Shown here one piece after another: positions 1-64,000 of a stretch of DNA of 64,000 nt. Each line of letters begins with the position of its first letter. Position 1 is the stretch's first letter. The DNA is from Brachybacterium ginsengisoli. GTDB lineage: Bacteria; Actinomycetota; Actinomycetes; Actinomycetales; Dermabacteraceae. Both the position numbers and the translations under genes were made by a program. The stretch is from the NCBI RefSeq assembly GCF_002407065.1, contig NZ_CP023564.1:1922001-1986000 (forward strand), written 5' to 3'. The notes beneath the pieces were generated by a model. It searched no databases. It worked only from the letters and a program-made list of their open reading frames with translations, and was not told where the DNA came from.

Positions 1-333
1 AGCCTGGTCCAGATGCTGCGGGACTTCTCCTTCGCCCCGGTGGCCTACGGGCTGTCGTTCCTGGCGGCCGTCACCTACATCGCCGTGACCGTCGCACTGG
101 TGCGGTGGGGGCGGCGCTCGACGATCGCCCGGGTGCTGTGCATGATCGAGCTGGCCGGCGTGCTGATCGTCGGCACGCTGACCCTGCTGGATCCCGCCCT
201 GTTCCCCGATGCGACGGTGTGGGGCCACTTCGGCCAGGACTACGGCTTCGTCCCGCTGCTGCTGCCCGTGGTCGCGCTGCTCTACATGCTTCGCGGCAGG
301 GCACAGGGCGTCCAGCCGGGACGCACGGCCTGA
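1..333 (+). CDS. Small integral membrane protein, 5' end probably outside window
   Basis: The frame is open from base 1, so the true start may lie upstream; the first ATG inside the window is at 13 and gives 106 residues. There are three or four hydrophobic segments (about residues 9-29, 38-60 and 75-93 from that ATG), a short cytoplasmic arginine patch (WGRRS) and a conserved-looking FPDATVW motif before the last segment. Small membrane proteins of this kind are common in actinobacteria, but I know no function for them. It lies 33 bases before pyrD, which has its own promoter, so co-function should not be assumed. Confidence 0.6.
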   Translation, partial: SLVQMLRDFSFAPVAYGLSFLAAVTYIAVTVALVRWGRRSTIARVLCMIELAGVLIVGTLTLLDPALFPDATVWGHFGQDYGFVPLLLPVVALLYMLRGRAQGVQPGRTA

Positions 334-354
334 GGCGAGCCCCGCCGACCGCGT

Positions 355-360
355 ACCGTA
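355..360 (+). promoter_or_regulatory. -10 element of pyrD (leaderless type)
   Basis: TACCGT fits TANNNT and is followed by six bases and then GTG at 367. The expected transcription start coincides with that GTG, and no Shine-Dalgarno is visible. Confidence 0.45.
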
Positions 361-366
361 GTGCCC

Positions 367-1482
367 GTGACCCCTGACGTGACCTCCGACGACATTCCGC
401 GCCGCGGCCCGTACGGCCTCCTCTTCCGGCACGTTCTCAGCCGCCTGGATCCCGAGCGGGCGCACCGGCTGACGGTGCGGGCGCTGCAGGTCGCTCACTC
501 CGTGCCCTGCGGCCCGACGCTGCTGCGCACCGCCTTCGGCATCCCCGACCCGATGCGCGATGGTCGCCCCGCCCGGACCGTGCTCGGCGTCGAGCACCGC
601 AGCCCGCTGGGCCTGGCCGCAGGGTTCGACAAGGACGGCGAGGTGCCTCTCGCGCTGCTGGACCTCGGCTTCGGCCACGTCGAGGTGGGCACGGTGACGG
701 CGAAGGCCCAGCCGGGCAATCCGCGGCCGCGCTCCTTCCGGCTGGTCGCCGATCGCTCGCTGATCAACCGCATGGGCTTCAACAACCACGGGGCCCAGGC
801 CCTCGCCAAGCGGCTCGCCCGAGCTCGCCGCACCGAGCGGGGCCAGCGCGCGGTGATCGGGGTCAACATCGGCAAGTCCAAGGTCACCGCTCTCGAGGAC
901 GCCGCAGAGGACTACCGCTTCTCGGCCCGGCTGCTCGCCCCCTACGCGGACTACCTCGCCATCAACGTCTCCAGCCCCAACACCCCCGGCCTCCGGGATC
1001 TGCAGAGCGTGGAGATGCTGCGCCCGATCCTCGAGGCCGTGGTGCAGGAGGCGGAGCGCACCCGTACCCGCCTGCGCCGCGAGGTGCCGGTGCTGGTGAA
1101 GATCGCCCCCGACCTGCACGACGAGGACGTCGAGGCGGTGGCGCGCCTGGCCGCCGAGGTGGGTCTGGCCGGTGTGATCGCGACGAACACCACCATCGCG
1201 CGTCCCGAGTCGCTGCGGACCGACCGGGCCCGCATCGAGCGGATCGGCGCGGGCGGGCTCTCCGGGCCCGTGCTCGACGTCCGCTCGCGGGAGGTGCTGC
1301 ACCTGCTGCGCGCCGTCCTCCCCGAGGACGCCGTGATCATCAGCTGCGGCGGAGTGAGCTCCGCCGAGGACGTGCAGGAACGTCTCGAGGCCGGGGCGGA
1401 CCTGGTCCAGGGATACACCGCGATGATCTACGAGGGCCCGTCCTGGCCCGGCACGATCGCGCGGGAGCTGCTCGCGGACTGA
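367..1482 (+). CDS. pyrD: Quinone-dependent dihydroorotate dehydrogenase (class 2)
   Basis: Oxidises dihydroorotate to orotate in pyrimidine synthesis, passing electrons through FMN to membrane quinone. Visible motifs include the AAGFDKDGE segment, NRMGFNN, and NVSSPNTPGLR carrying the class 2 catalytic serine. The FMN-phosphate loop appears as SCGGVSSAEDV and QGYTAMIYEGP near the C-terminus. An N-terminal extension of about 40 residues (LFRHVLSRLDPERAHRLT) is the membrane-associating helix region typical of class 2 enzymes. Length is 371 residues from GTG 367. GTG 361 is an alternative giving two more residues, but only 367 has the leaderless spacing to a -10 element. Identification is secure; the start is not. 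Confidence 0.95.
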   Translation: MTPDVTSDDIPRRGPYGLLFRHVLSRLDPERAHRLTVRALQVAHSVPCGPTLLRTAFGIPDPMRDGRPARTVLGVEHRSPLGLAAGFDKDGEVPLALLDLGFGHVEVGTVTAKAQPGNPRPRSFRLVADRSLINRMGFNNHGAQALAKRLARARRTERGQRAVIGVNIGKSKVTALEDAAEDYRFSARLLAPYADYLAINVSSPNTPGLRDLQSVEMLRPILEAVVQEAERTRTRLRREVPVLVKIAPDLHDEDVEAVARLAAEVGLAGVIATNTTIARPESLRTDRARIERIGAGGLSGPVLDVRSREVLHLLRAVLPEDAVIISCGGVSSAEDVQERLEAGADLVQGYTAMIYEGPSWPGTIARELLAD

Positions 1483-1576
1483 CCGCGGTCCGACGTCGGG
1501 CCGGTTCCGGACCGGATCCGGACCTCCCGCCGCACCCGGCCGGACCTCGACGGCGCGACCCGTCACCGTTCCGGCC

Positions 1577-1582
1577 TACCCT
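1577..1582 (+). promoter_or_regulatory. -10 element of rarA (leaderless type)
   Basis: TACCCT, then GGAGGG (six bases), then ATG 1589. GGAGGG touches the ATG directly, too close to act as a Shine-Dalgarno, so initiation on the mRNA 5' end is more likely. Confidence 0.5.
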
Positions 1583-1588
1583 GGAGGG

Positions 1589-2992
1589 ATGGACGAGGAC
1601 CTCTTCTCCCTCAGCGGGGACGCGCCGGCACCGCGCACCCTCTCGGATCGCAACCGGGATCACCGCGCCCCGCTCGCGGTGCGGATGCGGCCGCGCTCCC
1701 TCGACGAGGTCGTGGGCCAGCACGCCGCCCTGGAGCAGGGCAGCCCGCTGCGCCGACTGGTCTCCTCCGACGACACCCGCACCGCCCCCGCCTCGGTGAT
1801 CCTGTGGGGGCCTCCCGGCACCGGGAAGACCACTCTCGCCTACGTCGTCGCGCAGTCCGGCGACCGTGAGTTCGTCGAGGTCTCGGCCGTGCTGGCGGGG
1901 GTCAAGGACATCCGCGAGGTCGTCGACCAGGCCCGTTCGCGGCTGCGGACCGTCGGCCGCGAGACCGTCCTCTTCGTCGACGAGGTGCACCGCTTCTCGA
2001 AGTCCCAGCAGGACGCCCTGCTGCCGAGCGTCGAGAACCGCTGGGTCACGCTGATCGCCGCCACCACGGAGAACCCCTACTTCTCGGTGATCTCCCCGCT
2101 GCTGTCGCGATCGATCGTGCTGACCCTCGAGTCGCTGGAGCGGGAGGACCTCGACCACCTCGTGGATCGGGCGCTGAAGGACGAGCGCGGCCTCGCCGGG
2201 TCCGTCACCCTCACCGACGACGCACGGGAGGCGCTGCTGCGGCTCGGCGGCGGGGACGCGCGCAAGATCCTCACCTCGCTCGAGGCCGCCGCCGCGGCGG
2301 CGCTGATGAAGGAGTCCGCGGAGATCGACGCGGCCACGCTCTCCCAGGCCGTCAACCGCGCCGCGGTGCGCTACGACCGCGCCGGTGATCAGCACTATGA
2401 CGTCACCAGCGCCTTCATCAAGTCGATGCGTGGCAGCGATGTCGACGCCGCCCTGCACTACCTGGCCCGGATGATCGAGGCGGGGGAGGACCCGCGCTTC
2501 ATCGCGCGGCGGGTGGTGATCGCGGCCGGCGAGGAGGTCGGCATGGCCGACCCCTCCGCGCTCCAGGTCGCGGTCGCGGCGATGCAGGCCGTGCAGATGC
2601 TCGGCATGCCGGAGGGTCGCATCCCGCTCGCGCAGGCCGTGGTGCACATCGCCACCGCCCCGAAGTCCAACGCCTCCTACACGGCGCTGGACGCGGCGAT
2701 CGCCGACGTCCGGGCGGGGCGGGGCCAGGGCGTGCCCGCCCATCTCCGCGATGCTCACTACTCGGGGGCGAAGAAGCTCGGCCACGGCACCGAGTACCTC
2801 TACGCGCACGATGCGCCGCACGGCGTGGTCGCCCAGCAGTACGCGCCCGATGATCTGGTGGGCGTGGACTACTACCGGCCCACCGGGCACGGCCATGAGG
2901 AGCGCACGGGCAGACGGGTCGAGGCGCTGCGGCGGATCCTGCGGCCGGGCCGCGGCGCAGGGGGCACGGGCGACGGCGGTGCCGGGCGCTGA
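1589..2992 (+). CDS. rarA: Replication-associated recombination AAA+ ATPase RarA/MgsA
   Basis: A clamp-loader-like AAA+ ATPase acting at stalled replication forks. Walker A is GPPGTGKTT (about residues 74-82) and Walker B is [16 protein letters not shown], the RarA-specific form. It is followed by the sensor region [12 protein letters not shown] with SPLLSR, then the lid and the C-terminal tetramerisation domain ([15 protein letters not shown], and later [11 protein letters not shown]). The 467-residue length is normal for the family. It stands alone, between pyrD and rpsD, with its own promoter. The last 20 residues are a Gly/Arg-rich tail. Confidence 0.95.
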
Positions 2993-3060
2993 GGCGCCCG
3001 CATCGACCTCCCGCGTGAGCGACCCCACAGGAGGTTCCGTGTGACCAGCGCCGTCGGTCG

Positions 3061-3089
3061 TGGACCGCGCGGGTCGGCTGCGGTAAAGT
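3061..3089 (+). promoter_or_regulatory. Promoter of rpsD
   Basis: -35-like TGGACC (3061-3066), 17-base spacer, -10 TAAAGT (3084-3089). Predicted start near 3096 gives a leader of about 55 bases. Confidence 0.55.
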
Positions 3090-3096
3090 GAGCGGC

Positions 3097-3150
3097 TGAA
3101 TCCGCGGCTGCAAGACTGGATTCACCACACGCGAACAAGAGGTATACCTC
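3097..3150 (+). promoter_or_regulatory. Structured 5' leader of rpsD with palindromic Shine-Dalgarno
   Basis: TGAATCC (3097-3103) pairs with GGATTCA (3118-3124) across a 14-base loop. Directly before the GTG start lies the perfect 12-base palindrome GAGGTATACCTC (3139-3150), which contains the Shine-Dalgarno. S4 represses its own mRNA through a leader in some bacteria. A similar role here is inference only. Confidence 0.35.
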
Positions 3151-3777
3151 GTGACCAACGTCACCCGTGCGCGCCGCCAGGCGCGTCTCTCCCGAGCCCT
3201 CGGGCTCCCGCTGACCCCGAAGTCCGTCAAGTACTTCGAGAAGCGCCCCTACCCCCCGGGCGAGCACGGCCGCGCCCGTCGCCGCACCGAGTCCGACTAC
3301 GCCGTGCGTCTCAAGGAGAAGCAGCGTCTTCGTGCCCAGTACGGCCTGCGCGAGAAGCAGATGCACCGCGCCTACCTGGACGCCAAGAAGGAGCCGGGTC
3401 TGACCGGTGAGAGCATGGTCGAGCTGCTGGAGATGCGCCTGGATGCGCTCGTCCTCCGCTCCGGCTTCGCCCGCACCACCCTGCAGGCTCGTCAGGCCGT
3501 CGTGCACCGTCACGTCCTGGTCGACGGCAAGCTGGTGGACCGTCCCTCCTTCCGCGTGAAGCCGGGTCAGACCATCCAGATCAAGCCCAAGTCGCAGGCG
3601 ATGGAGCCCTTCCAGATCGCCGCCGAGGGTGGCAACTCGGACGTCCTCGCGGCCGTCCCCTCGTACCTCTCGGTCGAGCTCTCCGAGCTGAAGGCCCAGC
3701 TCGTCGCTCGCCCGAAGCGCGCTGAGGTCCCCGTGACCGTCGACGTCCAGATGGTCGTCGAGTACTACGCGCGCTGA
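3151..3777 (+). CDS. rpsD: 30S ribosomal protein S4, zinc-free (C-minus) form
   Basis: Primary 16S rRNA-binding protein that starts assembly of the small-subunit body. The N-terminal domain has no cysteines, so it is the C-minus form without the zinc site. The EKRPYPPGEHG segment is diagnostic. The S4 RNA-binding domain follows (about residues 93-155: LEMRLDALVLRSGFA, QAVVHRHVLVDGKLV), and the protein ends with VEYYAR. Length is 208 residues. It has its own promoter and terminator and sits before alaS instead of in the S13-S11-rpoA operon, an arrangement I associate with Micrococcales. The GTG start has AAGAGG upstream. Confidence 0.97.
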   Translation: MTNVTRARRQARLSRALGLPLTPKSVKYFEKRPYPPGEHGRARRRTESDYAVRLKEKQRLRAQYGLREKQMHRAYLDAKKEPGLTGESMVELLEMRLDALVLRSGFARTTLQARQAVVHRHVLVDGKLVDRPSFRVKPGQTIQIKPKSQAMEPFQIAAEGGNSDVLAAVPSYLSVELSELKAQLVARPKRAEVPVTVDVQMVVEYYAR

Positions 3778-3798
3778 CCTCGTAGAAACGCGGCGCTG

Positions 3799-3840
3799 AA
3801 GGCCCCGGCGGGTGTACTCCGGTACCCTGACCGGGGCCTT
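3799..3840 (+). terminator. Hairpin terminator after rpsD
   Basis: AAGGCCCCGG (3799-3808) pairs perfectly with CCGGGGCCTT (3831-3840) over a 22-base loop, 21 bases after the stop codon. The loop contains TACCCT (3823-3828), a possible but weakly supported -10 for alaS. Confidence 0.6.
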
Positions 3841-3933
3841 CGTGTCCGCACTGACGGCTCCCCAGATCCCCGTCCCTCTCGCACTCCGCCGCTGCCGCCC
3901 CTGAGGGCAGCCCCAGGAAGGACACCTCTCCCC

Positions 3934-6642
3934 ATGCGCACCTCCGAGATCCATCGCCGCTGGCTCGACTTCTTCGCGAAGAAGGACCACGAGATCGTGC
4001 CCAGCGCCTCGCTGGTGTCCTCCGATCCCTCGATCCTGTTCACGATCGCCGGGATGGTGCCCTTCATCCCGTACATCGTCGGCACCGAGGCGGCCCCGTA
4101 CCCGCGGGCGGCGAGCGTGCAGAAGTGCATCCGCACCAACGACATCGAGAACGTCGGCCGCACCACGCGCCACGGCACCTTCTTCCAGATGGCCGGGAAC
4201 TTCTCCTTCGGGGACTACTTCAAGACCGGTGCGATCGACTACTCCTGGGAGTTCCTCACCACCTCGCAGGACGAGGGGGGCCTGGGCTTCGAGCCGGATC
4301 GCCTCTGGTTCACCGTGTGGGAGGAGGACGAGGAGTCCTACCGCCACGTCATCGACGTCATCGGTCTGGACCCCCTGCACGTGGTTCGCCTGCCCCGCGA
4401 GGAGATCTTCTGGGACACCGGCCAGCCCGGCCCGGCGGGCCCCTGCGGCGAGTGGCACTACGACCGCGGCCCGGAGCACGGCCCCGATGCCGTGACCGGA
4501 ACCGTCCCCGAGTGGCCCGGGGACGAGAAGGGCGAGGACCGCTACATCGAGATCTGGAACCTGGTCTTCGACCAGTACCTGCGCGGTGAGGGCTCGGGCA
4601 AGGACTACCCGCTGCTCGGCGAGCTCGACCAGAAGTCGATCGACACCGGCCTCGGGGTGGAGCGCGTCGCGTACCTGCTCCAGGGCAAGCAGAACATGTA
4701 CGAGATCGATCAGATCTTCCCGGTCATCGAGAAGGCCCAGGAGCTCACCGGGCGCGTCTACGGCGCCGACGGCGAGGACGACGTCCACCTGCGCATCATC
4801 GGCGACCATGTGCGCAGCGCGCTCATGCTGGTCTCCGACGGGGTGCGCCCCGGCAACGAGGGCCGCGGCTACGTGCTGCGGCGGCTGATCCGCCGCGCCG
4901 TGCGGTCGATGCGCCTGCTGGGCTACACCGAGCGCTCCATGCCCGAGCTGCTGCCGGTCTCGATGTCGCTCATGGCCGAGTCCTACCCCGAGCTGGAGAC
5001 GGACTTCGCGCGCATCAGCGACGTGGTCCTCTCCGAGGAGGACGCCTTCCGTCGCACCCTCGAGACCGGCACCACCATCTTCGACGGCTTCGTCGGCGCC
5101 GTGAAGAAGGAGGGCGGCCGCGTGCTGCCCGGCCAGGACGCCTTCCGCCTCCACGACACCTACGGCTTCCCGATCGACCTCACCATGGAGATGGCGGGCG
5201 AGGTCGGGCTCCAGGTGGACGCCGACGCGTTCCGCACCGCCATGCAGGAGCAGCGCGAGCGAGCCCGGGCGGATGCCGCCTCGAAGAAGGCCGGCCACAC
5301 CGACACCGCGATCTACAACCGACTGCTCAGCCAGCGCGGCGGCGAGGTCCCCTTCCTCGGCTACACCGAGGACACCGTCGCCACCACCGTCGAGTCGGTG
5401 CTGGTGGACGGGAAGCTGGTCGACTCCGTCCAGGCCCCGGCGCAGGTGGAGGTCGTCCTCGCCTCGACCCCGTTCTACGCGGAGTCCGGCGGCCAGCTCG
5501 CCGACCAGGGCCAGATCTCGCTCACCGGCGGCGGCCTGCTCGAGGTCGACGACGTCCAGAAGCCCGTGCGCGGGCTGATCGTGCACCGCGGCCGGCTCGT
5601 CGAGGGCGAGCTCGCCCAGGGCGCGTCCGCCATCGCGTCGATCGACACGGCGCGCCGCGGCGCGATCGCGCGCGCCCACACCGCGACGCACATGGTCCAC
5701 GAGTCGCTGCGCGAGGAGCTCGGCGAGGGCGCCACCCAGGCGGGCTCGGAGAACTCGCCCGGTCGGATGCGCTTCGACTTCCGCTACGGCCAGGCGATCC
5801 CGAAGTCGGTCCTCGAGCAGATCGAGGGCCGGGTGAACACCCTCCTGCAGGACGAGCTGACCGTCACCGACCAGCAGATGTCGCTCGACGAGGCGAAGGC
5901 GCTCGGCGCCCAGGCCCTGTTCGGCGAGAAGTACGGCGAGGTCGTCCGTGTGGTCTCGATCGGCGGGGACTGGTCGCGCGAGCTGTGCGGCGGCACCCAT
6001 GTGGCCAGCACCGGTGCGATCGGCACCGTGCAGCTGATGGGCGAGGCGTCCATCGGCAGCGGGGTGCGTCGCGTGGACGCGCTGGTGGGCCTGTCCGCCT
6101 ACCGGCACCAGGCCACCTCCCACGCCCTGGTCTCCCAGCTGACCGAGATGCTGAAGGTCGGAGCCGCCGAGGAGCTCCCCGAGCGGATCCGATCCCTCAC
6201 CCAGCGCATGAAGGACATGGAGAAGCAGCTCGCCGCCCTGCGCGGCCAGCAGCTCCAGGCCGAGGCCGGCAAGCTCGTGGAGACCGCGGCCGAGGTCTCC
6301 GGGGTGCGCCTGCTCGCGCATGACGCCGGAGAGGGCGTCGCCGCCGGCGACCTGCGCAGCCTCGCCCTCGATCTCCGCACCCGCCTCGGCGAGGACGCGC
6401 CGGTCGCCGTCGCGGTCGCCGGTCACGAGGACGGCCGCGCCGCGCTGGTGATCGCCACCAACGCCGCGGCCCGCGAGAAGGGGCTGTCCGCCGGCTCGCT
6501 CCTGCGCGTCGCAGCGGAGGCGATGGGCGGTCGCGGCGGCGGCAAGCCGGACATGGCGCAGGGCGGCGGCGGCGAGCCCGCATGCATCCCCGCCGCGCTC
6601 ACCGCGGTGCGCGAGGCGATCCAGGCGGCAGTGGCTGCATGA
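3934..6642 (+). CDS. alaS: Alanine--tRNA ligase
   Basis: Charges tRNA-Ala and hydrolyses mischarged Ser/Gly-tRNA-Ala. The class II catalytic core fills the first 450 residues, with motif 2 QKCIRTNDIENVGRT and motif 3 GNEGRGYVLRRLIRRA. The editing domain carries the metal site HTATH and a distal CGGTH, so all four ligands are intact. The C-terminal C-Ala domain ends in the glycine-rich GGRGGGKPDMAQGGG. Length is 902 residues, which is normal. AGGAAGGA precedes the ATG by about 11 bases. The last four bases overlap ruvX (ATGA), so the downstream genes are probably translationally coupled. Confidence 0.98.
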   Translation: MRTSEIHRRWLDFFAKKDHEIVPSASLVSSDPSILFTIAGMVPFIPYIVGTEAAPYPRAASVQKCIRTNDIENVGRTTRHGTFFQMAGNFSFGDYFKTGAIDYSWEFLTTSQDEGGLGFEPDRLWFTVWEEDEESYRHVIDVIGLDPLHVVRLPREEIFWDTGQPGPAGPCGEWHYDRGPEHGPDAVTGTVPEWPGDEKGEDRYIEIWNLVFDQYLRGEGSGKDYPLLGELDQKSIDTGLGVERVAYLLQGKQNMYEIDQIFPVIEKAQELTGRVYGADGEDDVHLRIIGDHVRSALMLVSDGVRPGNEGRGYVLRRLIRRAVRSMRLLGYTERSMPELLPVSMSLMAESYPELETDFARISDVVLSEEDAFRRTLETGTTIFDGFVGAVKKEGGRVLPGQDAFRLHDTYGFPIDLTMEMAGEVGLQVDADAFRTAMQEQRERARADAASKKAGHTDTAIYNRLLSQRGGEVPFLGYTEDTVATTVESVLVDGKLVDSVQAPAQVEVVLASTPFYAESGGQLADQGQISLTGGGLLEVDDVQKPVRGLIVHRGRLVEGELAQGASAIASIDTARRGAIARAHTATHMVHESLREELGEGATQAGSENSPGRMRFDFRYGQAIPKSVLEQIEGRVNTLLQDELTVTDQQMSLDEAKALGAQALFGEKYGEVVRVVSIGGDWSRELCGGTHVASTGAIGTVQLMGEASIGSGVRRVDALVGLSAYRHQATSHALVSQLTEMLKVGAAEELPERIRSLTQRMKDMEKQLAALRGQQLQAEAGKLVETAAEVSGVRLLAHDAGEGVAAGDLRSLALDLRTRLGEDAPVAVAVAGHEDGRAALVIATNAAAREKGLSAGSLLRVAAEAMGGRGGGKPDMAQGGGGEPACIPAALTAVREAIQAAVAA

Positions 6643-7190
6643 CCCTGCACCACGGGGACCCTGCCGAGGGCGATGAGCGCCTTCCCCGGGGCGTCCGGCT
6701 GGGTGTTGACGTGGGCGACGTCCGCGTCGGCCTCGCGCGCAGCGATCTGGACGGGATGATCGCGACCCCGGTCGAGACGCTCGAGCGCGACACGGCCGTG
6801 GCTCGTGTCGTCGCCGAGGCGCGGGAGGCGGAGGCGCGTGTCATCATGGTCGGGCTCCCGCGGTCCCTGAGCGGAGCGGAGGGCCCCGCCGCCCAGAAGG
6901 CGCGGGACTTCTCCGCAGAGCTCGCAGGGGCACTGCGCGAGGACACCCCGACCACCCAGGTCAGGCTCATCGATGAACGACTGACCACCGTCTCCGCGCA
7001 CAAGGCGCTGCACAGCTCCGGCCGCAAGGGTCGCAAGCACCGCCAGGTCGTGGATCAGGTCGCCGCGGTGATGATCCTCCAGCAGGCGCTGGACACCGAG
7101 CGCACCACCGGTGCCCGCGCCGGAGAGCAGGTCGAGGCTCCGCAGACCGGATCCGCGACCGCCCAGGACCCGACCCAGGAGGACGCCTGA
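6639..7190 (+). CDS. ruvX: Putative pre-16S rRNA nuclease / Holliday junction resolvase-like YqgF
   Basis: RNase H-fold protein of the YqgF family. In E. coli it matures the 16S rRNA 5' end; the resolvase name is historical. The first acidic motif is GVDVGDVRVGLA, the central strand is IMVGLPRSLSG, the second is LIDERLTTVSA, and the final acidic residue is in VVDQVAAVMIL. The ATG at 6639 overlaps the alaS stop, and the protein is 183 residues. A C-terminal tail of about 35 polar residues beyond the nuclease fold is typical of actinobacterial versions. It overlaps mltG by one base. Confidence 0.92.
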   Translation: MTLHHGDPAEGDERLPRGVRLGVDVGDVRVGLARSDLDGMIATPVETLERDTAVARVVAEAREAEARVIMVGLPRSLSGAEGPAAQKARDFSAELAGALREDTPTTQVRLIDERLTTVSAHKALHSSGRKGRKHRQVVDQVAAVMILQQALDTERTTGARAGEQVEAPQTGSATAQDPTQEDA

Positions 7191-8347
7191 TGAACGACGA
7201 GGACCTCTCCTTCGACGAGCTCGCGGAGTCGCAGCCCGCCCGACGCGACCACCACGGGCGTCGACGCGCCGGCAAGCCCCGCGGCGGCTTCCTGCGCCGG
7301 ACCCTGCCGTTCCTGCTGGTCCTGCTGGTCGTGGGAGGCATCGCCTTCGGCGGCTTCCAGGGCTATCGATGGATCACCTCGAACGTCAGCGTCGAGAAGG
7401 AGGCCCCCGACTTCGCGGGCCCGGGCCACGGCGAGACCACGGTCCAGGTCTCCGAGGGCGACACCGGGACGGACATCGCGTACTCCTTGGTGAAGCAGGG
7501 AGTCATCAAGACGAGCGGTCCGTTCGTGAGCCTCTTCAGCAACACCCCGGAGGCCTCGAAGATCGAGCCCGGGATCTATGCGGTCAAGCTCGAGATGACC
7601 TCGGTGGACGCCCTGAACGCGCTCCTGGACCCCTCGAACCTCACCGGGCATCGGGTGATCATCCCCGAGGGCAAGCGGCTCAGCGAGGTCTGGAAGATCC
7701 TCTCCGCCGAGACGGACATCCCCGTGAAGGACTTCGAGGCCGCCGCGAAGGACTACACCTCCTACGGGATCCCCGAGAACGCCGCCGGCACCATGGAGGG
7801 GTACCTCTGGCCCGGCCGCTACGACATCTACGAGGACCAGGACGCCGAGGACATCATCGCGATGATGTGGGGCCAGATGGAGGACCAGCTCACCGCGCGC
7901 AAGATCCCCCAGGAGAAGTGGCACGAGACCCTCACCATCGCCTCCCTCGCGGAGATGGAGGTGCGCCGCCCCGAGGACTACGGCAAGGTCGCGCGCACGA
8001 TCCACAACCGGCTCGAGGGGACCGGCGAGGCGAAGGGGAAGCCGATGAAGCTCCAGTTCGACTCCACCGTGCACTACGCGGCCGGCAAGTCGGGCAGCGT
8101 CGCGACGACCGACGAGGAGCGCGCCTCGGACAACCCGTACAACACCTACCGCTTCGAGGGACTGCCGCCGGGCCCCATCGCGGCGCCCGGTGCGGGCGCC
8201 CTCGACGCCGCGGTGGACCCGCCCGAAGGGGACTGGCTCTACTTCGTGAGCGTCAACGGCGACACCGGCGAGACGAAGTTCACCGCCAACTGGTCAGAGC
8301 ACGAGAAGAACGTCAAGGAGTGGCAGGCCTGGGAGGACTCCCACTGA
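7190..8347 (+). CDS. mltG: Endolytic murein transglycosylase MltG (YceG-like)
   Basis: Membrane-bound lytic transglycosylase that cuts nascent glycan strands and is thought to end peptidoglycan polymerisation. The cytoplasmic basic N-terminus is about 36 residues, followed by one membrane segment (about 37-58), a LysM-like part (VQVSEGDTGTDIAYSLVKQG) and the YceG catalytic domain. The catalytic glutamate is E255 in IASLAEMEV; FEGLPPGPIAAPG is the second conserved motif. Length is 385 residues, as usual for actinobacteria. It follows ruvX with a one-base overlap (TGATG) and overlaps aroE in the same way, the standard ruvX-mltG-aroE order. Confidence 0.95.
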   Translation: MNDEDLSFDELAESQPARRDHHGRRRAGKPRGGFLRRTLPFLLVLLVVGGIAFGGFQGYRWITSNVSVEKEAPDFAGPGHGETTVQVSEGDTGTDIAYSLVKQGVIKTSGPFVSLFSNTPEASKIEPGIYAVKLEMTSVDALNALLDPSNLTGHRVIIPEGKRLSEVWKILSAETDIPVKDFEAAAKDYTSYGIPENAAGTMEGYLWPGRYDIYEDQDAEDIIAMMWGQMEDQLTARKIPQEKWHETLTIASLAEMEVRRPEDYGKVARTIHNRLEGTGEAKGKPMKLQFDSTVHYAAGKSGSVATTDEERASDNPYNTYRFEGLPPGPIAAPGAGALDAAVDPPEGDWLYFVSVNGDTGETKFTANWSEHEKNVKEWQAWEDSH

Positions 8348-9255
8348 TGGCACCACGTCGCTTCGCGGTGGTCGGCTCTCCCGTCGGCCATTCCCTCTCT
8401 CCCGTGCTGCACCGCGCCGCCTATGCCGCGCTCGGCGTGGCGGATGCTGAGTACGCGCGGCATGACGTGTCCGCCGGCGCCCTCGGGAGCTTCCTGACCG
8501 ACGGGCCCGGCCGCGAGCTCGCCGGCCTCAGCGTGACCATGCCCTGCAAGCCCGAGGCGTTCGCGCTGGCCGCCGAGGTCGATGACACCTCGCGGATGCT
8601 CGGCATCTCCAACACCCTGCTGCGACGGGAGGACGGGACCTGGCGCGCGGAGAACCACGACGTCCACGGCATCGTCGCGACCCTGCGCGATCACGGAGCG
8701 GAGGCTCCGCGCACCGGCGGGGTGCTCGGATCCGGGGCGACCGCCCTCAGCGCGGTCGCCGCACTGCTCGAGCTCGGCGCCTCGATGATCCTGCTCTCGG
8801 CGCGCTCGGCGGAGAAGCTGGTCCCGCTCGAGGAGCTCGCCGCACGTCAGGGTGCGCGTACCCGGCGCATCCCGTGGGAGGACCAGCACGAGGTGCTCGC
8901 CGCCGATGCGGTCGTGAGCGCCCTCGCGGTCGAAGGAGCACGGTCCGTGGCCGCCCGCTGGGCGAGTCATGCGGAGCTCCCACTGCCCGGCGTGCTGCTC
9001 GACGTCCTCTACGACCCCTGGCCCGCACCGCTGGCCGCCGTGGTCGCGGATGCCGGGGGAGCGGTTGCCGACGGGCTCGAGATGCTCGCCCACCAGGCCG
9101 ACATGCAGCTGCGTTCCATGCTGGGGATCGCAGAGGCCCCGGTGCCGCTGATGCTCGCGGCCGCTCGGCGCGAGCTGGGCCACGCGAACCCGGAGGAGCC
9201 GACGGTCCGAGACGTCGGCGATCGCCCACGTCGGGGACCTTGTTCCTCACGGTAA
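8347..9255 (+). CDS. aroE: Shikimate dehydrogenase family protein
   Basis: Reduces 3-dehydroshikimate to shikimate with NADPH. The substrate site is GHSLSPVLH, with the catalytic pair K68 (SVTMPCK) and D105 (ENHDVHG). The nucleotide-binding glycine motif is GSGATALSAVAAL, and the C-terminal GLEMLAHQA carries the conserved glutamine. The start ATG overlaps the mltG stop by one base. Length is 302 residues. The NADP-phosphate recognition segment (LLSARSAEK) is not the standard NRT form, so cofactor preference cannot be read with certainty. The last 20 residues are outside the fold. Confidence 0.9.
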   Translation: MAPRRFAVVGSPVGHSLSPVLHRAAYAALGVADAEYARHDVSAGALGSFLTDGPGRELAGLSVTMPCKPEAFALAAEVDDTSRMLGISNTLLRREDGTWRAENHDVHGIVATLRDHGAEAPRTGGVLGSGATALSAVAALLELGASMILLSARSAEKLVPLEELAARQGARTRRIPWEDQHEVLAADAVVSALAVEGARSVAARWASHAELPLPGVLLDVLYDPWPAPLAAVVADAGGAVADGLEMLAHQADMQLRSMLGIAEAPVPLMLAAARRELGHANPEEPTVRDVGDRPRRGPCSSR

Positions 9256-9263
9256 AGACCAGG

Positions 9264-9269
9264 TAAAGT
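9264..9269 (+). promoter_or_regulatory. -10 element before the 9325 gene
   Basis: TAAAGT, with GGTAAAG present twice (9251-9257 and 9262-9268). A G/C-rich inverted repeat follows at about 9278-9300, inside the predicted leader. Confidence 0.35.
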
Positions 9270-9324
9270 GATCTGAGTCTCCCGGGCTCCGGGGGAGCTC
9301 GATCACGAACACTGGAGGTCACCG

Positions 9325-9768
9325 ATGGAGCTGGCGCGCGGGGAGCAGCAAGCATCCGTGGCACCGCTGCTCGCGGGGACCGGCTCCGGGGACGAGCGGA
9401 CCGTCGACGTCGACCGGTCGGTCGTCGACCCTCGCGATCCGGACGACGTCACCCTGGCCCTCCGTCGCTGCACGGCTCTGGCCGCGCGGGCTCGCGTCGA
9501 TCTGCTCTCGCCGAGCCGGCCCGGTGCCGCCTCCGAGCTGGCCGCGCTGCTCGCGGGGATGCAGGAGTGGGAGGTCGACGCCGTCACGGTGCCCGACCCG
9601 ATCATGACGGTGCTCGCGGCCGCTGCGCTGCAGGACCTGGCCGAGCGGCTGCGCGCCGCCGACCAGACCCTCCCGGCGGGCTCCGCCGCACTCGCCACCA
9701 GCGCCGATGCGGTGCTCGAGGTGCTGCGCGCGCTCATGGCGGAGGGTCGCGTCAACGTCCTGGCGTGA
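9325..9768 (+). CDS. Protein of unknown function (helical, alanine-rich)
   Basis: I do not recognise a family. The 147 residues are soluble, with no signal peptide, no membrane segment and no cysteine except one at about position 49. The first 40 residues are polar and likely disordered. The rest (DPDDVTLALRRC onward) looks like five or six amphipathic alanine/leucine-rich helices, ending EGRVNVLA. GGAGGT lies five bases before the ATG and a -10 lies 56 bases upstream, so it is a real single gene. It lies between aroE and tRNA-Leu. GC-rich codon use matches the neighbours. Confidence 0.6.
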   Translation: MELARGEQQASVAPLLAGTGSGDERTVDVDRSVVDPRDPDDVTLALRRCTALAARARVDLLSPSRPGAASELAALLAGMQEWEVDAVTVPDPIMTVLAAAALQDLAERLRAADQTLPAGSAALATSADAVLEVLRALMAEGRVNVLA

Positions 9769-9829
9769 TTGTCTTCACGTTTCCGCTGGCAGGGGCTCTT
9801 TCGGTGTCAGAGCACCCTCAGGACCGTGC

Positions 9830-9835
9830 TAATCT
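9830..9835 (+). promoter_or_regulatory. -10 element of the tRNA-Leu gene
   Basis: TAATCT, 26 bases before the mature tRNA 5' end. No convincing -35 is seen at 16-18 bases. Confidence 0.4.
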
Positions 9836-9861
9836 TCTTCTCGTCGCTCCGGCGATCACCC

Positions 9862-9947
9862 GTCCGGGTGGCGGAATTGGTAGACGCGCTAGCTTGAGGT
9901 GCTAGTGCCCGTATTAGGGCGTGGGGGTTCAAGTCCCCCCTCGGACA
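9862..9947 (+). tRNA. tRNA-Leu (anticodon GAG)
   Basis: The acceptor stem GTCCGGG/CTCGGAC closes with one G-T pair. The D-arm contains AATTGGTAGA. The anticodon stem CTAGC/GCTAG holds the loop TTGAGGT, so the anticodon is GAG. The long variable arm (TGCCCGTATTAGGGCGT) marks a class II tRNA, and the T-arm is GGGGG-TTCAAGT-CCCCC. The discriminator base is A. CCA is not encoded (CCG follows). Length is 86 bases. It reads CUC and CUU codons. Confidence 0.96.
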
Positions 9948-9953
9948 CCGTGC

Positions 9954-9989
9954 AGAGAACCCCGATCCAGTCCTGGATCGGGGTTCTCT
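9954..9989 (+). terminator. Terminator after tRNA-Leu
   Basis: Perfect 16-base stem (9954-9969 with 9974-9989) around the loop GTCC, seven bases after the tRNA. There is no real T-tract. Confidence 0.8.
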
Positions 9990-10073
9990 TCGTTCCCCGT
10001 GCCGTCGACCTCCGCTGCGGGGGCCGAGGAGGACCGGCCTCGGATGCCGGAGGGCGCATGGGAGAATCGCGGC

Positions 10074-10541
10074 ATGGTCCACGTCTTCCTCCATGAGCCG
10101 GCGATCGCCGGGAACACCGGCAATGCGATCCGGCTCTCCGCCGTCACCGGGGCGCGCCTCCACCTCATCGAGCCGCTCGGCTTCGACCTCGAGGATGCGA
10201 AGCTGCGCCGGGCCGGTCTGGACTACCACGACCTCGCCGACGTCAGCATCCATCCGGACATCGAGCAGGCCTTCGCCGCCGTCCCGGACGCACGCGTCTT
10301 CGCCTTCTCCGCTCGCACCGACGTGTCCCTCGGCGACATCGAGTACACCCGCGATGACGTGCTCCTCTTCGGCACCGAGCCCACGGGACTTCCCGAGGAG
10401 GTGATGGCGCACCCCCGCATCACCTCCCGTGTGCGGATCCCGATGCTGCCGGCACGACGCTCCCTCAACCTCGCCAACGCCGTCTCGATCGCGGTCTACG
10501 AGGCCTGGCGCCAGCTGGGCTACGACGGGGCAGGGGCATGA
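10074..10541 (+). CDS. trmL: tRNA (cytidine(34)-2'-O)-methyltransferase TrmL
   Basis: SPOUT-fold enzyme that 2'-O-methylates the wobble base of tRNA-Leu isoacceptors. All three SpoU motifs are present: PAIAGNTGNAIR (motif 1), LFGTEPTGLP (motif 2) and RSLNLANAVSIAVYE (motif 3). These form the trefoil knot that binds SAM. The 155-residue length is typical of TrmL, which has no extra RNA-binding domain. The start is ATG 10074; an in-frame extension upstream has no support. GAGAAT lies six bases before the ATG, a weak leaderless -10. It overlaps the next methyltransferase gene by four bases. Confidence 0.9.
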   Translation: MVHVFLHEPAIAGNTGNAIRLSAVTGARLHLIEPLGFDLEDAKLRRAGLDYHDLADVSIHPDIEQAFAAVPDARVFAFSARTDVSLGDIEYTRDDVLLFGTEPTGLPEEVMAHPRITSRVRIPMLPARRSLNLANAVSIAVYEAWRQLGYDGAGA

Positions 10542-11413
10542 GCCGGCGACGCCCGCCGGAGCGGGAGCGCCGGGCAGGAGCTCCCGGTCTGCCGGCGCGC
10601 CTGGAGCGCCGCAACGCCCTGTTCCAGCAGTGGCAGTCCCTGCTCACGAACCGCACCAAGCGCACCCGCACCGGGGAGATGCTCATCCAGGGGGTCCGCC
10701 CGATCACGCAGGCGATCGCCCGGGGCGTCGAGATCCGGGCACTGCTGAGCGACGGACGTCCGGAGCCCTCCCGGTGGGCGCGCGAGCTCCTGGACGCGCC
10801 TCCGGCCCCCGTGGTGGAGCTCGCTCCGGAGCTGATGGCAGAGCTGGGGGAGCGGGAGGACGGAGCGCCCGAGCTGCTCGCCCTGGCCGCGGTGCCCTCC
10901 GACGACCTCGCGCGGCTCGAGCCCACCTCCACCGCGGTCGTCGTGGTCTTCGACCGGCCCTCGGGCCCCGGCAACATCGGCTCCCTGGCCCGATCCGTCG
11001 ACGCCCTCGGCGCGGAGGCGCTGCTGATCACCGGACGCAGCGCGGATCCCTGGGACCCCGCGGCGCTCCGAGCCAGCACCGGTTCGCTCTTCGCCGTGCC
11101 CGTCCTGCGCCAGCCCTCCCACCGGGAGGTGCTGGAGTGGCTCGAGGGCCGCCGAGCGCAGGGTGAGCCGTGGCGGATCGTCGGGCTCGACGAGGCGGGG
11201 GGCCACGAGCTCTCCGCCGAGGACCTCAGCGGCCCGACCCTGGTGGTCGTGGGGAACGAGACGATCGGGATGAGCGCCGGATGGCGCGAGGCCTGCGACG
11301 TGGTCGCGGAGATCCCGATGGGCGGCACCGCCTCATCGCTGAACGCCTCGGTGGCCGGTTCGATCGCGCTCTACGAGATCCAGCGCCAGCGGCGCGGCGC
11401 CCTGCGCGGCTGA
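10538..11413 (+). CDS. TrmH/SpoU-family RNA 2'-O-methyltransferase
   Basis: Probable 23S rRNA or tRNA ribose methyltransferase. The N-terminal substrate-binding part (residues 20-120) begins RRNALFQQWQSLLTNR and contains EMLIQGVRPI, as in the SpoU substrate-binding domain. The catalytic domain has FDRPSGPGNIGSLARS (motif 1), VVGNETIGMS (motif 2, where most relatives have GNEG) and MGGTASSLNASVAGSIALYE (motif 3). The ATG overlaps the trmL stop. The substrate nucleotide cannot be told from sequence. Length is 291 residues, and the first 20 residues are basic and probably disordered. Confidence 0.85.
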   Translation: MSRRRPPERERRAGAPGLPARLERRNALFQQWQSLLTNRTKRTRTGEMLIQGVRPITQAIARGVEIRALLSDGRPEPSRWARELLDAPPAPVVELAPELMAELGEREDGAPELLALAAVPSDDLARLEPTSTAVVVVFDRPSGPGNIGSLARSVDALGAEALLITGRSADPWDPAALRASTGSLFAVPVLRQPSHREVLEWLEGRRAQGEPWRIVGLDEAGGHELSAEDLSGPTLVVVGNETIGMSAGWREACDVVAEIPMGGTASSLNASVAGSIALYEIQRQRRGALRG

Positions 11414-11433
11414 GCGCTCCAGGACACCTCGGC

Positions 11434-11940
11434 TCAAGCTCCGCCGAGCGCCGCCCGGACCAGCGGAGCCCCGAGCAGACCCAGGAACGGCCCGGACAGC
11501 AGGACCGGGCCGAGGGCGAAGCGCGCCCCGGCCCGCCGGGACACGGCCATCACGACCATCCCCAGCCCACCGCCGAGCAGGGCGATCCCCAGCAGCGCGG
11601 CGATCAGCACCTCACCGCCGAGCGCCGTCGACATCAGCACCACCACCGGCACCGTCTTCGCATCGCCCATCCCGAGCAGCGACGGCGCGGCAAGCGCCAC
11701 CACGATCGCCCCCAGGCCCAGCACCAGGGCGAGGATCGCCGCAATGCGCAGGTCCGCGCGCAGCGACGGAGCCAGCAGAGCGGACAGGAGCATCCCTGCG
11801 GACACCGCGCCCGTCAGCACCGCCACCCACCGGTTCGGCAGCCGGTGCTCGGAGGCGTCGATCCACGACAGCACGGCCGCGGGCGGCAGATAGACCACCA
11901 GCAGCACGGCGATCAGGGCGGGCGAGACGTCAGGCACCAC
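11434..11940 (-). CDS. A24-family prepilin peptidase (catalytic domain only)
   Basis: Integral membrane aspartyl protease that would cleave type IV prepilin or Tad/Flp prepilin leaders at the cytoplasmic face. Both catalytic aspartates are present: WIDASEHRLPNRW and GMGDAK. There are about six membrane segments in 168 residues. The N-terminal methylase domain of PilD is absent, as in TadV/CpaA-type enzymes. Two adjacent GTG codons (11940 and 11937) could start it; TGCAAT lies six bases before the second. No pilin or assembly gene is in this window, so its substrate must be encoded elsewhere, if it has one. Confidence 0.8.
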   Translation of the reverse strand: MVPDVSPALIAVLLVVYLPPAAVLSWIDASEHRLPNRWVAVLTGAVSAGMLLSALLAPSLRADLRIAAILALVLGLGAIVVALAAPSLLGMGDAKTVPVVVLMSTALGGEVLIAALLGIALLGGGLGMVVMAVSRRAGARFALGPVLLSGPFLGLLGAPLVRAALGGA

Positions 11941-12021
11941 GCCATTGCACCAGAGTCGGCGCGACGGCGGGGCCGTCGGCGGCGGACTGTGGACGAACGG
12001 GACCGCGATCGCGGGGGAGGA

Positions 12022-12318
12022 CTACTCCTGATCCTCGGGCTGGAGGGTGGAGCGCACGCGGATGATCCGTCGGCGCATCCACACCTTCCTGCCCCCGCCG
12101 ATGTATAGGCGGGTGCGGGCGTGCTCCCAGCGGCCGTACTCCGCCTGCTCGGCGAGCTCCGCCCGGACCTGGCCGATCGAGGTCCCGCGGGGCACCGTGA
12201 GGATCTGGAACTCGTAGTCCTCCGCGCGGCGACCTCGCTCGACGGGGAGGTCGCGCCAGCGGCGCGGATCGCTGATGTGCTGGACACCGGCGACGAGTGC
12301 TGTGCGGGGTCGGATCAA
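12022..12318 (-). CDS. DUF5703 family protein
   Basis: Small actinobacterial protein of unknown function. The conserved core runs from YEFQILTVPRGTSIGQVRAE to the basic end KVWMRRRIIRVRSTL, with EYGRWEHARTRLYIGG between them. The TTG at 12318 has a strong Shine-Dalgarno (AGGAGG, five bases away) and gives 98 residues. A longer reading from 12486 adds a disordered arginine-rich leader and has no ribosome site, so I reject it. The repeated RRR/RR near the C-terminus suggests nucleic-acid or membrane-phosphate contact, but this is inference. It is divergent from the acidic-protein gene. Confidence 0.7.
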   Translation of the reverse strand: MIRPRTALVAGVQHISDPRRWRDLPVERGRRAEDYEFQILTVPRGTSIGQVRAELAEQAEYGRWEHARTRLYIGGGRKVWMRRRIIRVRSTLQPEDQE

Positions 12319-12472
12319 CCTGTCCTCCTGTGCTCGATGACCTGCTGTGTCGGCCGACGACGGCGGAGCGTCCGCTGCCGGGACGCGCCGTCGACGGGAC
12401 GACTCCGTCACGGCGAGCGTATTCCCGGATCCGGGTGCCCGCAGCCACTGTCCATTGTGCCGTCCGACGATG

Positions 12473-12478
12473 TACGGT
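12473..12478 (+). promoter_or_regulatory. -10 element of the acidic-protein gene (leaderless type)
   Basis: TACGGT, six bases (CCAAGC), then ATG 12485. No Shine-Dalgarno is present. Confidence 0.5.
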
Positions 12479-12484
12479 CCAAGC

Positions 12485-12796
12485 ATGAACTCGGATCCTC
12501 GCTCCGCTCTTGCTGCGCTGATCGCTGCCTTCGAACGTCACTACGAGGCGGCCGCCGCCTCGCGCGGTGACGACGACCCCGCCCTCGATGCCGCCACCGA
12601 GCAGCTCGCCACGGCGTTCGACGCCTACGACGACGCCCTCTTCGACGCCTACGAGATCGCCACCCCGCTGATCGTCTTCGACGACGACGATGAGGACGAT
12701 GACGAGGACGACGACTTCGAGGATCTCGACGACTTCGACGAGGACGACGAGGACGGCGACTTCGAGGACGACGACGACGACGACTCCGGCCGCTGA
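12485..12796 (+). CDS. Small highly acidic protein, often annotated as primosomal protein
   Basis: A 103-residue protein with a helical N-terminal half (SALAALIAAFERHYEAAAAS, DPALDAATEQLATAFDAYDDAL) followed by PLIVF and a tail (residues 66-100) made almost only of Asp and Glu with three Phe. Related actinobacterial proteins are sometimes labelled primosomal protein or DNA primase without evidence. Nothing here supports enzymatic activity. The acidic tail could mimic nucleic acid or bind basic partners (inference). The ATG has leaderless promoter spacing. A 14-base perfect hairpin follows the stop. Confidence 0.75.
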   Translation: MNSDPRSALAALIAAFERHYEAAAASRGDDDPALDAATEQLATAFDAYDDALFDAYEIATPLIVFDDDDEDDDEDDDFEDLDDFDEDDEDGDFEDDDDDDSGR

Positions 12797-12841
12797 GCCC
12801 CGCTTCTCGGACCTCCACGTACTCTTCACCACTGCTCCATC

Positions 12842-12874
12842 ACGCGGTGCCGGGACCTGCTCCCGGCACCGCGT
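12842..12874 (+). terminator. Perfect 14-base-pair hairpin between acidic-protein gene and uppP
   Basis: 12842-12855 pairs perfectly with 12861-12874 around the loop CCTGC. No T-tract follows. The final base overlaps a TACTGT hexamer (12874-12879) that could be the uppP -10, so the hairpin may also affect uppP transcription. Confidence 0.6.
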
Positions 12875-12944
12875 ACTGTGTGCGGGGTCCGACGTCTCCG
12901 CACGGTGACGCGGGCGCCGCCGCTGCGTCGATCGAGGAGTGTCC

Positions 12945-13817
12945 ATGTCGTTCATCGAGGCTGTCATCCTGGGCCTCGTCCAGGGGCTGACCGAGTTCCT
13001 CCCGATCTCCTCGAGCGCGCACGTGCGCGTGATCGGCGAGCTGATGAATCCCGGGCAGGACCCCGGCGCGGCGTTCACCGCCATCATCCAGCTCGGCACG
13101 GAGACGGCGGTGCTGATCTACTTCTGGAACGACATCAGCCGCATCATCGGTAAGTGGTTCCGCGCCCTGGCCGGGAAGGTCCCGCACTCCGATCCGGACG
13201 TGCGGATGGGCTGGCTCGTGATCCTCGGTTCGCTCCCGATCGGCGTGCTCGGACTGCTCTTCGAGGACCAGATCGATCACAGCCTCCGGAACCTCTACAT
13301 CACCTCGGCGATGCTGATCCTCTTCGGCCTCCTGCTGGGTCTCGCCGACCGGATCGCCCCCCAGCGCAAGGAGCTCGAGCAGCTCTCCGTGCGCGATGGC
13401 ATCCTCTTCGGCCTCGCCCAGGCCCTGGCGCTGATCCCCGGTGTCTCCCGCTCCGGCGGCACCATCACCGCGGGACTCCTCATGGGCTACAAGCGCGAGG
13501 CCGCCGCCCGCTACGCCTTCCTCCTGGCCGTCCCGGCGGTCTTCGCCTCCGGTCTCTACAAGGCCGCCAAGGAGGTTCCCGTCCTCCTGACGGCGGACGG
13601 CCGCGCCGCGGCGGCGGCGACGGGGGAGCCCTCGCTGATGGCGATCGTCGTCGCGACCGTGGTCGCCTTCGGCGTCGGCTATGCCGTCATCGTCTGGTTC
13701 ATGCGGCTGATCGAGAACCACTCGTACCTGATGTTCGTCATCTACCGCATCGCGGCGGGCCTGGCGCTGCTGGGTCTGCTCTGGTTCGGTGTGGTGGATC
13801 CCCTGGGCGGCGCGTGA
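12945..13817 (+). CDS. uppP: Undecaprenyl-diphosphate phosphatase
   Basis: Membrane enzyme that dephosphorylates undecaprenyl pyrophosphate so the lipid carrier can be reused in cell-wall synthesis. The two signature motifs are [13 protein letters not shown] (residues 14-26) and [11 protein letters not shown]. There are about eight membrane segments in 290 residues. GAGGAG lies five bases before ATG 12945; a GTG two codons upstream (12939) is inside that Shine-Dalgarno and is rejected. A poorly conserved loop rich in alanine ([15 protein letters not shown]) precedes the last three segments. It neighbours mshC, as in mycobacteria. Confidence 0.95.
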
Positions 13818-13839
13818 GCCCTGGCCTCGCCCCGGCTCG

Positions 13840-13845
13840 TATGAT
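13840..13845 (+). promoter_or_regulatory. -10 element of mshC (leaderless type)
   Basis: TATGAT, six bases (CGACGG), then GTG 13852. This decides the mshC start. Confidence 0.55.
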
Positions 13846-13851
13846 CGACGG

Positions 13852-15096
13852 GTGCACTCCTGGACCTCCCCTGCTCTTGACCCGCTTCCCGCCTCCAGCC
13901 GTCCGCTGAGGCTGTTCGACACCCGGACCGGGAGGATCGCGCCGATCACGCCGCTGACACCCGGCACGGCCCGCCTGTACGTCTGCGGGATCACCCCGTA
14001 CGACTCCACGCATCTCGGCCACGCCGCGACCTATCACGCCGCGGATCTCATGCGGCGCGCCCTGCACGACACCGGCCTGGACGTCGAGATGGCGCAGAAC
14101 GTCACCGACGTCGACGACCCGCTGCTCGAGCGGGCCGATCGGGACGGGGTGGACTGGCGCGAGCTCGCCGCCTCCCAGGTCGAGCTGTTCTCCGAGGACA
14201 TGCAGGCGCTGCGGATCATCGCCCCGGAGACCTACCGCTCCGTGAGCGAGGCGATGGACTCGATCATCGCCGTGGTCCTCGCGCTCCATGAGCGCGGCCG
14301 GGCCTACACGGTGGAGGCGGAGGACGCCTCCGGCCCCGACTGGTACCTCGACCTCTCGGTCGACGGCGCGCTCGGGGACGTCTCGGGCTGGTCCGAGGAG
14401 CAGATGCTCGAGGTCTTCGCAGAGCGCGGCGGGGATCCCGACCGCCCGGGCAAGAGGGGCCGCTTCGACCCCCTGCTGTGGCGCGCCGAGCGCGAGGGCG
14501 AGCCCGCCTGGGAGGCGGGGCTCCTCGGCCGCGGCCGTCCCGGATGGCACGTCGAGTGCGTGTGCATCGCGGAGGACGGCATCGGCCTGCCCTTCGACGT
14601 GCAGGCCGGCGGCAGCGACCTGATCTTCCCCCACCACGATCTCAGCGCCGCGCACTCGGTTGCTCTCGGCCGCCCCTTCGCCGCCGCCTACGCGCACAGC
14701 GGCATGGTGGCCCATGAGGGCGAGAAGATGAGCAAGTCGCTGGGCAACCTGGTGTTCGTGCACCGGCTCGTGCGCGACGGGGTCGATCCGATGGCCATCC
14801 GCCTGGTCCTCATGGCCCACCACTACCGCAGCGACTGGGAGTGGTCCGAGCAGGAGCTCGAGCTGGCCACCTCCCGCCTGGCGAGCTACCGCCGGGCCGC
14901 CCGTCGCGGAGGCCACCATCCGCAGACGGTCGAGGAGGTCCGCTCCGCCCTGCGCGATGATCTCGACACCGCCCGCGCCCTGGCCGCCCTGGATGCCTGG
15001 GCGGGAGACGCCCCGTCCGAGGACGAGCAGACGTCCGGGCCCGGCGACGTCCCCGCCGCGGTCGACGCCCTGTTCGGGATCTCCCTCGAGGGCTGA
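13852..15096 (+). CDS. mshC: L-cysteine:1D-myo-inositol 2-amino-2-deoxy-glucopyranoside ligase (mycothiol synthesis)
   Basis: ATP-dependent ligase joining cysteine to GlcN-Ins in mycothiol synthesis, built on the cysteinyl-tRNA synthetase fold. The N-terminus VHSWTSPALDPLP is typical of MshC, not of CysRS, and fixes the start at GTG 13852. The zinc cysteine is in YVCGITPYDSTHLGHAATY, which also carries the HIGH-like THLGHA. The signature KMSKSLGN lies near residue 292. NVTDVDDPLLERADRDGVDW is conserved. The anticodon-binding part of CysRS is absent, as expected. Length is 414 residues. Only actinobacteria make mycothiol, so this gene supports the host assignment. Confidence 0.95.
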   Translation: MHSWTSPALDPLPASSRPLRLFDTRTGRIAPITPLTPGTARLYVCGITPYDSTHLGHAATYHAADLMRRALHDTGLDVEMAQNVTDVDDPLLERADRDGVDWRELAASQVELFSEDMQALRIIAPETYRSVSEAMDSIIAVVLALHERGRAYTVEAEDASGPDWYLDLSVDGALGDVSGWSEEQMLEVFAERGGDPDRPGKRGRFDPLLWRAEREGEPAWEAGLLGRGRPGWHVECVCIAEDGIGLPFDVQAGGSDLIFPHHDLSAAHSVALGRPFAAAYAHSGMVAHEGEKMSKSLGNLVFVHRLVRDGVDPMAIRLVLMAHHYRSDWEWSEQELELATSRLASYRRAARRGGHHPQTVEEVRSALRDDLDTARALAALDAWAGDAPSEDEQTSGPGDVPAAVDALFGISLEG

Positions 15097-15112
15097 CCCC
15101 CGACTCTGCGGA

Positions 15113-15133
15113 GGCGGCCGCAGCCCGGCCGCC
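15113..15133. terminator. Possible shared terminator between mshC and the PAC2 gene
   Basis: GGCGGCC (15113-15119) pairs with GGCCGCC (15127-15133) over seven bases, in the 48-base gap between converging genes. Confidence 0.35.
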
Positions 15134-15144
15134 CCGCCGGGGGA

Positions 15145-15954
15145 TCACTCGGTGTCGCGGCGTCGGCGCAGGAAGCGCTCGAACTCCTTCGCGATCGCGT
15201 CACCGCTGGCCTCCGGGAGCCCGGCCGCGTCCTGGGCGCGCTCCAGGCGCCGCACGTAGTCGGCCACGTCCTCATCGGTGCGGGCGAGCTCGTCGACCCC
15301 TCGCTCCCACGCCTCGGCGTCCTCGACCAGCTCCTCGATCGGGATCGGGGCGCTGACGAGATCCTGCACCTCGCGCATCAGCCCCAGCACCGCCTTCGGC
15401 GACGAGTTCTGGGAGACGTAATGGGGGACCTGCACCCAGATGCTCGTGGTGCGCAGCCCGGCCGCCGCGGTGCGGCGCGCGAGGATCGTGGGCACGCCGA
15501 CGGGCCCTGTGTACAGCTCGGAGCCGGTCACCGGCTGCGCCGGCACGGGTTCCACCTGAGCAGAGACCGGCAGCGGCCGGGAGTGCGGCGAGTCTGCGAG
15601 CAGAGCGCCCAGGGAGATCACGACGCTGACATCGAGGGCCTGCAGCTGCTCGAGCACCTCGTCGCAGAAGCGCTTCCAGCGCAGCGAGGGCTCAGGGCCC
15701 ATGACGGTCACGATCTCGGGACCGCGCGGCGGGGTCACCAGGTCCAGGCGGGTGTCGGGCCAGTCGATGACCCGCAGCCCCTCCTCGGTGGTGCCGATCT
15801 CGGGGCGGTTGACCTGGAAGTCGATGTACTCCTCGGCATCGACCGCACCCACCGGGCGAGCGGGCCAGACCTCGTGCAGATGCTCGATCACCCCGGTGGC
15901 CGCCTCGCCGGCATCGTTCCATCCGCTGAAAGCCGTGATGGCGATTCGACTCAT
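15145..15954 (-). CDS. PAC2 (proteasome assembly chaperone) family protein
   Basis: Actinobacterial PAC2-family protein of 269 residues. It starts SRIAITAFSGWNDAGEAATG, with the PAC2 signature at the N-terminus, and contains WPDTRLDLVTPPRGPEIV, an SLGALLADSPHSR segment and WVQVPHYVSQ. The C-terminal 60 residues are helical (IEELVEDAEAWERGVDELAR, DVADYVRRLERAQD). The family resembles a eukaryotic chaperone for proteasome assembly, but the bacterial function is not established. It lies near the Pup genes in mycobacteria too. No 20S subunit genes are in this window, so a proteasome role is not a safe inference. Start ATG 15954 has leaderless spacing from TATGAT. Confidence 0.85.
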   Translation of the reverse strand: MSRIAITAFSGWNDAGEAATGVIEHLHEVWPARPVGAVDAEEYIDFQVNRPEIGTTEEGLRVIDWPDTRLDLVTPPRGPEIVTVMGPEPSLRWKRFCDEVLEQLQALDVSVVISLGALLADSPHSRPLPVSAQVEPVPAQPVTGSELYTGPVGVPTILARRTAAAGLRTTSIWVQVPHYVSQNSSPKAVLGLMREVQDLVSAPIPIEELVEDAEAWERGVDELARTDEDVADYVRRLERAQDAAGLPEASGDAIAKEFERFLRRRRDTE

Positions 15955-15960
15955 CACCCC

Positions 15961-15989
15961 ATCATAGGCTCAGGTTCCGCGGCTATCCT
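15961..15989. promoter_or_regulatory. Divergent promoters for PAC2 gene (-) and site-2 protease gene (+)
   Basis: Minus-strand TATGAT (plus 15961-15966) lies six bases before ATG 15954. Plus-strand TATCCT (15984-15989) predicts a start near 15996 and a leader of about 40 bases for the protease gene. The two elements are 17 bases apart. Confidence 0.45.
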
Positions 15990-16034
15990 CGCCGTGCTGC
16001 GGGGACCCCGGCCCGCCGGCGGAGGAGACCGATC

Positions 16035-17150
16035 ATGACGACCCCCACGGTGCGCCTCGGGCCCCTGCCGCCGCTGCGCGTCAGCCCCGGCACGCTGATC
16101 ACCGTGCTGCTGTTCGCAGTGCTGATGTACCCCGGCCTCTCCCGCGGGGGCGTCGCCCCGAGCACCGCCGTGCTGCTGGCGGTCGGCATCGGCCTGTTCA
16201 TGATCGTCTCGGTGCTCGTGCACGAGGCGGCGCACGCCCTGGTGGCCCGGGCCTTCGGCGCCGACGTCGATCACATCGCCCTGACCCTCTGGGGAGGGCA
16301 CACCCAGTACCGCTCGCGCCGGATGTCCACCCTCGGCTCCCTCCTGGTCTCGCTCTCCGGGCCGCTGGCGAACCTCCTGCTCGCCGCGCTGTCCCACGGA
16401 GTCGTCCAGCTCACCGAGGTCGGGTCCGCCGGGGCCGTCTTCTTCTCGGTCAGCTCCTGGCTGAACCTCGTCCTGGCCCTCTTCAACCTCCTGCCCGGTC
16501 TGCCGATGGACGGAGGCCGCGCGCTGGAGACCCTGCTCGGAGCGGCGCTGCGGAATCCGGGCCTCGGCACCCGGATCACGGCCTGGCTGGGCCGCGCGAT
16601 CGCCGTGGCCGTGGTCGCCTACCCCCTGTGGAGGATCTTGCGGGACGGCGGTGCGGGCGGGTTCTCCCTGCTGAGCCTCGTCTGGGCGATGCTGATCGCC
16701 GGGATGCTCTGGCAGGGCGCCTCGCAGGCGCTGCGCGGTGCGACCCTGCAGGACCGCGTCACCACCCTGGATGCCTCCGCTCTGGCCTCTCCCGTGCGGG
16801 TCGTCCCCCTGGGCACGCCGCTGGGACACCTCGATCCCGCCGAGGACCTCTCGCAGGTCCTGGTCCTGGACCGCACGACGGCCCGGCAGGGAACCGTCGG
16901 CCGCGTGCTGAGGATCGACCCCGCCGCCGCGGGATCGGTCCCCGCCGATCAGCGCGCGAGCACCCCGGTCGAGGCCGTCTCCGGGGCGATGGGCGATCTC
17001 GGTGCGCTGCCGGCCGCTCTGCGGGGCGACGACCTCCTCCAGGCGATGCTCGAGCATCCGGCCCCCGCCTACCTCGTCCTGGCCGAGGACGGCACGGCCA
17101 GCGGTGTGATCATGAGCGCGGACGTCAACGCCCTCCTGCGCGGACGGTGA
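16035..17150 (+). CDS. Site-2-protease-family (M50) intramembrane metalloprotease
   Basis: Membrane zinc protease of the M50 family. The zinc motif HEAAH (about residue 63) is inside a membrane segment, and the third ligand motif is FNLLPGLPMDGGRAL. There are about six membrane segments, followed by a C-terminal region from residue 235 to 371 with a CBS-like end (YLVLAEDGTASGVIMSADVNALL). M50 enzymes of this layout (SpoIVFB-like with CBS) cleave membrane-bound regulators; the substrate here is unknown. GGAGGAGA precedes ATG 16035. No anti-sigma factor gene is adjacent. Confidence 0.88.
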   Translation: MTTPTVRLGPLPPLRVSPGTLITVLLFAVLMYPGLSRGGVAPSTAVLLAVGIGLFMIVSVLVHEAAHALVARAFGADVDHIALTLWGGHTQYRSRRMSTLGSLLVSLSGPLANLLLAALSHGVVQLTEVGSAGAVFFSVSSWLNLVLALFNLLPGLPMDGGRALETLLGAALRNPGLGTRITAWLGRAIAVAVVAYPLWRILRDGGAGGFSLLSLVWAMLIAGMLWQGASQALRGATLQDRVTTLDASALASPVRVVPLGTPLGHLDPAEDLSQVLVLDRTTARQGTVGRVLRIDPAAAGSVPADQRASTPVEAVSGAMGDLGALPAALRGDDLLQAMLEHPAPAYLVLAEDGTASGVIMSADVNALLRGR

Positions 17151-17180
17151 ACAGCGTGGTGGGCGGCGCTGTGCGGGCCA

Positions 17181-17186
17181 TATGCT
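17181..17186 (+). promoter_or_regulatory. -10 element of trmI (leaderless type)
   Basis: TATGCT, seven bases, then ATG 17194. An ATG inside the hexamer (17182) is therefore not the start. Confidence 0.45.
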
Positions 17187-17193
17187 GGAAGGC

Positions 17194-18261
17194 ATGACTG
17201 ATCAGCCGCAGCCCACCGCCCATGACGGGGCGCAGGGACCCGCGCCCCGCGCGCCCCGACGCGGTCTGGATCGCACCGGGCCCTTCGACCTCGGCGACAA
17301 GGTGCAGCTCGCCGACGCCAAGAACCGCCTGCACACCATCACCCTCAAGCCCGGGGGCGAGTTCCACTCGCACCGCGGAGTGCTCCGGCACGATCAGCTG
17401 ATCGGCGCCGAGGACGGCGTGGTGGTCGAGAACAGCCACGGCACCCGGTACCAGGCGCTGCGACCGCTGTACGCCGACTACATGCTCTCGATGCCGCGCG
17501 GCGCCGCGATCATCTACCCCAAGGACTCCGCCCAGATCCTCATGTGGGGCGACATCTTCCCCGGGGCCCGCGTGCTCGAGGCCGGCGTCGGCTCCGGCGG
17601 GCTGACCACCGCGCTGCTGCGCGCCGTCGGCCCCGAGGGCTCCGTGCACTCGATCGAGCGTCGTGAGGACTTCGCCGAGGTGGCCCGCGAGAACGTCGAG
17701 ACCTTCTTCGGCGGGCCGCATCCCGCGTGGGAGCTGTCCGTCGGCGACTTCCAGGACCTCGCCCCGACCCTCTCGCCGGGCGAGCCGGCCGTGGACCGCG
17801 TGGTCCTGGACATGCTCGCCCCGTGGGAGTGCGTGGACGCGGCCGCCGAGGTGCTGGTCTCCGGCGGCGTGTACCTGGCGTACGTCGCGACCGTCACGCA
17901 GCTCTCGCGCACCGCGGAGGCGCTGCGCGAACATGGCGAGTTCACCGAGCCCTACGCCTGGGAGTCCTTCGTGCGCCCCTGGCACCTCGAGGGGCTCGCG
18001 GTGCGTCCCGAGCACCGCATGAACGCGCACACCGGGTTCCTGCTCACCGCACGGCGCACGGCGCACGGCACCGAGGCGCTGCGGCGCACCACCCGCCCCG
18101 CGCCGGGATCCCGCCTCGAGGAGGAGCTGAACCACCCCGACAACGAGGGCTTCGGCGGGTCCGAGGGCGAGTGGACCCCTCAGGACGTGGGCGAGCGCGG
18201 CGTCGCGCCGCGCAAGCTCAAGCGCGCTCTGCGCGATCTGCGGCAGGGCCGCGACCGCTGA
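17194..18261 (+). CDS. trmI: tRNA (adenine(58)-N1)-methyltransferase TrmI
   Basis: Makes m1A58 in the T-loop of tRNAs, as a tetramer. The N-terminal beta domain ([35 protein letters not shown]) is followed by the Rossmann SAM domain with motif [21 protein letters not shown] and [26 protein letters not shown] is the catalytic loop with the conserved aspartate. Length is 355 residues, about 60 more than thermophile TrmI because of a disordered N-terminus and a 70-residue C-terminal tail rich in Arg/Glu. It precedes arc by 28 bases, the same order as in M. tuberculosis. Confidence 0.93.
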
Positions 18262-18289
18262 CCGACACCGGGAAGGAGAGGGCACGAGC

Positions 18290-19867
18290 ATGAAGACCTA
18301 TGCCGAGATGACCGCCGAGCTCGAGAAGCTCGCGGACCACAACGGTCGCCTCACCGCAGGGCTGCGCGCCGCGCGCGAGCAGATCGTCGAGCTCAAGAAC
18401 GATCTCGAGCGGGTGGGCGACCCGCCGAACTCGTACGCGACCTTCCTGCGCCGCTGCGAGGGCACCACCATCGACGTCCTGCACAACGGTCGTCGCCTGC
18501 GGGTCTCGACCTCCGCCGCGCTGGACCTCGACGCGCTCAGCCCGGGCGCCGAGCTGCGGCTGAACGAGGCCCTGGCCGCCGTGGAGGCCGTCGCCCCCAG
18601 CGACTCGGGCAACGTGGTGCCGGTGGTCGAGGCCCTGGCCGATTCCCGCCTGCTGGTGGCCGTCGCGCCCGACGACACCCGCGTGCTGCGTCGCGCCGGC
18701 ACCCTCACCGAGGAGCAGCTGCATCCCGGGGACCACGTGCTGGTGGACCTCAAGTCGCAGCTGGTGCTCGAGCGCATCGACCGCGCGGAGATCACGGACC
18801 TCGTGCTCGAGCAGGTCCCGGAGGTCTCCTTCCACCAGATCGGCGGCCTCGGGGAGCAGATCGAGGCGATCCGCGACGCGGTCGAGCTGCCCTTCCTGCA
18901 GCAGGACCTCTACCGGACCTACGGCCTGCGCCCGCCGCAGGGCGTGCTGCTCTACGGTCCCCCCGGCTGCGGCAAGACGATGATCGCCAAGGCGGTCGCC
19001 CACGAGCTGGTGCTGCGCAGCGCCGAGGTGCGCGGTGTCAGCGTCGCCGAGGCGCTCGAGAACTCCGCGTTCCTCAACGTCAAGGGCCCCGAGCTGCTGA
19101 ACAAGTACGTCGGCGAGACCGAGCGGTCGATCCGCCTGGTCTTCGAGCGCGCCCGCGAGAAGGCCGCCGCCGATCACCCCGTCGTCATCTTCTTCGACGA
19201 GATGGAGGCGCTGTTCCGCACCCGCGGAACCGGCATGTCCAGCGACGTCGAGACCACGATCGTGCCGCAGCTGCTCGCCGAGATCGACGGCGTCGAGGGG
19301 CTGGACAACGTGATCGTCATCGGCGCCTCCAACCGGGAGGACATGATCGATCCCGCGATCCTGCGCCCGGGGCGGCTCGACGTGAAGATCCGGGTGCGCC
19401 GCCCCAACGAGCGCTCCGGCCGGGAGATCCTCGCGCTGTACCTCGACGACTCCGTGCCCGTGCGCGAGGACCGCGAGGCGCTGCTGGATCTCGCCGCCCG
19501 CGAGATCTACGACGACGGTCCGGCGTCCGCCTTCGTGCGGATCGAGTACTCCGACGGCGGGGAGGACACCCTCCACTTCCGCGACTTCGTCTCGGGAGCC
19601 ACCCTGCGCAACATCGTGGACCGTGCGAAGAAGATGGCCGTCAAGGACCAGCTCGCCACCGGAGAGGTCGGTCTGACCTCCCAGCACCTGCACGAGGCGA
19701 TCACCGCCGAGTTCGTGGAGAACGAGGACATGCCCTCGGCCGCCCATCCCGAGGACTGGGCGCGCGTCTCCGGGCTGCCCGGGGGAGGGCGTCGGCGCGT
19801 CGAGGCGATCGTGCCGCTCCAGGGCCGCACCCGCAGCGTCGCCGGCGACGAGGAGTCCACGGCATGA
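18290..19867 (+). CDS. arc: AAA+ ATPase ARC/Mpa of the Pup system, lacking the proteasome-docking C-terminus
   Basis: Hexameric ATPase that in mycobacteria recognises Pup and unfolds tagged proteins into the 20S proteasome. The N-terminal coiled coil (residues 1-45, binds Pup) is followed by two OB folds (about 55-170). The AAA domain has Walker A GPPGCGKT (223-230), Walker B VVIFFDE (298-304), [18 protein letters not shown] and the pore segment [16 protein letters not shown]. Length is 525 residues, shorter than Mpa (about 600). It ends [10 protein letters not shown]: the GQYL-type C-terminus that opens the proteasome gate is missing. Together with the absence of prcBA this resembles Corynebacterium ARC. 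GGAAGGAG precedes the ATG, and dop overlaps it by four bases. Confidence 0.95.
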
Positions 19868-21552
19868 CCGCCCCGGTCCCCGGCGTCTCCGGCCACGGCC
19901 TCACCACCGAGCGGGTGATGGGCATCGAGACCGAGTTCGGCGTGGTGCATGCCGATCTCGAGGACCGTGCCCGCTCCGGTGCGGGCAGTTCGATCCTGCT
20001 CTCCCACCTCGTGGTGGGCGCGTACGCGCTGCTCGACCCGGCGGAGGGCGAGCGCGGCCGACGCGTGCGCTGGGACTACGGCGACGAGACGCCGCTGCGC
20101 GATGCCCGCGGCTTCGAGCTGCAGCGTGCCGCCGCGCATCCGAGCCAGCTCACCGACGAGGTGCGCGACGCCCATGTGCCGAGCGTGGAGCTGGACGCAC
20201 CGCTGGCCGGGCCGGAGGTCGCCCCCGACGGGGACGACGCGGAGGTGCTCGCCTGGTCGACCCAGCGGTCGATCGGCAACGCGGTGCTCCGCAACGGCGC
20301 GCGGTGGTACGTCGACCACGCGCACCCGGAGTACTCCGCCCCCGAGGTGATGCGCGCCCGGGAGGCGGTGGTCAGCGATCGCGCCGGGGAGGAGATCGCC
20401 CGCCGTGCGATGGCGATCCTCGCCGCCGCCGACGGCATCCCCGAGGTCGCCCTGTACAAGAACAACACCGACGGCAAGGGTGCGTCCTACGGGACCCACG
20501 AGAACTACCTCGTGGACCGTGAGGTGCCCTTCGAGCGCCTGGTCGCGGCGCTGCTGCCGTTCCTCGCCACCCGCCAGGCCCTGGTGGGCGCCGGTCGGGT
20601 GGGCCTCGGGACGCGCGGGGAGCGACCCGGCTTCCAGCTCTCCTCCCGCGCGGACTTCATGGAGGCCGAGGTGGGCCTCGAGACCACCCTGAACCGGCCG
20701 ATCGTGAACACCCGCGACGAACCCCATGCGGACCCGGCCCGCTTCCGCCGGCTGCACGTGATCATCGGCGACGCCAACCTGCTCGAGGAGTCCACCTTCC
20801 TCAAGCTCGGCACCACCTCGCTGCTGCTCGCCGCGCTCGAGGCCGAGCACCGCACCGGCACCGCGATCCTCCCGGACCTGCGCCTGGTCGATCCGGTCGC
20901 CGCCGTCCGCACCATCAGCCATGACCCGAGCCTGCGCGCCACCGTGCCGCTGGAGGACGGCCGCGAGCTCACGGCGCTCGAGATCCAGCGCGCCCTGCTC
21001 GACGCGCTCCACGCCGCGGCCGACGCCGAGGACGAGGAGACGGGCGAGGTGCTGCGGCGCTGGCGGGAGATCCTGGACCTGCTCGAGCAGGATCCGATGC
21101 TCGCCGCCGACCGTGTGGAGTGGGTCGCCAAGCTGCGCCTCCTCGAGCGGTACCGCGGCCGCCACGGCCTCCAGTGGGGCGATCCGCGACTGCAGATGGT
21201 CGATCTCCAGTACTCCGACCTGCGACCCGGTCGCGGCCTGTTCGCCAAGCTGCGCGCCGCCGGCGCGGTGCCCGCCCTGGTGGACCAGGCCGAGGTCGAC
21301 GACGCCGTCCTCACCGCCCCCACCAGCACCCGCGCGCACCTGCGCGGCGGGCTGATCGCCGCCCATCGCGGACGCGTCCCCTCCGCCGGATGGGACGCGA
21401 TCACCCTCGCCGGTCCTGCCGGCGGCCACCGGCTGCGGCTCGCCGATCCTCGCTTGGGCTCCGCGGACTGGTGCGCCCGGCACGGCGTCGACCCCGCAGC
21501 GGACCCCGAGACGATCCTGGACGCGTTGCGCCGAGCCGTCGAGCAGAGCTGA
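19864..21552 (+). CDS. dop: Deamidase of Pup / depupylase
   Basis: Glutamine-synthetase-like enzyme that deamidates the C-terminal Gln of Pup to Glu and also removes Pup from substrates. The N-terminal GIETEFGV (20-27) carries the metal-binding glutamates. [11 protein letters not shown] sits next to the Dop-specific loop, and [19 protein letters not shown] (198-216) and [14 protein letters not shown] are core motifs shared with PafA. Length is 562 residues, typically longer than PafA. The ATG overlaps the arc stop. The adjacent Pup ends in Gln, so this deamidase is needed before ligation. A stretch of about 15 acidic/alanine residues ([12 protein letters not shown]) is a probable loop insertion. 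Confidence 0.95.
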
Positions 21553-21617
21553 CCAAGACCGCACCGACCAGCAGATCATCACCGCTCGCAGAGAATCACC
21601 GATCGAGGAGGAACCCC

Positions 21618-21806
21618 ATGTCCCAGCAGTCACTGAACGCCCCCGGCTCCGGACCCGACGAGGAGCAGGGCGCCGACGCCGTCACCGGCGGGCAGACCTT
21701 CGCCTCGGCCCAGGCGGCCGACGACCTGCTCGACGAGATCGACTCGGTGCTCGAGTCCAACGCCGAGACCTTCGTGCGCTCCTTCGTGCAGAAGGGCGGC
21801 CAGTGA
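21618..21806 (+). CDS. pup: Prokaryotic ubiquitin-like protein Pup
   Basis: Small disordered protein attached through its C-terminal Glu to lysines of target proteins. It is 62 residues long. The N-terminal 25 are polar and likely disordered. The C-terminal part DLLDEIDSVLESNAETFVRS forms the helix bound by the ARC coiled coil. It ends KGGQ, so Dop must deamidate it before PafA can use it. GAGGAGG lies six bases before ATG 21618. It sits between dop (65-base gap) and pafA (four-base gap), with no space for proteasome subunit genes. Confidence 0.97.
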   Translation: MSQQSLNAPGSGPDEEQGADAVTGGQTFASAQAADDLLDEIDSVLESNAETFVRSFVQKGGQ

Positions 21807-21810
21807 CCTC

Positions 21811-23268
21811 ATGAAGCGTCGCGTGGGAGGTCTGGAGACCGAGTACGGGCTGGTGTGCGTGCGGGCCGACGGCTCGCGGGCCCTCGAGCCGGAGGCCGCC
21901 GCCCGGGAGCTGTTCCGCCCGGTGGTCGCGATGGGCCGTTCCTCGAACGTGTTCCTGCGCAACGCCGCGCGGCTCTACCTCGACGTCGGCTCCCACCCGG
22001 AGTACGCCACCGCAGAGTGCGACGACTGGTGGGAGCTGGTCGCGCAGGACCGCGCCGGGGACCGGATCTTCGCCGACCTCGCGGCGCAGGCCAACGCCTG
22101 CCTCGCCGAGGACGGCCAGGACGCGCGCATCCATCTGCTGAAGAACAACGTCGACTCCGCCGGCAACGCCTTCGGATCCCACGAGAACTACCTCGTGGAT
22201 CGACGCGGTGAGTTCACCCGCCTGCCCCGCTATCTGCTGCCCTTCCTGGTCACCCGGCAGATCATCACCGGCGCCGGGGGAGTGGTGCGCTCCGCACCGG
22301 AGGACGGCACCGCGTCCCACCGCGCCGCCGCCGCGACTGCCGACGGGACCGCCCGAGAGGCCGATGGCGCCCGGTTCGTGTTCTCCCGTCGCAGCGACCA
22401 CATGTGGGAGGCGGTCTCCTCGGCGACCACCCGCACCCGGCCGATCATCAACACCCGCGACGAGCCCCACGGCGACCCGACCCGGTTCCGCCGCCTGCAC
22501 GTCATCGTCGGCGACTCGACCATGAGCGCGGTCTCCACCCACCTCCGCTTCGCCACCACCGATCTGGTGCTTCGGGCGATCGAGTCCGGCCGGGCCCTGC
22601 CCGAGCTCGCCCTGCACGACGACATCGCGGCGATCCGGGCCGTCTCGCGCGACCTCGCCGGGACCACGCCGATCCCGCTGGCCGACGGCGGCACCACCAC
22701 GGCGGTCGAGGTGCAGCAGCGCTGGCTCGACCATGTCTCCGATCTCGCCGACGAGTCCGAGCAGCAGACCCTCCAGGACTGGCAGCGCGCGATCGACGCG
22801 GTCCGCACGGGTGATCGCTCCTGGGCCGCCGAGAACCTCGACTGGGCCATCAAGGAGCGCCTGTTCGCCCAGGTGGCCGAGCGCCGCGGCGTGGGGCTCG
22901 AGGACCCGGCGATCGAGCGCCTGGACCTCGCCTACCACGACATCGAGCCGGCTCAGGGCGTCTTCCACGCGCTGCGCCGCCGGGGACTGGCCCCGCAGGG
23001 CCCCGCCGACGAGCGGATCGAGGCGGCACGGACCACCGCGCCCACCACCACCCGGGCCCACCTGCGCGGCCAGGTCGTCACGGCCGCCCAGGAGCACGGG
23101 GTGGATCACGTGGTGGACTGGACCACGCTGCGCCTGACCCGGCCCGGAGCCATGCCGGTGCAGGTCCTGGACCCCTTCACCACCGAGCTGCCGGCGGTCG
23201 ACGCGCTGCTCGAGGAGATCCGCTCCCACGGGTCCGGCAGCCCACGATCCTCGATGCCCTTCGCCTGA
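21811..23268 (+). CDS. pafA: Pup--protein ligase PafA
   Basis: Joins the Pup C-terminal glutamate to substrate lysines using ATP; glutamine-synthetase-like fold. The metal-site motif is GLETEYGL (residues 7-14), and YLDVGSHPEYATAECD (D58) holds the likely catalytic aspartate. LLKNNVDSAGNAFGSHENYL and RPIINTRDEPHGDP are the other core motifs. The C-terminal domain packs against the GS fold. Length is 485 residues, about 30 longer than most, because of an Ala/Thr-rich insertion (about 158-188) between TGAGGVVRS and FVFSRRSDH. It follows pup by four bases, so it is surely co-transcribed. Confidence 0.96.
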   Translation: MKRRVGGLETEYGLVCVRADGSRALEPEAAARELFRPVVAMGRSSNVFLRNAARLYLDVGSHPEYATAECDDWWELVAQDRAGDRIFADLAAQANACLAEDGQDARIHLLKNNVDSAGNAFGSHENYLVDRRGEFTRLPRYLLPFLVTRQIITGAGGVVRSAPEDGTASHRAAAATADGTAREADGARFVFSRRSDHMWEAVSSATTRTRPIINTRDEPHGDPTRFRRLHVIVGDSTMSAVSTHLRFATTDLVLRAIESGRALPELALHDDIAAIRAVSRDLAGTTPIPLADGGTTTAVEVQQRWLDHVSDLADESEQQTLQDWQRAIDAVRTGDRSWAAENLDWAIKERLFAQVAERRGVGLEDPAIERLDLAYHDIEPAQGVFHALRRRGLAPQGPADERIEAARTTAPTTTRAHLRGQVVTAAQEHGVDHVVDWTTLRLTRPGAMPVQVLDPFTTELPAVDALLEEIRSHGSGSPRSSMPFA

Positions 23269-23308
23269 GCTCTCGACCGCGCTCGGGGAACCCCCACCCT
23301 CCGCCCCG

Positions 23309-23314
23309 TACTCT
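23309..23314 (+). promoter_or_regulatory. -10 element of the FKBP lipoprotein gene
   Basis: TACTCT. The predicted start at about 23321 coincides with an in-frame GTG, but the better lipoprotein start is TTG 23360, giving a 39-base leader. Confidence 0.45.
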
Positions 23315-23359
23315 GGTGCCGTGCCCTGCCCCGGGCCCACTGATCCGAAAGGTCCTCCC

Positions 23360-24328
23360 TTGATCCGCCGTCGCAAGCTGCTGACCACCGCCCTCGCCGC
23401 CACCGCCGCCATCGGCCTCGCCGCCTGCTCCGATGACGAGAACGGCGCCGCGTCCGACGCCGGCGGCGCCTCGGACGCGGGCGGCGCCTCCGATGGCGGC
23501 GGCGACGTGCTCGCCGCGGTCACCGTCAGCGAGGATCTCGGCGCGGAGCCGACGCTCGAGTTCACCTCCCCGCTCGAGGTCACCGCGGCCGACGCGGAGG
23601 TGGTGGTGCCCGGAGACGGCGCCACCATCAAGGACGGCGACGTCCTCATCTGGCGCCACGTCTACGTCGACGCCTCGACGGGGGAGACCCTGCAGTCCTG
23701 GTGGAAGGGCGGGCCCGCCGGCGGTGTGCAGGTGACCGTGGACACCATCGGCCAGGCGGCCTTCGACGTCTTCACCACCATGACCGTCGGCTCGCGCTTC
23801 GTGATGGCCGGCTGGCAGCAGGGCAGCGACGGCCAGGCCTACTCCCTGCTCCAGGTCGGAGACGTGGACCGAGTGGTCTCGCCGCTGCGGGCGAAGGGCG
23901 AGCCGGGGAGCCCCTCCGGGGACTACCCGGAGGTCACGCTCGGCGACGACGGCGCCCCGGCACTGGCCGGCCCCCTCGAGGGCGAGGGCCCCTCGAAGAC
24001 CGAGCGGGAGCTCCTCATCGAGGGCGGCGGCGACACCACCCGCGCCGGCGACTACCTCACCATGCAGTACACCGGCTGGAAGGCCTCCGACGGCTCCGAG
24101 TTCGACTCCTCCTGGAAGCGCGGCGCACCCTTCTCCTTCGTGCAGGGCGGCGGCAGCGTGATCACGGGCTGGGAGGAGAACCTCCTGGACCTCAAGGTCG
24201 GCTCCCAGGTGATGCTGGTGATCCCGCCCGCCGAGGCATATGGCGAGGATCCGAAGGCGCACGAGCTCGGCGGGGAGACACTGATCTTCGTCGTCGACGT
24301 CCTCGACGCCGCGCACACCCAGTCGTGA
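23360..24328 (+). CDS. FKBP-type peptidyl-prolyl isomerase lipoprotein with two FKBP-like domains
   Basis: Extracytoplasmic prolyl isomerase, probably a folding factor for secreted proteins. From TTG 23360 (GAAAGG seven bases upstream) it has a lipoprotein signal (IRRRKLLTTALA, lipobox LAAC with Cys23). A Gly/Ser/Asp linker and an N-terminal FKBP-like domain follow (about 60-170: DVLIWRHVYVDASTGETLQSW, MTVGSRFVMAGW) that has lost most active-site aromatics. The C-terminal canonical FKBP domain (about 215-318) includes VITGWEENLLDLKVGSQ and PPAEAYGED. In-frame GTG 23321 would add 13 residues. This is a common pairing in Micrococcales: lipoprotein FKBP followed by a small cytosolic FKBP. Confidence 0.88.
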   Translation: MIRRRKLLTTALAATAAIGLAACSDDENGAASDAGGASDAGGASDGGGDVLAAVTVSEDLGAEPTLEFTSPLEVTAADAEVVVPGDGATIKDGDVLIWRHVYVDASTGETLQSWWKGGPAGGVQVTVDTIGQAAFDVFTTMTVGSRFVMAGWQQGSDGQAYSLLQVGDVDRVVSPLRAKGEPGSPSGDYPEVTLGDDGAPALAGPLEGEGPSKTERELLIEGGGDTTRAGDYLTMQYTGWKASDGSEFDSSWKRGAPFSFVQGGGSVITGWEENLLDLKVGSQVMLVIPPAEAYGEDPKAHELGGETLIFVVDVLDAAHTQS

Positions 24329-24367
24329 CACCCTGATCCCACCCCCATCCATCCATAGGAGGACCGC

Positions 24368-24751
24368 ATGACCGATCGCACCAAGCCCGAGGTCGACTTC
24401 CCCGAGGGCGACGCCCCCACCGAGCTGCTGAGCACCGATGAGATCCTCGGCGACGGCGAGGAGGCAGGTCGCGGCGACGTCGTCGACGTGCACTACGTAG
24501 GCGTCTCCCACTCCACCGGCGAGCAGTTCGACGCCTCGTGGGACCGCGGCGAGCCGCTGCGCTTCCAGCTCGGCGTGGGCCAGGTCATCGCCGGCTGGGA
24601 CCAGGGCGTCCAGGGCATGAAGGTCGGCGGCCGCCGTCGCCTCGACATCCCCGCCTCGCTCGGCTACGGCGCCCAGGGCGCCCCGCCGGTGATCGCGCCG
24701 AACGAGTCGCTCATCTTCGTGTGCGACCTGGTGGCGGTGCACAAGCGCTGA
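24368..24751 (+). CDS. Small cytoplasmic FKBP-type peptidyl-prolyl cis-trans isomerase
   Basis: Single-domain FKBP of 127 residues without a signal peptide. The substrate pocket residues appear in VDVHYVGVSHSTGEQFDASW, FQLGVGQVIAGWDQGVQGMKVGG and IPASLGYGAQG, ending LIFVCDLVAV; this is the complete canonical fold. TAGGAGG precedes ATG 24368. It lies 39 bases after the lipoprotein FKBP gene, and the two are likely co-transcribed. FKBPs of this size accelerate proline isomerisation during folding. No other domain is present. Confidence 0.93.
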   Translation: MTDRTKPEVDFPEGDAPTELLSTDEILGDGEEAGRGDVVDVHYVGVSHSTGEQFDASWDRGEPLRFQLGVGQVIAGWDQGVQGMKVGGRRRLDIPASLGYGAQGAPPVIAPNESLIFVCDLVAVHKR

Positions 24752-24807
24752 GCAGGTCCGCCGAGGGGACGGCGGGGGAGCACGCGGGAGGACCGGCCGA
24801 CGGCCAG

Positions 24808-27003
24808 GTGCCCCTCTTCGCGGCCCCCGCCGTTCCTGTTCCCGATCCCTCCCCGTCGGCCGCCGCGCCGAGAGACCCGGGGCGCCCCGCGGCGTCCCGG
24901 GATTCCGGCCTGCGCACCACCGCGGGCTTCGAGGTGGTCGAGGAGCTGCCGGTCGCGAGCGTGCGCCTGGTGGGCGTGCTCCCGCACCTGGACCGCCCCT
25001 TCGAATATGCGGTCACGCCCGAGACGGCCGCCGCCGAGGCGGGCATGCGCGTGCGGGTGCGGTTCTCCGGCAAGGACACCGAGGGGATCGTGCTGGGCCG
25101 GCACGCGGAGCCGACGACGGATCGCGCGCTCGCCCCGCTGCACCGACTCGTTTCCGAGGACGTGGTGGTCCCGCCGGCGATGATGCGCGTGTGCGAAGAG
25201 GTCGCCGCTCGCAGCGCCGGCACCGTCGGCGACGTGCTCCGTCTCGCCCTCCCCCCGCGCCACGCCCGCGCCGAGAAGGCGGACCGCGCCGCCGTCGAGA
25301 AGGCGGCGCAGGAGGCGGAGGAGCAGAGCGTGAGCCCGGAGGAGAAGGGCGAGGGCTCCGAGGATCAGACGGTCGAGCAGCCGTCGGAGGAGCACGCGGC
25401 CGTCGAGGAGACCTCCGACTCCGACCTGCCGGATGCCGCCCCCGCCCCGCGGCCCGGTGACCGGTACCCCGGGCTGGCCGCCCTGCTCTCCCGCGCCGGC
25501 AGCGCGGAGGGACCGGTCCCGCGCGCGAGCCTGACGCTCGACGCCGCCGACACCTGGACCGACGTCGCCGCGGACGCGATCGCGGATCTGGACCCCGCCC
25601 GTGGCGCCCTCGTGATCGCCCCGGACCAGAGGGATGTCGCCCGCCTCTCGAGGGTGCTGGACGAGCGGGGCATCGAGCACGAGATCTTCGCCGGCACCGA
25701 GGGACCCGAGAAGCGCTATCGCACCTTCCGGCGCATCCTGCGCGGCGCCACCCGCGTGGTGCTCGGCAACCGCTCGGCGGCCTTCGCCCCGGTGCAGGAC
25801 CTGGCCCTGGTGATCTGCTGGGACGAGGCCGACGACCTCCTCGAGGAGCCCCGGGCTCCGTACCCCCACACCCGCACCGTGCTGCAGTGCCGTTCCGCCG
25901 AGGAGCGCTGTGCGCTGCTGTTCCTGTCCGCGAGCGACTCGGTCACCCTGCGGGCGCTGGCCGACCGCGGCTACCTGGCTCGCCTCGAGCCCGTCCCCGC
26001 CCCGGTCACCGCGGTGCGCCCCCGGATCGTGGCGATGGACGAGTACCTGCGCGAGAGGGAGGGTCCCTCCGGGCGCTCCCGCCTCCCGCAGGAGGCCATG
26101 CGGGTGATCCGGCGCGGACTCGAGCGCGGCCCCGTGCTGGTGCAGGTGCCGCGCTCCGGGTACGTCCCCGCGATCGCCTGCACCTTCTGCCGCACACGGG
26201 CGCTGTGCCCGCACTGCTCGGCCCCGCTGTCGCTGAGCGGGCGCCACGGGCCGCTGCGCTGCCGCGTCTGCGGCCGTCGGGAGGACGGCTACCGCTGTCC
26301 CGAATGCGATCGCACCGAGGTGCGGGCGATGGTCGTCGGCTCCGCCCGGACCGCCGAGGAGCTGCACCGGGCCTTCCCGGATGCTCCGCTGAAGGTCGCC
26401 GGCGGCGCGCACGGTCCGCTCGAGGACGACGCCGTGCCGGAGACGGCGATCATCGTCGCCACTCCGGGCGCCGAGCCCGCGCCGAGGGAGCGCTATGCCG
26501 CCTGCCTGCTCCTGGACGCCGACGCGCTGCTGGGGCGGGCCGCCTTCGACGCGGACGTCGAGGCGGTGCGGCGCTGGCGGGGAGCGATCTCCCTGGTGCG
26601 CAGCGCCCAGGACGGAGGAGAGGTGCTCGTCGTGGGCACCTCCACCCTGCCGGCGATCCGCGATCTGGTGGCCCATCGCTCGTCCTTCTTCCTGGACCGG
26701 GTGCTCGACGACCGGCACGAGCTGGACCTGCCGCCGTTCTCCCGGGTCGCCGAGATCGTCGGGGACCGGGAGGCCTGTCGAGCCTTCCTCGATGCCGTCG
26801 AGCTTCCGGACGGCACGGACGTCTTCGGCCCTGTGGATCTCGAGGGCCCGGACTCCGCGGGACGTGCCCGCGCCGTGGTCCGCCTCGAACCGGCCCGCTC
26901 CCGCCAGCTCGCCGACGCCCTGCGCGCCGGCATCGCCGCGCGCAGCGCCCGCAAGGCGAAGGGCTCGCTGAGGGTGCGCCTGGATCCGCCGGACGTCTTC
27001 TGA
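24808..27003 (+). CDS. priA: PriA-like primosomal protein N' lacking helicase motifs
   Basis: Replication-restart protein in its actinobacterial form. The N-terminal DNA-binding domain (VRLVGVLPHLDRPFEYAV, MRVRVRFSGKDTEGIVLGR) is followed by an acidic Glu-rich insertion (about 170-215). The region that should carry Walker A reads LVIAPDQRDVARL with no GKT, and the DExH box is degenerate (CWDEADD). The zinc-binding section is intact, with eight cysteines (CTFC, CPHC, CRVC, CPEC). Such proteins cannot be ATP-driven helicases and probably act as scaffolds (inference). The start is uncertain: GTG 24808 has GGAGGA about 15 bases upstream. Length is 731 residues. Confidence 0.82.
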   Translation: MPLFAAPAVPVPDPSPSAAAPRDPGRPAASRDSGLRTTAGFEVVEELPVASVRLVGVLPHLDRPFEYAVTPETAAAEAGMRVRVRFSGKDTEGIVLGRHAEPTTDRALAPLHRLVSEDVVVPPAMMRVCEEVAARSAGTVGDVLRLALPPRHARAEKADRAAVEKAAQEAEEQSVSPEEKGEGSEDQTVEQPSEEHAAVEETSDSDLPDAAPAPRPGDRYPGLAALLSRAGSAEGPVPRASLTLDAADTWTDVAADAIADLDPARGALVIAPDQRDVARLSRVLDERGIEHEIFAGTEGPEKRYRTFRRILRGATRVVLGNRSAAFAPVQDLALVICWDEADDLLEEPRAPYPHTRTVLQCRSAEERCALLFLSASDSVTLRALADRGYLARLEPVPAPVTAVRPRIVAMDEYLREREGPSGRSRLPQEAMRVIRRGLERGPVLVQVPRSGYVPAIACTFCRTRALCPHCSAPLSLSGRHGPLRCRVCGRREDGYRCPECDRTEVRAMVVGSARTAEELHRAFPDAPLKVAGGAHGPLEDDAVPETAIIVATPGAEPAPRERYAACLLLDADALLGRAAFDADVEAVRRWRGAISLVRSAQDGGEVLVVGTSTLPAIRDLVAHRSSFFLDRVLDDRHELDLPPFSRVAEIVGDREACRAFLDAVELPDGTDVFGPVDLEGPDSAGRARAVVRLEPARSRQLADALRAGIAARSARKAKGSLRVRLDPPDVF

Positions 27004-27035
27004 GCAGTTCACCCGAGGGCCGGCGCCCGCTCCCG

Positions 27036-27041
27036 TAGGGT
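27036..27041 (+). promoter_or_regulatory. -10 element of the DASS transporter gene
   Basis: TAGGGT; predicted start near 27048, a leader of about 33 bases with GAAGGA before ATG 27081. Confidence 0.4.
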
Positions 27042-27080
27042 GAGAGGAGTCACCGCAACGCCGCGAGGGAAGGACTCCCC

Positions 27081-28706
27081 ATGACCTCCGACGCCGATGG
27101 GCGCACCACCACCACCGCTGTCGAGGAGGAGCGTCCCGACCTCTCCGAGGGGGAGCGCGCCCCCGGCGAGAGCCGTCGCAGCGTGCGCGTGCGACGCATC
27201 GGACTGGCGGCCGGTCTCGCCGTCGCCCTCCTGCTCTACCTCGTCATGCCGGCCGAGGTGCCCCACGCCGCGAAGCTCACCGCGGCCACCGCCGTGCTCA
27301 TGGCGGTGTGGTGGATGACCGAGGCGCTGCCCATCCCCGCCACCGCCCTGGTGCCGCTGGTGGTGTTCCCCGTGCTGAACGCCGAGGTCGGGTTCGACGA
27401 CGTCGGCGCCTCCTACGGGAACAACGTGATCTTCCTGTTCATGGGCGGCTTCATGCTCGCGCTCGCGATGCAGAGATGGAACCTGCACAAGCGCATCGCA
27501 CTGGCGATCGTCGGCGCGGTCGGCACCAGCCCGTCGATGCTGGTGCTCGGGTTCATGGTCGCCACCGGCTTCCTCTCGATGTGGGTCTCCAACACCGCGA
27601 CCGCGGTGATGATGCTGCCGATCGGGCTGTCCGTGCTCCTGCTGGTCAACAGGCTCCGCCTCGAGGACGCGGCGGCCGCGGGCGAGGACTCCGGCGACGG
27701 GGTGGACCCCGACCCGGAGCGCACCGCCCGCGAGGGCGGCGCGCCGGTGAGCTCGAAGTTCGGCACGGCGATGATGCTCGGCATCGCCTACGCCGCCTCC
27801 ATCGGGTCCCTCGCGACCCTCATCGGCACGCCCCCGAACGCCCTCCTCGCCGCCCACATGAGCCAGGAGTTCGGGGTGACGATCGGCTTCGGCCGCTGGA
27901 TGCTGGTGGGCGGACCGATCGCCGTGGTCTTCCTGCTCATCGCCTGGCTGCTGCTGACGAAGGTCCTGTACAAGCCGGGGATCAGAGAGATCCCGGGAGG
28001 TGCGGAGCTGATCCGCACCGAGCGGGCGAAGCTCGGGTCCATCTCCTCCGGGGAGACTCGGGTGCTGGCGATCTTCGTGCTCGCGGCGCTGTCCTGGGTC
28101 GCGATCCCGCTGGTCTCGGACGCCCTCGGGCGCGAGTCCCCGTGGATCTCGGACGCGGGCATCGCGATGGTGGTGGGGCTGCTCCTGTTCCTGCTGCCCG
28201 CCGGTGCGGCGCGCGGCGTGCGGCTGCTGGACTGGGACGCCGCCGTCAAGCTCCCGTGGGGCGTGCTGCTGCTGTTCGGCGGCGGGCTGGCGCTGTCCGC
28301 ACAGTTCAGCTCCTCGGGGCTGACCGACTGGATCGGAGAGGTCACCGTGGGAATCGGCGGACTGCCGGTGGTGCTGATCGTCGCGATCGTCGCCGCGGGC
28401 ATCCTCTTCCTCACCGAGCTGACCTCGAACACGGCCACCGCCGCGACCTTCCTTCCTGTGGCGACCGCGGTGGCCGTGGGCATCGGCATCGATCCGATGC
28501 TGCTCGCGATCCCCGTCGCGATCGCCGCCACCTGCGCCTTCATGCTCCCCGTCGCGACGCCTCCCAACGCGATCGCCTACGGCTCGGGCTTCGTCACGAT
28601 CCCGCAGATGGCCAAGGCCGGCCTGTGGCTGAACCTGATCGGCATCGTGCTGGTCACCGCCACGACGATGACGCTGGCCGTGGGAGTGTTCCGCCTCGTC
28701 CACTGA
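27081..28706 (+). CDS. DASS/SLC13-family sodium-coupled anion (dicarboxylate) transporter
   Basis: Membrane symporter for C4-dicarboxylates, citrate or sulfate-like anions. A 40-residue charged N-terminus is followed by about 12 hydrophobic segments. Both SNT signature repeats are present: WVSNTATAVMMLPIG and TELTSNTATAATFLPVA. These form the paired sodium/substrate hairpins of the family. WWMTEALPIPATALVPLV at the N-terminus is also typical. A cytoplasmic loop of about 35 residues rich in Asp/Glu/Gly (AAAGEDSGDGVDPDPE) separates the halves of the first repeat region. Length is 541 residues. The substrate cannot be decided; it stands alone as a single gene. Confidence 0.88.
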   Translation: MTSDADGRTTTTAVEEERPDLSEGERAPGESRRSVRVRRIGLAAGLAVALLLYLVMPAEVPHAAKLTAATAVLMAVWWMTEALPIPATALVPLVVFPVLNAEVGFDDVGASYGNNVIFLFMGGFMLALAMQRWNLHKRIALAIVGAVGTSPSMLVLGFMVATGFLSMWVSNTATAVMMLPIGLSVLLLVNRLRLEDAAAAGEDSGDGVDPDPERTAREGGAPVSSKFGTAMMLGIAYAASIGSLATLIGTPPNALLAAHMSQEFGVTIGFGRWMLVGGPIAVVFLLIAWLLLTKVLYKPGIREIPGGAELIRTERAKLGSISSGETRVLAIFVLAALSWVAIPLVSDALGRESPWISDAGIAMVVGLLLFLLPAGAARGVRLLDWDAAVKLPWGVLLLFGGGLALSAQFSSSGLTDWIGEVTVGIGGLPVVLIVAIVAAGILFLTELTSNTATAATFLPVATAVAVGIGIDPMLLAIPVAIAATCAFMLPVATPPNAIAYGSGFVTIPQMAKAGLWLNLIGIVLVTATTMTLAVGVFRLVH

Positions 28707-28769
28707 GGTCCGACGATGCCTCTGGTCACGGGAAGGGCCTGGCGGCGGCGGGTGGATGGTGAGCGCCCG

Positions 28770-28775
28770 TAGACT
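28770..28775 (+). promoter_or_regulatory. -10 element of fmt
   Basis: TAGACT, nine bases before ATG 28785, leaving at most a two- or three-base leader. Confidence 0.45.
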
Positions 28776-28784
28776 CGGGGCATC

Positions 28785-29750
28785 ATGCGACTGCTCTTCG
28801 CCGGCACCCCCGAGGCCGCCCTGCCCTCCCTGCGCACGCTGCTCGACTCGCACCACGACGTCGTCGGTGTGCTCACCCGCGCCGACGCCCCGTCCGGGCG
28901 CGGCCGGAAGCTCCGCCCGAGCCCTGTCAGAGCGCTCGCCCTCGACGCCGGGCTGCCGGTGCTGACCCCCGCCACGCTGCGCGACGAGGCCGTGCAGCAG
29001 GAGCTGCGCGAGCTCGCCCCCGATGCGGCGCCGGTCGTGGCCTACGGGAACCTCGTCCCTCCGGCCGCGCTGGCGATCCCGCAGCACGGCTGGCTGAACC
29101 TGCACTTCTCCCTCCTCCCCGCGTGGCGCGGGGCGGCCCCTGCCCAGCGCGCGGTGCTCGCCGGGCAGCGCGAGAGCGGCCTGAGCGTGTTCCGGCTCGA
29201 GAAGGGCCTGGACACCGGGGATCTCCTCGCGACCGCCCGCACCGAGATCGGGGAGTTCGAGACCTCGGGGCAGCTGCTCGAGAAGATGGCTGTCCAGGGC
29301 GCATCGGTGCTGCTCGAGGCGCTCGACACCCTCGAGGCGGGCACGGCCGTGCTCACGCCCCAGGACCACTCGCAGGCGACCCACGCCGCGAAGCTCTCCA
29401 CCGCTGAGGCGCAGATCGACTGGACCCTCCCGGCCGACCGGGTCAGCGCGCACATCCGCGGGATGAGCCCCCAGCCGGGCGCCTGGACGCTGCTGGACGG
29501 GGCGCGCACCAAGATCCTCGGCCTCGAGGCGGCGCCCGAGCACGAGCCGCTGCCGCCGGGGCGGATCGAGGCGGGCAGGCACCAGGTGCTCGTGGGCACG
29601 GGCACCGAGGTGCTCGCGATCGCGGAGCTCGCCCCGGCGGGCAAGCGCCCCATGCGGGCGGCGGACTGGGCCCGCGGAGCAGGACTGCCGGAGGACGCCG
29701 CCTTCGACGCCGCCGACCACGACGACCAGCAGGACGGAGAGCACGCATGA
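28785..29750 (+). CDS. fmt: Methionyl-tRNA formyltransferase
   Basis: Formylates initiator Met-tRNA using 10-formyl-THF. The N-terminal Rossmann domain begins MRLLFAGTPEAALPSL. The catalytic segment NLHFSLLPAWRGAAPAQ has the conserved Asn and His and the SLLP folate motif, and the catalytic Asp is in GLDTGDLL. The C-terminal OB-like tRNA-binding domain contains IRGMSPQPGAWTLLDG. Length is 321 residues. It overlaps rsmB by four bases (ATGA), forming fmt-rsmB-rpe, an order widely conserved in bacteria for the first two genes. No def gene lies in this window. Confidence 0.96.
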   Translation: MRLLFAGTPEAALPSLRTLLDSHHDVVGVLTRADAPSGRGRKLRPSPVRALALDAGLPVLTPATLRDEAVQQELRELAPDAAPVVAYGNLVPPAALAIPQHGWLNLHFSLLPAWRGAAPAQRAVLAGQRESGLSVFRLEKGLDTGDLLATARTEIGEFETSGQLLEKMAVQGASVLLEALDTLEAGTAVLTPQDHSQATHAAKLSTAEAQIDWTLPADRVSAHIRGMSPQPGAWTLLDGARTKILGLEAAPEHEPLPPGRIEAGRHQVLVGTGTEVLAIAELAPAGKRPMRAADWARGAGLPEDAAFDAADHDDQQDGEHA

Positions 29751-31396
29751 GCGGGGACCGACGGGACGACCGGGGACGCGACAGCCGACGCGGCGGGCGC
29801 GATGATCGGCGCGACGACCGACGGGATGACCGACGGGGCGAGCGCCAGGACGGCCCTCGCGACGGCCGCTCCCGTGACGAGCGCGGTCGCACCCGCTCCG
29901 GCTCCCGCGGACAGGGAGGACCTCGCCGCGGCTACTCCGAGTCCCGCCCCTCGGAGCGTTCGCGCCGTTCGACGCCGTCCCGGCAGGTCGCCCTCGAGGG
30001 CCTGCGCCTGGTGCGCGAGGAGGACTCCTACGCGAACCTGGTCCTGCCCCGACTGCTGCGCAGCCATCGCGTCTCCGGCCGGGACGCCGCGTTCACCACC
30101 GAGCTGTTCTACGGCTCCCTGCGGGCCCAGGGTCGCCTCGACGCGATCCTCGCCGCCTGCATCGACCGGCCGCTCGACCAGGTCGACCCCGCGCTGCTGG
30201 ACGTGCTTCGGCTCGGGGCCTACCAGCTGCTGGACATGACCGTCGCCCCGCACGCCGCGACCTCCGAGACCGTGGCGCTGGCCCGGTCCCAGGTGGGCGC
30301 CGGTGCGGCGAGCTTCGCCAACGCGATCCTGCGCCGCGTGGGGGAGAAGGACCTCGAGACCTGGATCGACGAGGTCGCCCCGGACCGCGAGAAGGATCCC
30401 ACCGGTCATCTCGCCGTGGTGCACTCCCACCCGCGCTGGGTGGTGCGCGCCCTCGGCGACGCCCTGGCGGGCCATGGTCGCTCCCGCGACGAGATCGACG
30501 AGCTCCTGGCCGCGCAGAACGCCGCCCCGGCGGTCTCGCTCGTGATGCGTCCCGGGCTCACCGACCTCGACGAGCTCATCGACAACGGCGCGAGCCAGGG
30601 TCGTCTCTCCGTCTTCGCCGCCTCCTGGCCCTCCGGTGATCCCGGCGGCATGGACCCGGTCAAGGAGGGCCGCGTCGCCGTGCAGGACGAGGGCAGCCAG
30701 CTCGCCGCCCTCGCGCTCGCCCTCGGCGCCGACGACCTGGTCCTCGCCGAGGACCACCACTGGCTCGACCTCTGCGCCGGTCCCGGCGGCAAGGCCGCGC
30801 TGCTCGGCGGGCTCACCGTCGACCACGACGCGGATCTCCTCGCCGTCGAGATGCAGGAGCACCGCACCGAGCTGGTGGACCGCGCCGTCGCCACCCTGCG
30901 CGAGGCCGGCTGCGAGATCACGACCCGCACGGCGGACGGCACCACCATCGGCGCCGAGCTCCCGAACCGCTTCTCGCGCGTGCTCGCCGACGTGCCCTGC
31001 TCCGGGCTCGGCGCGCTGCGTCGACGCCCCGAGGCACGCTGGCGCCGCACCCCGGCGGACATCGGCCGGCTGGGCACCATCCAGCGCGCGCTGCTGACCT
31101 CCGCCCTGGACGCCGCCGCGCCCGGGGGAGTGGTGGCCTACGTGACCTGCTCCCCGCACCTGGCGGAGACCCGGCTGATCGTCGCGGACGTCCTCCAGAC
31201 GCGGACCGACGTCGAGCAGCTCGACGCCCGCGAGGCCGTGCGCGCAGGGGTCCTGCCCTCCGCCCGCGGCGACATCGAGCTGGGCGAGGGGCCCGCCGTG
31301 CAGCTGTGGCCCCACGTCCACGGCACCGATGCCATGTACATCAGCCTGCTGCGCAGGCTGCCCGAACCCACCGACGAAGGGACCGAGGCGGCATGA
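29747..31396 (+). CDS. rsmB: 16S rRNA (cytosine(967)-C5)-methyltransferase RsmB with disordered RG/D-rich N-terminus
   Basis: Methylates C967 of 16S rRNA (Sun/Fmu family). The first 80 residues are Arg, Asp, Gly and Ser only (repeats of [10 protein letters not shown] type), clearly disordered and outside the family. Then comes the NusB-like domain (about 84-220, [20 protein letters not shown]) and the methyltransferase domain with [15 protein letters not shown] (SAM motif I), [15 protein letters not shown] (motif IV, PC) and YVTCSP (motif VI, catalytic Cys about residue 466). Length is 549 residues against about 450 usual. The ATG overlaps fmt, and the stop overlaps rpe. Confidence 0.94.
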
Positions 31397-32079
31397 ACAC
31401 CCCGTACTCCACCGACGGCCACTACATCCACCCCAGCATCCTCAACGCCGACTTCATGAGCATCGGCAGCGAGCTGGACAAGATCTCGACCGCGGACAGC
31501 GTGCACGTGGACGTGATGGACAACCACTTCGTGCCGAACCTGACCTTCGGCCCGTCGATGGTCGAGCAGATCGTGGAGCGCAGCGCGATCCCGGTCGACG
31601 CCCACCTGATGATCGATGACGCGGACACCCAGGCCCCGGCCTTCGCCGAGGCAGGCGCCGCCTCGGTGACCTTCCATCTCGAGGCCGCACGGGCCCCCGT
31701 GAAGCTCGCCCGCGACCTGCGGCGCAAGAACGCCCAGGCCGGGGTCGCGCTCCGCCCGGCCACCGCCGTCGAGCCGCTCCTGGACATCATCGGCGAGTTC
31801 GACATGCTCCTGATCATGACCGTCGAGCCCGGCTTCGGCGGCCAGAGCTTCCTCGAGACGATGCTCCCCAAGATCCGTCGCGCGCGCTCGGCGATCAGCG
31901 CGTCGAACCTGGAGGTCTCCATCCAGGTCGACGGCGGGGTCAGCCGGGAGACCATCGAGCGCTGCGCGGAGGCGGGTGCGAACGTCTTCGTCGCAGGCTC
32001 TGCGATCTATCGCGCCCAGGACGCCGCCGAGGAGATCTCCGCCCTGCGCGAACTGGCCCGGACGCACGGCTCCCACTGA
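31393..32079 (+). CDS. rpe: Ribulose-phosphate 3-epimerase
   Basis: Interconverts ribulose-5-P and xylulose-5-P in the pentose phosphate pathway; TIM barrel with one metal ion. Motifs are HPSILNADF (Ser and metal site), [18 protein letters not shown] (metal Asp), [20 protein letters not shown] and the phosphate-binding VDGGVS and VAGSAIY. All catalytic residues are present. Length is 228 residues from ATG 31393, which overlaps the rsmB stop; a longer in-frame extension lies inside rsmB and is rejected. Ribulose-5-P is also a riboflavin precursor, and the next gene has an FMN riboswitch, but that gene has its own promoter. Confidence 0.95.
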
Positions 32080-32091
32080 TCCCGGCGGGAG

Positions 32092-32097
32092 TATCCT
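32092..32097 (+). promoter_or_regulatory. -10 element of the FMN riboswitch transcript
   Basis: TATCCT, predicted start near 32104, 12 bases before the riboswitch P1 stem. Confidence 0.5.
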
Positions 32098-32115
32098 GAC
32101 GCGGTCACGACCAGT

Positions 32116-32233
32116 GACGTGCTCCGGGGTCGGTGAAATTCCGAGCCGGCGGTGACAGTCCGCGACCCGCTCCGGCGGTGGAGCCGGTGGAATTCCGGCG
32201 CCGACAGTACAGCCTGGATGAGAGGCGCACGTC
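32116..32233 (+). ncRNA. FMN riboswitch (RFN element)
   Basis: The conserved RFN blocks are read directly: GGTGAAATTCCGAGCCGGCGGT, then AGTCCGCGACCCGC, then GGTGGAATTCCGGCGCCGACAGTACAGCCTGGATGAGAGG (spaced across 32131-32225). P1 closes perfectly: GACGTGC (32116-32122) with GCACGTC (32227-32233). FMN binding normally lowers expression of riboflavin synthesis or uptake genes. Downstream, GGTCCTC (32239-32245) is perfectly complementary to GAGGACC (32315-32321), which overlaps the Shine-Dalgarno of the next gene. Control is therefore probably at translation initiation. No T-rich terminator is visible. Confidence 0.95.
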
Positions 32234-32324
32234 CCGCAGGTCCTCGGCGTGCTCTCCGCGCGTCCTGGACCCGCAGGATCCCGTCCTCCCCGGAACTGCT
32301 GCTTCCGGTGGAAAGAGGACCGAG

Positions 32325-33032
32325 ATGGACCTGCTGCAGTGGCTCTTCGACGCGAAGATCGAGTTCGCGGGCGGCCAGTTCCTGCTCCTGCGAGAGGTGC
32401 TGGGCAACGTCTTCGGACTGCTGAGCGCGCTCGGCGGCATGCGCCGGAAGGTGTGGGCCTGGCCCATCGGCATCGTCGGCAACCTGCTGCTGCTGACCGT
32501 CTTCCTCGGCACCGTGTTCGGCAGCCCGAACTCCGTGGACCTCTACGGCCAGGCCGGCCGCCAGGTGATGTTCATCGCCACCGCCGTCTACGGCTGGGTC
32601 CGCTGGCGCCGGGCCCGGGACGAGGACGGCACCGCGATCGAGCCCCGCTGGGCCTCGTGGGGCACCCGGGCGCTGCTGCTCGTCGCCCTCGTCGGCGGCA
32701 CCGCCGCCCTGACCCCGGTGTTCCGGGCGCTGGGCTCCTACGAGCCGGTGTGGGCCGACGCCTGGATCTTCATGGGCAGCCTGCTGGCCACCTTCGGCAT
32801 GGCCAAGGGCTGGGTCGAGTTCTGGCTGATCTGGGTGGCCGTGGACATCGTAGGGGTCCCGCTGCTGCTCAGCGCCGGCTATTACGCCAGCGCCTTCATG
32901 TATCTCTTCTACGGCGCGTTCACCCTGGTGGGCTTCTTCGTCTGGTGGGGAGTGCGCAACCGCACCGACGTCGAGCAGGAGAGGGTCAGGGTGGAGACCG
33001 CCCACCTCGACCCCACCGTCCGGCGGGACTGA
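32325..33032 (+). CDS. ribM: PnuC-family transporter, probable riboflavin carrier RibM (PnuX)
   Basis: Integral membrane protein of 235 residues with about seven membrane segments. The PnuC-family traits are NVFGLLSALGGMRRKVWAWPIG near the N-terminus and WVAVDIVGVPLLLSAGYYASAF with Trp/Asp near the C-terminus. PnuC proteins carry nicotinamide riboside. Actinobacterial members under an FMN riboswitch (RibM/PnuX) carry riboflavin, and the riboswitch directly upstream supports that reading. GAAAGAGG precedes ATG 32325 and appears to be sequestered by upstream complementary bases. No riboflavin biosynthesis genes are in the window. Confidence 0.88.
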   Translation: MDLLQWLFDAKIEFAGGQFLLLREVLGNVFGLLSALGGMRRKVWAWPIGIVGNLLLLTVFLGTVFGSPNSVDLYGQAGRQVMFIATAVYGWVRWRRARDEDGTAIEPRWASWGTRALLLVALVGGTAALTPVFRALGSYEPVWADAWIFMGSLLATFGMAKGWVEFWLIWVAVDIVGVPLLLSAGYYASAFMYLFYGAFTLVGFFVWWGVRNRTDVEQERVRVETAHLDPTVRRD

Positions 33033-33128
33033 GCTGACCGGACCGACCTGGCGGGGTCGATCGGGCGCGTGCCGATCGCGCGGGTGTCCGCCGGGCGGGC
33101 GGCGGCGCGGGCCCCGGCCCCGGACGCG

Positions 33129-33134
33129 TACCCT
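33129..33134 (+). promoter_or_regulatory. -10 element of hisE (leaderless type)
   Basis: TACCCT, six bases (GGGGGC), then GTG 33141. Confidence 0.55.
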
Positions 33135-33140
33135 GGGGGC

Positions 33141-33404
33141 GTGAAGGATTTCGAGGCGCTGTTCGCCGAACTGACCGACAAGGCCCGCACCCGACCCGAG
33201 GGGTCGGGCACCGTCCGCGAGCTCGACGGCGGTGTCCATCAGATCGGCAAGAAGATCGTCGAGGAGGCCGCCGAGGTGTGGATGGCCTGCGAGCACGAGT
33301 CCAAGGACGATGCCGCGATGGAGATCAGCCAGCTGCTGTACCACCTGCAGGTGATGATGATCGCCAAGGACATCTCCCTCGAGGACGTCTACCGACAGCT
33401 CTGA
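33141..33404 (+). CDS. hisE: Phosphoribosyl-ATP diphosphatase
   Basis: Second step of histidine synthesis: hydrolyses PR-ATP to PR-AMP. Small all-alpha NTP-pyrophosphohydrolase fold of 87 residues. The metal-binding motif is [17 protein letters not shown], and the second motif is [18 protein letters not shown]. It is not fused to hisI, as is usual in actinobacteria. Start GTG 33141 ([10 protein letters not shown] follows) is set by homologue length and by the leaderless promoter; in-frame sequence upstream is not conserved-looking. hisG follows after 106 bases that hold two hairpins. Confidence 0.94.
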
Positions 33405-33409
33405 GCCGT

Positions 33410-33454
33410 CGGGCGCCCTGAGGCGCCGACCGCCGGGGCGGTGCTCCGCCCCAC
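33410..33454 (+). promoter_or_regulatory. Two tandem hairpins between hisE and hisG
   Basis: GTCGGGCGCC (33410-33419) pairs with GGCGCCGAC (33424-33432) with one bulge. Immediately after, GGGGCGG (33437-33443) pairs with CCGCCCC (33448-33454), loop TGCT. No T-tract. They could attenuate hisG or protect the hisE 3' end. Confidence 0.4.
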
Positions 33455-33510
33455 CCCGCACCTCTCGAACCGAACCGTCTGATGGCCGCCGCGTCGGCCG
33501 AGGAGGACCT

Positions 33511-34368
33511 GTGCTCCGCATCGCCGTACCCAACAAGGGCGCTCTTTCCGAGCCCGCCGCCGACCTGCTGCACGAGGCCGGGTACCGGCGTCGCGGCTCG
33601 GCGAAGGAGCTCGTCGTGGTCGACGAGGACAACGGGGTCGAGCTGTTCCATCTGCGCCCACGGGACATCGCGGTGTACGTCGGATCGGGCACGGTGGACG
33701 TCGGCATCACCGGCCAGGACATGCTGCTGGACTCCCGCACCCCGGCGGACGAGATCCTGCCGCTCGGCTTCGCGGGCTCGACCTTCCGCTTCGCCGCCCC
33801 GGCCGGCACCCGCAGCGATGTCTCCGAGCTCCAGGGCGCCCGCATCGCCACCAGCTACGAGAATCTCGTCGAGGACTACCTCTCCGAGCGCGGCATCACG
33901 GCCGAGGTCGTCCACCTCGACGGGGCGGTCGAGTCCTCGATCCGGCTCGGGGTCGCCGATGTGATCGCCGATGTCGTCGAGACCGGGACCACGCTGCGCC
34001 AGGCCGGGCTCGAGCCCTTCGGCGAGGCGATCATGACCAGCCAGGCCGTGCTCTTCTCCCGCCCGGGCATGGAGCTCGAGGCAGAGGCTGCCCACGCGCT
34101 CGAGGTGCTCGAGCGCCGCATCCGCGGCGTGCTCGTGGCCCGCGAGTACGTGATGCTGGACTACGACATCCCCACCGAGCTGCTCGAGCGGGCCGTGGAG
34201 ATCACCCCCGGGCTGCAGTCCCCGACGGTGTCCCCGCTGCACGGCGGCGAGTGGTCCGCGGTGCGCGCGATGGTCGACAGCCGCTCCGCCCACCGCATGA
34301 TGGACGAGCTCTACGACGCCGGGGCGCGGGCCATCCTCGTCACGGCGATCCAGGCCTGCCGCATCTGA
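33511..34368 (+). CDS. hisG: ATP phosphoribosyltransferase, long form
   Basis: First, committed step of histidine synthesis: condenses ATP and PRPP; normally feedback-inhibited by histidine. The N-terminal domains have RIAVPNKGALSEPA and a PRPP-binding segment VADVIADVVETGTTLRQAG. The C-terminal 75 residues (after MLDYDIPTELLERAVEITPG) are the ACT-like regulatory domain, so this is HisG-long and needs no HisZ. Length is 285 residues. GAGGAGG lies six bases before the GTG start. The PH-domain gene follows after 41 bases, a neighbourhood common in actinobacteria. Confidence 0.95.
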   Translation: MLRIAVPNKGALSEPAADLLHEAGYRRRGSAKELVVVDEDNGVELFHLRPRDIAVYVGSGTVDVGITGQDMLLDSRTPADEILPLGFAGSTFRFAAPAGTRSDVSELQGARIATSYENLVEDYLSERGITAEVVHLDGAVESSIRLGVADVIADVVETGTTLRQAGLEPFGEAIMTSQAVLFSRPGMELEAEAAHALEVLERRIRGVLVAREYVMLDYDIPTELLERAVEITPGLQSPTVSPLHGGEWSAVRAMVDSRSAHRMMDELYDAGARAILVTAIQACRI

Positions 34369-34409
34369 GCCTGCGCTTCTGAGCCTGCCGTGTCCCGCCC
34401 GAGGTCGTC

Positions 34410-34874
34410 ATGAGCGCCTCCGCCCCTGATCCCGGGAGCGAGGGGCGGGAGGCCTCGATCGTGATCCGTCCCCGTGCGGTGCGGGTCGCCGCCTACGTCA
34501 GCGCGGCCATCGTGATGGCCGGGATGATCGGCGGCGCGGTGATGATCACGAGCTTCCACTGGGGCGGCAGCATCGGCCTGCTCATGGTGGGAGTGCTGGT
34601 GGCGCTGTTCTGTCACCTCGAGGCCTCGGTGACGGTGACCGCCCGTCCCGATGCGCTGGAGGTGCGCAACCTGATGCGCACCCGCTCCCTGGAGTGGCCC
34701 GAGGTGCTCGGCATCAGCTTCCCCATGGGGGACCCCTGGGCGCATCTGGACCTGGCCGACGGCACCACCCACCCGCTGCACGCCCTCCAGCGCTACGACG
34801 GACAGCGGGCCATCGCCGCCGCGCATCAGCTGCAGGCCCTGATCCGGGAGCGGGGAGAGGCCCACCTCGACTGA
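34410..34874 (+). CDS. PH-domain-like membrane protein
   Basis: 154-residue protein. The N-terminus (1-25) is polar, followed by two membrane segments (about 26-48 and 53-68), then a bacterial PH-like domain (about 70-150: VTARPDALEVRNLMRTRSLEWPEVLGISFP, with WAHLDLADGTTHPLHALQRYDG). Such proteins follow hisG in many actinobacteria. Function unknown; the fold suggests lipid or protein binding at the membrane. The start ATG 34410 is 41 bases after hisG with no clear promoter, so co-transcription is likely. Confidence 0.75.
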   Translation: MSASAPDPGSEGREASIVIRPRAVRVAAYVSAAIVMAGMIGGAVMITSFHWGGSIGLLMVGVLVALFCHLEASVTVTARPDALEVRNLMRTRSLEWPEVLGISFPMGDPWAHLDLADGTTHPLHALQRYDGQRAIAAAHQLQALIRERGEAHLD

Positions 34875-34900
34875 CCCCGGTCCCGCGCGGAGCTCGGAGC

Positions 34901-36016
34901 TCAGTCCCGGGGTGCGAGCTTCGCGGCGCAGCGGCCCGCGAGCGCCGCGTACAGGAAGGGGGAGGGGTCCTCGGCCAGGGTCCGGCCCATCGTGGTCATC
35001 CGCACCGGCATGTCCTCGAGCGCGTCGCGCAGGCCCTTGCCGTCGATCTCGGTGAGCTGGTGCAGCACACCCCGCTTCTTCGCCGGTTTCAATATCGACG
35101 TTTTCACCTGTTTGCGCACTGACTCATGGAATCCGTTGTATCGCGAGTCGTGACGGGCGAGCACGGGGAGCTGGACCTCGGTGAGCAGCGCGCGGCCGTA
35201 GACGGTCGCGGAGTGGTGGGACAGCCCGCGATGGCGCTCCCGCTCGTCGGCGTCGGAGACCCGCAGCGTGGCGATCCCCTGACCGTCGAGCACCGAGGCG
35301 GCATGCAGGGCCTCGGCCGCCTGGACCCCCGAGAAGCCCCAGCCGGTCCCGGTGCCGAGGTTGCCCGGCCCCTGGATCACGATGGCGACATCGGCCCCCA
35401 CCACGTGCTTCGCCCCCAGGAGCGCCGAGTGCACGGTGACCGCCTCGAGGTCGCCGCCGAAGGACTGCCCCGCGCTGATCACCGCGGAGAGGAGATCCGC
35501 CTCCCGCAGCCGCGCCGCGCTGCGGGAATAGGCCGCGGGCAGCGCGGCGGCGTCGGAGTGGACGTAGGCGATGCGCAGGGAGCGGCGCTGGGCACGGATC
35601 CCGGCGATGATCGCGGGCAGCGAGGAGTGCAGGTCCGCGACGATCACCGGCATGCCCTCGATGCTCCGGGCGTCGCGGAGGGTCTCGTAGTGCTCTCCGG
35701 CAGGATCGTCGATCGCGTCGACCATGGTCTGCATGGGCGTGTAGCGGGCCTTGACCATGTGTCCGACGATCTCGTCCGCGGCCTGCAGCGAGTCGGGCCG
35801 TGCGACCACCATCGCGTCGCCGCCCGTGCCCAGATCCCGACGCACGGCGTTCGTGTTCAGCAGCACGGTCTCGCCGGTCCGCGGGGTGCCGGTCAGCTCG
35901 CGGTAGGCGATCGCGGTGAGCGTCTCCTCGCCGCCCTCGAGCTCGATCTCGAGCCGATCCACCCCGGGCCAGGACCCCAGAGCGCTCTTCACGGTTCCCC
36001 GTTCCCATCGCAGCAT
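34901..36016 (-). CDS. DUF3866 family protein
   Basis: Actinobacterial protein of unknown function, 371 residues. It starts LRWERGTVKSALGSWPGVDR. A glycine-rich block VVGADVAIVIQGPGNLGTGTGWGFSG (about 240-265) and the preceding MPVIVADLHSSLPAIIAGIRAQ suggest an alpha/beta core, and GLSHHSATVYGRALL is another conserved-looking piece. It has no signal or membrane segment. ATG 36016 lies seven bases after a minus-strand TAGGCT, so it is probably leaderless; the longer reading frame back to 36187 crosses the divergent pafBC start and is rejected. It is head-to-head with pafBC (79-base gap). Confidence 0.78.
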   Translation of the reverse strand: MLRWERGTVKSALGSWPGVDRLEIELEGGEETLTAIAYRELTGTPRTGETVLLNTNAVRRDLGTGGDAMVVARPDSLQAADEIVGHMVKARYTPMQTMVDAIDDPAGEHYETLRDARSIEGMPVIVADLHSSLPAIIAGIRAQRRSLRIAYVHSDAAALPAAYSRSAARLREADLLSAVISAGQSFGGDLEAVTVHSALLGAKHVVGADVAIVIQGPGNLGTGTGWGFSGVQAAEALHAASVLDGQGIATLRVSDADERERHRGLSHHSATVYGRALLTEVQLPVLARHDSRYNGFHESVRKQVKTSILKPAKKRGVLHQLTEIDGKGLRDALEDMPVRMTTMGRTLAEDPSPFLYAALAGRCAAKLAPRD

Positions 36017-36023
36017 GCCCCCC

Positions 36024-36089
36024 AGCCTAGGGCCGCCCGCGCAGAGGTTCGTGCCAACGTGCGCCCGGACCCCGCCGGGGCGATACTCT
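36024..36089. promoter_or_regulatory. Divergent leaderless promoters of DUF3866 gene (-) and pafBC (+)
   Basis: Minus TAGGCT (plus 36024-36029), seven bases from ATG 36016. Plus TACTCT (36084-36089), six bases from GTG 36096. Confidence 0.5.
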
Positions 36090-36095
36090 GGCCAG

Positions 36096-38108
36096 GTGGC
36101 ATCGAAGAGTGTGGAGAGACTGCTCAACGTCATCATGACGATCGGCTCGCGCCGTCGGATAGACCGCGCGAAGCTGTTCGCCGTCATCCCCGATTACGCC
36201 GAGGCGGTCTCCGCCCAGGCCGCGGAGCGGATGTTCGAGCGTGACAAGGCCTCGATCATCGAGCTCGGCCTCCCGCTGGTGACCGAGCGCGACGTGCTGG
36301 ACGAGAACACCGTCCACTACCGCCTCGACACCGCGCGCTCCGGAGCGGTGCTCGATCTCACCACCGAGGAGTACACGGTCCTGCTCGCGGCGAGCCGCGC
36401 CTGGGACACCGCCGCGGCCGGGGGAGCGGCGCGCCGTGTCCGCGCGAAGCTGCTGAGCCTCGGCCACGACGCGGATCCCGATCTGCTCCGTCGCACGCCG
36501 CGCGGCGCCGTGGAGTCGCTGCCGGTCCTGACCCCGCTGCTCCAGGCCGTGGTCACCGGGCATGCGGTCCGTTTCTCGTACCGCGGCGCCCAGGGGGTCC
36601 CGGCCGAGCGCCAGGTCGAGCCCTGGGTGGTCGGCGTCCACGACGGGCACTGGTACGTCCACGGCTGGGACCGGGACCGGTCCGCGCCCCGCGTGTTCCG
36701 CGCCTCCCGCATCGAATCCTTCCCCGCCGAGGCGGGCCTCGCCGCGGAGCCCCGACCGGAGCACATGGATCTCGCCGACGTGCTCGATCGGATGCTCGAC
36801 AGCGACGACCGGGAGTCGGCCGTGCTCCGCGCCGCGCCGTACAAGGCCCTCTCCCTGCGTGACCGAGCCGGGGCATCGATGGAGGCGGAGAGCCTCCGCC
36901 TGCCCGTCCTTCCCCGCCCCGCCGCCCGCCGCCTGCTCCTCTCGGACATCCGCTGGGTCCAGCTCGAGGAGCCGGCCTCATGGCGCGAGGAGCTCGCCGA
37001 GGTGCTCACCACCATCGCCGAGCAGCACGAGGGCGAGGCGGACCTCGAGGCTCCCGCGCGGGCGACCACCCGTCCCGCGGCGCGGATCCGCGTCTCGCCA
37101 CAGAGCGGGGACCACCTCTCGCGCCTGATCTCCGTCGCCTCCTACGTGATGTCCCGCGAGGAGGTGCAGCTCGCCGAGCTCGCCGACGCCCTGGGGATCA
37201 CCGAGAAGCAGCTCGTCACCGACCTGCAGGTGCTCTTCGTGTGCGGGGACATGGGCGCCGGCTGGGAGGATCTCATCGAGGCGGAGTGGGAGCACGGCAC
37301 CGTGCGCGTGCGCAACGCGGAGCCCCTGCGTCGCGCCCTGGATCTCAGCGCCGTCGAGGCCACGGCTCTGCTCGCCGGCCTCGCGGCGCTCGAACCCGCC
37401 GCCGGCCAGACCGCTGAGGTCGTCGAGTCCGCCCGCGAGAAGCTGCAGGCGGTGGTCGCCGGGTCCGCGGCGCAGGCCGCGACGCCCGTCGTCCCCACCC
37501 GCACCGAGATCTCCGAGGCGACCACGGCGGACGAGATCGCCGCGCGCACGGCCGACCGCGCCGACCAGGTGCTCTCCGCCGTCCACGCCGCGCTGCGCGC
37601 CGACCCGGAGGCGGAGGAGTCGCACCTGACCATCCGCTACTCGTCGGCGGATCGTCCGGGCACCAGCGTCCGCAGGATCCGGCCGCTGCGCATCGAGACC
37701 GTCGGGGCCCGCTCGTACCTGCTCGCGCACTGCGACCTGGCAGAGGGGGAGCGCCGCTTCCGCTTGGACCGGATCGTCGAGCTCCTGCCGCCCGGCACCT
37801 CGATGAGCCGTCCCGAGCCCGGGGTCGAGCCGGTGCTCGCCGGCCGGGTCGACGGGGAGGTCTGGCTGCGTCTGGCACCGGCCGGGCACTGGATCGCCGA
37901 GTCCTTCGACGCCGTCGAGCTGCGCGATGCGGCCGAGGACGGCGACGGGGCCGGAGCCACCTACGCACGCCTGGAGGAACCGCTGCTGGCCCCGCTGGTG
38001 GACGCGGTCCTGGAGTCCGCCGGCGCCGCCGAGGTGCTCAGCCCCTCGGAGCTGAGAGACACGATCGTGACCGTGGCGCGCGGCGGGGCTGTCCGTCACT
38101 CCCAGTGA
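36096..38108 (+). CDS. pafBC: PafBC: fused PafB-PafC WYL-domain transcription regulator
   Basis: Master regulator of the LexA-independent DNA-damage response in mycobacteria, where PafB and PafC are separate; here they are one 670-residue chain. The first half has a winged helix (residues 1-75, ASKSVERLLNVIMTIGSRRR), a WYL domain (about 145-215, VRFSYRGAQGVPAERQVEPW, VHDGHWYVHGWDRD) and a WCX part. The second half repeats this from about 330 (DHLSRLISVASYVMSREEVQLAELADALGI), with a second WYL domain (ESHLTIRYSSADRPG). GTG 36096 is fixed by the leaderless -10. A fused form is known in Arthrobacter. It is linked to the Pup region in many actinobacteria. Confidence 0.94.
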   Translation: MASKSVERLLNVIMTIGSRRRIDRAKLFAVIPDYAEAVSAQAAERMFERDKASIIELGLPLVTERDVLDENTVHYRLDTARSGAVLDLTTEEYTVLLAASRAWDTAAAGGAARRVRAKLLSLGHDADPDLLRRTPRGAVESLPVLTPLLQAVVTGHAVRFSYRGAQGVPAERQVEPWVVGVHDGHWYVHGWDRDRSAPRVFRASRIESFPAEAGLAAEPRPEHMDLADVLDRMLDSDDRESAVLRAAPYKALSLRDRAGASMEAESLRLPVLPRPAARRLLLSDIRWVQLEEPASWREELAEVLTTIAEQHEGEADLEAPARATTRPAARIRVSPQSGDHLSRLISVASYVMSREEVQLAELADALGITEKQLVTDLQVLFVCGDMGAGWEDLIEAEWEHGTVRVRNAEPLRRALDLSAVEATALLAGLAALEPAAGQTAEVVESAREKLQAVVAGSAAQAATPVVPTRTEISEATTADEIAARTADRADQVLSAVHAALRADPEAEESHLTIRYSSADRPGTSVRRIRPLRIETVGARSYLLAHCDLAEGERRFRLDRIVELLPPGTSMSRPEPGVEPVLAGRVDGEVWLRLAPAGHWIAESFDAVELRDAAEDGDGAGATYARLEEPLLAPLVDAVLESAGAAEVLSPSELRDTIVTVARGGAVRHSQ

Positions 38109-38191
38109 CTGCCGTTACCCTTGGACCCACCCGCCGTGCGGTGGGCCGAGTCGCCACCCGGGCGACCCGTTCGGCGCCCTGTCCGCTGTGG

Positions 38192-38197
38192 GATAAT
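38192..38197 (+). promoter_or_regulatory. -10 element of tatA
   Basis: GATAAT, close to consensus; predicted start near 38204 and a leader of about 38 bases with GAAAGG before the ATG. Confidence 0.5.
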
Positions 38198-38241
38198 AGG
38201 TGTGCCCGCGCTGTGTCAAAGCGCTGTTGAAAGGTACTTTC

Positions 38242-38568
38242 ATGAACTTCTTCCGCAATCCCTGGGCGATCGTCCTGCTGATCGTGCTCGTCATCCTGCT
38301 GTTCGGGGCCAACAAGCTCCCGGGGCTCGCTCGCAACATGGGCAAGTCGATGCGCATCTTCAAGAGCGAGGTCGAGGAGCTCCGCGGCGACGAGCGGCGC
38401 GATCAGGGCGAGGACGACGAGGACGACGACCGTCCGGCGCGCTCCACCCGTCCCCGCGAGGACCGTCCGGCCCGCAGCGAGCGCGAGTACGACCCCCGCT
38501 CCGACGCCGATTCCGAGCGCGAGCCCGTCCGCGCCCGTGACGAGGACGACTCCTACCGTCGCGACTGA
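38242..38568 (+). CDS. tatA: Sec-independent translocase subunit TatA
   Basis: Pore-forming subunit of the twin-arginine export system. MNFFRNPWAIVLLIVLVILL is the single membrane helix, and FGANKLPGLARNMGKSMRIFKSE is the hinge and amphipathic helix with the TatA FGxxKLP motif. The remaining 65 residues are a charged disordered tail rich in Asp and Arg. Length is 108 residues. ATG 38242 has GAAAGG eight bases upstream; in-frame GTG 38200 would put 14 residues before the helix and is rejected. tatC follows, separated by a strong hairpin. Confidence 0.95.
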   Translation: MNFFRNPWAIVLLIVLVILLFGANKLPGLARNMGKSMRIFKSEVEELRGDERRDQGEDDEDDDRPARSTRPREDRPARSEREYDPRSDADSEREPVRARDEDDSYRRD

Positions 38569-38598
38569 GCATCCCGACGCGTCGCGCGTCGTCGACAT

Positions 38599-38628
38599 CG
38601 GGTCCGGGCGAGTGATCGCCCGGACCCG
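38599..38628 (+). terminator. 13-base-pair hairpin between tatA and tatC
   Basis: CGGGTCCGGGCGA (38599-38611) pairs perfectly with TCGCCCGGACCCG (38616-38628), loop GTGA. No T-tract. Likely a partial terminator or mRNA-processing barrier that sets TatA above TatC. Confidence 0.5.
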
Positions 38629-38651
38629 GAACGCTGGGAGGAAGCAGATCC

Positions 38652-39563
38652 GTGGCGAGTGATACGCAGGGCCGCAGGCCCGCCGAGGCGAAGAGCAGCA
38701 AGAGGTCGCGCCGCGACCCCGAGGGACGCATGTCCCTCGGCGAGCACCTGGTGGAGCTCCGCAACAGGCTGCTGATCAGCGCGATCACGGTGCTGCTGCT
38801 CTCGATCGTCGGCTGGTTCCTGTTCCCCTGGGTCTTCGATGCCGTCAAGGCGCCGATCGAGGCGGCCAGCGAGGGCAACGACCTCCAGACGATGATCAAC
38901 TTCCAGGGCGTGGGCCAGGGCCTGAACGTCAAGCTGCAGATGGCCGCATACATCGGACTGATCCTGTCCTCGCCGATGCTGATCCTGCAGATCTGGCTGT
39001 TCGTCATGCCCGGGCTGCACCGCAACGAGCGCAAGTACGCCATCGGGTTCTTCGGGTCCGCGATCCCGCTGTTCTTCGTCGGCTGCATCGCCGGGTACTG
39101 GGCCGTGAGCCAGCTGGTCCCGGTGCTGATGAGCTTCACCCCGACCGAGGGATCGGTCTCCCAGATCCTCCCGTACGACCAGTACCTCGCCCTGCTGATC
39201 AAGACCATGCTCGCCTTCGGCATCGCCTTCGTCATCCCGGTGGTGATGGTGCTGATGAACTTCATGGGGCTGATCAGCGGCCGGACGATGCTCAAGGGAT
39301 GGCGCTGGATCATCTTCCTCAGCTTCGGCTTCACGGCGGTGATGGTGCCGACCCCCGAGCCGATCACGCTGATCGCGATGTCCGCAGCGATCGCGAGCCT
39401 CTTCTTCGGGGCGATCGTCATCTCCCTGATCCACGACCGTCGGGCCGGCAGGCGCTCGGAGGACGACGACCTCGCCGACGACGAGGCCAGCCGCATCGAC
39501 GACGATGTGGAGTCCATCGACCGTCCCTCGCGTCTGGACGACGCCGACGAGGACGGGCGGTGA
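38652..39563 (+). CDS. tatC: Sec-independent translocase subunit TatC
   Basis: Twin-arginine signal receptor. Six membrane segments follow a 30-residue basic N-terminus. Conserved parts are MSLGEHLVELRNRLL (the cytoplasmic signal-binding EHL.ELR.R motif), QIWLFVMPGLHRNERKYA and the periplasmic/third-loop Pro/Phe-rich segments. Length is 303 residues with a 40-residue acidic C-terminal tail (DDDLADDEASRIDDD). GGAGGAAG precedes GTG 38652. The last bases overlap the kinase gene (GTGA). Confidence 0.95.
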   Translation: MASDTQGRRPAEAKSSKRSRRDPEGRMSLGEHLVELRNRLLISAITVLLLSIVGWFLFPWVFDAVKAPIEAASEGNDLQTMINFQGVGQGLNVKLQMAAYIGLILSSPMLILQIWLFVMPGLHRNERKYAIGFFGSAIPLFFVGCIAGYWAVSQLVPVLMSFTPTEGSVSQILPYDQYLALLIKTMLAFGIAFVIPVVMVLMNFMGLISGRTMLKGWRWIIFLSFGFTAVMVPTPEPITLIAMSAAIASLFFGAIVISLIHDRRAGRRSEDDDLADDEASRIDDDVESIDRPSRLDDADEDGR

Positions 39564-40513
39564 GCAGGCTCCGCGTGGGCCTGCTCGCGAATCCGTCGGC
39601 CGCTCAGGGCACCGCCCACCGCATCGGCCGGCAGGTGGGGCAGCTGCTCCGCCTGGCCGGCATCTCGGTGGTCGATCTCTCGGGCCCGTCGGCCTCGGTG
39701 GCCAGGGCCCGTGCGGAGGAGATCCGTGACTCGCTGACGGCCCTGGTGGTGGTGGGCGGGGACGGCACCGTCTCGCTCGGCGCCGAGATCGTGGCGGGCA
39801 GCCCGGTGCGGCTCGGCATCGTCCCGGCCGGCAGCGGGAACGACTTCGCCCGCGCCCTCGGCCTCGCGGTCAACGATCCCGAGGCCTCCACCCGGGCCCT
39901 CCTGCACGCGCTGTCCCGTCCCGTGGTGACGGTGGACGCCATCGAGATCACCTCGGCCGGCGAGAGCACACCCCGGCATCGCTCGATCGCGCTGGGCAAC
40001 GTGAACCTCGGCTTCGACGCCCTGGTCAACGCCCGCGCCAACCGCGCCCGCAACGGGGGAGCGGTGCGGTACACCGCGGCCATGCTGCGCGAGCTGCGCT
40101 CCTTCAAGGAGCTGCCGTTCTGGCTCGAGATCGACGGCGGCGAGCGTCTCGAGGTCGATGCCGCCGTGCTGACGCTGTGCAGCTCGGGCGTCTTCGGCCG
40201 GGGCATGCGGATCGCTCCCGACGCGCGCGTCGACGACGGGATGCTCGAGCTCGTGACCGTCTCCGGCCTCTCCCGTCCCCAGCTGCTGCGCCTGTTCCCG
40301 CGCGTCTTCGCCGGGACCCACACCTCCCTCGACGCCGTGGACATCCGCCCCGTCGAGCGGGTCACCGTGGGCCTGCGCGACGGGCGCGCGCTGAGGGCCT
40401 ACGCCGATGGCGAGTCCAGCTCCCTGCTCCCGCTGAGCGCCCGCGTGCTCCCCGGCGCCGTCCGGCTGCTCGCCGAGCCCTCGTCCGCGATCGGCAGCGA
40501 GGTCGCGCAGTGA
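39560..40513 (+). CDS. Diacylglycerol kinase family lipid kinase
   Basis: Soluble DAGK/LCB5-type kinase (DgkB-like fold) that phosphorylates diacylglycerol or a related lipid. The nucleotide-binding signature VVVGGDGTVSLG is at about residue 66, with PAGSGNDFARALGL after it. The second domain is a beta-sandwich with IALGNVNLGFDALV and MRIAPDARVDDGMLEL. Length is 317 residues. GTG 39560 overlaps tatC, and the stop overlaps helY, so tatC-kinase-helY are coupled, the mycobacterial gene order. Substrate not determinable from sequence. Confidence 0.9.
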   Translation: MSRLRVGLLANPSAAQGTAHRIGRQVGQLLRLAGISVVDLSGPSASVARARAEEIRDSLTALVVVGGDGTVSLGAEIVAGSPVRLGIVPAGSGNDFARALGLAVNDPEASTRALLHALSRPVVTVDAIEITSAGESTPRHRSIALGNVNLGFDALVNARANRARNGGAVRYTAAMLRELRSFKELPFWLEIDGGERLEVDAAVLTLCSSGVFGRGMRIAPDARVDDGMLELVTVSGLSRPQLLRLFPRVFAGTHTSLDAVDIRPVERVTVGLRDGRALRAYADGESSSLLPLSARVLPGAVRLLAEPSSAIGSEVAQ

Positions 40514-43422
40514 CCTCTCCCTCCGAGCGCTACGCCGAGTGGGCCCGTTCCTCCCGTGCGGAGAGGACTCCCTCGGAGCTGACAGCCTTCACCGGCCGCT
40601 ACCCCTTCGCGCTGGACGACTTCCAGCTCGCCGCCGCCCGGGCCCTCGAGGGCGGCAGCTCGGTGCTGGTCGCGGCACCCACCGGAGCCGGCAAGACCGT
40701 GGTGGGCGAGTTCGCCGTGCACCTGGCCCTGGCCCGCGGCCACAAGGTCTTCTACACCGCGCCGATCAAGGCGCTGTCGAACCAGAAGTTCGGCGAGCTG
40801 GTCGACTGGCTCGGCGCGGAGCGAGTGGGCCTGCTGACCGGCGACACCTCCATCCGGCCCGACGCCGAGGTGGTCGTGATGACCACCGAGGTGCTGCGCA
40901 ACATGCTGTACGCGGAGTCCGATCTGCTGGACGGCCTGGGCTTCGTGGTGATGGACGAGGTGCACTATCTCGCCGACCGGCTGCGCGGTCCGGTCTGGGA
41001 GGAGGTCATCCTCCATCTCCATGACTCGGTGCGGCTGGTCTCGCTCTCCGCGACCGTCTCGAACGCCGAGGAGTTCGGCGCCTGGCTGCAGGAGGTGCGC
41101 GGCAGCACGGAGATCATCGTCTCCGAGACCCGGCCGGTCCCGCTGTGGCAGCACGTGGTGGTCGGGGACGAGCTGCTGGACCTCTTCGTCGACGCCGAGG
41201 GCGAGGCGGTGGTCTCCCATGGCCCCGGCGCCCGCAGCGACCGCCTCGTCAATCCCGAGATCGAGCGCATCACGTCCTTCTCCCTGCCGGTCGACGAGCG
41301 CAGCGGCGGGCCCCGGGGGAAGGGCTATCGCGGGCGCAAGGGCACCAGCGGCCGGCATCGCCCGCGCGGCTCCGGCCAGCATCGACCGCCGCACCTGCGC
41401 AAGGGCCGCGGTCCCGGTGGGGACGGCGGATCCCGACGCCCGGAGGACCACCGGTCCTCGTCCCTGCGCCCGCCGCGCCGACCGGAGGTCGTCGCGCTGC
41501 TGGACGACGCCGCGCTCCTGCCGGCGATCATGTTCATCTTCTCGCGCGCGGGCTGCGACGGGGCCGTCCAGCAGTGCGCCCGTGCGCGGCTGCGCCTGAC
41601 CGACGACCAGGAGCGCCGGGAGATCCGGGCCCTGCTCGACGAGCAGCTGGCGGAGATCGGCGTCGAGGACGAGGAGGTGCTCTCCCTGGACGCCTTCCGT
41701 CGAGCGGCCCTCGACGGATTCGCCGCGCACCACGCCGGGATGATCCCGCTCCTCAAGAGCGTGGTCGAGCAGCTTTTCGCCCGTGGGCTCATCAAGGTCG
41801 TCTTCGCGACCGAGACCCTCGCGCTCGGCATCAACATGCCGGCCCGCTCGGTGGTGCTCGAGAAGCTCGTGAAGTTCAACGGCGTCGAGCACGCGGACCT
41901 GACGCCGGGGGAGTTCACGCAGCTCACCGGGCGCGCGGGACGTCGCGGCATCGACACCGAGGGCCATGCGGTGGTGCTCGCGGGTCCCCGCTTCGACGCC
42001 CCGGCCGTCGCCTCCCTCGCCTCGAGGCGGACCTACCCGCTGCGCTCCGCCTTCCGCCCCACGCCGAACATGACGGTGAACTTGCTGGACCGCTTCGACC
42101 TCTCCCGCGCCCGTGAGACCCTCGAGACCAGCTTCGCGCAGTTCCAGGCGGATCGCTCCGTGGTGGGCCTGGCCCGGCGGGCCCGCGAGCTGGAGGACAC
42201 GGTCGCCGACTACCGCGAGGCGATCACCTGCGATCGCGGAGATCTGCTGGCCTACGCGGAGATCCAGGCGGCGATCTCCGAACGCGAGAAGACCCTGTCC
42301 CGGGCACGGGCCGAAGCGGACCGCGATCGGACCCGCAGCGTGCTCGGCGACCTGCGCCGCGGCGAGGTGATCGCCCTTCCCGGCGGCAGGCGCCGCGGGT
42401 ACGCGGTGGTGCTGGGCGTGGACAGCGCCGTGCTCGGCGGCCCGCAGGTGGACCTGCTGGACACCGAGGGACGCCGGCGCAGCCTCCGCCCGGGCGACGT
42501 GCCCTCGCCGCCCGCAGTGATCGACACGCTGCGCCTCCCGCGCCAGGAGTCCCTGGGCAGCGGCAAGGTGCGCAAGGACACCGCCGCCGCCCTGCGTCAG
42601 CGCCTGGCAGGACAGGACGACGATGCCCGTCGGGAGGTCCGCAGCCGCGCCGGCCGCACCCCGTCGACCGCCGCGACCGACGAGCGCCTGCTCGCCCTGC
42701 GCGCCGAGCTCGGCGAGCATCCCTGCGCCGCCTGCCCCGACCTCGACTCGCACCTGCGCTGGGTGGGCCGCTGGCGGAAGTCCCGCGGGGAGCTCGACGG
42801 CGTCCAGCGGCGGATCCGCAGCCGCACCAGCTCCCTCGCCCGACAGTTCGACCACCTCACGGACCTGCTCCTCGAGCTCGGCTATCTCGAGCACGTCGAC
42901 GCCGGCACCGAGGGGGAGGAGCTCCGCCCCACCCCCAGCGGGCTCCGGCTGCGCCGCCTGTTCAGCGATCGTGACCTGCTCATCGCGCAGTGCCTCGAGC
43001 ACGGCGCCTGGTCCGGGCTCGACCCCGCCGGACTCGCCGCCGTGGTCTCCGCCGCGGTCCACGAGAGCCGTCGGGACGACCGCGCCCCGGAGCAGATCCC
43101 CGATGCCGCGGTCGACGCGGCCCTCGCGGCATCGACCCGGCTGGCCGCCGCGCTGCAGGCCGCCGAGACCCGCCACTCCATCGCCCCCACGACGCCTCCG
43201 GACCCGGCTGTCGCCGCGATCGTGCACCGCTGGGCGCGCGGCGCCTCGCTCTCGGCGGCGCTGGAGGGCAATGACATGCCGCCCGGCGACTTCGTGCGCC
43301 ATTGCCGACAGGTGGTCGACCTGCTCGACCAGCTCACGGCCGACGAGGAGCTCGGCCAGGTGGCACGGGCGTCCATCCGCGGCGTGCGCCGCGGACTGGT
43401 CGCCCAGGAGATCGATCGATGA
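40510..43422 (+). CDS. helY: Ski2/Mtr4-like DEVH-box RNA helicase HelY
   Basis: Superfamily 2 helicase, probably RNA-directed. Motifs: Walker A APTGAGKT (56-63), DEVH (149-152), SATVSN, FAAHHAGM, QLTGRAGRRGID (motif VI). A basic, Gly/Arg-rich insertion (about 262-325, with KGYRGRKGTSGRHRPRGS) separates the two RecA domains. The DSHCT-type C-terminal half contains CAACPDLDSHLRW and ends near GQVARASIRGVRRGLV. Length is 970 residues. GTG 40510 overlaps the preceding stop. M. tuberculosis helY also follows tatC. It may partner with RNA turnover enzymes (inference). Confidence 0.93.
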   Translation: MTSPSERYAEWARSSRAERTPSELTAFTGRYPFALDDFQLAAARALEGGSSVLVAAPTGAGKTVVGEFAVHLALARGHKVFYTAPIKALSNQKFGELVDWLGAERVGLLTGDTSIRPDAEVVVMTTEVLRNMLYAESDLLDGLGFVVMDEVHYLADRLRGPVWEEVILHLHDSVRLVSLSATVSNAEEFGAWLQEVRGSTEIIVSETRPVPLWQHVVVGDELLDLFVDAEGEAVVSHGPGARSDRLVNPEIERITSFSLPVDERSGGPRGKGYRGRKGTSGRHRPRGSGQHRPPHLRKGRGPGGDGGSRRPEDHRSSSLRPPRRPEVVALLDDAALLPAIMFIFSRAGCDGAVQQCARARLRLTDDQERREIRALLDEQLAEIGVEDEEVLSLDAFRRAALDGFAAHHAGMIPLLKSVVEQLFARGLIKVVFATETLALGINMPARSVVLEKLVKFNGVEHADLTPGEFTQLTGRAGRRGIDTEGHAVVLAGPRFDAPAVASLASRRTYPLRSAFRPTPNMTVNLLDRFDLSRARETLETSFAQFQADRSVVGLARRARELEDTVADYREAITCDRGDLLAYAEIQAAISEREKTLSRARAEADRDRTRSVLGDLRRGEVIALPGGRRRGYAVVLGVDSAVLGGPQVDLLDTEGRRRSLRPGDVPSPPAVIDTLRLPRQESLGSGKVRKDTAAALRQRLAGQDDDARREVRSRAGRTPSTAATDERLLALRAELGEHPCAACPDLDSHLRWVGRWRKSRGELDGVQRRIRSRTSSLARQFDHLTDLLLELGYLEHVDAGTEGEELRPTPSGLRLRRLFSDRDLLIAQCLEHGAWSGLDPAGLAAVVSAAVHESRRDDRAPEQIPDAAVDAALAASTRLAAALQAAETRHSIAPTTPPDPAVAAIVHRWARGASLSAALEGNDMPPGDFVRHCRQVVDLLDQLTADEELGQVARASIRGVRRGLVAQEIDR

Positions 43423-44261
43423 GCGTTCTCCCAGGAGGACGCGAGAGGCTGGAGACCGTGAGCCCGAACGCTGCTTCCGAGACCCCCGACGCGACCGCCG
43501 ATGCGGCCGCTCCCGCACCTGCGACGCTCTACACGGGCATCGTTCTCTACAGCGCCAAGGACCCCGAGGCGTCCGCGATGCTCGTCGCCGACGGGCTGAT
43601 CGCCTGGACCGGCCGCGAGGACACCGGACGCCTGCTGCACGGTGACGCCGAGATCGTGGACGCCACCGGCTGCCTGGTCACCCCAGGGTTCGTCGACGCC
43701 GCCGCCACCGCGGACGGCTCCGAACCGGCCACCGACGACGAGGCGGCCGCCGCGGCCCGCGGCATCGTGCTGCGCCTGCCCGGCCCGACGGGGGAGCGCG
43801 AGGGCGTGCGGATCGTCGCCCCCGTCACCGAGAGCGCCGAGTATCTCGACCTAGTCTCCGCCGGGACGCCGCTCGCGTTCGGCTCCGGCGGGGCGTCCGA
43901 GGCCGCGGACCCCTGGGACTGGGTGCGCGGTGCCGCCCGCACCAGCCCGGCGGATCAGCGGATCAGCGATCGCGCCGCCTTCCTCGCCGCCACCCGGGGC
44001 GGTCAGCGCGTGGCCGGCAGCCGTCATCCCGGCAGCCTGCAGACCGGTCTGCCGGCGACCTTCGTCGTCTGGGAGCCCTGGGACCTCACGGTGCAGTCCC
44101 GCGCCGAGCGCGTGGACAGCTGGTCGACCGACCCGCGCTCGCGCACCCCGCTGCTGCCGGACCTCGACCAGGGGACCCCTCGCGTGCTGCGCACCGTCGT
44201 CGACGGCAGGATCCTGCACGACCAGCTCGGTGACGAGCCCCGCGGGCAGGCCGGCACGTGA
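43419..44261 (+). CDS. Degenerate amidohydrolase-like protein without metal ligands
   Basis: 280 residues that keep only the ends of a YtcJ/imidazolonepropionase-like amidohydrolase. The N-terminal beta-sandwich part is LYTGIVLYSAKDPEASAMLVADGLIAWTG and VDATGCLVTPGFVD. There the family has VDxHxH, but this protein reads VDAAATADG, so both histidines are gone. Most of the TIM barrel is missing, and the sequence resumes with LAFGSGGASEAADPWDWVRGAA and the C-terminal SLQTGLPATFVVWEPWDL. There is no frameshift, and codon use is normal, so it is probably a maintained pseudo-enzyme rather than fresh decay. AGGAG precedes ATG 43419, which overlaps helY; it also overlaps lnt. Confidence 0.75.
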   Translation: MSVLPGGRERLETVSPNAASETPDATADAAAPAPATLYTGIVLYSAKDPEASAMLVADGLIAWTGREDTGRLLHGDAEIVDATGCLVTPGFVDAAATADGSEPATDDEAAAAARGIVLRLPGPTGEREGVRIVAPVTESAEYLDLVSAGTPLAFGSGGASEAADPWDWVRGAARTSPADQRISDRAAFLAATRGGQRVAGSRHPGSLQTGLPATFVVWEPWDLTVQSRAERVDSWSTDPRSRTPLLPDLDQGTPRVLRTVVDGRILHDQLGDEPRGQAGT

Positions 44262-45904
44262 CCGCGACCGCTGCGGCGGCCGGGAGCCGTCGCCGCGCTC
44301 CCCGGCCCCGGGACGAGTTCGATCCCACCCCGTGGCCGCTCGCCCTGCTCTGCGGCGCGGCCGGCGGCGGCTGCGCGCTGCTCGCCTTCCCGCCGTATGA
44401 CCTGTGGATGCTGCTCCCGGTGGGGATCGCCCTGCTCGGCGCCGGCCTGCTGGTGCGCTCCGCGCTGCTGGCGATGCTGGTCTCGCTGCTGTGGGGACTG
44501 GCCCTGTTCATCCCTCTGACGCAGTGGGCCAGCACCTACGCCGGCGCCGCGCCGTGGATCGCGCTGGGCGTCTTCGAGGCGCTGTACATCGTGGTCTTCG
44601 GGCTGCTGGCCCGCACGGTCATGGTCCGCCGCGGGCTGTGCCTCTCCAGCGCGATCGTCGTGTCCGCACTGTGGGTGGGGATCGAGACCCTGCGCAGCAG
44701 CATCCCCTGGGGCGGGCTGCCCTGGGGGGCGAGCGCCTTCGCGCTCGCGGAGTCCCCGCTGCTGAACCTGGGTCCCTGGATCGGACTGGCCGGGCTCGCC
44801 TTCGTCGTCGCGCTGCTGGGACAGCTGCTCCTGTTCGGGGCCCTGGCCCTGCTGGGTCGGCGTCGCCGAGGCTTCACCGGTTTCTCCGGCGTGTGGCCGT
44901 TCGCGATCGCCGTCGCCGCGGTGCTGGCCACCGTCGTGGCGCCCCACCCCATGAACCGAGCTCCGTCGGACCGCCCCTCGATGACGATCGCGGCGATCCA
45001 GGGATCGATGGGCGCGATCGACCCCGTCTCGTACACGATGCCGGAGGACGTCTTCCCCAACCACCTGGAGGTCACCGAGGATGCCATCACCCGGGCTCAG
45101 CAGGACGGCACCGCGCTGGACCTGATCGTGTGGCCCGAGGACTCCACGGGCTGGGATCCCCGCCAGGATCCGCAGCTGGCCCAGCAGCTGACGTCCGCCG
45201 CCCAGGAGGCCCACGCACCGCTGCTGATCGGCACCCAGGTGCGGGTGGGGGAGAACGAACGGCTGAACCAGTCGGTCCTGTTCACCCCCGAGCAGACCAC
45301 GCCGTACGCCTACTCCAAGCGGCACCCGGTCCCCTTCGGCGAGTACATCCCGCTGCGGGGCTTCTTCAGCCAGCTCACCGACAAGGTCGACCTCGTCTCC
45401 GTGGACATGGTGCCCGGGCAGGAGCCCGGGGTGATGGATCTCGGTGCTCTCGGCCAGGGCCAGGGCAAGGTGGGCATCCTCATCTGCTTCGAGGTCGCCT
45501 ATGAACCGCTCGTCCATGACGTGGTCGACGGGGGCGCCGAGGTGATCGTGGTCCAGTCCAACAACGCGCTGTTCGGCGACTCGGACGAGGCCATCCAGCA
45601 GCTCGCCCAGGCGAAGGTCATGGCCGTGACCTCCGGCCGCAGCGTCGTCCACATCTCCACCGTCGGCCAGTCCGCGATCTTCAGCCCCGAGGGCCGCCAG
45701 ATCGACTTCGTGGGCCACTGGGAGCAGGGTGCGCTCGTGGCCGACGTCCCGCTGCGCGCCGGCATCACGCCTGCGGTCGCCGCAGGCCCCTGGGTCGCGA
45801 TCGGCCTCGGCGCCGTCGGTGCCGTCGGCTGGATCGCCGCGCTGACGGGGGACCGCAGAGCCCTCGCCCGCCCCACCCCACGTCGTCGACGTCGAGGAGA
45901 CTGA
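44258..45904 (+). CDS. lnt: Apolipoprotein N-acyltransferase
   Basis: Adds the third acyl chain to lipoproteins. Six to eight membrane segments fill the first 240 residues (LLAFPPYDLWMLLPVGIALL, SIPWGGLPWGASAFALAES). The nitrilase-like catalytic domain follows, with the triad E294 (VWPEDS), K354 (YSKRHPVPFGEY) and C410 (ICFEVAY), all present. A last membrane helix and a basic tail end the protein. Length is 548 residues. GTG 44258 overlaps the previous stop. It is followed at once by the polyprenol-P-mannose synthase gene; in M. tuberculosis these two are one Ppm1 chain. Confidence 0.95.
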   Translation: MTATAAAAGSRRRAPRPRDEFDPTPWPLALLCGAAGGGCALLAFPPYDLWMLLPVGIALLGAGLLVRSALLAMLVSLLWGLALFIPLTQWASTYAGAAPWIALGVFEALYIVVFGLLARTVMVRRGLCLSSAIVVSALWVGIETLRSSIPWGGLPWGASAFALAESPLLNLGPWIGLAGLAFVVALLGQLLLFGALALLGRRRRGFTGFSGVWPFAIAVAAVLATVVAPHPMNRAPSDRPSMTIAAIQGSMGAIDPVSYTMPEDVFPNHLEVTEDAITRAQQDGTALDLIVWPEDSTGWDPRQDPQLAQQLTSAAQEAHAPLLIGTQVRVGENERLNQSVLFTPEQTTPYAYSKRHPVPFGEYIPLRGFFSQLTDKVDLVSVDMVPGQEPGVMDLGALGQGQGKVGILICFEVAYEPLVHDVVDGGAEVIVVQSNNALFGDSDEAIQQLAQAKVMAVTSGRSVVHISTVGQSAIFSPEGRQIDFVGHWEQGALVADVPLRAGITPAVAAGPWVAIGLGAVGAVGWIAALTGDRRALARPTPRRRRRGD

Positions 45905-45905
45905 C

Positions 45906-46661
45906 ATGCACCCGTCGAACGCCCCGCTGCCGCCGACCCTCGTCGTGATCCCCACGTACGACGAGCGCGAGACCCTGCCCGGCACGCTCGCACGCCTGCG
46001 CACCGCCGTGCCGGAGGTCGACGTGCTCGTGGTCGACGACTCCTCGCCGGACGGCACCGGGGACTGGGCGGAGACCGTCGCCGCGGAGGACCCGGCCGTG
46101 CACGTGCTGCACCGCGCCGGCAAGCAGGGGCTGGGTCCCGCCTATCTCGCCGGCTTCGCCTGGGGCCTGGAGCACGGATACCAGCAGCTGGTCGAGATGG
46201 ACGCCGATGCCTCGCACCGGCCGGAGCAGCTGCCCGGGCTGTTGGAGGCGGTGCGGCGGGGCGCCGATCTCGCGATCGGCTCCCGCTGGATCCCGCGCGG
46301 CGCGGTCCACGACTGGCCCGTGCACCGTCTGCTCCTCTCCCGCGGCGCGAACCTGTACGTGCAGCTGCTGCTGGGCCTCGGCGTCGCCGATGCGACCGCC
46401 GGGTACCGCGTCTTCCGCGCCGAGCTGCTCGAGGACCTGATCGCGACCGACATCGCGTCCCAGGGCTACTGCTTCCAGATCGACATGACCCGTCGGGCAC
46501 GTGACCTCGGCGCCGTGATCACGGAGGTGCCGATCGACTTCGACGAGCGCACGGCGGGCGCGTCCAAGATGTCCTCGAGCATCGTGCGCGAGGCGCTGCT
46601 GAAGGTGACGTCCTGGGGTCTCTCACGGCGCACCCAGGGCCTTCGCAAGGCTCTGGGCTAG
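45906..46661 (+). CDS. ppm1: Polyprenol monophosphomannose synthase
   Basis: GT2 glycosyltransferase that transfers mannose from GDP-mannose to polyprenyl phosphate, the donor for protein O-mannosylation and lipoglycans. Conserved motifs: VVIPTYDERETLP, VVDDSSPDGTGDWA, MDADASHRPEQLP (DAD metal site), IGSRWIPRG and QGYCFQIDMTRRA. Length is 251 residues, cytoplasmic, no membrane helix, so it likely relies on the Lnt-like neighbour for membrane association, as the two parts of mycobacterial Ppm1 do. One base separates it from lnt. Symbol by analogy with the D2 domain of Ppm1. Confidence 0.93.
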   Translation: MHPSNAPLPPTLVVIPTYDERETLPGTLARLRTAVPEVDVLVVDDSSPDGTGDWAETVAAEDPAVHVLHRAGKQGLGPAYLAGFAWGLEHGYQQLVEMDADASHRPEQLPGLLEAVRRGADLAIGSRWIPRGAVHDWPVHRLLLSRGANLYVQLLLGLGVADATAGYRVFRAELLEDLIATDIASQGYCFQIDMTRRARDLGAVITEVPIDFDERTAGASKMSSSIVREALLKVTSWGLSRRTQGLRKALG

Positions 46662-46664
46662 TCT
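46659..46664 (+). promoter_or_regulatory. -10 element of fxsA
   Basis: TAGTCT overlapping the stop codon of the preceding gene; leader of about 27 bases with GAAGGAAGGG before GTG 46698. Confidence 0.4.
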
Positions 46665-46697
46665 GATCGGACCCGACGCCGAAGGAAGGGAGCCCTC

Positions 46698-47243
46698 GTG
46701 GACGCACAGCATCCCCGCAGTCAGGGTGCCTCCGCACGCCCCCGCAGCTCGCGATGGGGATCCCTGGTGCCCGTCCTGATCGTGGTGCTGGGGCTGCTCG
46801 AGCTGACCATCCTCGTGCTCATCGGCATCAACTCGAGCCTGTGGTGGGCCGTGCTGATCGTCGCGATCGGCTGGGTGATCGGCATCGCGCTGCTGGTCGC
46901 CGCGGGCCAGCAGTCGTTCGTGCGCCTTCGCTCGCTGCTGCGTGCCGTGCGGGGGAGCGGCGACGTCCAGGACCACCTCTCGCGGCCCGGGTTCACGCTG
47001 CTGTCCGCCCTGTTCTTCTTCTTCCCGGGCGTCCTCACCGACCTCATCGGCCTGGTGCTGCTGCTGACCCCCGTCCAGCGCCGTTCGGTGCGGGCTATGG
47101 GTCTGGGCAGCGGCGCCGAGAGCGCCCGCACCGTGCTCTACCGGCGCTCCGGCACCGGCGTGATCGACGGAGAGATCATCCTCGAGAACCGCTCCCGGGA
47201 CCGGGGCGCGGACGGCACCCCGCCCACGCTGATCCAGGACTGA
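46698..47243 (+). CDS. fxsA: FxsA family membrane protein
   Basis: Small cytoplasmic-membrane protein; E. coli FxsA lessens phage T7 exclusion by F plasmids, its normal role is unclear. Three hydrophobic segments are seen (about 24-46, 50-70, and 95-123 with FTLLSALFFFFPGVLTDLIG, the family signature). The C-terminal 55 residues are charged and soluble. Length is 181 residues. GAAGGAAGGG lies seven bases before the GTG start. It converges on rbpA, with a shared hairpin between them. Confidence 0.88.
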   Translation: MDAQHPRSQGASARPRSSRWGSLVPVLIVVLGLLELTILVLIGINSSLWWAVLIVAIGWVIGIALLVAAGQQSFVRLRSLLRAVRGSGDVQDHLSRPGFTLLSALFFFFPGVLTDLIGLVLLLTPVQRRSVRAMGLGSGAESARTVLYRRSGTGVIDGEIILENRSRDRGADGTPPTLIQD

Positions 47244-47270
47244 CCGCCCGGCCCGTCGGCCGAAGACAGC

Positions 47271-47304
47271 GCCCCCGCCCCGCCGAGATGGCGGGAACGG
47301 GGGC
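47271..47304. terminator. Shared hairpin terminator between fxsA and rbpA
   Basis: GCCCCCG (47271-47277) pairs with CGGGGGC (47298-47304) and inner CCGCC with GGCGG. It lies between two converging stops and may serve both. Confidence 0.6.
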
Positions 47305-47327
47305 GATGTCGTGCTGGGGGCGTGCGA

Positions 47328-47678
47328 TCAGAGGTTGCGACGCTGATGCAGCTTGCCGGCGCGCAGGAGCGCGAGGCGCTGGTCGAGGAGCACCTGGAGC
47401 TCCTCCTCGCTGCGACGCTCGAGCAGCATGTCCCAGTGCGTGCGCACGGGCTTGCCCGGCTTCTCCTCGGGACGCTCGTGGTCGCGCAGCAGCGCGGAGG
47501 CGCCGCAGCGGCACTCCCACACGGCGGGGACGTCGGCCTCGACCGAGAACGGGAGGACGATGGTGTGGCCGTTGGGGCAGTCGTAGACGGCCTCCTGGCG
47601 CGGTGCGGCGAGGACGCCCTCGTCGGTCTCCATGGAGAGGGAGCCCAGTCGGGTGCCTCGCAGGCTGCGGCTGCTCAT
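47328..47678 (-). CDS. rbpA: RNA polymerase-binding protein RbpA
   Basis: Actinobacterial transcription activator that binds RNA polymerase and the housekeeping sigma factor and stabilises the open complex. LRGTRLGSLSMETDEGV is the N-terminal tail. The core domain has DCPNGHTIVLPF and WECRCGAS, with cysteines and a histidine positioned for zinc as in Streptomyces RbpA. RTHWDMLLERRSEEELQVLL is the sigma-interacting domain. Length is 116 residues. ATG 47678 has AGGAAG upstream; the longer frame to 47777 is not RbpA-like and is rejected. Only actinobacteria carry this gene. Confidence 0.96.
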   Translation of the reverse strand: MSSRSLRGTRLGSLSMETDEGVLAAPRQEAVYDCPNGHTIVLPFSVEADVPAVWECRCGASALLRDHERPEEKPGKPVRTHWDMLLERRSEEELQVLLDQRLALLRAGKLHQRRNL

Positions 47679-47825
47679 GCGGTTCTCGCTTCCTGCCGGG
47701 GATGGGGTCGGACGGCGGACCGCCCGGTGAGGTCTGTGGGTCGTGACGCGCGTGATGGCGACGCCCGGTGATGCCAACGCCCGCGGGGCCGGGTCTGTTC
47801 CCGGGGTCAGCCGGGCCCTCGCTGT

Positions 47826-48638
47826 TCAGGCGCTGTCGAGCAGCTCGGAGAGCAGATCGACACGATTGCTGATGATACCATCCACGCCCTTGACCAGCAG
47901 ATCCCGCATGGTCGTCGGATCGTCGACGGTCCACACATGCACCTCGCATCCCGCCCGATGAGCGGCGGCGATGTTGGCCTCCGTGACGATCGCCACCCCT
48001 CGGTGGTGCTCGGGGACCTGGAGCGCGCCGTAGGGGGCGAGGATCCGCGAGATCACGGCGTCCGGGGCCTCCACGGCGCGAGCGGCGAGGAAGCGGCCGA
48101 TCGTCCCCCGGGCCGGGCTGCGCACGGCGGTGATGCCGGTGGCCGCGTGGAGAGTCGCGAGGGTCTTCCTCACCACCGCGCCGTCGAACCCGGCCAGGCA
48201 CACCCGGTCCGCGCTGCGGGTGCGGCTGATCGCCGCGACCGCAGGACCGATCGCCGAGGGCGACTTGATGTCGATGTTGATCGGCACGTCCCGGAAGGTC
48301 CCCAGCACGTCCTCGAGCATGGCGAGCGGCTCGTCGCCGGCCAGGCGCACGGCACCGGCCTCGTGGGCGCCGAGCTCGTCGATGCGGCGGGGATCTCCGG
48401 CGATGCGCAGCAGGTCCTCGTCGTGCACGGCCAGCGCGAGTGCGTCGCGGGTGGCGCGGGTGTCGGTCTCGAGCATGTCGGCGCCGGCCCGCAGCGCCGT
48501 CTCGAAGGCGCGCAGGGTGTTCTCCGCGCCGTCCAGCGCGAGTCCCCGGTGGGCGATGCGCCGCGGGCGGGGGCCGGGCAGGAACCGCGAGACCGGACGT
48601 GCGGGGTGGTCAGGGCGTCCGATGGTCGATGAGTGCAT
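47826..48638 (-). CDS. Glycerophosphodiester phosphodiesterase family protein
   Basis: TIM-barrel GDPD that hydrolyses glycerophosphodiesters to glycerol-3-phosphate and an alcohol. Catalytic and metal motifs: IAHRGLALDGAENTLRAF (HR and EN), DMLETDTRATRDALALAVHDEDLLR (ExD, HD) and VHVWTVDDPTTMRDLL near the C-terminus. No signal peptide; cytoplasmic. Length is 270 residues from ATG 48638, which has GAGGAGGAAGAGG immediately upstream. The start lies 29 bases inside the SURF1 gene, so translation is coupled. The longer frame to 48959 is only antisense-free overlap with SURF1 and is rejected. Confidence 0.92.
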   Translation of the reverse strand: MHSSTIGRPDHPARPVSRFLPGPRPRRIAHRGLALDGAENTLRAFETALRAGADMLETDTRATRDALALAVHDEDLLRIAGDPRRIDELGAHEAGAVRLAGDEPLAMLEDVLGTFRDVPINIDIKSPSAIGPAVAAISRTRSADRVCLAGFDGAVVRKTLATLHAATGITAVRSPARGTIGRFLAARAVEAPDAVISRILAPYGALQVPEHHRGVAIVTEANIAAAHRAGCEVHVWTVDDPTTMRDLLVKGVDGIISNRVDLLSELLDSA

Positions 48639-49581
48639 CCTCTTCCTCCTCGTCCTGTCCTCGACGGCGGGCGCGGACCGCGCGGCGGGGACGATGGTGG
48701 TCTGCGGGGCGCTGCGCCGGTCGGCTCGCGGCGGCGGGTGCGCCCTGGTCATGCGGTGCGGGTGCGTCCGCCGGAGTGGACGGCGCCTCGCCGGCCTCCT
48801 GCTCCTCCGCGGCGGCGTCCTGGAGCAGACGGCGGGTGCGGTGGACGAGCGCTGCGGGGAAGAACAGCGCGAAGATCCACCACTGGAAGGAGTAGGACAG
48901 GTGCGGGCCGAGCGAGGTGTCGGGGGAGGGGAGCGCAGCGGGTCGCTCCGGCGCCGCACCGCCGTCGCGCGGCGTCTCCGCGACCAGTTCGCCGTAGGCC
49001 CGGGTGACGAGATCGGGGGAGTCCTGCCCCATGAGCTCCGCCGACTGCGGGGGGTTCACCGAGTGGGTCTGACCCGGCGGCGTTTCGCGGTCGAGCACCA
49101 CCTCGGCGGGACGCAGGCGGGCGGTGACGGTCATCTCGCCCTCCGGAACCGCCGGGGGATCGTGCGGCTGGGAGTCGGACGCGTCGGTGGGCACCCAGCC
49201 GCGCACCACCAGCAGGGTCGTGCCGTCATCGGCATGGAAGGGCACCAGCTGCCAGAAGCCCACGGTGCTCGAGAGCTGCCTGTTGCGCACGTAGAGCACG
49301 CAGTCCTCGGTGGTGCAGTAGCTGCCCTGTACAGAGACCGGGGTCCAGTCGTCCGCCGCAGGCAGAGCCGCCTCCGGGTCGTTCAGCACCTGGTCGAGCG
49401 CGACGGGGGCGGCGTCGTAGTTGGAGTGGACCACGGCCGCCTGGTCACGACGGTTCTCGTAGCGGCCGTACTGCCACATGCCGAGGGCGATGCAGACTGC
49501 GGAGAGCACCAGCACGGCGACCAGTCCCAGCAGGGTGTCGCGGCTGAGCAGGATCCGACGACGGGTGGAGCGAGATGTCAT
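48610..49581 (-). CDS. SURF1 family protein
   Basis: Membrane protein of the SURF1/Shy1 family, linked to cytochrome aa3 oxidase assembly. First membrane helix about 15-36 (LLGLVAVLVLSAVCIALGMW, then QYGRYENR), an extracytoplasmic domain (RNRQLSSTVGFWQLVPF, LLVVRGWVPTD), and a second helix (QWWIFALFFPAALVHRTRR) after about 200 residues. A CTTEDC pair in the external domain could form a disulfide. The C-terminal 70 residues are an Ala/Pro/Arg tail ending in acidic residues. Length is 323 residues. It overlaps the upstream gene (ATGA) and the diesterase gene downstream. Confidence 0.88.
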   Translation of the reverse strand: MTSRSTRRRILLSRDTLLGLVAVLVLSAVCIALGMWQYGRYENRRDQAAVVHSNYDAAPVALDQVLNDPEAALPAADDWTPVSVQGSYCTTEDCVLYVRNRQLSSTVGFWQLVPFHADDGTTLLVVRGWVPTDASDSQPHDPPAVPEGEMTVTARLRPAEVVLDRETPPGQTHSVNPPQSAELMGQDSPDLVTRAYGELVAETPRDGGAAPERPAALPSPDTSLGPHLSYSFQWWIFALFFPAALVHRTRRLLQDAAAEEQEAGEAPSTPADAPAPHDQGAPAAASRPAQRPADHHRPRRAVRARRRGQDEEEEDALIDHRTP

Positions 49582-50096
49582 CCGTGAACCGGCGTGCTCG
49601 CTGTGTCCTCGGCGCCGAGGTCGGCCTGCCCGAGGCTGCCCGCCGCCTCTGAGAGCACACGGGTGAGGTCGTTGATCCCGAAGTCGACGAGCTGGACGAA
49701 CAGGATCGCGGTGGCCGCGGCCACAATGAAGCCCAGCGCCGTGACGCCGATGGTCATGCCGAGGCGAAGGCGGGGGCGGTCCGTGCGCGCGGGAGCGGGC
49801 GGAAAGCCGTAGTCCTCGCCCTGCAGGTGGTTCTCGGCCCACATGCCGGGGTTCAGGACCGCGACGGGGTACTGCTCGACGCGCCGACGGGGGCGGGCTC
49901 CGCTGGCAGGGACGTCCTCGGACGCCTGCAGCGGAGCCGTGCCCCGGTCGGTGCTGCCTCCGGGGAGCCAGAGCCTCCACCCGGCCGGGACCGGGCCCCA
50001 GGCATGCCCGGGGCTGAAGTCCGCCGGCGGGGTCCACCCGTCATGCGGGGGCTCCGGCCAGTTCGGCGGCGGGTTGAAGCGCTGGCCCTGTGTCAC
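49578..50096 (-). CDS. Hypothetical membrane protein with FNPPPNWP N-terminal motif
   Basis: 172 residues. The N-terminus RFNPPPNWPEPPHDGWTPP then HAWGPVPAGWRLWLPGG repeats the Pro/Trp motif that opens the upstream 726-residue protein. A basic linker (ARPRRRVEQYP) follows, then one membrane helix (about 113-138). The C-terminal 35 residues are probably extracytoplasmic and acidic. Function unknown. The Pro/Trp module resembles short N-terminal modules such as DUF2510 that mark many actinobacterial membrane proteins. GTG 50096 overlaps the upstream stop (GTGA), and the end overlaps SURF1, so the three are one operon. Confidence 0.7.
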   Translation of the reverse strand: MTQGQRFNPPPNWPEPPHDGWTPPADFSPGHAWGPVPAGWRLWLPGGSTDRGTAPLQASEDVPASGARPRRRVEQYPVAVLNPGMWAENHLQGEDYGFPPAPARTDRPRLRLGMTIGVTALGFIVAAATAILFVQLVDFGINDLTRVLSEAAGSLGQADLGAEDTASTPVHG

Positions 50097-52273
50097 GCAG
50101 GGACGTCCCAGTTGTAGGTGTCCTGGTAGGTGTCGAACTCGAGGACGTTGCCGCCCGCGCGCTTCACATCGAACAGGATCTGCACGGTGTACTCATCCCC
50201 GGCCTTGAACTGGTAGGGCGCTCCGCCGCCCACGCCGGAGCCGACGAGGCTGTAGGTCTTGTCGGACGGCTCGACCGCGCCGCCGTAGGGCGTCTTCACA
50301 GAGAACTGGAAGGGGTTGAACTCGTAGGTCCCCTCGGTGACCGTGAACTTGGCGGTGACCACGAGGTATTCGCCCTGCTCGGCGTCGTCGACGGTGCCGC
50401 CGTATGAGTTCTTGAGATCCGCGCCCTTGGCGTACTTCATGTCCACGGCCATGGTGCCGGTGCCATCCGTGCCCACGAAGTTGATGGCCTTCGCCGCGGG
50501 ATCGATCGTGGCGAGATCCGTCGGGGTGACGGCTTCCTCGGTCTCCTCCTCGGTGGTCGCCTCCTCCGTCGGGTCCTCCTCGGTGGTCTCCTCGCCGTCG
50601 GTGGTCTGCTCCTCGGTGGCGGTGGTCCCGCCGCCGCCGCCGGCCTCCTCATCACCGCCGCGGTTGAACAGCCAGATGCCGCCCGCGATGAGGACGATCA
50701 GTGCCAGGAGCAGGATGAGGAGGCAGCCCAGCCACCAGAAGCGTGCCAGGAAGCCCTTCTTGGGCGGCTCGCCCGCCCCGGTGGAGGCGGTCCAGCCGGA
50801 GCCGGTGTCCATCCCCGGGGATCCCTGGCCGAAGCCCTGCGCCGGGTAGTCCGAGGCGGATCCCTGACCGGGGTACTCCGGTGCGGAACCCTGGCCATAG
50901 CCCTGATTCGGGGACGCCTGGCCGTAGCCCGGGGTCGGGGAGGCCTGGCCGTAGCCCGGGGCCGGGGAGGCCTGGCCGTAGCCCTGCCCCGCGGGCTCCT
51001 GGCCGTAGCCCTGCGCGGGCGAACCCTGGCCATAGCCCTGATTCGGGGACGCCTGGCCGTAGCCCGGGGTCGGGGAGGCCTGGCCGTAGCCCGGGGCCGA
51101 GGAGGCCTGGCCGTAGCCCTGACCTGCCGCCTCCTGGCCGTAGCCCTGCCCCGCCGACTCCTGGCCATGGACCGGCGCGGAGGACGCCTGCGCGGGATCA
51201 CCGGCTGCCGAGGAGTCCCCGGTGCCGTGAGCCGCTGCAGCACCTGCGGCGACGCCTCCGACAGCGGCCCCGCCGGCGACCGCTGCAGCACCGTGACCGG
51301 CGCCGTCCTGGGTCTGATCCGCCTGCGAGCCTGCAGTCTCAGCACCCTCGGCCGGGACAGCGGACTCGTACGGAGCCGGCTGGGCGAGCCCGGCCTCGAG
51401 ATCCGGTCCCTGGTACTCGGCCGTGTCCGGCGCGCTCGACGAGTTGTCGGGAGCCTCCGACGGAGCGTCGTCGGCAGGGGCGCTCTCGGCAGGGGCGCCT
51501 GCGGCAGGAGCGGTCTCAGCCGCCGGGTCGTCCGACGCGCTCGCGCCAGCAGCACCGGCTGCCGCGCCACCGGCCACAGCACCACCGGCCACCGCACCAC
51601 CGGCCGCTGCCGGGGCGATGCCCTGCTGGGGCGACTCCTCGACGGCGGATCGCCGACCGGAGCCCGCGACATGGGTGGCCACGTCGTCCGAGGACTCGGA
51701 CGCCGGGGCGGGCGCCGAGGCCGGTGCGCCCTCATCCGTGGGAGCTCCGGCGTGACGGCCGTGGCCGGCACCTGTTGCCGCGGAGTCGTCCTGAGATGCC
51801 GGGGAGCCGTAGGGGTTCATCGAGCCGTACTGCCCGACCGGCTGAGGAGCGGAGGTCGACGCCTGATCCTGCGCGACGTCCTCCTGACCGGAGATCTCCT
51901 GACCGTTCGGCTGGTCCGCCGTCACAGGCTGCCCACCCTGCGCGTCACCGCGCGGGCCGGTGGAGACCAGACGGGTTGCGTCGTCCTCGGCGGGCTCGGA
52001 GGCCGGAGCCTGCTCACCGGTCGAGGCGACATGCGTCGCGTCCGCGTCCGCGTCGGCGGCGGGCATCTGATCCGCGGTCGAGGCGACATGGGTGGCGTCG
52101 TCGGCGGGAGCCGAGGCCGCGGCCGGAGCGGCGGGGGCCTGGTCGTCGGCGACCCAGAAGTTCCAGCCGTCCGGGGCAGGGCCCCACGACGGATCCGGCT
52201 GCCAGCCGGGAGGCGGGCTCCAGGTGGTGTCCTCGATGGGCCAGTTCGGCGGCGGGTTGAAGCGGTAAGCCAT
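50093..52273 (-). CDS. Low-complexity membrane protein with GYGQ repeats and C-terminal DUF4352-like domain
   Basis: 726 residues. The N-terminal module is YRFNPPPNWPIEDTTWSPPP with SWGPAPDGWNFWV (1-41). A long disordered region (42-505) follows, with four DDATHVAST-like motifs (near 60, 79, 99, 199), Ala/Gly runs (222-246, 329-349) and ten nine-residue repeats ending GYGQ (372-461). One membrane helix is at about 513-536. An external Thr/Glu linker (550-582) leads to an Ig-like domain resembling DUF4352 (VDDAEQGEYLVVTAKFTVTEG, NPFQFSVKTPYGG). Function unknown. By the positive-inside rule the repeats are cytoplasmic. GGAAGG precedes ATG 52273. It is first in the operon with the 172-residue protein, SURF1 and the diesterase. 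Confidence 0.8.
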   Translation of the reverse strand: MAYRFNPPPNWPIEDTTWSPPPGWQPDPSWGPAPDGWNFWVADDQAPAAPAAASAPADDATHVASTADQMPAADADADATHVASTGEQAPASEPAEDDATRLVSTGPRGDAQGGQPVTADQPNGQEISGQEDVAQDQASTSAPQPVGQYGSMNPYGSPASQDDSAATGAGHGRHAGAPTDEGAPASAPAPASESSDDVATHVAGSGRRSAVEESPQQGIAPAAAGGAVAGGAVAGGAAAGAAGASASDDPAAETAPAAGAPAESAPADDAPSEAPDNSSSAPDTAEYQGPDLEAGLAQPAPYESAVPAEGAETAGSQADQTQDGAGHGAAAVAGGAAVGGVAAGAAAAHGTGDSSAAGDPAQASSAPVHGQESAGQGYGQEAAGQGYGQASSAPGYGQASPTPGYGQASPNQGYGQGSPAQGYGQEPAGQGYGQASPAPGYGQASPTPGYGQASPNQGYGQGSAPEYPGQGSASDYPAQGFGQGSPGMDTGSGWTASTGAGEPPKKGFLARFWWLGCLLILLLALIVLIAGGIWLFNRGGDEEAGGGGGTTATEEQTTDGEETTEEDPTEEATTEEETEEAVTPTDLATIDPAAKAINFVGTDGTGTMAVDMKYAKGADLKNSYGGTVDDAEQGEYLVVTAKFTVTEGTYEFNPFQFSVKTPYGGAVEPSDKTYSLVGSGVGGGAPYQFKAGDEYTVQILFDVKRAGGNVLEFDTYQDTYNWDVPA
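50891..51160 (-). repeat. 27-base tandem repeats encoding GYGQ units (10 copies)
   Basis: Ten 27-base units inside the low-complexity gene, each encoding nine residues ending GYGQ. A higher-order period of 135 bases is visible: about 100 bases from 50886 recur from 51021 with one difference, indicating a recent five-unit duplication. Confidence 0.85.
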
Positions 52274-52341
52274 CGGGCAGCACCTTCCGGAGCGATCGGA
52301 TGGTCGGGCTCCCCCTCGGATCCCGACACTCTCTGGACACG

Positions 52342-52348
52342 TATCGTA
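52342..52348. promoter_or_regulatory. Bidirectional -10: overlapping promoters of fabG (+) and the GYGQ operon (-)
   Basis: TATCGTA reads as TATCGT on plus (52342-52347) and TACGAT on minus (52348-52343). Both fit TANNNT. Predicted starts near 52354 (+) and 52336 (-). Confidence 0.5.
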
Positions 52349-52443
52349 GAGCACAGGGATGCGCACAGGCGTCAGCCGCCCGCGGCACGCAGGTCGCCCG
52401 TCCAGCCAGAACGACCATCCAGACCATTCACCCAGGAGTTCGC

Positions 52444-53169
52444 ATGACCGACGCCACCACCGACCCCCGCAGCGTCCTGATCACCGGAGGGAACCGGGGC
52501 ATCGGGCGCTCGATCGCCGAGGAGTTCCTCCGCCGCGGGGACAAGGTGGCGGTCACCAGCCGATCCGGCGAGGGCGGCCCCGAGGGCGCGCTCACCGTCG
52601 CGGCGGACGTCACCGACGGCACCAGCCTCGATGCGGCCATCAAGACCGTCGAGGAGGCGCACGGCCCGGTCGAGGTGCTGGTCGCCAACGCCGGCATCAC
52701 CGACGACCAGCTGCTGCTGCGCATGGGCGACGACTCCTTCGAGAAGGTGCTCGACACCAACCTCACCGGCTCGTTCCGCACGGTCAAGCGGGTCATCAAG
52801 TCGATGATGCGCAAGAAGAAGGGCCGCATCGTGCTGATCAGCTCCGTGGTGGGCCTCTACGGCTCGCCCGGCCAGGTCAACTACGCCGCCTCGAAGTCCG
52901 GACTGATCGGGATCGCCCGCGCGCTCACCCGCGAGCTCGGCTCCCGCGGCATCACCGCCAACGTGGTCGCCCCGGGCTACATCGACACCGAGATGACCCA
53001 GTCCCTCGGCGAGGATCTGCAGGAGTCGTACCGCAAGGCGATCCCCGCCGGCCGCTTTGCCGATCCCGCCGAGGTCGCCAAGGTCGTCGCCTTCCTCGCG
53101 AGCGACGACGCGGCCTACATCTCCGGTGCGGTGATCCCCGTCGACGGCGGTCTCGGCATGGGACACTGA
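52444..53169 (+). CDS. fabG: 3-oxoacyl-ACP reductase FabG-like short-chain dehydrogenase
   Basis: NADPH-dependent SDR, probably the beta-ketoacyl-ACP reductase of fatty-acid synthesis (MabA/FabG1-like). Cofactor motif TGGNRGIG, NAGITDDQLLLRM (typical FabG), catalytic Ser-Tyr-Lys in SSVVGLYGSPGQVNYAASKSG, and VAPGYIDTEMT. C-terminus GAVIPVDGGLGMGH. Length is 241 residues. AGGAG lies six bases before ATG 52444. sixA follows 42 bases later. Other SDR substrates cannot be excluded, but NAGITDDQLLLRM strongly favours FabG. Confidence 0.9.
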   Translation: MTDATTDPRSVLITGGNRGIGRSIAEEFLRRGDKVAVTSRSGEGGPEGALTVAADVTDGTSLDAAIKTVEEAHGPVEVLVANAGITDDQLLLRMGDDSFEKVLDTNLTGSFRTVKRVIKSMMRKKKGRIVLISSVVGLYGSPGQVNYAASKSGLIGIARALTRELGSRGITANVVAPGYIDTEMTQSLGEDLQESYRKAIPAGRFADPAEVAKVVAFLASDDAAYISGAVIPVDGGLGMGH

Positions 53170-53211
53170 ACCCGTCCTTCCACCACCGACGTAAGGCGTG
53201 AAAGCACCCCC

Positions 53212-53739
53212 ATGTCATCCTCCGACCCCGACAGTCGTCTGCTGCTCCTCATGCGTCATGGCAAGGCGGAGAGCGGGTCCGGCCGTCCGGACCACGACCG
53301 TGCACTGGCAGACCGAGGGGTGACACAGGCACAGCTGGTCGGGGAGTACCTCGCCGCGCAGAACGTGCAGGTCTCCCGGGTGCTGGTCTCGGACTCCGCC
53401 CGCACCGTCCAGACCTGGGAGGCCACGGCCTCGTCGATGCCGGACTTCGACGGCACGGTCACCTTCCACGAGGAGATCTACACCGGCGGCGCGGCGGAGG
53501 TGCTGTCCCTCCTGCACGACGTGGATGCGAGCCATCCGGTGGTGATGGTGGTGGGCCATGAGCCGACGATCTCCACCCTCACGTCGCTGCTCGCCGACGA
53601 CGACTCGGAGGCCGCCGCGGCCGCCCAGGCCCGGATCGGGATGCCGACGGGGGCCATGGCGGTCCTCTCCGGATCCGCGGACGGGTGGGGGAGGCTCGAG
53701 GAGGAGTCGCTGACGCTGCACACCATCGTGCGCCCCTGA
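53212..53739 (+). CDS. SixA-like histidine phosphatase
   Basis: Single-domain phosphohistidine phosphatase of the RHG superfamily. Catalytic histidine in LLLMRHGKAESG, second histidine in VVGHEPTISTL, plus SDSARTVQTWEA. The short length (175 residues) and the absence of insertions match the SixA branch, which removes phosphate from histidine of signalling proteins. The target is unknown. It follows fabG and ends before a strong bidirectional hairpin. Confidence 0.88.
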   Translation: MSSSDPDSRLLLLMRHGKAESGSGRPDHDRALADRGVTQAQLVGEYLAAQNVQVSRVLVSDSARTVQTWEATASSMPDFDGTVTFHEEIYTGGAAEVLSLLHDVDASHPVVMVVGHEPTISTLTSLLADDDSEAAAAAQARIGMPTGAMAVLSGSADGWGRLEEESLTLHTIVRP

Positions 53740-53753
53740 CCCCTGTGACATGA

Positions 53754-53786
53754 GGACGGCCCGGGCATCTGGTGCCCGGGCCGTCC
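53754..53786. terminator. Shared terminator of sixA and serB
   Basis: GGACGGCCCGGGCA (53754-53767) pairs perfectly with TGCCCGGGCCGTCC (53773-53786), loop TCTGG, between converging genes. Confidence 0.7.
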
Positions 53787-53800
53787 GTCGTCCGGATCGC

Positions 53801-54474
53801 TCAGCGCGACGCGGCGCTCTCGAGGTGCTGCCACGCCTCCAGCAGCGATTCGCCGTCGATCGTGACGTCCGCGACCTCCCGCAGGGCGGGCTTGGCGCGG
53901 AAGGCGATCCCGGTGCCTGCGGCGAGGAGCATCTCGCGGTCGTTGGCCCCGTCGCCCATGGCCACGATCCGCTGCGCCGGGACGCCATGGCGCTCGGCGA
54001 GCTCCTCGAGGGTCCGACGCTTCGCGGTCCCGTCGATGATCGGTCCCCGGACCGCTCCGGTGAAGCGGCCGTCGACGATCTCGAAGCGGTTGGCGCGGAC
54101 ATGATCGATCCCCGCCTCGGCGGCGAGATCATCGATCACCTCGTGGAAGCCTCCGGAGACGAGCGCGACCACCCAGCCGGCGTCCTTCGCCCGACGCACC
54201 AGCTCCAGGGCGCCCGGAGTGGGCACCAGCGCGGCCCTCACCTCGGCGAGGACCGACTCCTCCAGACCCTCGAGCAGCGCCACCCGGGCACGGAGCGACT
54301 GGGAGAAGTCCAGCTCCCCGCGCATCGCCGCGGTGGTGATCTCCTCGACCCGGTCGCGCACGCCGGCGTGCTCGGCGACGAGCTCGATGACCTCCTGGGT
54401 GAGGAAGGTCGAGTCGACGTCCGAGACCAGCAGCCCGGTGGCGACGGCCGAGGCGTTCGGTGCAGTCCCCGCCG

Positions 54475-54478
<4 letters not shown>
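53801..54478 (-). CDS. serB: Phosphoserine phosphatase (HAD family)
   Basis: Last step of serine synthesis: hydrolyses phosphoserine. HAD motifs: [13 protein letters not shown] (nucleophile Asp), [10 protein letters not shown] (motif II Ser), the lysine in [11 protein letters not shown] and [11 protein letters not shown] (motif IV). The cap is the short SerB-type helical cap ([22 protein letters not shown]). Length is 225 residues, without the N-terminal ACT domains found in mycobacterial SerB2. GTG 54478 overlaps the glgC stop (GTGA), so serB is the second gene of the glgC transcript. Confidence 0.92.
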
Positions 54479-55716
<1,238 letters not shown>

Positions 55717-55722
55717 GGTGCG

Positions 55723-55728
55723 AGGATA
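55723..55728 (-). promoter_or_regulatory. -10 element of glgC (leaderless type)
   Basis: Minus-strand TATCCT, six bases, then ATG 55716. Confidence 0.55.
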
Positions 55729-55830
55729 GTGCAGACGTGGCACTCGTCACGCACCATCGCTCCCGAGTGGGACGATGTGAGGATCAGGGACGCTGGGACA
55801 CAGCCGCTGCAGAAGGAGGAGGAGCCGGAC

Positions 55831-57024
55831 ATGCGTGTCGATCTGCTCACCAAGGAGTACCCGCCGGAGATCTACGGCGGTGCCGGGGTCCATGTCGCCG
55901 AGCTGACCAAGGTGCTGCGACCGCACGCGGAGGTGCGGGTGCGCGCCTTCGGAGCGGACCGCGAGGAGGAGGGGACCTTCTCCTACTCCACGCCCGTCGA
56001 GCTCGAGGGCGCCAACGCGGCGCTGTCCACCCTGGGCACGGACCTGCTGATCGCCGCCGACTGCGCCGGCGCGGACCTGATCCACTCCCACACCTGGTAC
56101 GCGAACTTCGCCGGGCACATGGCCTCGCTGCTGCACGGAGCGCCCCACGTGCTCTCGGCCCACTCGCTGGAGCCGCTGCGTCCGTGGAAGGCGGAGCAGC
56201 TCGGCGGCGGCTACGCGGTCAGCTCCTTCGCCGAGCGCACCGCCTACGAGGGCGCCGCAGGCATCATCGCGGTCTCCGCCGGGATGCGCGAGGACATCCT
56301 GCGGGCCTACCCCTCGGTCGATCCGGCGAAGGTCCACGTGGTGCACAACGGCATCGACATCGAGCAGTGGTCGCCGAACCCGGAGACCTCGGCCCTGACC
56401 TCCCGGGGCATCGATCCCGAGGCACCCACGATCGCGTTCGTCGGCCGCATCACCCGCCAGAAGGGGCTGCCGTACTTCCTGCGCGCGGTGCGCGACCTGC
56501 CCGCCGACATCCAAGTGGTGCTGTGCGCCGGCGCCCCCGACACCCCGGAGATCGCCCAGGAGGTGAACTCGCTGGTCGAGGAACTCGCCACGACCCGCGG
56601 CAACGTGCACCTGATCACCGAGATGCTGCCGCGCCATGAGCTCACCCAGATCCTCACCCACGCCACCGCGTTCGCCTGCCCCAGCATCTACGAGCCGCTC
56701 GGCATCGTAAACCTCGAGGCGATGGCCTGCGGCACCCCCGTGGTCGCTTCGGCCACCGGTGGGATCCCGGAGGTCGTGGCCGACGGGGAGACCGGCTACC
56801 TGGTCCCCCTCGAGCAGCTCACCGACGGCACCGGCACCCCGGTGGACCCGGAGAAGTTCATCGCCGACACCCGCGACGCGCTGGTGCGGATGGTCTCGGA
56901 CCCGGAGCGGGCACGGCAGATGGGGGAGGCCTCCCGACGCCGTGCGGCGGAGCACTTCTCCTGGACCTCCATCGCCGAGCGCACCCTCGAGGTCTACCGC
57001 ACGGTGATCGCCCAGCACTCCTGA
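55831..57024 (+). CDS. glgM: GT4 ADP-glucose glycosyltransferase: alpha-maltose-1-phosphate synthase GlgM / glycogen synthase
   Basis: Retaining GT4 enzyme using ADP-glucose. In actinobacteria this branch (Rv1212c) joins glucose to glucose-1-phosphate to make maltose-1-phosphate for the GlgE pathway; it is often annotated glgA. Motifs: TKEYPPEIYGGAGVHV (N-terminal glycine loop), FVGRITRQKGL, and SIYEPLGIVNLEAMACGTPVV with the EX7E pair. Length is 397 residues, typical of GlgM and shorter than GT5 glycogen synthases (about 480). AAGGAGG precedes ATG 55831. It is divergent from glgC. GlgE is not in this window. Confidence 0.9.
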   Translation: MRVDLLTKEYPPEIYGGAGVHVAELTKVLRPHAEVRVRAFGADREEEGTFSYSTPVELEGANAALSTLGTDLLIAADCAGADLIHSHTWYANFAGHMASLLHGAPHVLSAHSLEPLRPWKAEQLGGGYAVSSFAERTAYEGAAGIIAVSAGMREDILRAYPSVDPAKVHVVHNGIDIEQWSPNPETSALTSRGIDPEAPTIAFVGRITRQKGLPYFLRAVRDLPADIQVVLCAGAPDTPEIAQEVNSLVEELATTRGNVHLITEMLPRHELTQILTHATAFACPSIYEPLGIVNLEAMACGTPVVASATGGIPEVVADGETGYLVPLEQLTDGTGTPVDPEKFIADTRDALVRMVSDPERARQMGEASRRRAAEHFSWTSIAERTLEVYRTVIAQHS

Positions 57025-57042
57025 GCGGGCACCGCGCGGGCC

Positions 57043-57828
57043 TCAGCCGGCCTCGTCCGCGACGATCCGCTCGATCGTCTCGACCAGAGCGCTGCGGGCC
57101 GCGTCGTGCAGCTCGTCGAGCAGACCCCGGCGCGTCAGCGCCTCGGACAGATGCACGGTGTGGCCGTGGCCCTCGGCGATCTCGGCCCGGGTGAGCAGCA
57201 GGGTGCGCGAGGCGAGCACCAGGAGGTGGGCCTCCGAGGCCTCCAGATGGCGGGGCAGCGCGGTCGAGATCCAGGAGTCCGGGATGCGCGCCGGTTCGAC
57301 GGGCTCCTCCGGCACCAGATCGAGGTCGACGCTGCCCCCGGCCGTGCGGCGCAGGGCGTGCAGCAGCTCCTCCCGGGCGCTGCCCGAGCTCGCCGCCGGC
57401 GGGACCTGCGCCCCGACCGGGGCGGGGACCTTCAGCCAGGTGACCGCGCTGACCGGACGCTGCTCATGCTGGACCGGCGTGATCAAGGGGATCAGGGTGT
57501 GGTCCGCGAGCCCGGCGGCGGTGACCACGATCGCCTGCTCCGCCTCGAGCGCCGGACCGATCGCCGCGGGCGGACCCACGAGGCCGGCGAGTCGCCCGGG
57601 CACGGGGAGCACCAGGCGCAGCTGGGCGAGGGGGAGGCGCCGCAGCCCGGTCATCCAGGTGAACAGGTCCTCGCCCTCGCCGCTCGGCCCGGTGCGGCCC
57701 ACCCCGTAGCTCATCTGCGCGGCGTCGTCGGGTCCGAGGTCCCCACGCTGGTAGGCGGCGGTCCACAGCATCAGCACCGCAGCGCGGGGGAGCGCGACGA
57801 GATCGCGACCGGAGGCGGCTTCGGTCAT
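57043..57828 (-). CDS. Conserved actinobacterial protein of unknown function, coupled to the RNB exonuclease
   Basis: 261 residues, no signal or membrane segment. DLVALPRAAVLMLWTAAYQRG opens the protein, DLFTWMTGLRRLPLAQLRLVLPVPG and AEQAIVVTAAGLADHTLIPLI follow, and the C-terminal helices end ALVETIERIVADEAG. I recognise no domain. Its ATG overlaps the stop of the RNB gene (ATGA), so it is co-translated with it. Function may concern RNA, but that rests only on position. It converges with glgM, 18 bases apart, without a clear hairpin. Confidence 0.65.
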   Translation of the reverse strand: MTEAASGRDLVALPRAAVLMLWTAAYQRGDLGPDDAAQMSYGVGRTGPSGEGEDLFTWMTGLRRLPLAQLRLVLPVPGRLAGLVGPPAAIGPALEAEQAIVVTAAGLADHTLIPLITPVQHEQRPVSAVTWLKVPAPVGAQVPPAASSGSAREELLHALRRTAGGSVDLDLVPEEPVEPARIPDSWISTALPRHLEASEAHLLVLASRTLLLTRAEIAEGHGHTVHLSEALTRRGLLDELHDAARSALVETIERIVADEAG

Positions 57829-59321
57829 GCCCCGTCCTCGTCGGCCGCGACGAACTCCACCCGTCGGGCGGCGGGATCGACCGAGGCCAGCCGCACGCGC
57901 ACCATCTCACCGACGGCTGCGTCCAACGGCACCCAGGCGGTGACCGGCGGATCGGTGAGCTGCACCTCGACACGGGTGGGGGCGCCGTCCCCGTTCTCCG
58001 AGCGGCTCGCCTCCCGCCGTTCGATGACAGAGGCCTCGAAGACCTGGCCCTCCCAGGCGCTGAGCGCCATGGCCTCCACCAGCTCGAGGGCGGCCCGCTC
58101 GAGGTTCCCGGAGCGTGCGCCGGCGGCCTGCATCGCCTCCGGGATCTCCGTGAGCACCGCCAGCAGCTCGGGGGCCGGGGCCTCGCCCCTGGTGTGCGCG
58201 TGGCAGACGAGCAGCACGAAGCGGTCCACCAGGCGGCGCAGAGGCGCCGTGGTGTGGGCGTAGGGCGCGGCGATCGCGGACTGCGCGTGCTCGGCGGGGA
58301 CCTCCGCCTCGCTCGTGAACGCGGCATAGGACGCGCCGCGGAAGAGCGAGGTGGCCTGGTTCAGCAGCGCCAGGTGCACCGGGTCGTGCCAGTCCAAGGA
58401 GCGCAGGAAGTCGCCGTAGCTCTGCTCAGCCGGCCAGGGATTGCCCAGCGCCTCGGTCTGGCGGCGGAAGCGGTCCACCGCGGACTGCTCCGCCGGCGGC
58501 ATCGTGCGCAGGATCCCGGCGCCGTGCTCGAGCATCAGGCGCGCGGCGGCCATCCCGGTCATCAGGGAGATCTGGGCGTTGGCGTCCTCGATCGGATGGG
58601 GCCGGCGCCACTGCAGGTGCACGAGGCCGTCCTCCGCCACCACCTCCTGCTCGGGGACGTTCAGGCTCGCCCCGCCGCGCTCCGCCTCGAGAGCGGTGCG
58701 CAGCTCCCCGATCTCCTGGAGCAGCACCATCATGGGGTGCCCCTGGCCCCTGTCGAGGTCCTCCTGGACCTGGTCGTAGGCGAGCTTGCTGACCGACCGG
58801 ATCCGTGTCCGCTCCAGGTCGATGCCCTGCACCTCTCCGGTCGCGTCGAGCTCGAGCACCCACACGAAGGCTGGGGTGGTCTGCTCCGGCAGCAGGGAGG
58901 CGACGCCCTCCGAGAGCACCTCGGGGTGCAGCGGGATCCGCCGGTCGGGCAGGTAGAGGGTCTCGCCGCGACGACGCGCCTCGTGGTCGATCGGCCCGTC
59001 GAGGTCGACGAAGAGCGGCACGTCCGCGATCGCGTACAGCACCCGGTACCCGCCGTCGGTGCGCTCGAGGTGCATCGCCTGGTCGAGGTCGGTGGAGCTC
59101 GCGGGGTCCAGCGTGACGAAGGGGACCTCGGTGCGATCCGCACCTTCCGGCGACGTGCTCGCCCGGGAGACGGCGCTCTCCGCGGCGGCGAGGACCTCGG
59201 GCGGGAACTCCAGCGGCTCCTCCCCGGCCTGGTCCGCGAGCAGGGCGTCGATGCCCGCGCGGAGCTCGTCGGCCGCGACCGAGCCTCGCGGGGCATGCAG
59301 GGAGACGGGACGATGCGGCAC
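57825..59321 (-). CDS. RNB-domain exoribonuclease (RNase II/R-like, short form)
   Basis: 3'-5' exoribonuclease with RNB catalytic domain. The catalytic aspartates are in FVTLDPASSTDLDQAMHLER, preceded by only about 65 residues, so there is no full N-terminal cold-shock pair. IPLHPEVLSEGVASLLP and SYAAFTSEAEVPAEHAQ, then YAHTTAPLRRLVDRFVLL are the standard RNB motifs. The last 100 residues hold an S1-like beta domain. Length is 498 residues, much shorter than RNase R (about 800) but usual for actinobacteria. AGGAGG precedes GTG 59321; minus TAGACT (59357-59362) is the likely -10. Confidence 0.92.
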   Translation of the reverse strand: MPHRPVSLHAPRGSVAADELRAGIDALLADQAGEEPLEFPPEVLAAAESAVSRASTSPEGADRTEVPFVTLDPASSTDLDQAMHLERTDGGYRVLYAIADVPLFVDLDGPIDHEARRRGETLYLPDRRIPLHPEVLSEGVASLLPEQTTPAFVWVLELDATGEVQGIDLERTRIRSVSKLAYDQVQEDLDRGQGHPMMVLLQEIGELRTALEAERGGASLNVPEQEVVAEDGLVHLQWRRPHPIEDANAQISLMTGMAAARLMLEHGAGILRTMPPAEQSAVDRFRRQTEALGNPWPAEQSYGDFLRSLDWHDPVHLALLNQATSLFRGASYAAFTSEAEVPAEHAQSAIAAPYAHTTAPLRRLVDRFVLLVCHAHTRGEAPAPELLAVLTEIPEAMQAAGARSGNLERAALELVEAMALSAWEGQVFEASVIERREASRSENGDGAPTRVEVQLTDPPVTAWVPLDAAVGEMVRVRLASVDPAARRVEFVAADEDGA

Positions 59322-59356
59322 GGGGACCTCCTGGAGGCGGTGGTTCGGGCCCGGTC

Positions 59357-59415
59357 AGTCTATGGGCGAGGCCATGGGCGAGTGGGCCTGATCGGGGCAC
59401 CGGAACCGATAGGCT
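59357..59415. promoter_or_regulatory. Divergent promoters of the RNB gene (-) and ABC ATPase gene (+)
   Basis: Minus TAGACT (plus 59357-59362) gives a leader of about 30 bases for the RNB gene. Plus TAGGCT (59410-59415) lies seven bases from ATG 59423, a leaderless arrangement. Confidence 0.45.
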
Positions 59416-59422
59416 CGGGGCC

Positions 59423-60217
59423 ATGTCCGTCGCAGCAGCAGCCCTGAACGATGTCACCGTCCGCCGCAGCGGGACCCCGATCCTCGATGCGGTGTCGCTC
59501 GAGGTGGGGGAGGGGGAGCGCTGGGCGGTCCTCGGCCCCAACGGCGCCGGCAAGTCCACCCTGGTGCGCCTCCTCTCGGCCCGCCTGCACCCCACGGCGG
59601 GCACCGTCCACATCCTCGGCGAGCAGCTCGGCAAGGTCGACATCTTCGAGCTGCGGCCCCTGATCGGCCTGGCCAGCCAGGAGCTCGCCGACACCATCCC
59701 GGTCGAGGAGACCGCGGAGAACGTTGTGGTCACCGCCGGGTACGGCGTCGTCGGCCGCTGGCGCGAGGAGTACGACGACCTCGACCTCGACCGCGCCCGC
59801 ACCCTGCTGGCCGCCTTCGGCGTGGGAGATCTCGCCCAGCGCATGTTCGGCACCCTCTCCACCGGCGAGCGCAAGCGCGTCCTCGCCGCCCGCGCCCTGA
59901 TGACCGATCCCGAGCTGCTGCTGCTCGACGAGCCGGCCGCCGGCCTGGACCTGGGCGGGCGCGAGTCCCTCGTGCGCACCCTGGGCCGGCTCGCGAAGGA
60001 TCCCGCGACCCCCGTGACCGTTCTGGTCACCCACCACGTCGAGGAGATCCCGCCGGGCTACACCCACGTGGCGCTGCTGCGCGATGGGCACGTGATGGCC
60101 GCCGGGCCGATCGGCGAGACCCTCACCTCCCAGAACCTCACCCGCACCTTCGGGCTGCCGCTGGTGGTCGAGCAGCGCGGGGAGCGCTTCACCGCCCGCT
60201 CGCTCTCGCTGAGCTGA
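59423..60217 (+). CDS. ABC transporter-type ATP-binding protein
   Basis: ATPase subunit of the iron-molybdate/ModF-like type. Walker A GPNGAGKST (about 39-47), Q-loop SQELADTIPVEET, signature LSTGERKRV, Walker B LLLLDEPAAGLD, H-loop VTHHVEEI. Length is 264 residues. HHVEEIPPGYTHVALLRDG is typical of a group of solitary actinobacterial ABC ATPases related to PhrA/ModF; no permease gene is adjacent, so the partner is unknown or it works without one. Next gene is a methyltransferase eight bases away. Confidence 0.85.
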   Translation: MSVAAAALNDVTVRRSGTPILDAVSLEVGEGERWAVLGPNGAGKSTLVRLLSARLHPTAGTVHILGEQLGKVDIFELRPLIGLASQELADTIPVEETAENVVVTAGYGVVGRWREEYDDLDLDRARTLLAAFGVGDLAQRMFGTLSTGERKRVLAARALMTDPELLLLDEPAAGLDLGGRESLVRTLGRLAKDPATPVTVLVTHHVEEIPPGYTHVALLRDGHVMAAGPIGETLTSQNLTRTFGLPLVVEQRGERFTARSLSLS

Positions 60218-60224
60218 CCGCGCG

Positions 60225-61064
60225 GTGAGCACGGACGCCGCGAGCGGCTCCCAGCTGCAGCGGATCACCGACCTCGCCGATCCGGCGCTGGACGACTACC
60301 TGCGGATGACCGACGTGAAGCTGCGCTCGCGCGTCGAGGTGGAGCGCGGCCTGTTCATGGCCGAGAGCTACGAGGTGATCTCCCGCGCGATGGATGCCGG
60401 GATGGCACCGCGCTCCTTCCTCATGAGCGAGAAGTGGCTGGCGAAGTTCGCGCCGCTGTACGAGCGGTTCCCCGAGGTGCCGGTCTTCGTCGGCGCCGAG
60501 GCGCTGATCGAGCAGCTCACCGGCTTCCACCTGCATCGCGGCGCACTCGCGGCGATGCAGCGCCCGGAGCTGCCCGCAGTCGCCGATCTGCTGGGCGGGG
60601 CGCGCACCGTTGCGGTGCTCGAGGACATCGTGGACCACACCAACGTGGGCGCCATGTTCCGCTCCGCGGCGGCGCTGGGCGTCGACGCGGTGCTGGTGAC
60701 CCCGCAGTGCGCGGATCCGCTGTACCGCCGCTCCATCCGGGTCTCGATGGGCACCGTCTTCCAGGTGCCGTGGACGAGGATCCCGGCCTGGCCCGGCGAG
60801 GGCATCGAGCTGCTGCACGAGGCGGGCTTCGACGTGCTCGCGCTCGCGCTCTCCGACGGCGCCTCGCCGCTGGACCAGGTGGACCTCGGCCCCGAGCGCA
60901 AGGTCGCGCTCGTCCTCGGCGCCGAAGGTCATGGGCTGAAGCCGGCGACCCTGCGCACCGTCGACGAGCACGTGGTGATCCCGATGGCCGGGGGAGTGGA
61001 CTCCCTCAACGTCGCCGCCGCGAGCGCCGTCGTGTTCTGGCAGCGCCGCGCGATGCTCGGCTGA
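60225..61064 (+). CDS. TrmH-family RNA 2'-O-methyltransferase
   Basis: SPOUT methyltransferase of 279 residues. The N-terminal RNA-recognition part contains LTDVKLRSRVEVERGLFMAE-like sequence (MTDVKLRSRVEVERGLFMAE). Motif 1 EDIVDHTNVGAMFRSAAALG, motif 2 LVLGAEGHGLKP and motif 3 IPMAGGVDSLNVAAASAVVFW are complete. Target (rRNA or tRNA) unknown. GTG 60225 is eight bases after the ABC gene stop; no separate promoter. It is the third SpoU-type gene in this window. Confidence 0.87.
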   Translation: MSTDAASGSQLQRITDLADPALDDYLRMTDVKLRSRVEVERGLFMAESYEVISRAMDAGMAPRSFLMSEKWLAKFAPLYERFPEVPVFVGAEALIEQLTGFHLHRGALAAMQRPELPAVADLLGGARTVAVLEDIVDHTNVGAMFRSAAALGVDAVLVTPQCADPLYRRSIRVSMGTVFQVPWTRIPAWPGEGIELLHEAGFDVLALALSDGASPLDQVDLGPERKVALVLGAEGHGLKPATLRTVDEHVVIPMAGGVDSLNVAAASAVVFWQRRAMLG

Positions 61065-61090
61065 CCCGTCGTCCTCGAGCCGGATATCCT
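61061..61090 (+). promoter_or_regulatory. Promoter of the 61123 lipoprotein gene
   Basis: -35-like CTGACC (61061-61066, overlapping the upstream stop), 18-base spacer, -10 TATCCT (61085-61090). Confidence 0.45.
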
Positions 61091-61122
61091 CATCCCGACC
61101 CTGTCCCCGTCGGAGAGCTCTC

Positions 61123-61500
61123 ATGCGACGCACCCTGATCCCCGTCCTCGGCGCGACCGCCGCGCTGCTCGCCCTCACCTCCTGCAGCGGAGGTGCGGAC
61201 GCGTACTGCACCACGCTCACCGATGACTCCGCCACTGCCGCGGTCGTCTACACCACCCTCATCCCCGGGATGAACACCGTCGAGGAGGCGCAGGCCCGCC
61301 TCGACCTGGTCATCGCCGCGGAGGAGGACGTCCCCGAGGAGCTCGCCGAGGACCTCTCCACCTGGAAGGGCTACCTCGAGGGTGCTGTCCAGGACCTGGA
61401 TGCCGACCCGAATGCCGTGTTCGAGGAGGGGAACTCCGACGACGTCTCCTCCGCGGGCGATGCCCTCTTCCAGCACTACACCGGCACCTGCATGAGCTGA
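61123..61500 (+). CDS. Small secreted lipoprotein of unknown function
   Basis: 125 residues. Signal peptide RRTLIPVLGATAALLALTSC with lipobox LTSC (Cys21). The mature part is helical and acidic (VEEAQARLDLVIAAEEDVPEELAEDL), with two more cysteines (YCTT near the start and GTC at the end) that could bridge. No family recognised. GGAGAG lies seven bases before ATG 61123; its own promoter makes it a single gene. Confidence 0.7.
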   Translation: MRRTLIPVLGATAALLALTSCSGGADAYCTTLTDDSATAAVVYTTLIPGMNTVEEAQARLDLVIAAEEDVPEELAEDLSTWKGYLEGAVQDLDADPNAVFEEGNSDDVSSAGDALFQHYTGTCMS

Positions 61501-61527
61501 TCGGCGACCGCCCCGGATCAGCGTCCC

Positions 61528-61556
61528 TTGCCCGTCCGCGCTCCCGGCGCTAGCGT
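61528..61556 (+). promoter_or_regulatory. Promoter of the ankyrin gene
   Basis: -35 TTGCCC (61528-61533), 17-base spacer, -10 TAGCGT (61551-61556). Predicted start near 61563 leaves a long leader of about 125 bases. Confidence 0.5.
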
Positions 61557-61687
61557 CGGGGGTGCTGGTCAGGCAGCACCCGGTCCGCGGGAAGGGCTCA
61601 GCCCACCTGGAACGGACCCGGAGCGTGCCATGACCGCCTCCTTTCGCCCGTCGCTGCGGACATCGGGCTCCTCGAGAGGAGGTCGGC

Positions 61688-63265
61688 ATGCCGACCCGTG
61701 AACTGCCCGATCGCCCCCACCGCGACCATCTCAGGCGCCAGGCCCGCGCTCTCCAGCGTGAGGTGCGCGCAGGGCTCCCCGAGGCCGCCGTTCGTGTGAG
61801 TGAGCATCACCCCGGCCGCCCCGACGCCGATCCGTCGGATCTCCCGCTCCATGAGGCGCAGCTCGTGATCGCTCGCGAGCACGGCTTCCCCAGCTGGCCG
61901 CGCCTGATGCATCACCTCGCCGACCGCGAGGAGCACCTGTGGGATCCCGCGCGACCGCCCCAGGGCCGCGTCGAGGAGTTCTGCCGTCTCGCCTGTCTCA
62001 CCTACTCGGCCGACGACGATCCCTCGCGCCGCGCCCGCGCCCGGCAGATGCTCGCCGCAGAGCCAGGACTGGTCACAGGGAGCATCACCGCCGCCGCGGC
62101 CGCCGCCGATCTCACCGAGGTGAGCCGGCTGCTGCAGGAGGATCCCGCACGGGCCACGGAGCGCTCCGGATCGTCGGCCTGGGGCCCGCTGTTCGTGCTC
62201 GCCTACTCCCGGCTCGATCCCGACGTCGCCGAAGCACCTGTGCTGGGCATCGCCGAGGCGCTGCTCGAAGCCGGCGCCGATCCGGACGAGGGCTACCTCT
62301 GGAACGGCGGGCCCTCTGTCTTCACGGTGCTCACCGGAGTGTTCGGCGGCGGTGAGCTGGGGCCCCGACGACAGCCGGCGCACCCGCACTCCACCGCCCT
62401 GGCACGCCTGCTGCTGGAGGCGGGCGCCGACCCCGTGGACCACCAGGCGCTCTACAACCGCCAGTTCCTCCCGGCCGACGACCACCTCGAGGTGCTGCTC
62501 GAGCACGGCCTGGCCACCGGTGCGCGTCCGGGCCCGTGGCGACAGCGCCGGAGCCCGGGGCACCCGGACCACGTCAGGGCGCTGCGCATCCAGCTGCGCT
62601 GGGCGATCGAGCACGGCTTCGCGCACCGGGTCGGTCTGCTCGCCGCTCACGGGGCCGACGTGGAGTCTCCGTTCGAGGACGGCCGCACACCGGCGGAGAT
62701 CGCCCGGATGTACGGCGAGGACGACGTCACCGCGGTCCTCCAGGAGGTCGGCACGCGGCACCGCCCTGCGACCGTGGCCGCTCCATCGGTCGACGATCTC
62801 GTCGCCGCGATCTTCCGCGCCGACCGCGACGCCGTCGACGCCCTGGTCCAGGAGCACCCTCGGCTCCTGGAGATGCTGCGGGAGCAGGGGGCGAACCTCG
62901 TCCCGTGGGCCGCAGCCCGGGAGGGCCGCAGGGACAGCGTGCGCCTGCTGGTCGAGCTCGGCCTGACCGTCGACGCGCTGGGCCGCTCCGACGTCCCGGT
63001 CGACGGGGGATGGGTCCAGGAGGCCGGCTGGGGGAGGAGCGACGGGGAGCTCCGGGGGCACTCCGCCCTGCACGTCGCCGCACATCGCGGCGATGCGGAC
63101 CTGGTGCGGACCCTGCTCGATCTGGGAGCCGACCCCGAGCTGCTGGACACCGACCACCACGCGACGGCGCGGGGATGGGCCGAGCATGCCGCGGCCGACG
63201 GGGAGGACCGCAGTGCGGTCCTGGAGCTGCTGGGAGGGTTCAGCGCCGACGAGCCAGCAGGCTGA
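61688..63265 (+). CDS. Ankyrin-repeat protein
   Basis: 525 residues, cytoplasmic. The N-terminal 100 residues resemble the leader of actinobacterial ankyrin proteins (DHLRRQARALQREVRAG, EAQLVIAREHGFPSWPRLMHHL, a common opening). Repeats follow: ADLTEVSRLLQEDPAR, IAEALLEAGADPDEGYLWNG, ALARLLLEAGADPVDHQAL, VGLLAAHGADVESPFEDGRTPAEIARMYG, a central helical section, then DSVRLLVELGLTVDA and HSALHVAAHRGDADLVRTLLDLGADPELLD at the end. Protein-binding role likely; partner unknown. GAGAGGAGG precedes ATG 61688. The end overlaps the converging methyltransferase gene by 26 bases. Confidence 0.85.
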   Translation: MPTRELPDRPHRDHLRRQARALQREVRAGLPEAAVRVSEHHPGRPDADPSDLPLHEAQLVIAREHGFPSWPRLMHHLADREEHLWDPARPPQGRVEEFCRLACLTYSADDDPSRRARARQMLAAEPGLVTGSITAAAAAADLTEVSRLLQEDPARATERSGSSAWGPLFVLAYSRLDPDVAEAPVLGIAEALLEAGADPDEGYLWNGGPSVFTVLTGVFGGGELGPRRQPAHPHSTALARLLLEAGADPVDHQALYNRQFLPADDHLEVLLEHGLATGARPGPWRQRRSPGHPDHVRALRIQLRWAIEHGFAHRVGLLAAHGADVESPFEDGRTPAEIARMYGEDDVTAVLQEVGTRHRPATVAAPSVDDLVAAIFRADRDAVDALVQEHPRLLEMLREQGANLVPWAAAREGRRDSVRLLVELGLTVDALGRSDVPVDGGWVQEAGWGRSDGELRGHSALHVAAHRGDADLVRTLLDLGADPELLDTDHHATARGWAEHAAADGEDRSAVLELLGGFSADEPAG

Positions 63266-63983
63266 GCGCGTTCGGGAGCCGGCCGTCCCAGGCCGCCGCG
63301 GGCGCCTCCCCGTCCGGCTGCCAGAACGGATCGGGATGCTCCGCCAGGTGGAGCAGCTCGAATCCGGCTCCCTGGACGGTCATCACCAGCTCGGCCAGGG
63401 TGCGCTGGTGCTCGGCCGCGCCGCTCGCGGGGAAGGTGTCGTTGATGTGGCCGGCGGCGAAGTAGCTGCGGTCCTCGCGCACCCGGGCCTCGTCGGCGTC
63501 CCACGCCCACAGCGGCACCAGCGGATGTGCCTCGTAGACGAAGAGGTGCCCTCCCGGGCAGAGCAGGCGGTGCATCTCCTCCGCCCAGGCCGCGAGGTCC
63601 TCGATCCAGATCAGCGCTCCCTTGCCGGTGTAGACGAGGTCCGTCATGCCCGAGGGGAGGTCGGTGCGGGGGAGTTCGGCGACCTGGTAGCGGCAGGGGA
63701 CGGCGAGCTCGTCGGCACGGCGCTGCGCGGCCTCCGCCGCCGTCGGGCTGTAGTCGATGCCCAGCACGCTGCGGGCTCCGAGCCGCACCAGCGCGTGGTC
63801 GTCGAGTCCGTGGCCGCTCTGCGGATGCAGCACCTCCGCGCCCCGCAGCAGCGGCCCCAGCAGCTGCTCCTCGATCGGCAGCAGCCGTGCGGTGCGCGCC
63901 AGCTCGAGATGCTCGGCGTACTCCCGCACATGCTTCTGCGAGGCGTCCTCCCAGGCGCGGCGGGTGTGCTCGTGGGTGCTCAT
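63240..63983 (-). CDS. Class I SAM-dependent methyltransferase
   Basis: 247 residues. The SAM-binding motif I region is EVLHPQSGHGLDDHALVRLGA, then SVLGIDYSPTAAEAAQRRADEL (motif II acidic residue). LVYTGKGALIWIEDLAAWAEEMHRLLCPGGHLFVYEAHPLVP is the usual motif IV-V block (read here in pieces). Substrate unknown; this group is annotated as class I methyltransferase or UbiE-like. ATG 63983 lies six bases from a minus-strand TAGCCT (plus 63990-63995). It overlaps the ankyrin gene tail-to-tail. Confidence 0.85.
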   Translation of the reverse strand: MSTHEHTRRAWEDASQKHVREYAEHLELARTARLLPIEEQLLGPLLRGAEVLHPQSGHGLDDHALVRLGARSVLGIDYSPTAAEAAQRRADELAVPCRYQVAELPRTDLPSGMTDLVYTGKGALIWIEDLAAWAEEMHRLLCPGGHLFVYEAHPLVPLWAWDADEARVREDRSYFAAGHINDTFPASGAAEHQRTLAELVMTVQGAGFELLHLAEHPDPFWQPDGEAPAAAWDGRLPNALSLLARRR

Positions 63984-63989
63984 CGCGTG

Positions 63990-63995
63990 AGGCTA
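63990..63995 (-). promoter_or_regulatory. -10 element of the methyltransferase gene (leaderless type)
   Basis: Minus-strand TAGCCT, six bases, then ATG 63983. The -35 would lie at or beyond the window edge. Confidence 0.5.
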
Positions 63996-64000
63996 ACCGG

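Follow-up and report, generated by a model that had tools for sequence, protein, structure and literature searches.

Why does a bacterial membrane protein carry a run of FUS-like repeats beside its membrane helix? The protein in question, PW1, is encoded on the minus strand of the window (the whole 64,000-nucleotide stretch of Brachybacterium ginsengisoli DNA that was analyzed) by a gene at 50093-52273, which runs from an ATG at 52273 to a TGA stop at 50093-50095, specifies a whole bitopic membrane protein of 726 residues and has orthologs across the genus. A sequence-only reading had described ten nine-residue units ending in GYGQ, likened their [G/S]Y[G/S]Q motifs to those of FUS, and imagined a role for them in membrane-associated condensates. 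The units are all there and in register, as 10 x 27 bp at exactly 50891-51160 on the minus strand (residues 372-461): ESAGQGYGQ EAAGQGYGQ ASSAPGYGQ ASPTPGYGQ ASPNQGYGQ GSPAQGYGQ EPAGQGYGQ ASPAPGYGQ ASPTPGYGQ ASPNQGYGQ. The FUS-like motif is likewise borne out, with ten [G/S]Y[G/S]Q matches at residues 377-461 in a segment with high shares of Gly (27%), Gln (18%) and Tyr (11%). Tandem Repeats Finder assigns the array a 27-bp period with 10.3 copies as well as a 135-bp period with 2.1 copies at 93% match, indicating that five units were duplicated as one block. Chance can be set aside as the origin of the array: GYGQ occurs ten times in the PW1 tail against a maximum of two in 20,000 shuffles, and a pattern search confined tandem GYGQ in the 3.95-Mb genome to this array (nine overlapping matches, every one there). 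No Pfam or NCBIfam domain covers the repeats.

PW1 opens with a Pro/Trp module, MAYRFNPPPNWP...PPPGWQPDPSWGPAPDGWNFW (residues 1-44; 52142-52273), that is near-invariant among orthologs. It is followed by an acidic, Ala/Pro-rich tail (51161-52141), disordered by its sequence. This tail carries D[DEV]AT[HR][VL]-type motifs, which number one to five in most orthologs, and the conserved sequence TAEYxGPDLEAxLAQxxPYE, and otherwise evolves fast. Between the array and the membrane lies a linker (50744-50890) that ends in GEPPKKGFLA, its basic residues on the cytoplasmic side; the stretch adjoining the helix reads PPKKGFLAR. The single membrane helix, RFWWLGCLLILLLALIVLIAGGIWLF (50666-50743, edges approximate), leads into an acidic, Thr/Glu-rich extracytoplasmic linker (50525-50665) and a C-terminal domain of 143 residues (50093-50524). 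In a charge table of 38 orthologs, basic residues flank the N-terminal side of the helix in 38/38, and the far side is net acidic in nearly all. By the positive-inside rule these charges would place the tail in the cytoplasm, an N-inside topology that we infer from the charge rule only. The disordered, membrane-anchored cytoplasmic region with one helix, as originally proposed, fits this picture in all but its length, which is about 505 residues before the membrane segment and not 460. A spurious open reading frame can be rejected, as conservation across the genus extends to the N-terminal module, the membrane helix and the ectodomain; matches of PW1 to SpoIIIAH, SAG1386 and 'New glue' were also discarded, being below cut-off and low-complexity. 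PW1 is a lineage-specific bitopic envelope protein whose family has no description in Pfam or NCBIfam.

Two genes follow PW1 on the minus strand. PW2 (49578-50096) encodes a second Pro/Trp protein, of 172 residues with one C-terminal membrane helix, and its GTG start overlaps the PW1 stop (GTGA); the ATG of the next gene (48610-49581), a SURF1 family cytochrome oxidase assembly protein (Pfam SURF1 1.7e-37; NCBIfam NF050123), overlaps the PW2 stop (ATGA). Because of these overlaps, the three genes are probably translationally coupled, with PW1 heading the trio. Pro/Trp modules and SURF1 do lie near the array, as first noted, except that SURF1 is two genes downstream, behind PW2. In the loci examined PW2 directly follows PW1, and the order PW1-PW2-SURF1 recurs in B. 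halotolerans and in three divergent genomes of the genus in which all three genes were sought (G007, G014 and G022). Of the trio, PW1 is the least constant: a SURF1 gene beside a Pro/Trp gene was kept in 5/5 searched genomes that lack a strong PW1 match, and G188, from another genus, encodes PW2 and SURF1 without any match to PW1. The 44-residue Pro/Trp module (FNPPPxWPxxxxxWxPPxGWxPDPxWGPxPxGWxxW; copies at 52142-52273 in PW1 and 49959-50096 in PW2) gave no match in a Pfam search and was found in 44/346 sampled genomes of the class, spread over 33/126 genera. By eye its carriers seem unrelated, among them long coiled-coil proteins with a conserved C-terminal region, CAAX-protease-like proteins, small multi-helix membrane proteins and an HNH-like protein, and some copies are C-terminal. 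We suspect an actinobacterial adaptor module that is yet to be described, akin in spirit to DUF2510. Literature searches on Brachybacterium SURF1 and on DUF2510 yielded nothing useful.

The extracytoplasmic domain is predicted to be an Ig-like beta-sandwich (AlphaFold2 mean pLDDT 73.7, from an alignment of only two sequences). The model matched MPT63 (1lmi) in Foldseek at E 8.8e-6, and resembled DUF4352-like extracytoplasmic proteins in VIA-align, with Z of 10.4-9.8 for the top five matches. PW1 falls short of the Pfam DUF4352 (PF11611) cut-off, at 15.1 bits vs 25.9, while 5/16 PW1 homologs match this family at E up to 1 (best 2.3e-4). Run against 248 genomes of the order, the ectodomain profile found members of the family only. 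A sequence profile of the ectodomain found no relative in the PDB and nothing in a comparison with a DUF4352 paralog from the same genome; the predicted MPT63/DUF4352-like fold is a match of structure alone. That paralog (L003:1438-2106) is a single-helix protein whose DUF4352 domain exceeds the Pfam cut-off and which has a PT-type linker after the helix. Another single-helix protein of the genome (L002:1435-2511) has a YGQ-rich N-terminal tail and, again, a PT-type linker after the helix. A literature search on tyrosine-rich disordered tails and on DUF4352 in Actinobacteria returned nothing useful.

Strong matches to the membrane and ectodomain part of PW1 occur in 34/38 genomes of the genus, the closest named relative being that of B. 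halotolerans; two members from other genera have short tails without GYGQ. The ectodomain is absent from G007, G014, G022 and apparently G032 (L107, L106, L108 and L109, respectively), which keep the tail and helix. G014 appears to have suffered a recent internal deletion that left a C-terminal TWDTPA remnant. For G027 (L097), the ortholog is split over overlapping open frames, one of which shows GYGQ units; its frameshifts, real or assembly errors, fall both in the ectodomain and within or after the array.

Repeat number is variable. Among the 33 intact Brachybacterium orthologs, GYGQ count in the 145 residues nearest the membrane ranges from 0 to 10 (CV 0.70). High and zero counts are dispersed over the tree such that each needs at least four changes, and tails are anywhere from 150 to 530 residues long. 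Absence of the repeats from close relatives, which the sequence-only reading had named as a sign against its proposal, is found in part: five ectodomain-intact orthologs of the genus (G001, G005, G011, G033 and G036) and other genera of the family lack the array. GYGQ-less relatives mostly carry AYGS, PYGQ or AYGQ in its place, and other repeat types can substitute, such as EAPAYGS in G033 and EPVREPE in the ectodomain-less G022. Together with the 135-bp block duplication in PW1 itself, this variability favors the main rival to the reading that we prefer, namely that the tail is a flexible spacer, a long hydrophilic tether from the Pro/Trp module to the membrane, on which the array is a roleless by-product of replication slippage in GC-rich DNA. 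We regard the plain spacer as unlikely, if a serious contender, since two features of the tyrosines count against it.

The first is their number and position. Over the 145 residues that precede the membrane, the 33 intact orthologs have a median of 10 tyrosines (range 2-14), with a CV of 0.25 that is far below that of GYGQ and only slightly under the Poisson value of 0.31; shared ancestry makes these counts suggestive and not independent. Four of the five GYGQ-less orthologs (G001, G011, G033 and G036) retain 8-11 tyrosines. Tyr and Gly are denser in this juxtamembrane segment than in the remaining tail in 31/31, and Asp and Glu are depleted in the segment. The second is the retention of GYGQ while the leads of the units drift. 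Between adjacent units, lead codons differ at 190/690 first and second positions and GYGQ codons at 63/276 third positions, so the GYGQ units are not mere recent copies of one another; GYGQ codons have zero first- or second-position changes, which is partly true by the definition of a unit. A test anchored on SP, which avoids selecting on GYGQ, was blurred by variation in unit length, and we used instead the slots with GYGQ on both flanks (n=48), of which 42/48 have GYGQ and 47/48 retain the tyrosine. Steady tyrosine number and conserved GYGQ, set against drifting leads and third positions, make the tyrosines look selected and the exact repeat look disposable. Three genomes without the ectodomain have also lost their tyrosines or let them decay: G007 and G022 have 1 and 0 in the juxtamembrane segment, and in G014 three motif positions that are usually Tyr are His. 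This link is a loose one, because G005, with only 2 juxtamembrane tyrosines and a tail of 150 residues, and G096, of another genus and with none, both keep the ectodomain.

We therefore prefer, tentatively and at a little short of even confidence, a reading in which weak, multivalent tyrosine contacts make the tail of this envelope protein a tether or clustering device and the exact repeat is disposable. PW1 would be co-translated with PW2 and the cytochrome-oxidase assembly factor SURF1, and would present an Ig-like domain of MPT63/DUF4352 type outside and a long disordered tail inside. About ten spaced, membrane-proximal tyrosines could then act as weak stickers that, through many weak contacts, hold PW1 at the inner membrane face or cluster it there, by self-association or together with partners. 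The GYGQ array would be the current tyrosine supply in B. ginsengisoli, growing and shrinking by tandem duplication. Any link between PW1 and oxidase assembly is likewise putative.

The condensate role imagined for the array goes further, casting PW1 as a scaffold whose FUS-like repeats drive two-dimensional liquid-liquid phase separation at the membrane, as proposed for Rv1747. Motif and array composition are FUS-like, membrane tethering is expected to lower phase-separation thresholds, and Rv1747 offers an actinobacterial precedent in which the cytoplasmic part of a membrane protein phase separates. The rest of PW1 argues otherwise, and we consider such a scaffold improbable. The Q/G/S/Y low-complexity composition lies within the array, 90 of about 505 tail residues, the remainder being acidic and Ala-rich (A 26%) with few tyrosines; the whole tail is 3.4% Tyr, with a net charge per residue of -0.10 (58 D/E vs 8 K/R). 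FUS phase separation is driven by Tyr-Arg contacts (PMC8847598), and arginine-rich (RGG) partner regions are absent from PW1, whose tail has 8 K+R in 510 residues and almost no arginine. We also modeled the segment roughly, as a single chain, by pivot Monte Carlo with approximate CALVADOS-type parameters. Repeat runs gave scaling exponents of 0.556 and 0.515 for PW1, and segments of five Tyr-bearing relatives gave 0.52-0.60. Two FUS-like control polymers came out at 0.44-0.49 and a Tyr-to-Ser control at 0.56; given replicate noise of about 0.04 and the approximate parameters, only the ranking against controls is usable. In this model, the PW1 segment appears weakly sticky, nearer an ideal chain than the FUS-like controls. 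The original interpretation is supported in part, its condensate element not.

The tail is improbable, too, as a phospho-docking platform, on which Ser/Thr kinases would modify the D[DE]AT[HR][VL] motifs for recognition by FHA-domain proteins and the tyrosine-rich segment would serve as linker only. In favor of it, the motif recurs in most orthologs, the genome has six above-cut-off FHA matches and a phosphorylated juxtamembrane segment of PknB binds FhaA (PMC12077195). Against it, this reading leaves tyrosine conservation unexplained, and a strict D[DE]AT[HQR][VL] DNA pattern matches the genome twice, both times in the PW1 gene, so that it is not evidently a kinase motif shared with other proteins. 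A generic Ser/Thr-kinase motif was rejected for DDATxx on the same grounds.

Returning to the tyrosine tether, its most ambitious extension would make the juxtamembrane segment a selected sticker array that forms two-dimensional clusters or condensates on the inner membrane face and links the extracytoplasmic Ig domain with oxidase assembly or with other processes of the envelope; turnover of the repeats would buffer the number of stickers. We think this quite a long shot; if true, bacteria would have in PW1 a membrane-bound equivalent of the stickers and spacers of FUS-type proteins. More than 30 orthologs within one genus, with 0 to 10 repeats and a near-constant tyrosine number, make PW1 a test case in which one could ask directly whether bacteria select on sticker number in disordered tails, as argued for FUS, and whether that number affects membrane clustering. 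As things stand, PW1 is one more Tyr/Gly/Gln-rich disordered tail on an actinobacterial membrane protein.

Such tails are not unusual as a kind. Spaced GYGQ pairs occur in 22/396 sampled genomes of the phylum (12/237 genera), in FhaA (PF12401/PF00498), BaxI_1 (Bax-inhibitor-like), RDD, TerD-AIM24, TM2 and DUF4190/DUF2510 proteins. Like PW1, these carriers have tandem or near-tandem GYGQ in a low-complexity segment that adjoins a folded or membrane domain, and PW1 belongs with them by these features; unlike PW1, they have unrelated folded domains and mostly irregular spacing, and none combines a Pro/Trp module with an Ig-like ectodomain. Ten regular nine-residue units place PW1 at the long end of the GYGQ arrays observed. 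FhaA orthologs of other actinobacteria (L120, L121, L122 and L124; L120 and L122 confirmed by profile) contain very long, low-complexity Tyr/Gly/Gln-rich regions with GYGQ directly before the FHA domain, and are better-connected candidates for tyrosine-driven clustering than PW1.

The extracytoplasmic Ig-fold domains of MPT63 (1lmi), YjhA (3cfu), CD630_09570 (5bxg) and YxkC (9a4z) have a beta-sandwich like the one predicted across the entire PW1 ectodomain, at 8-15% identity; PW1 differs in being bitopic, its domain joined through the helix to a long tail in the cytoplasm. The FHA/linker module of Mycobacterium tuberculosis Rv1747 phase separates and is thought to cluster the ABC transporter (PMC9312465). 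Rv1747 and PW1 are both actinobacterial membrane proteins with a disordered cytoplasmic region, but they are not homologous, and Rv1747 is an ABC transporter that needs FHA domains and phosphorylation. FUS is not homologous to PW1 either: PW1 is membrane-anchored and has neither RGG/arginine regions nor an RNA-binding domain, and its array consists of regular nine-residue tandem units with Pro and Ala in acidic surroundings. Besides motif and array composition, the two appear to share a mode of evolution. In FUS, according to the account of Dasmeh and Wagner (2021) given in PMC8847598, tyrosines are kept while the rest evolves, and in PW1, too, tyrosine number is kept amid sequence turnover.
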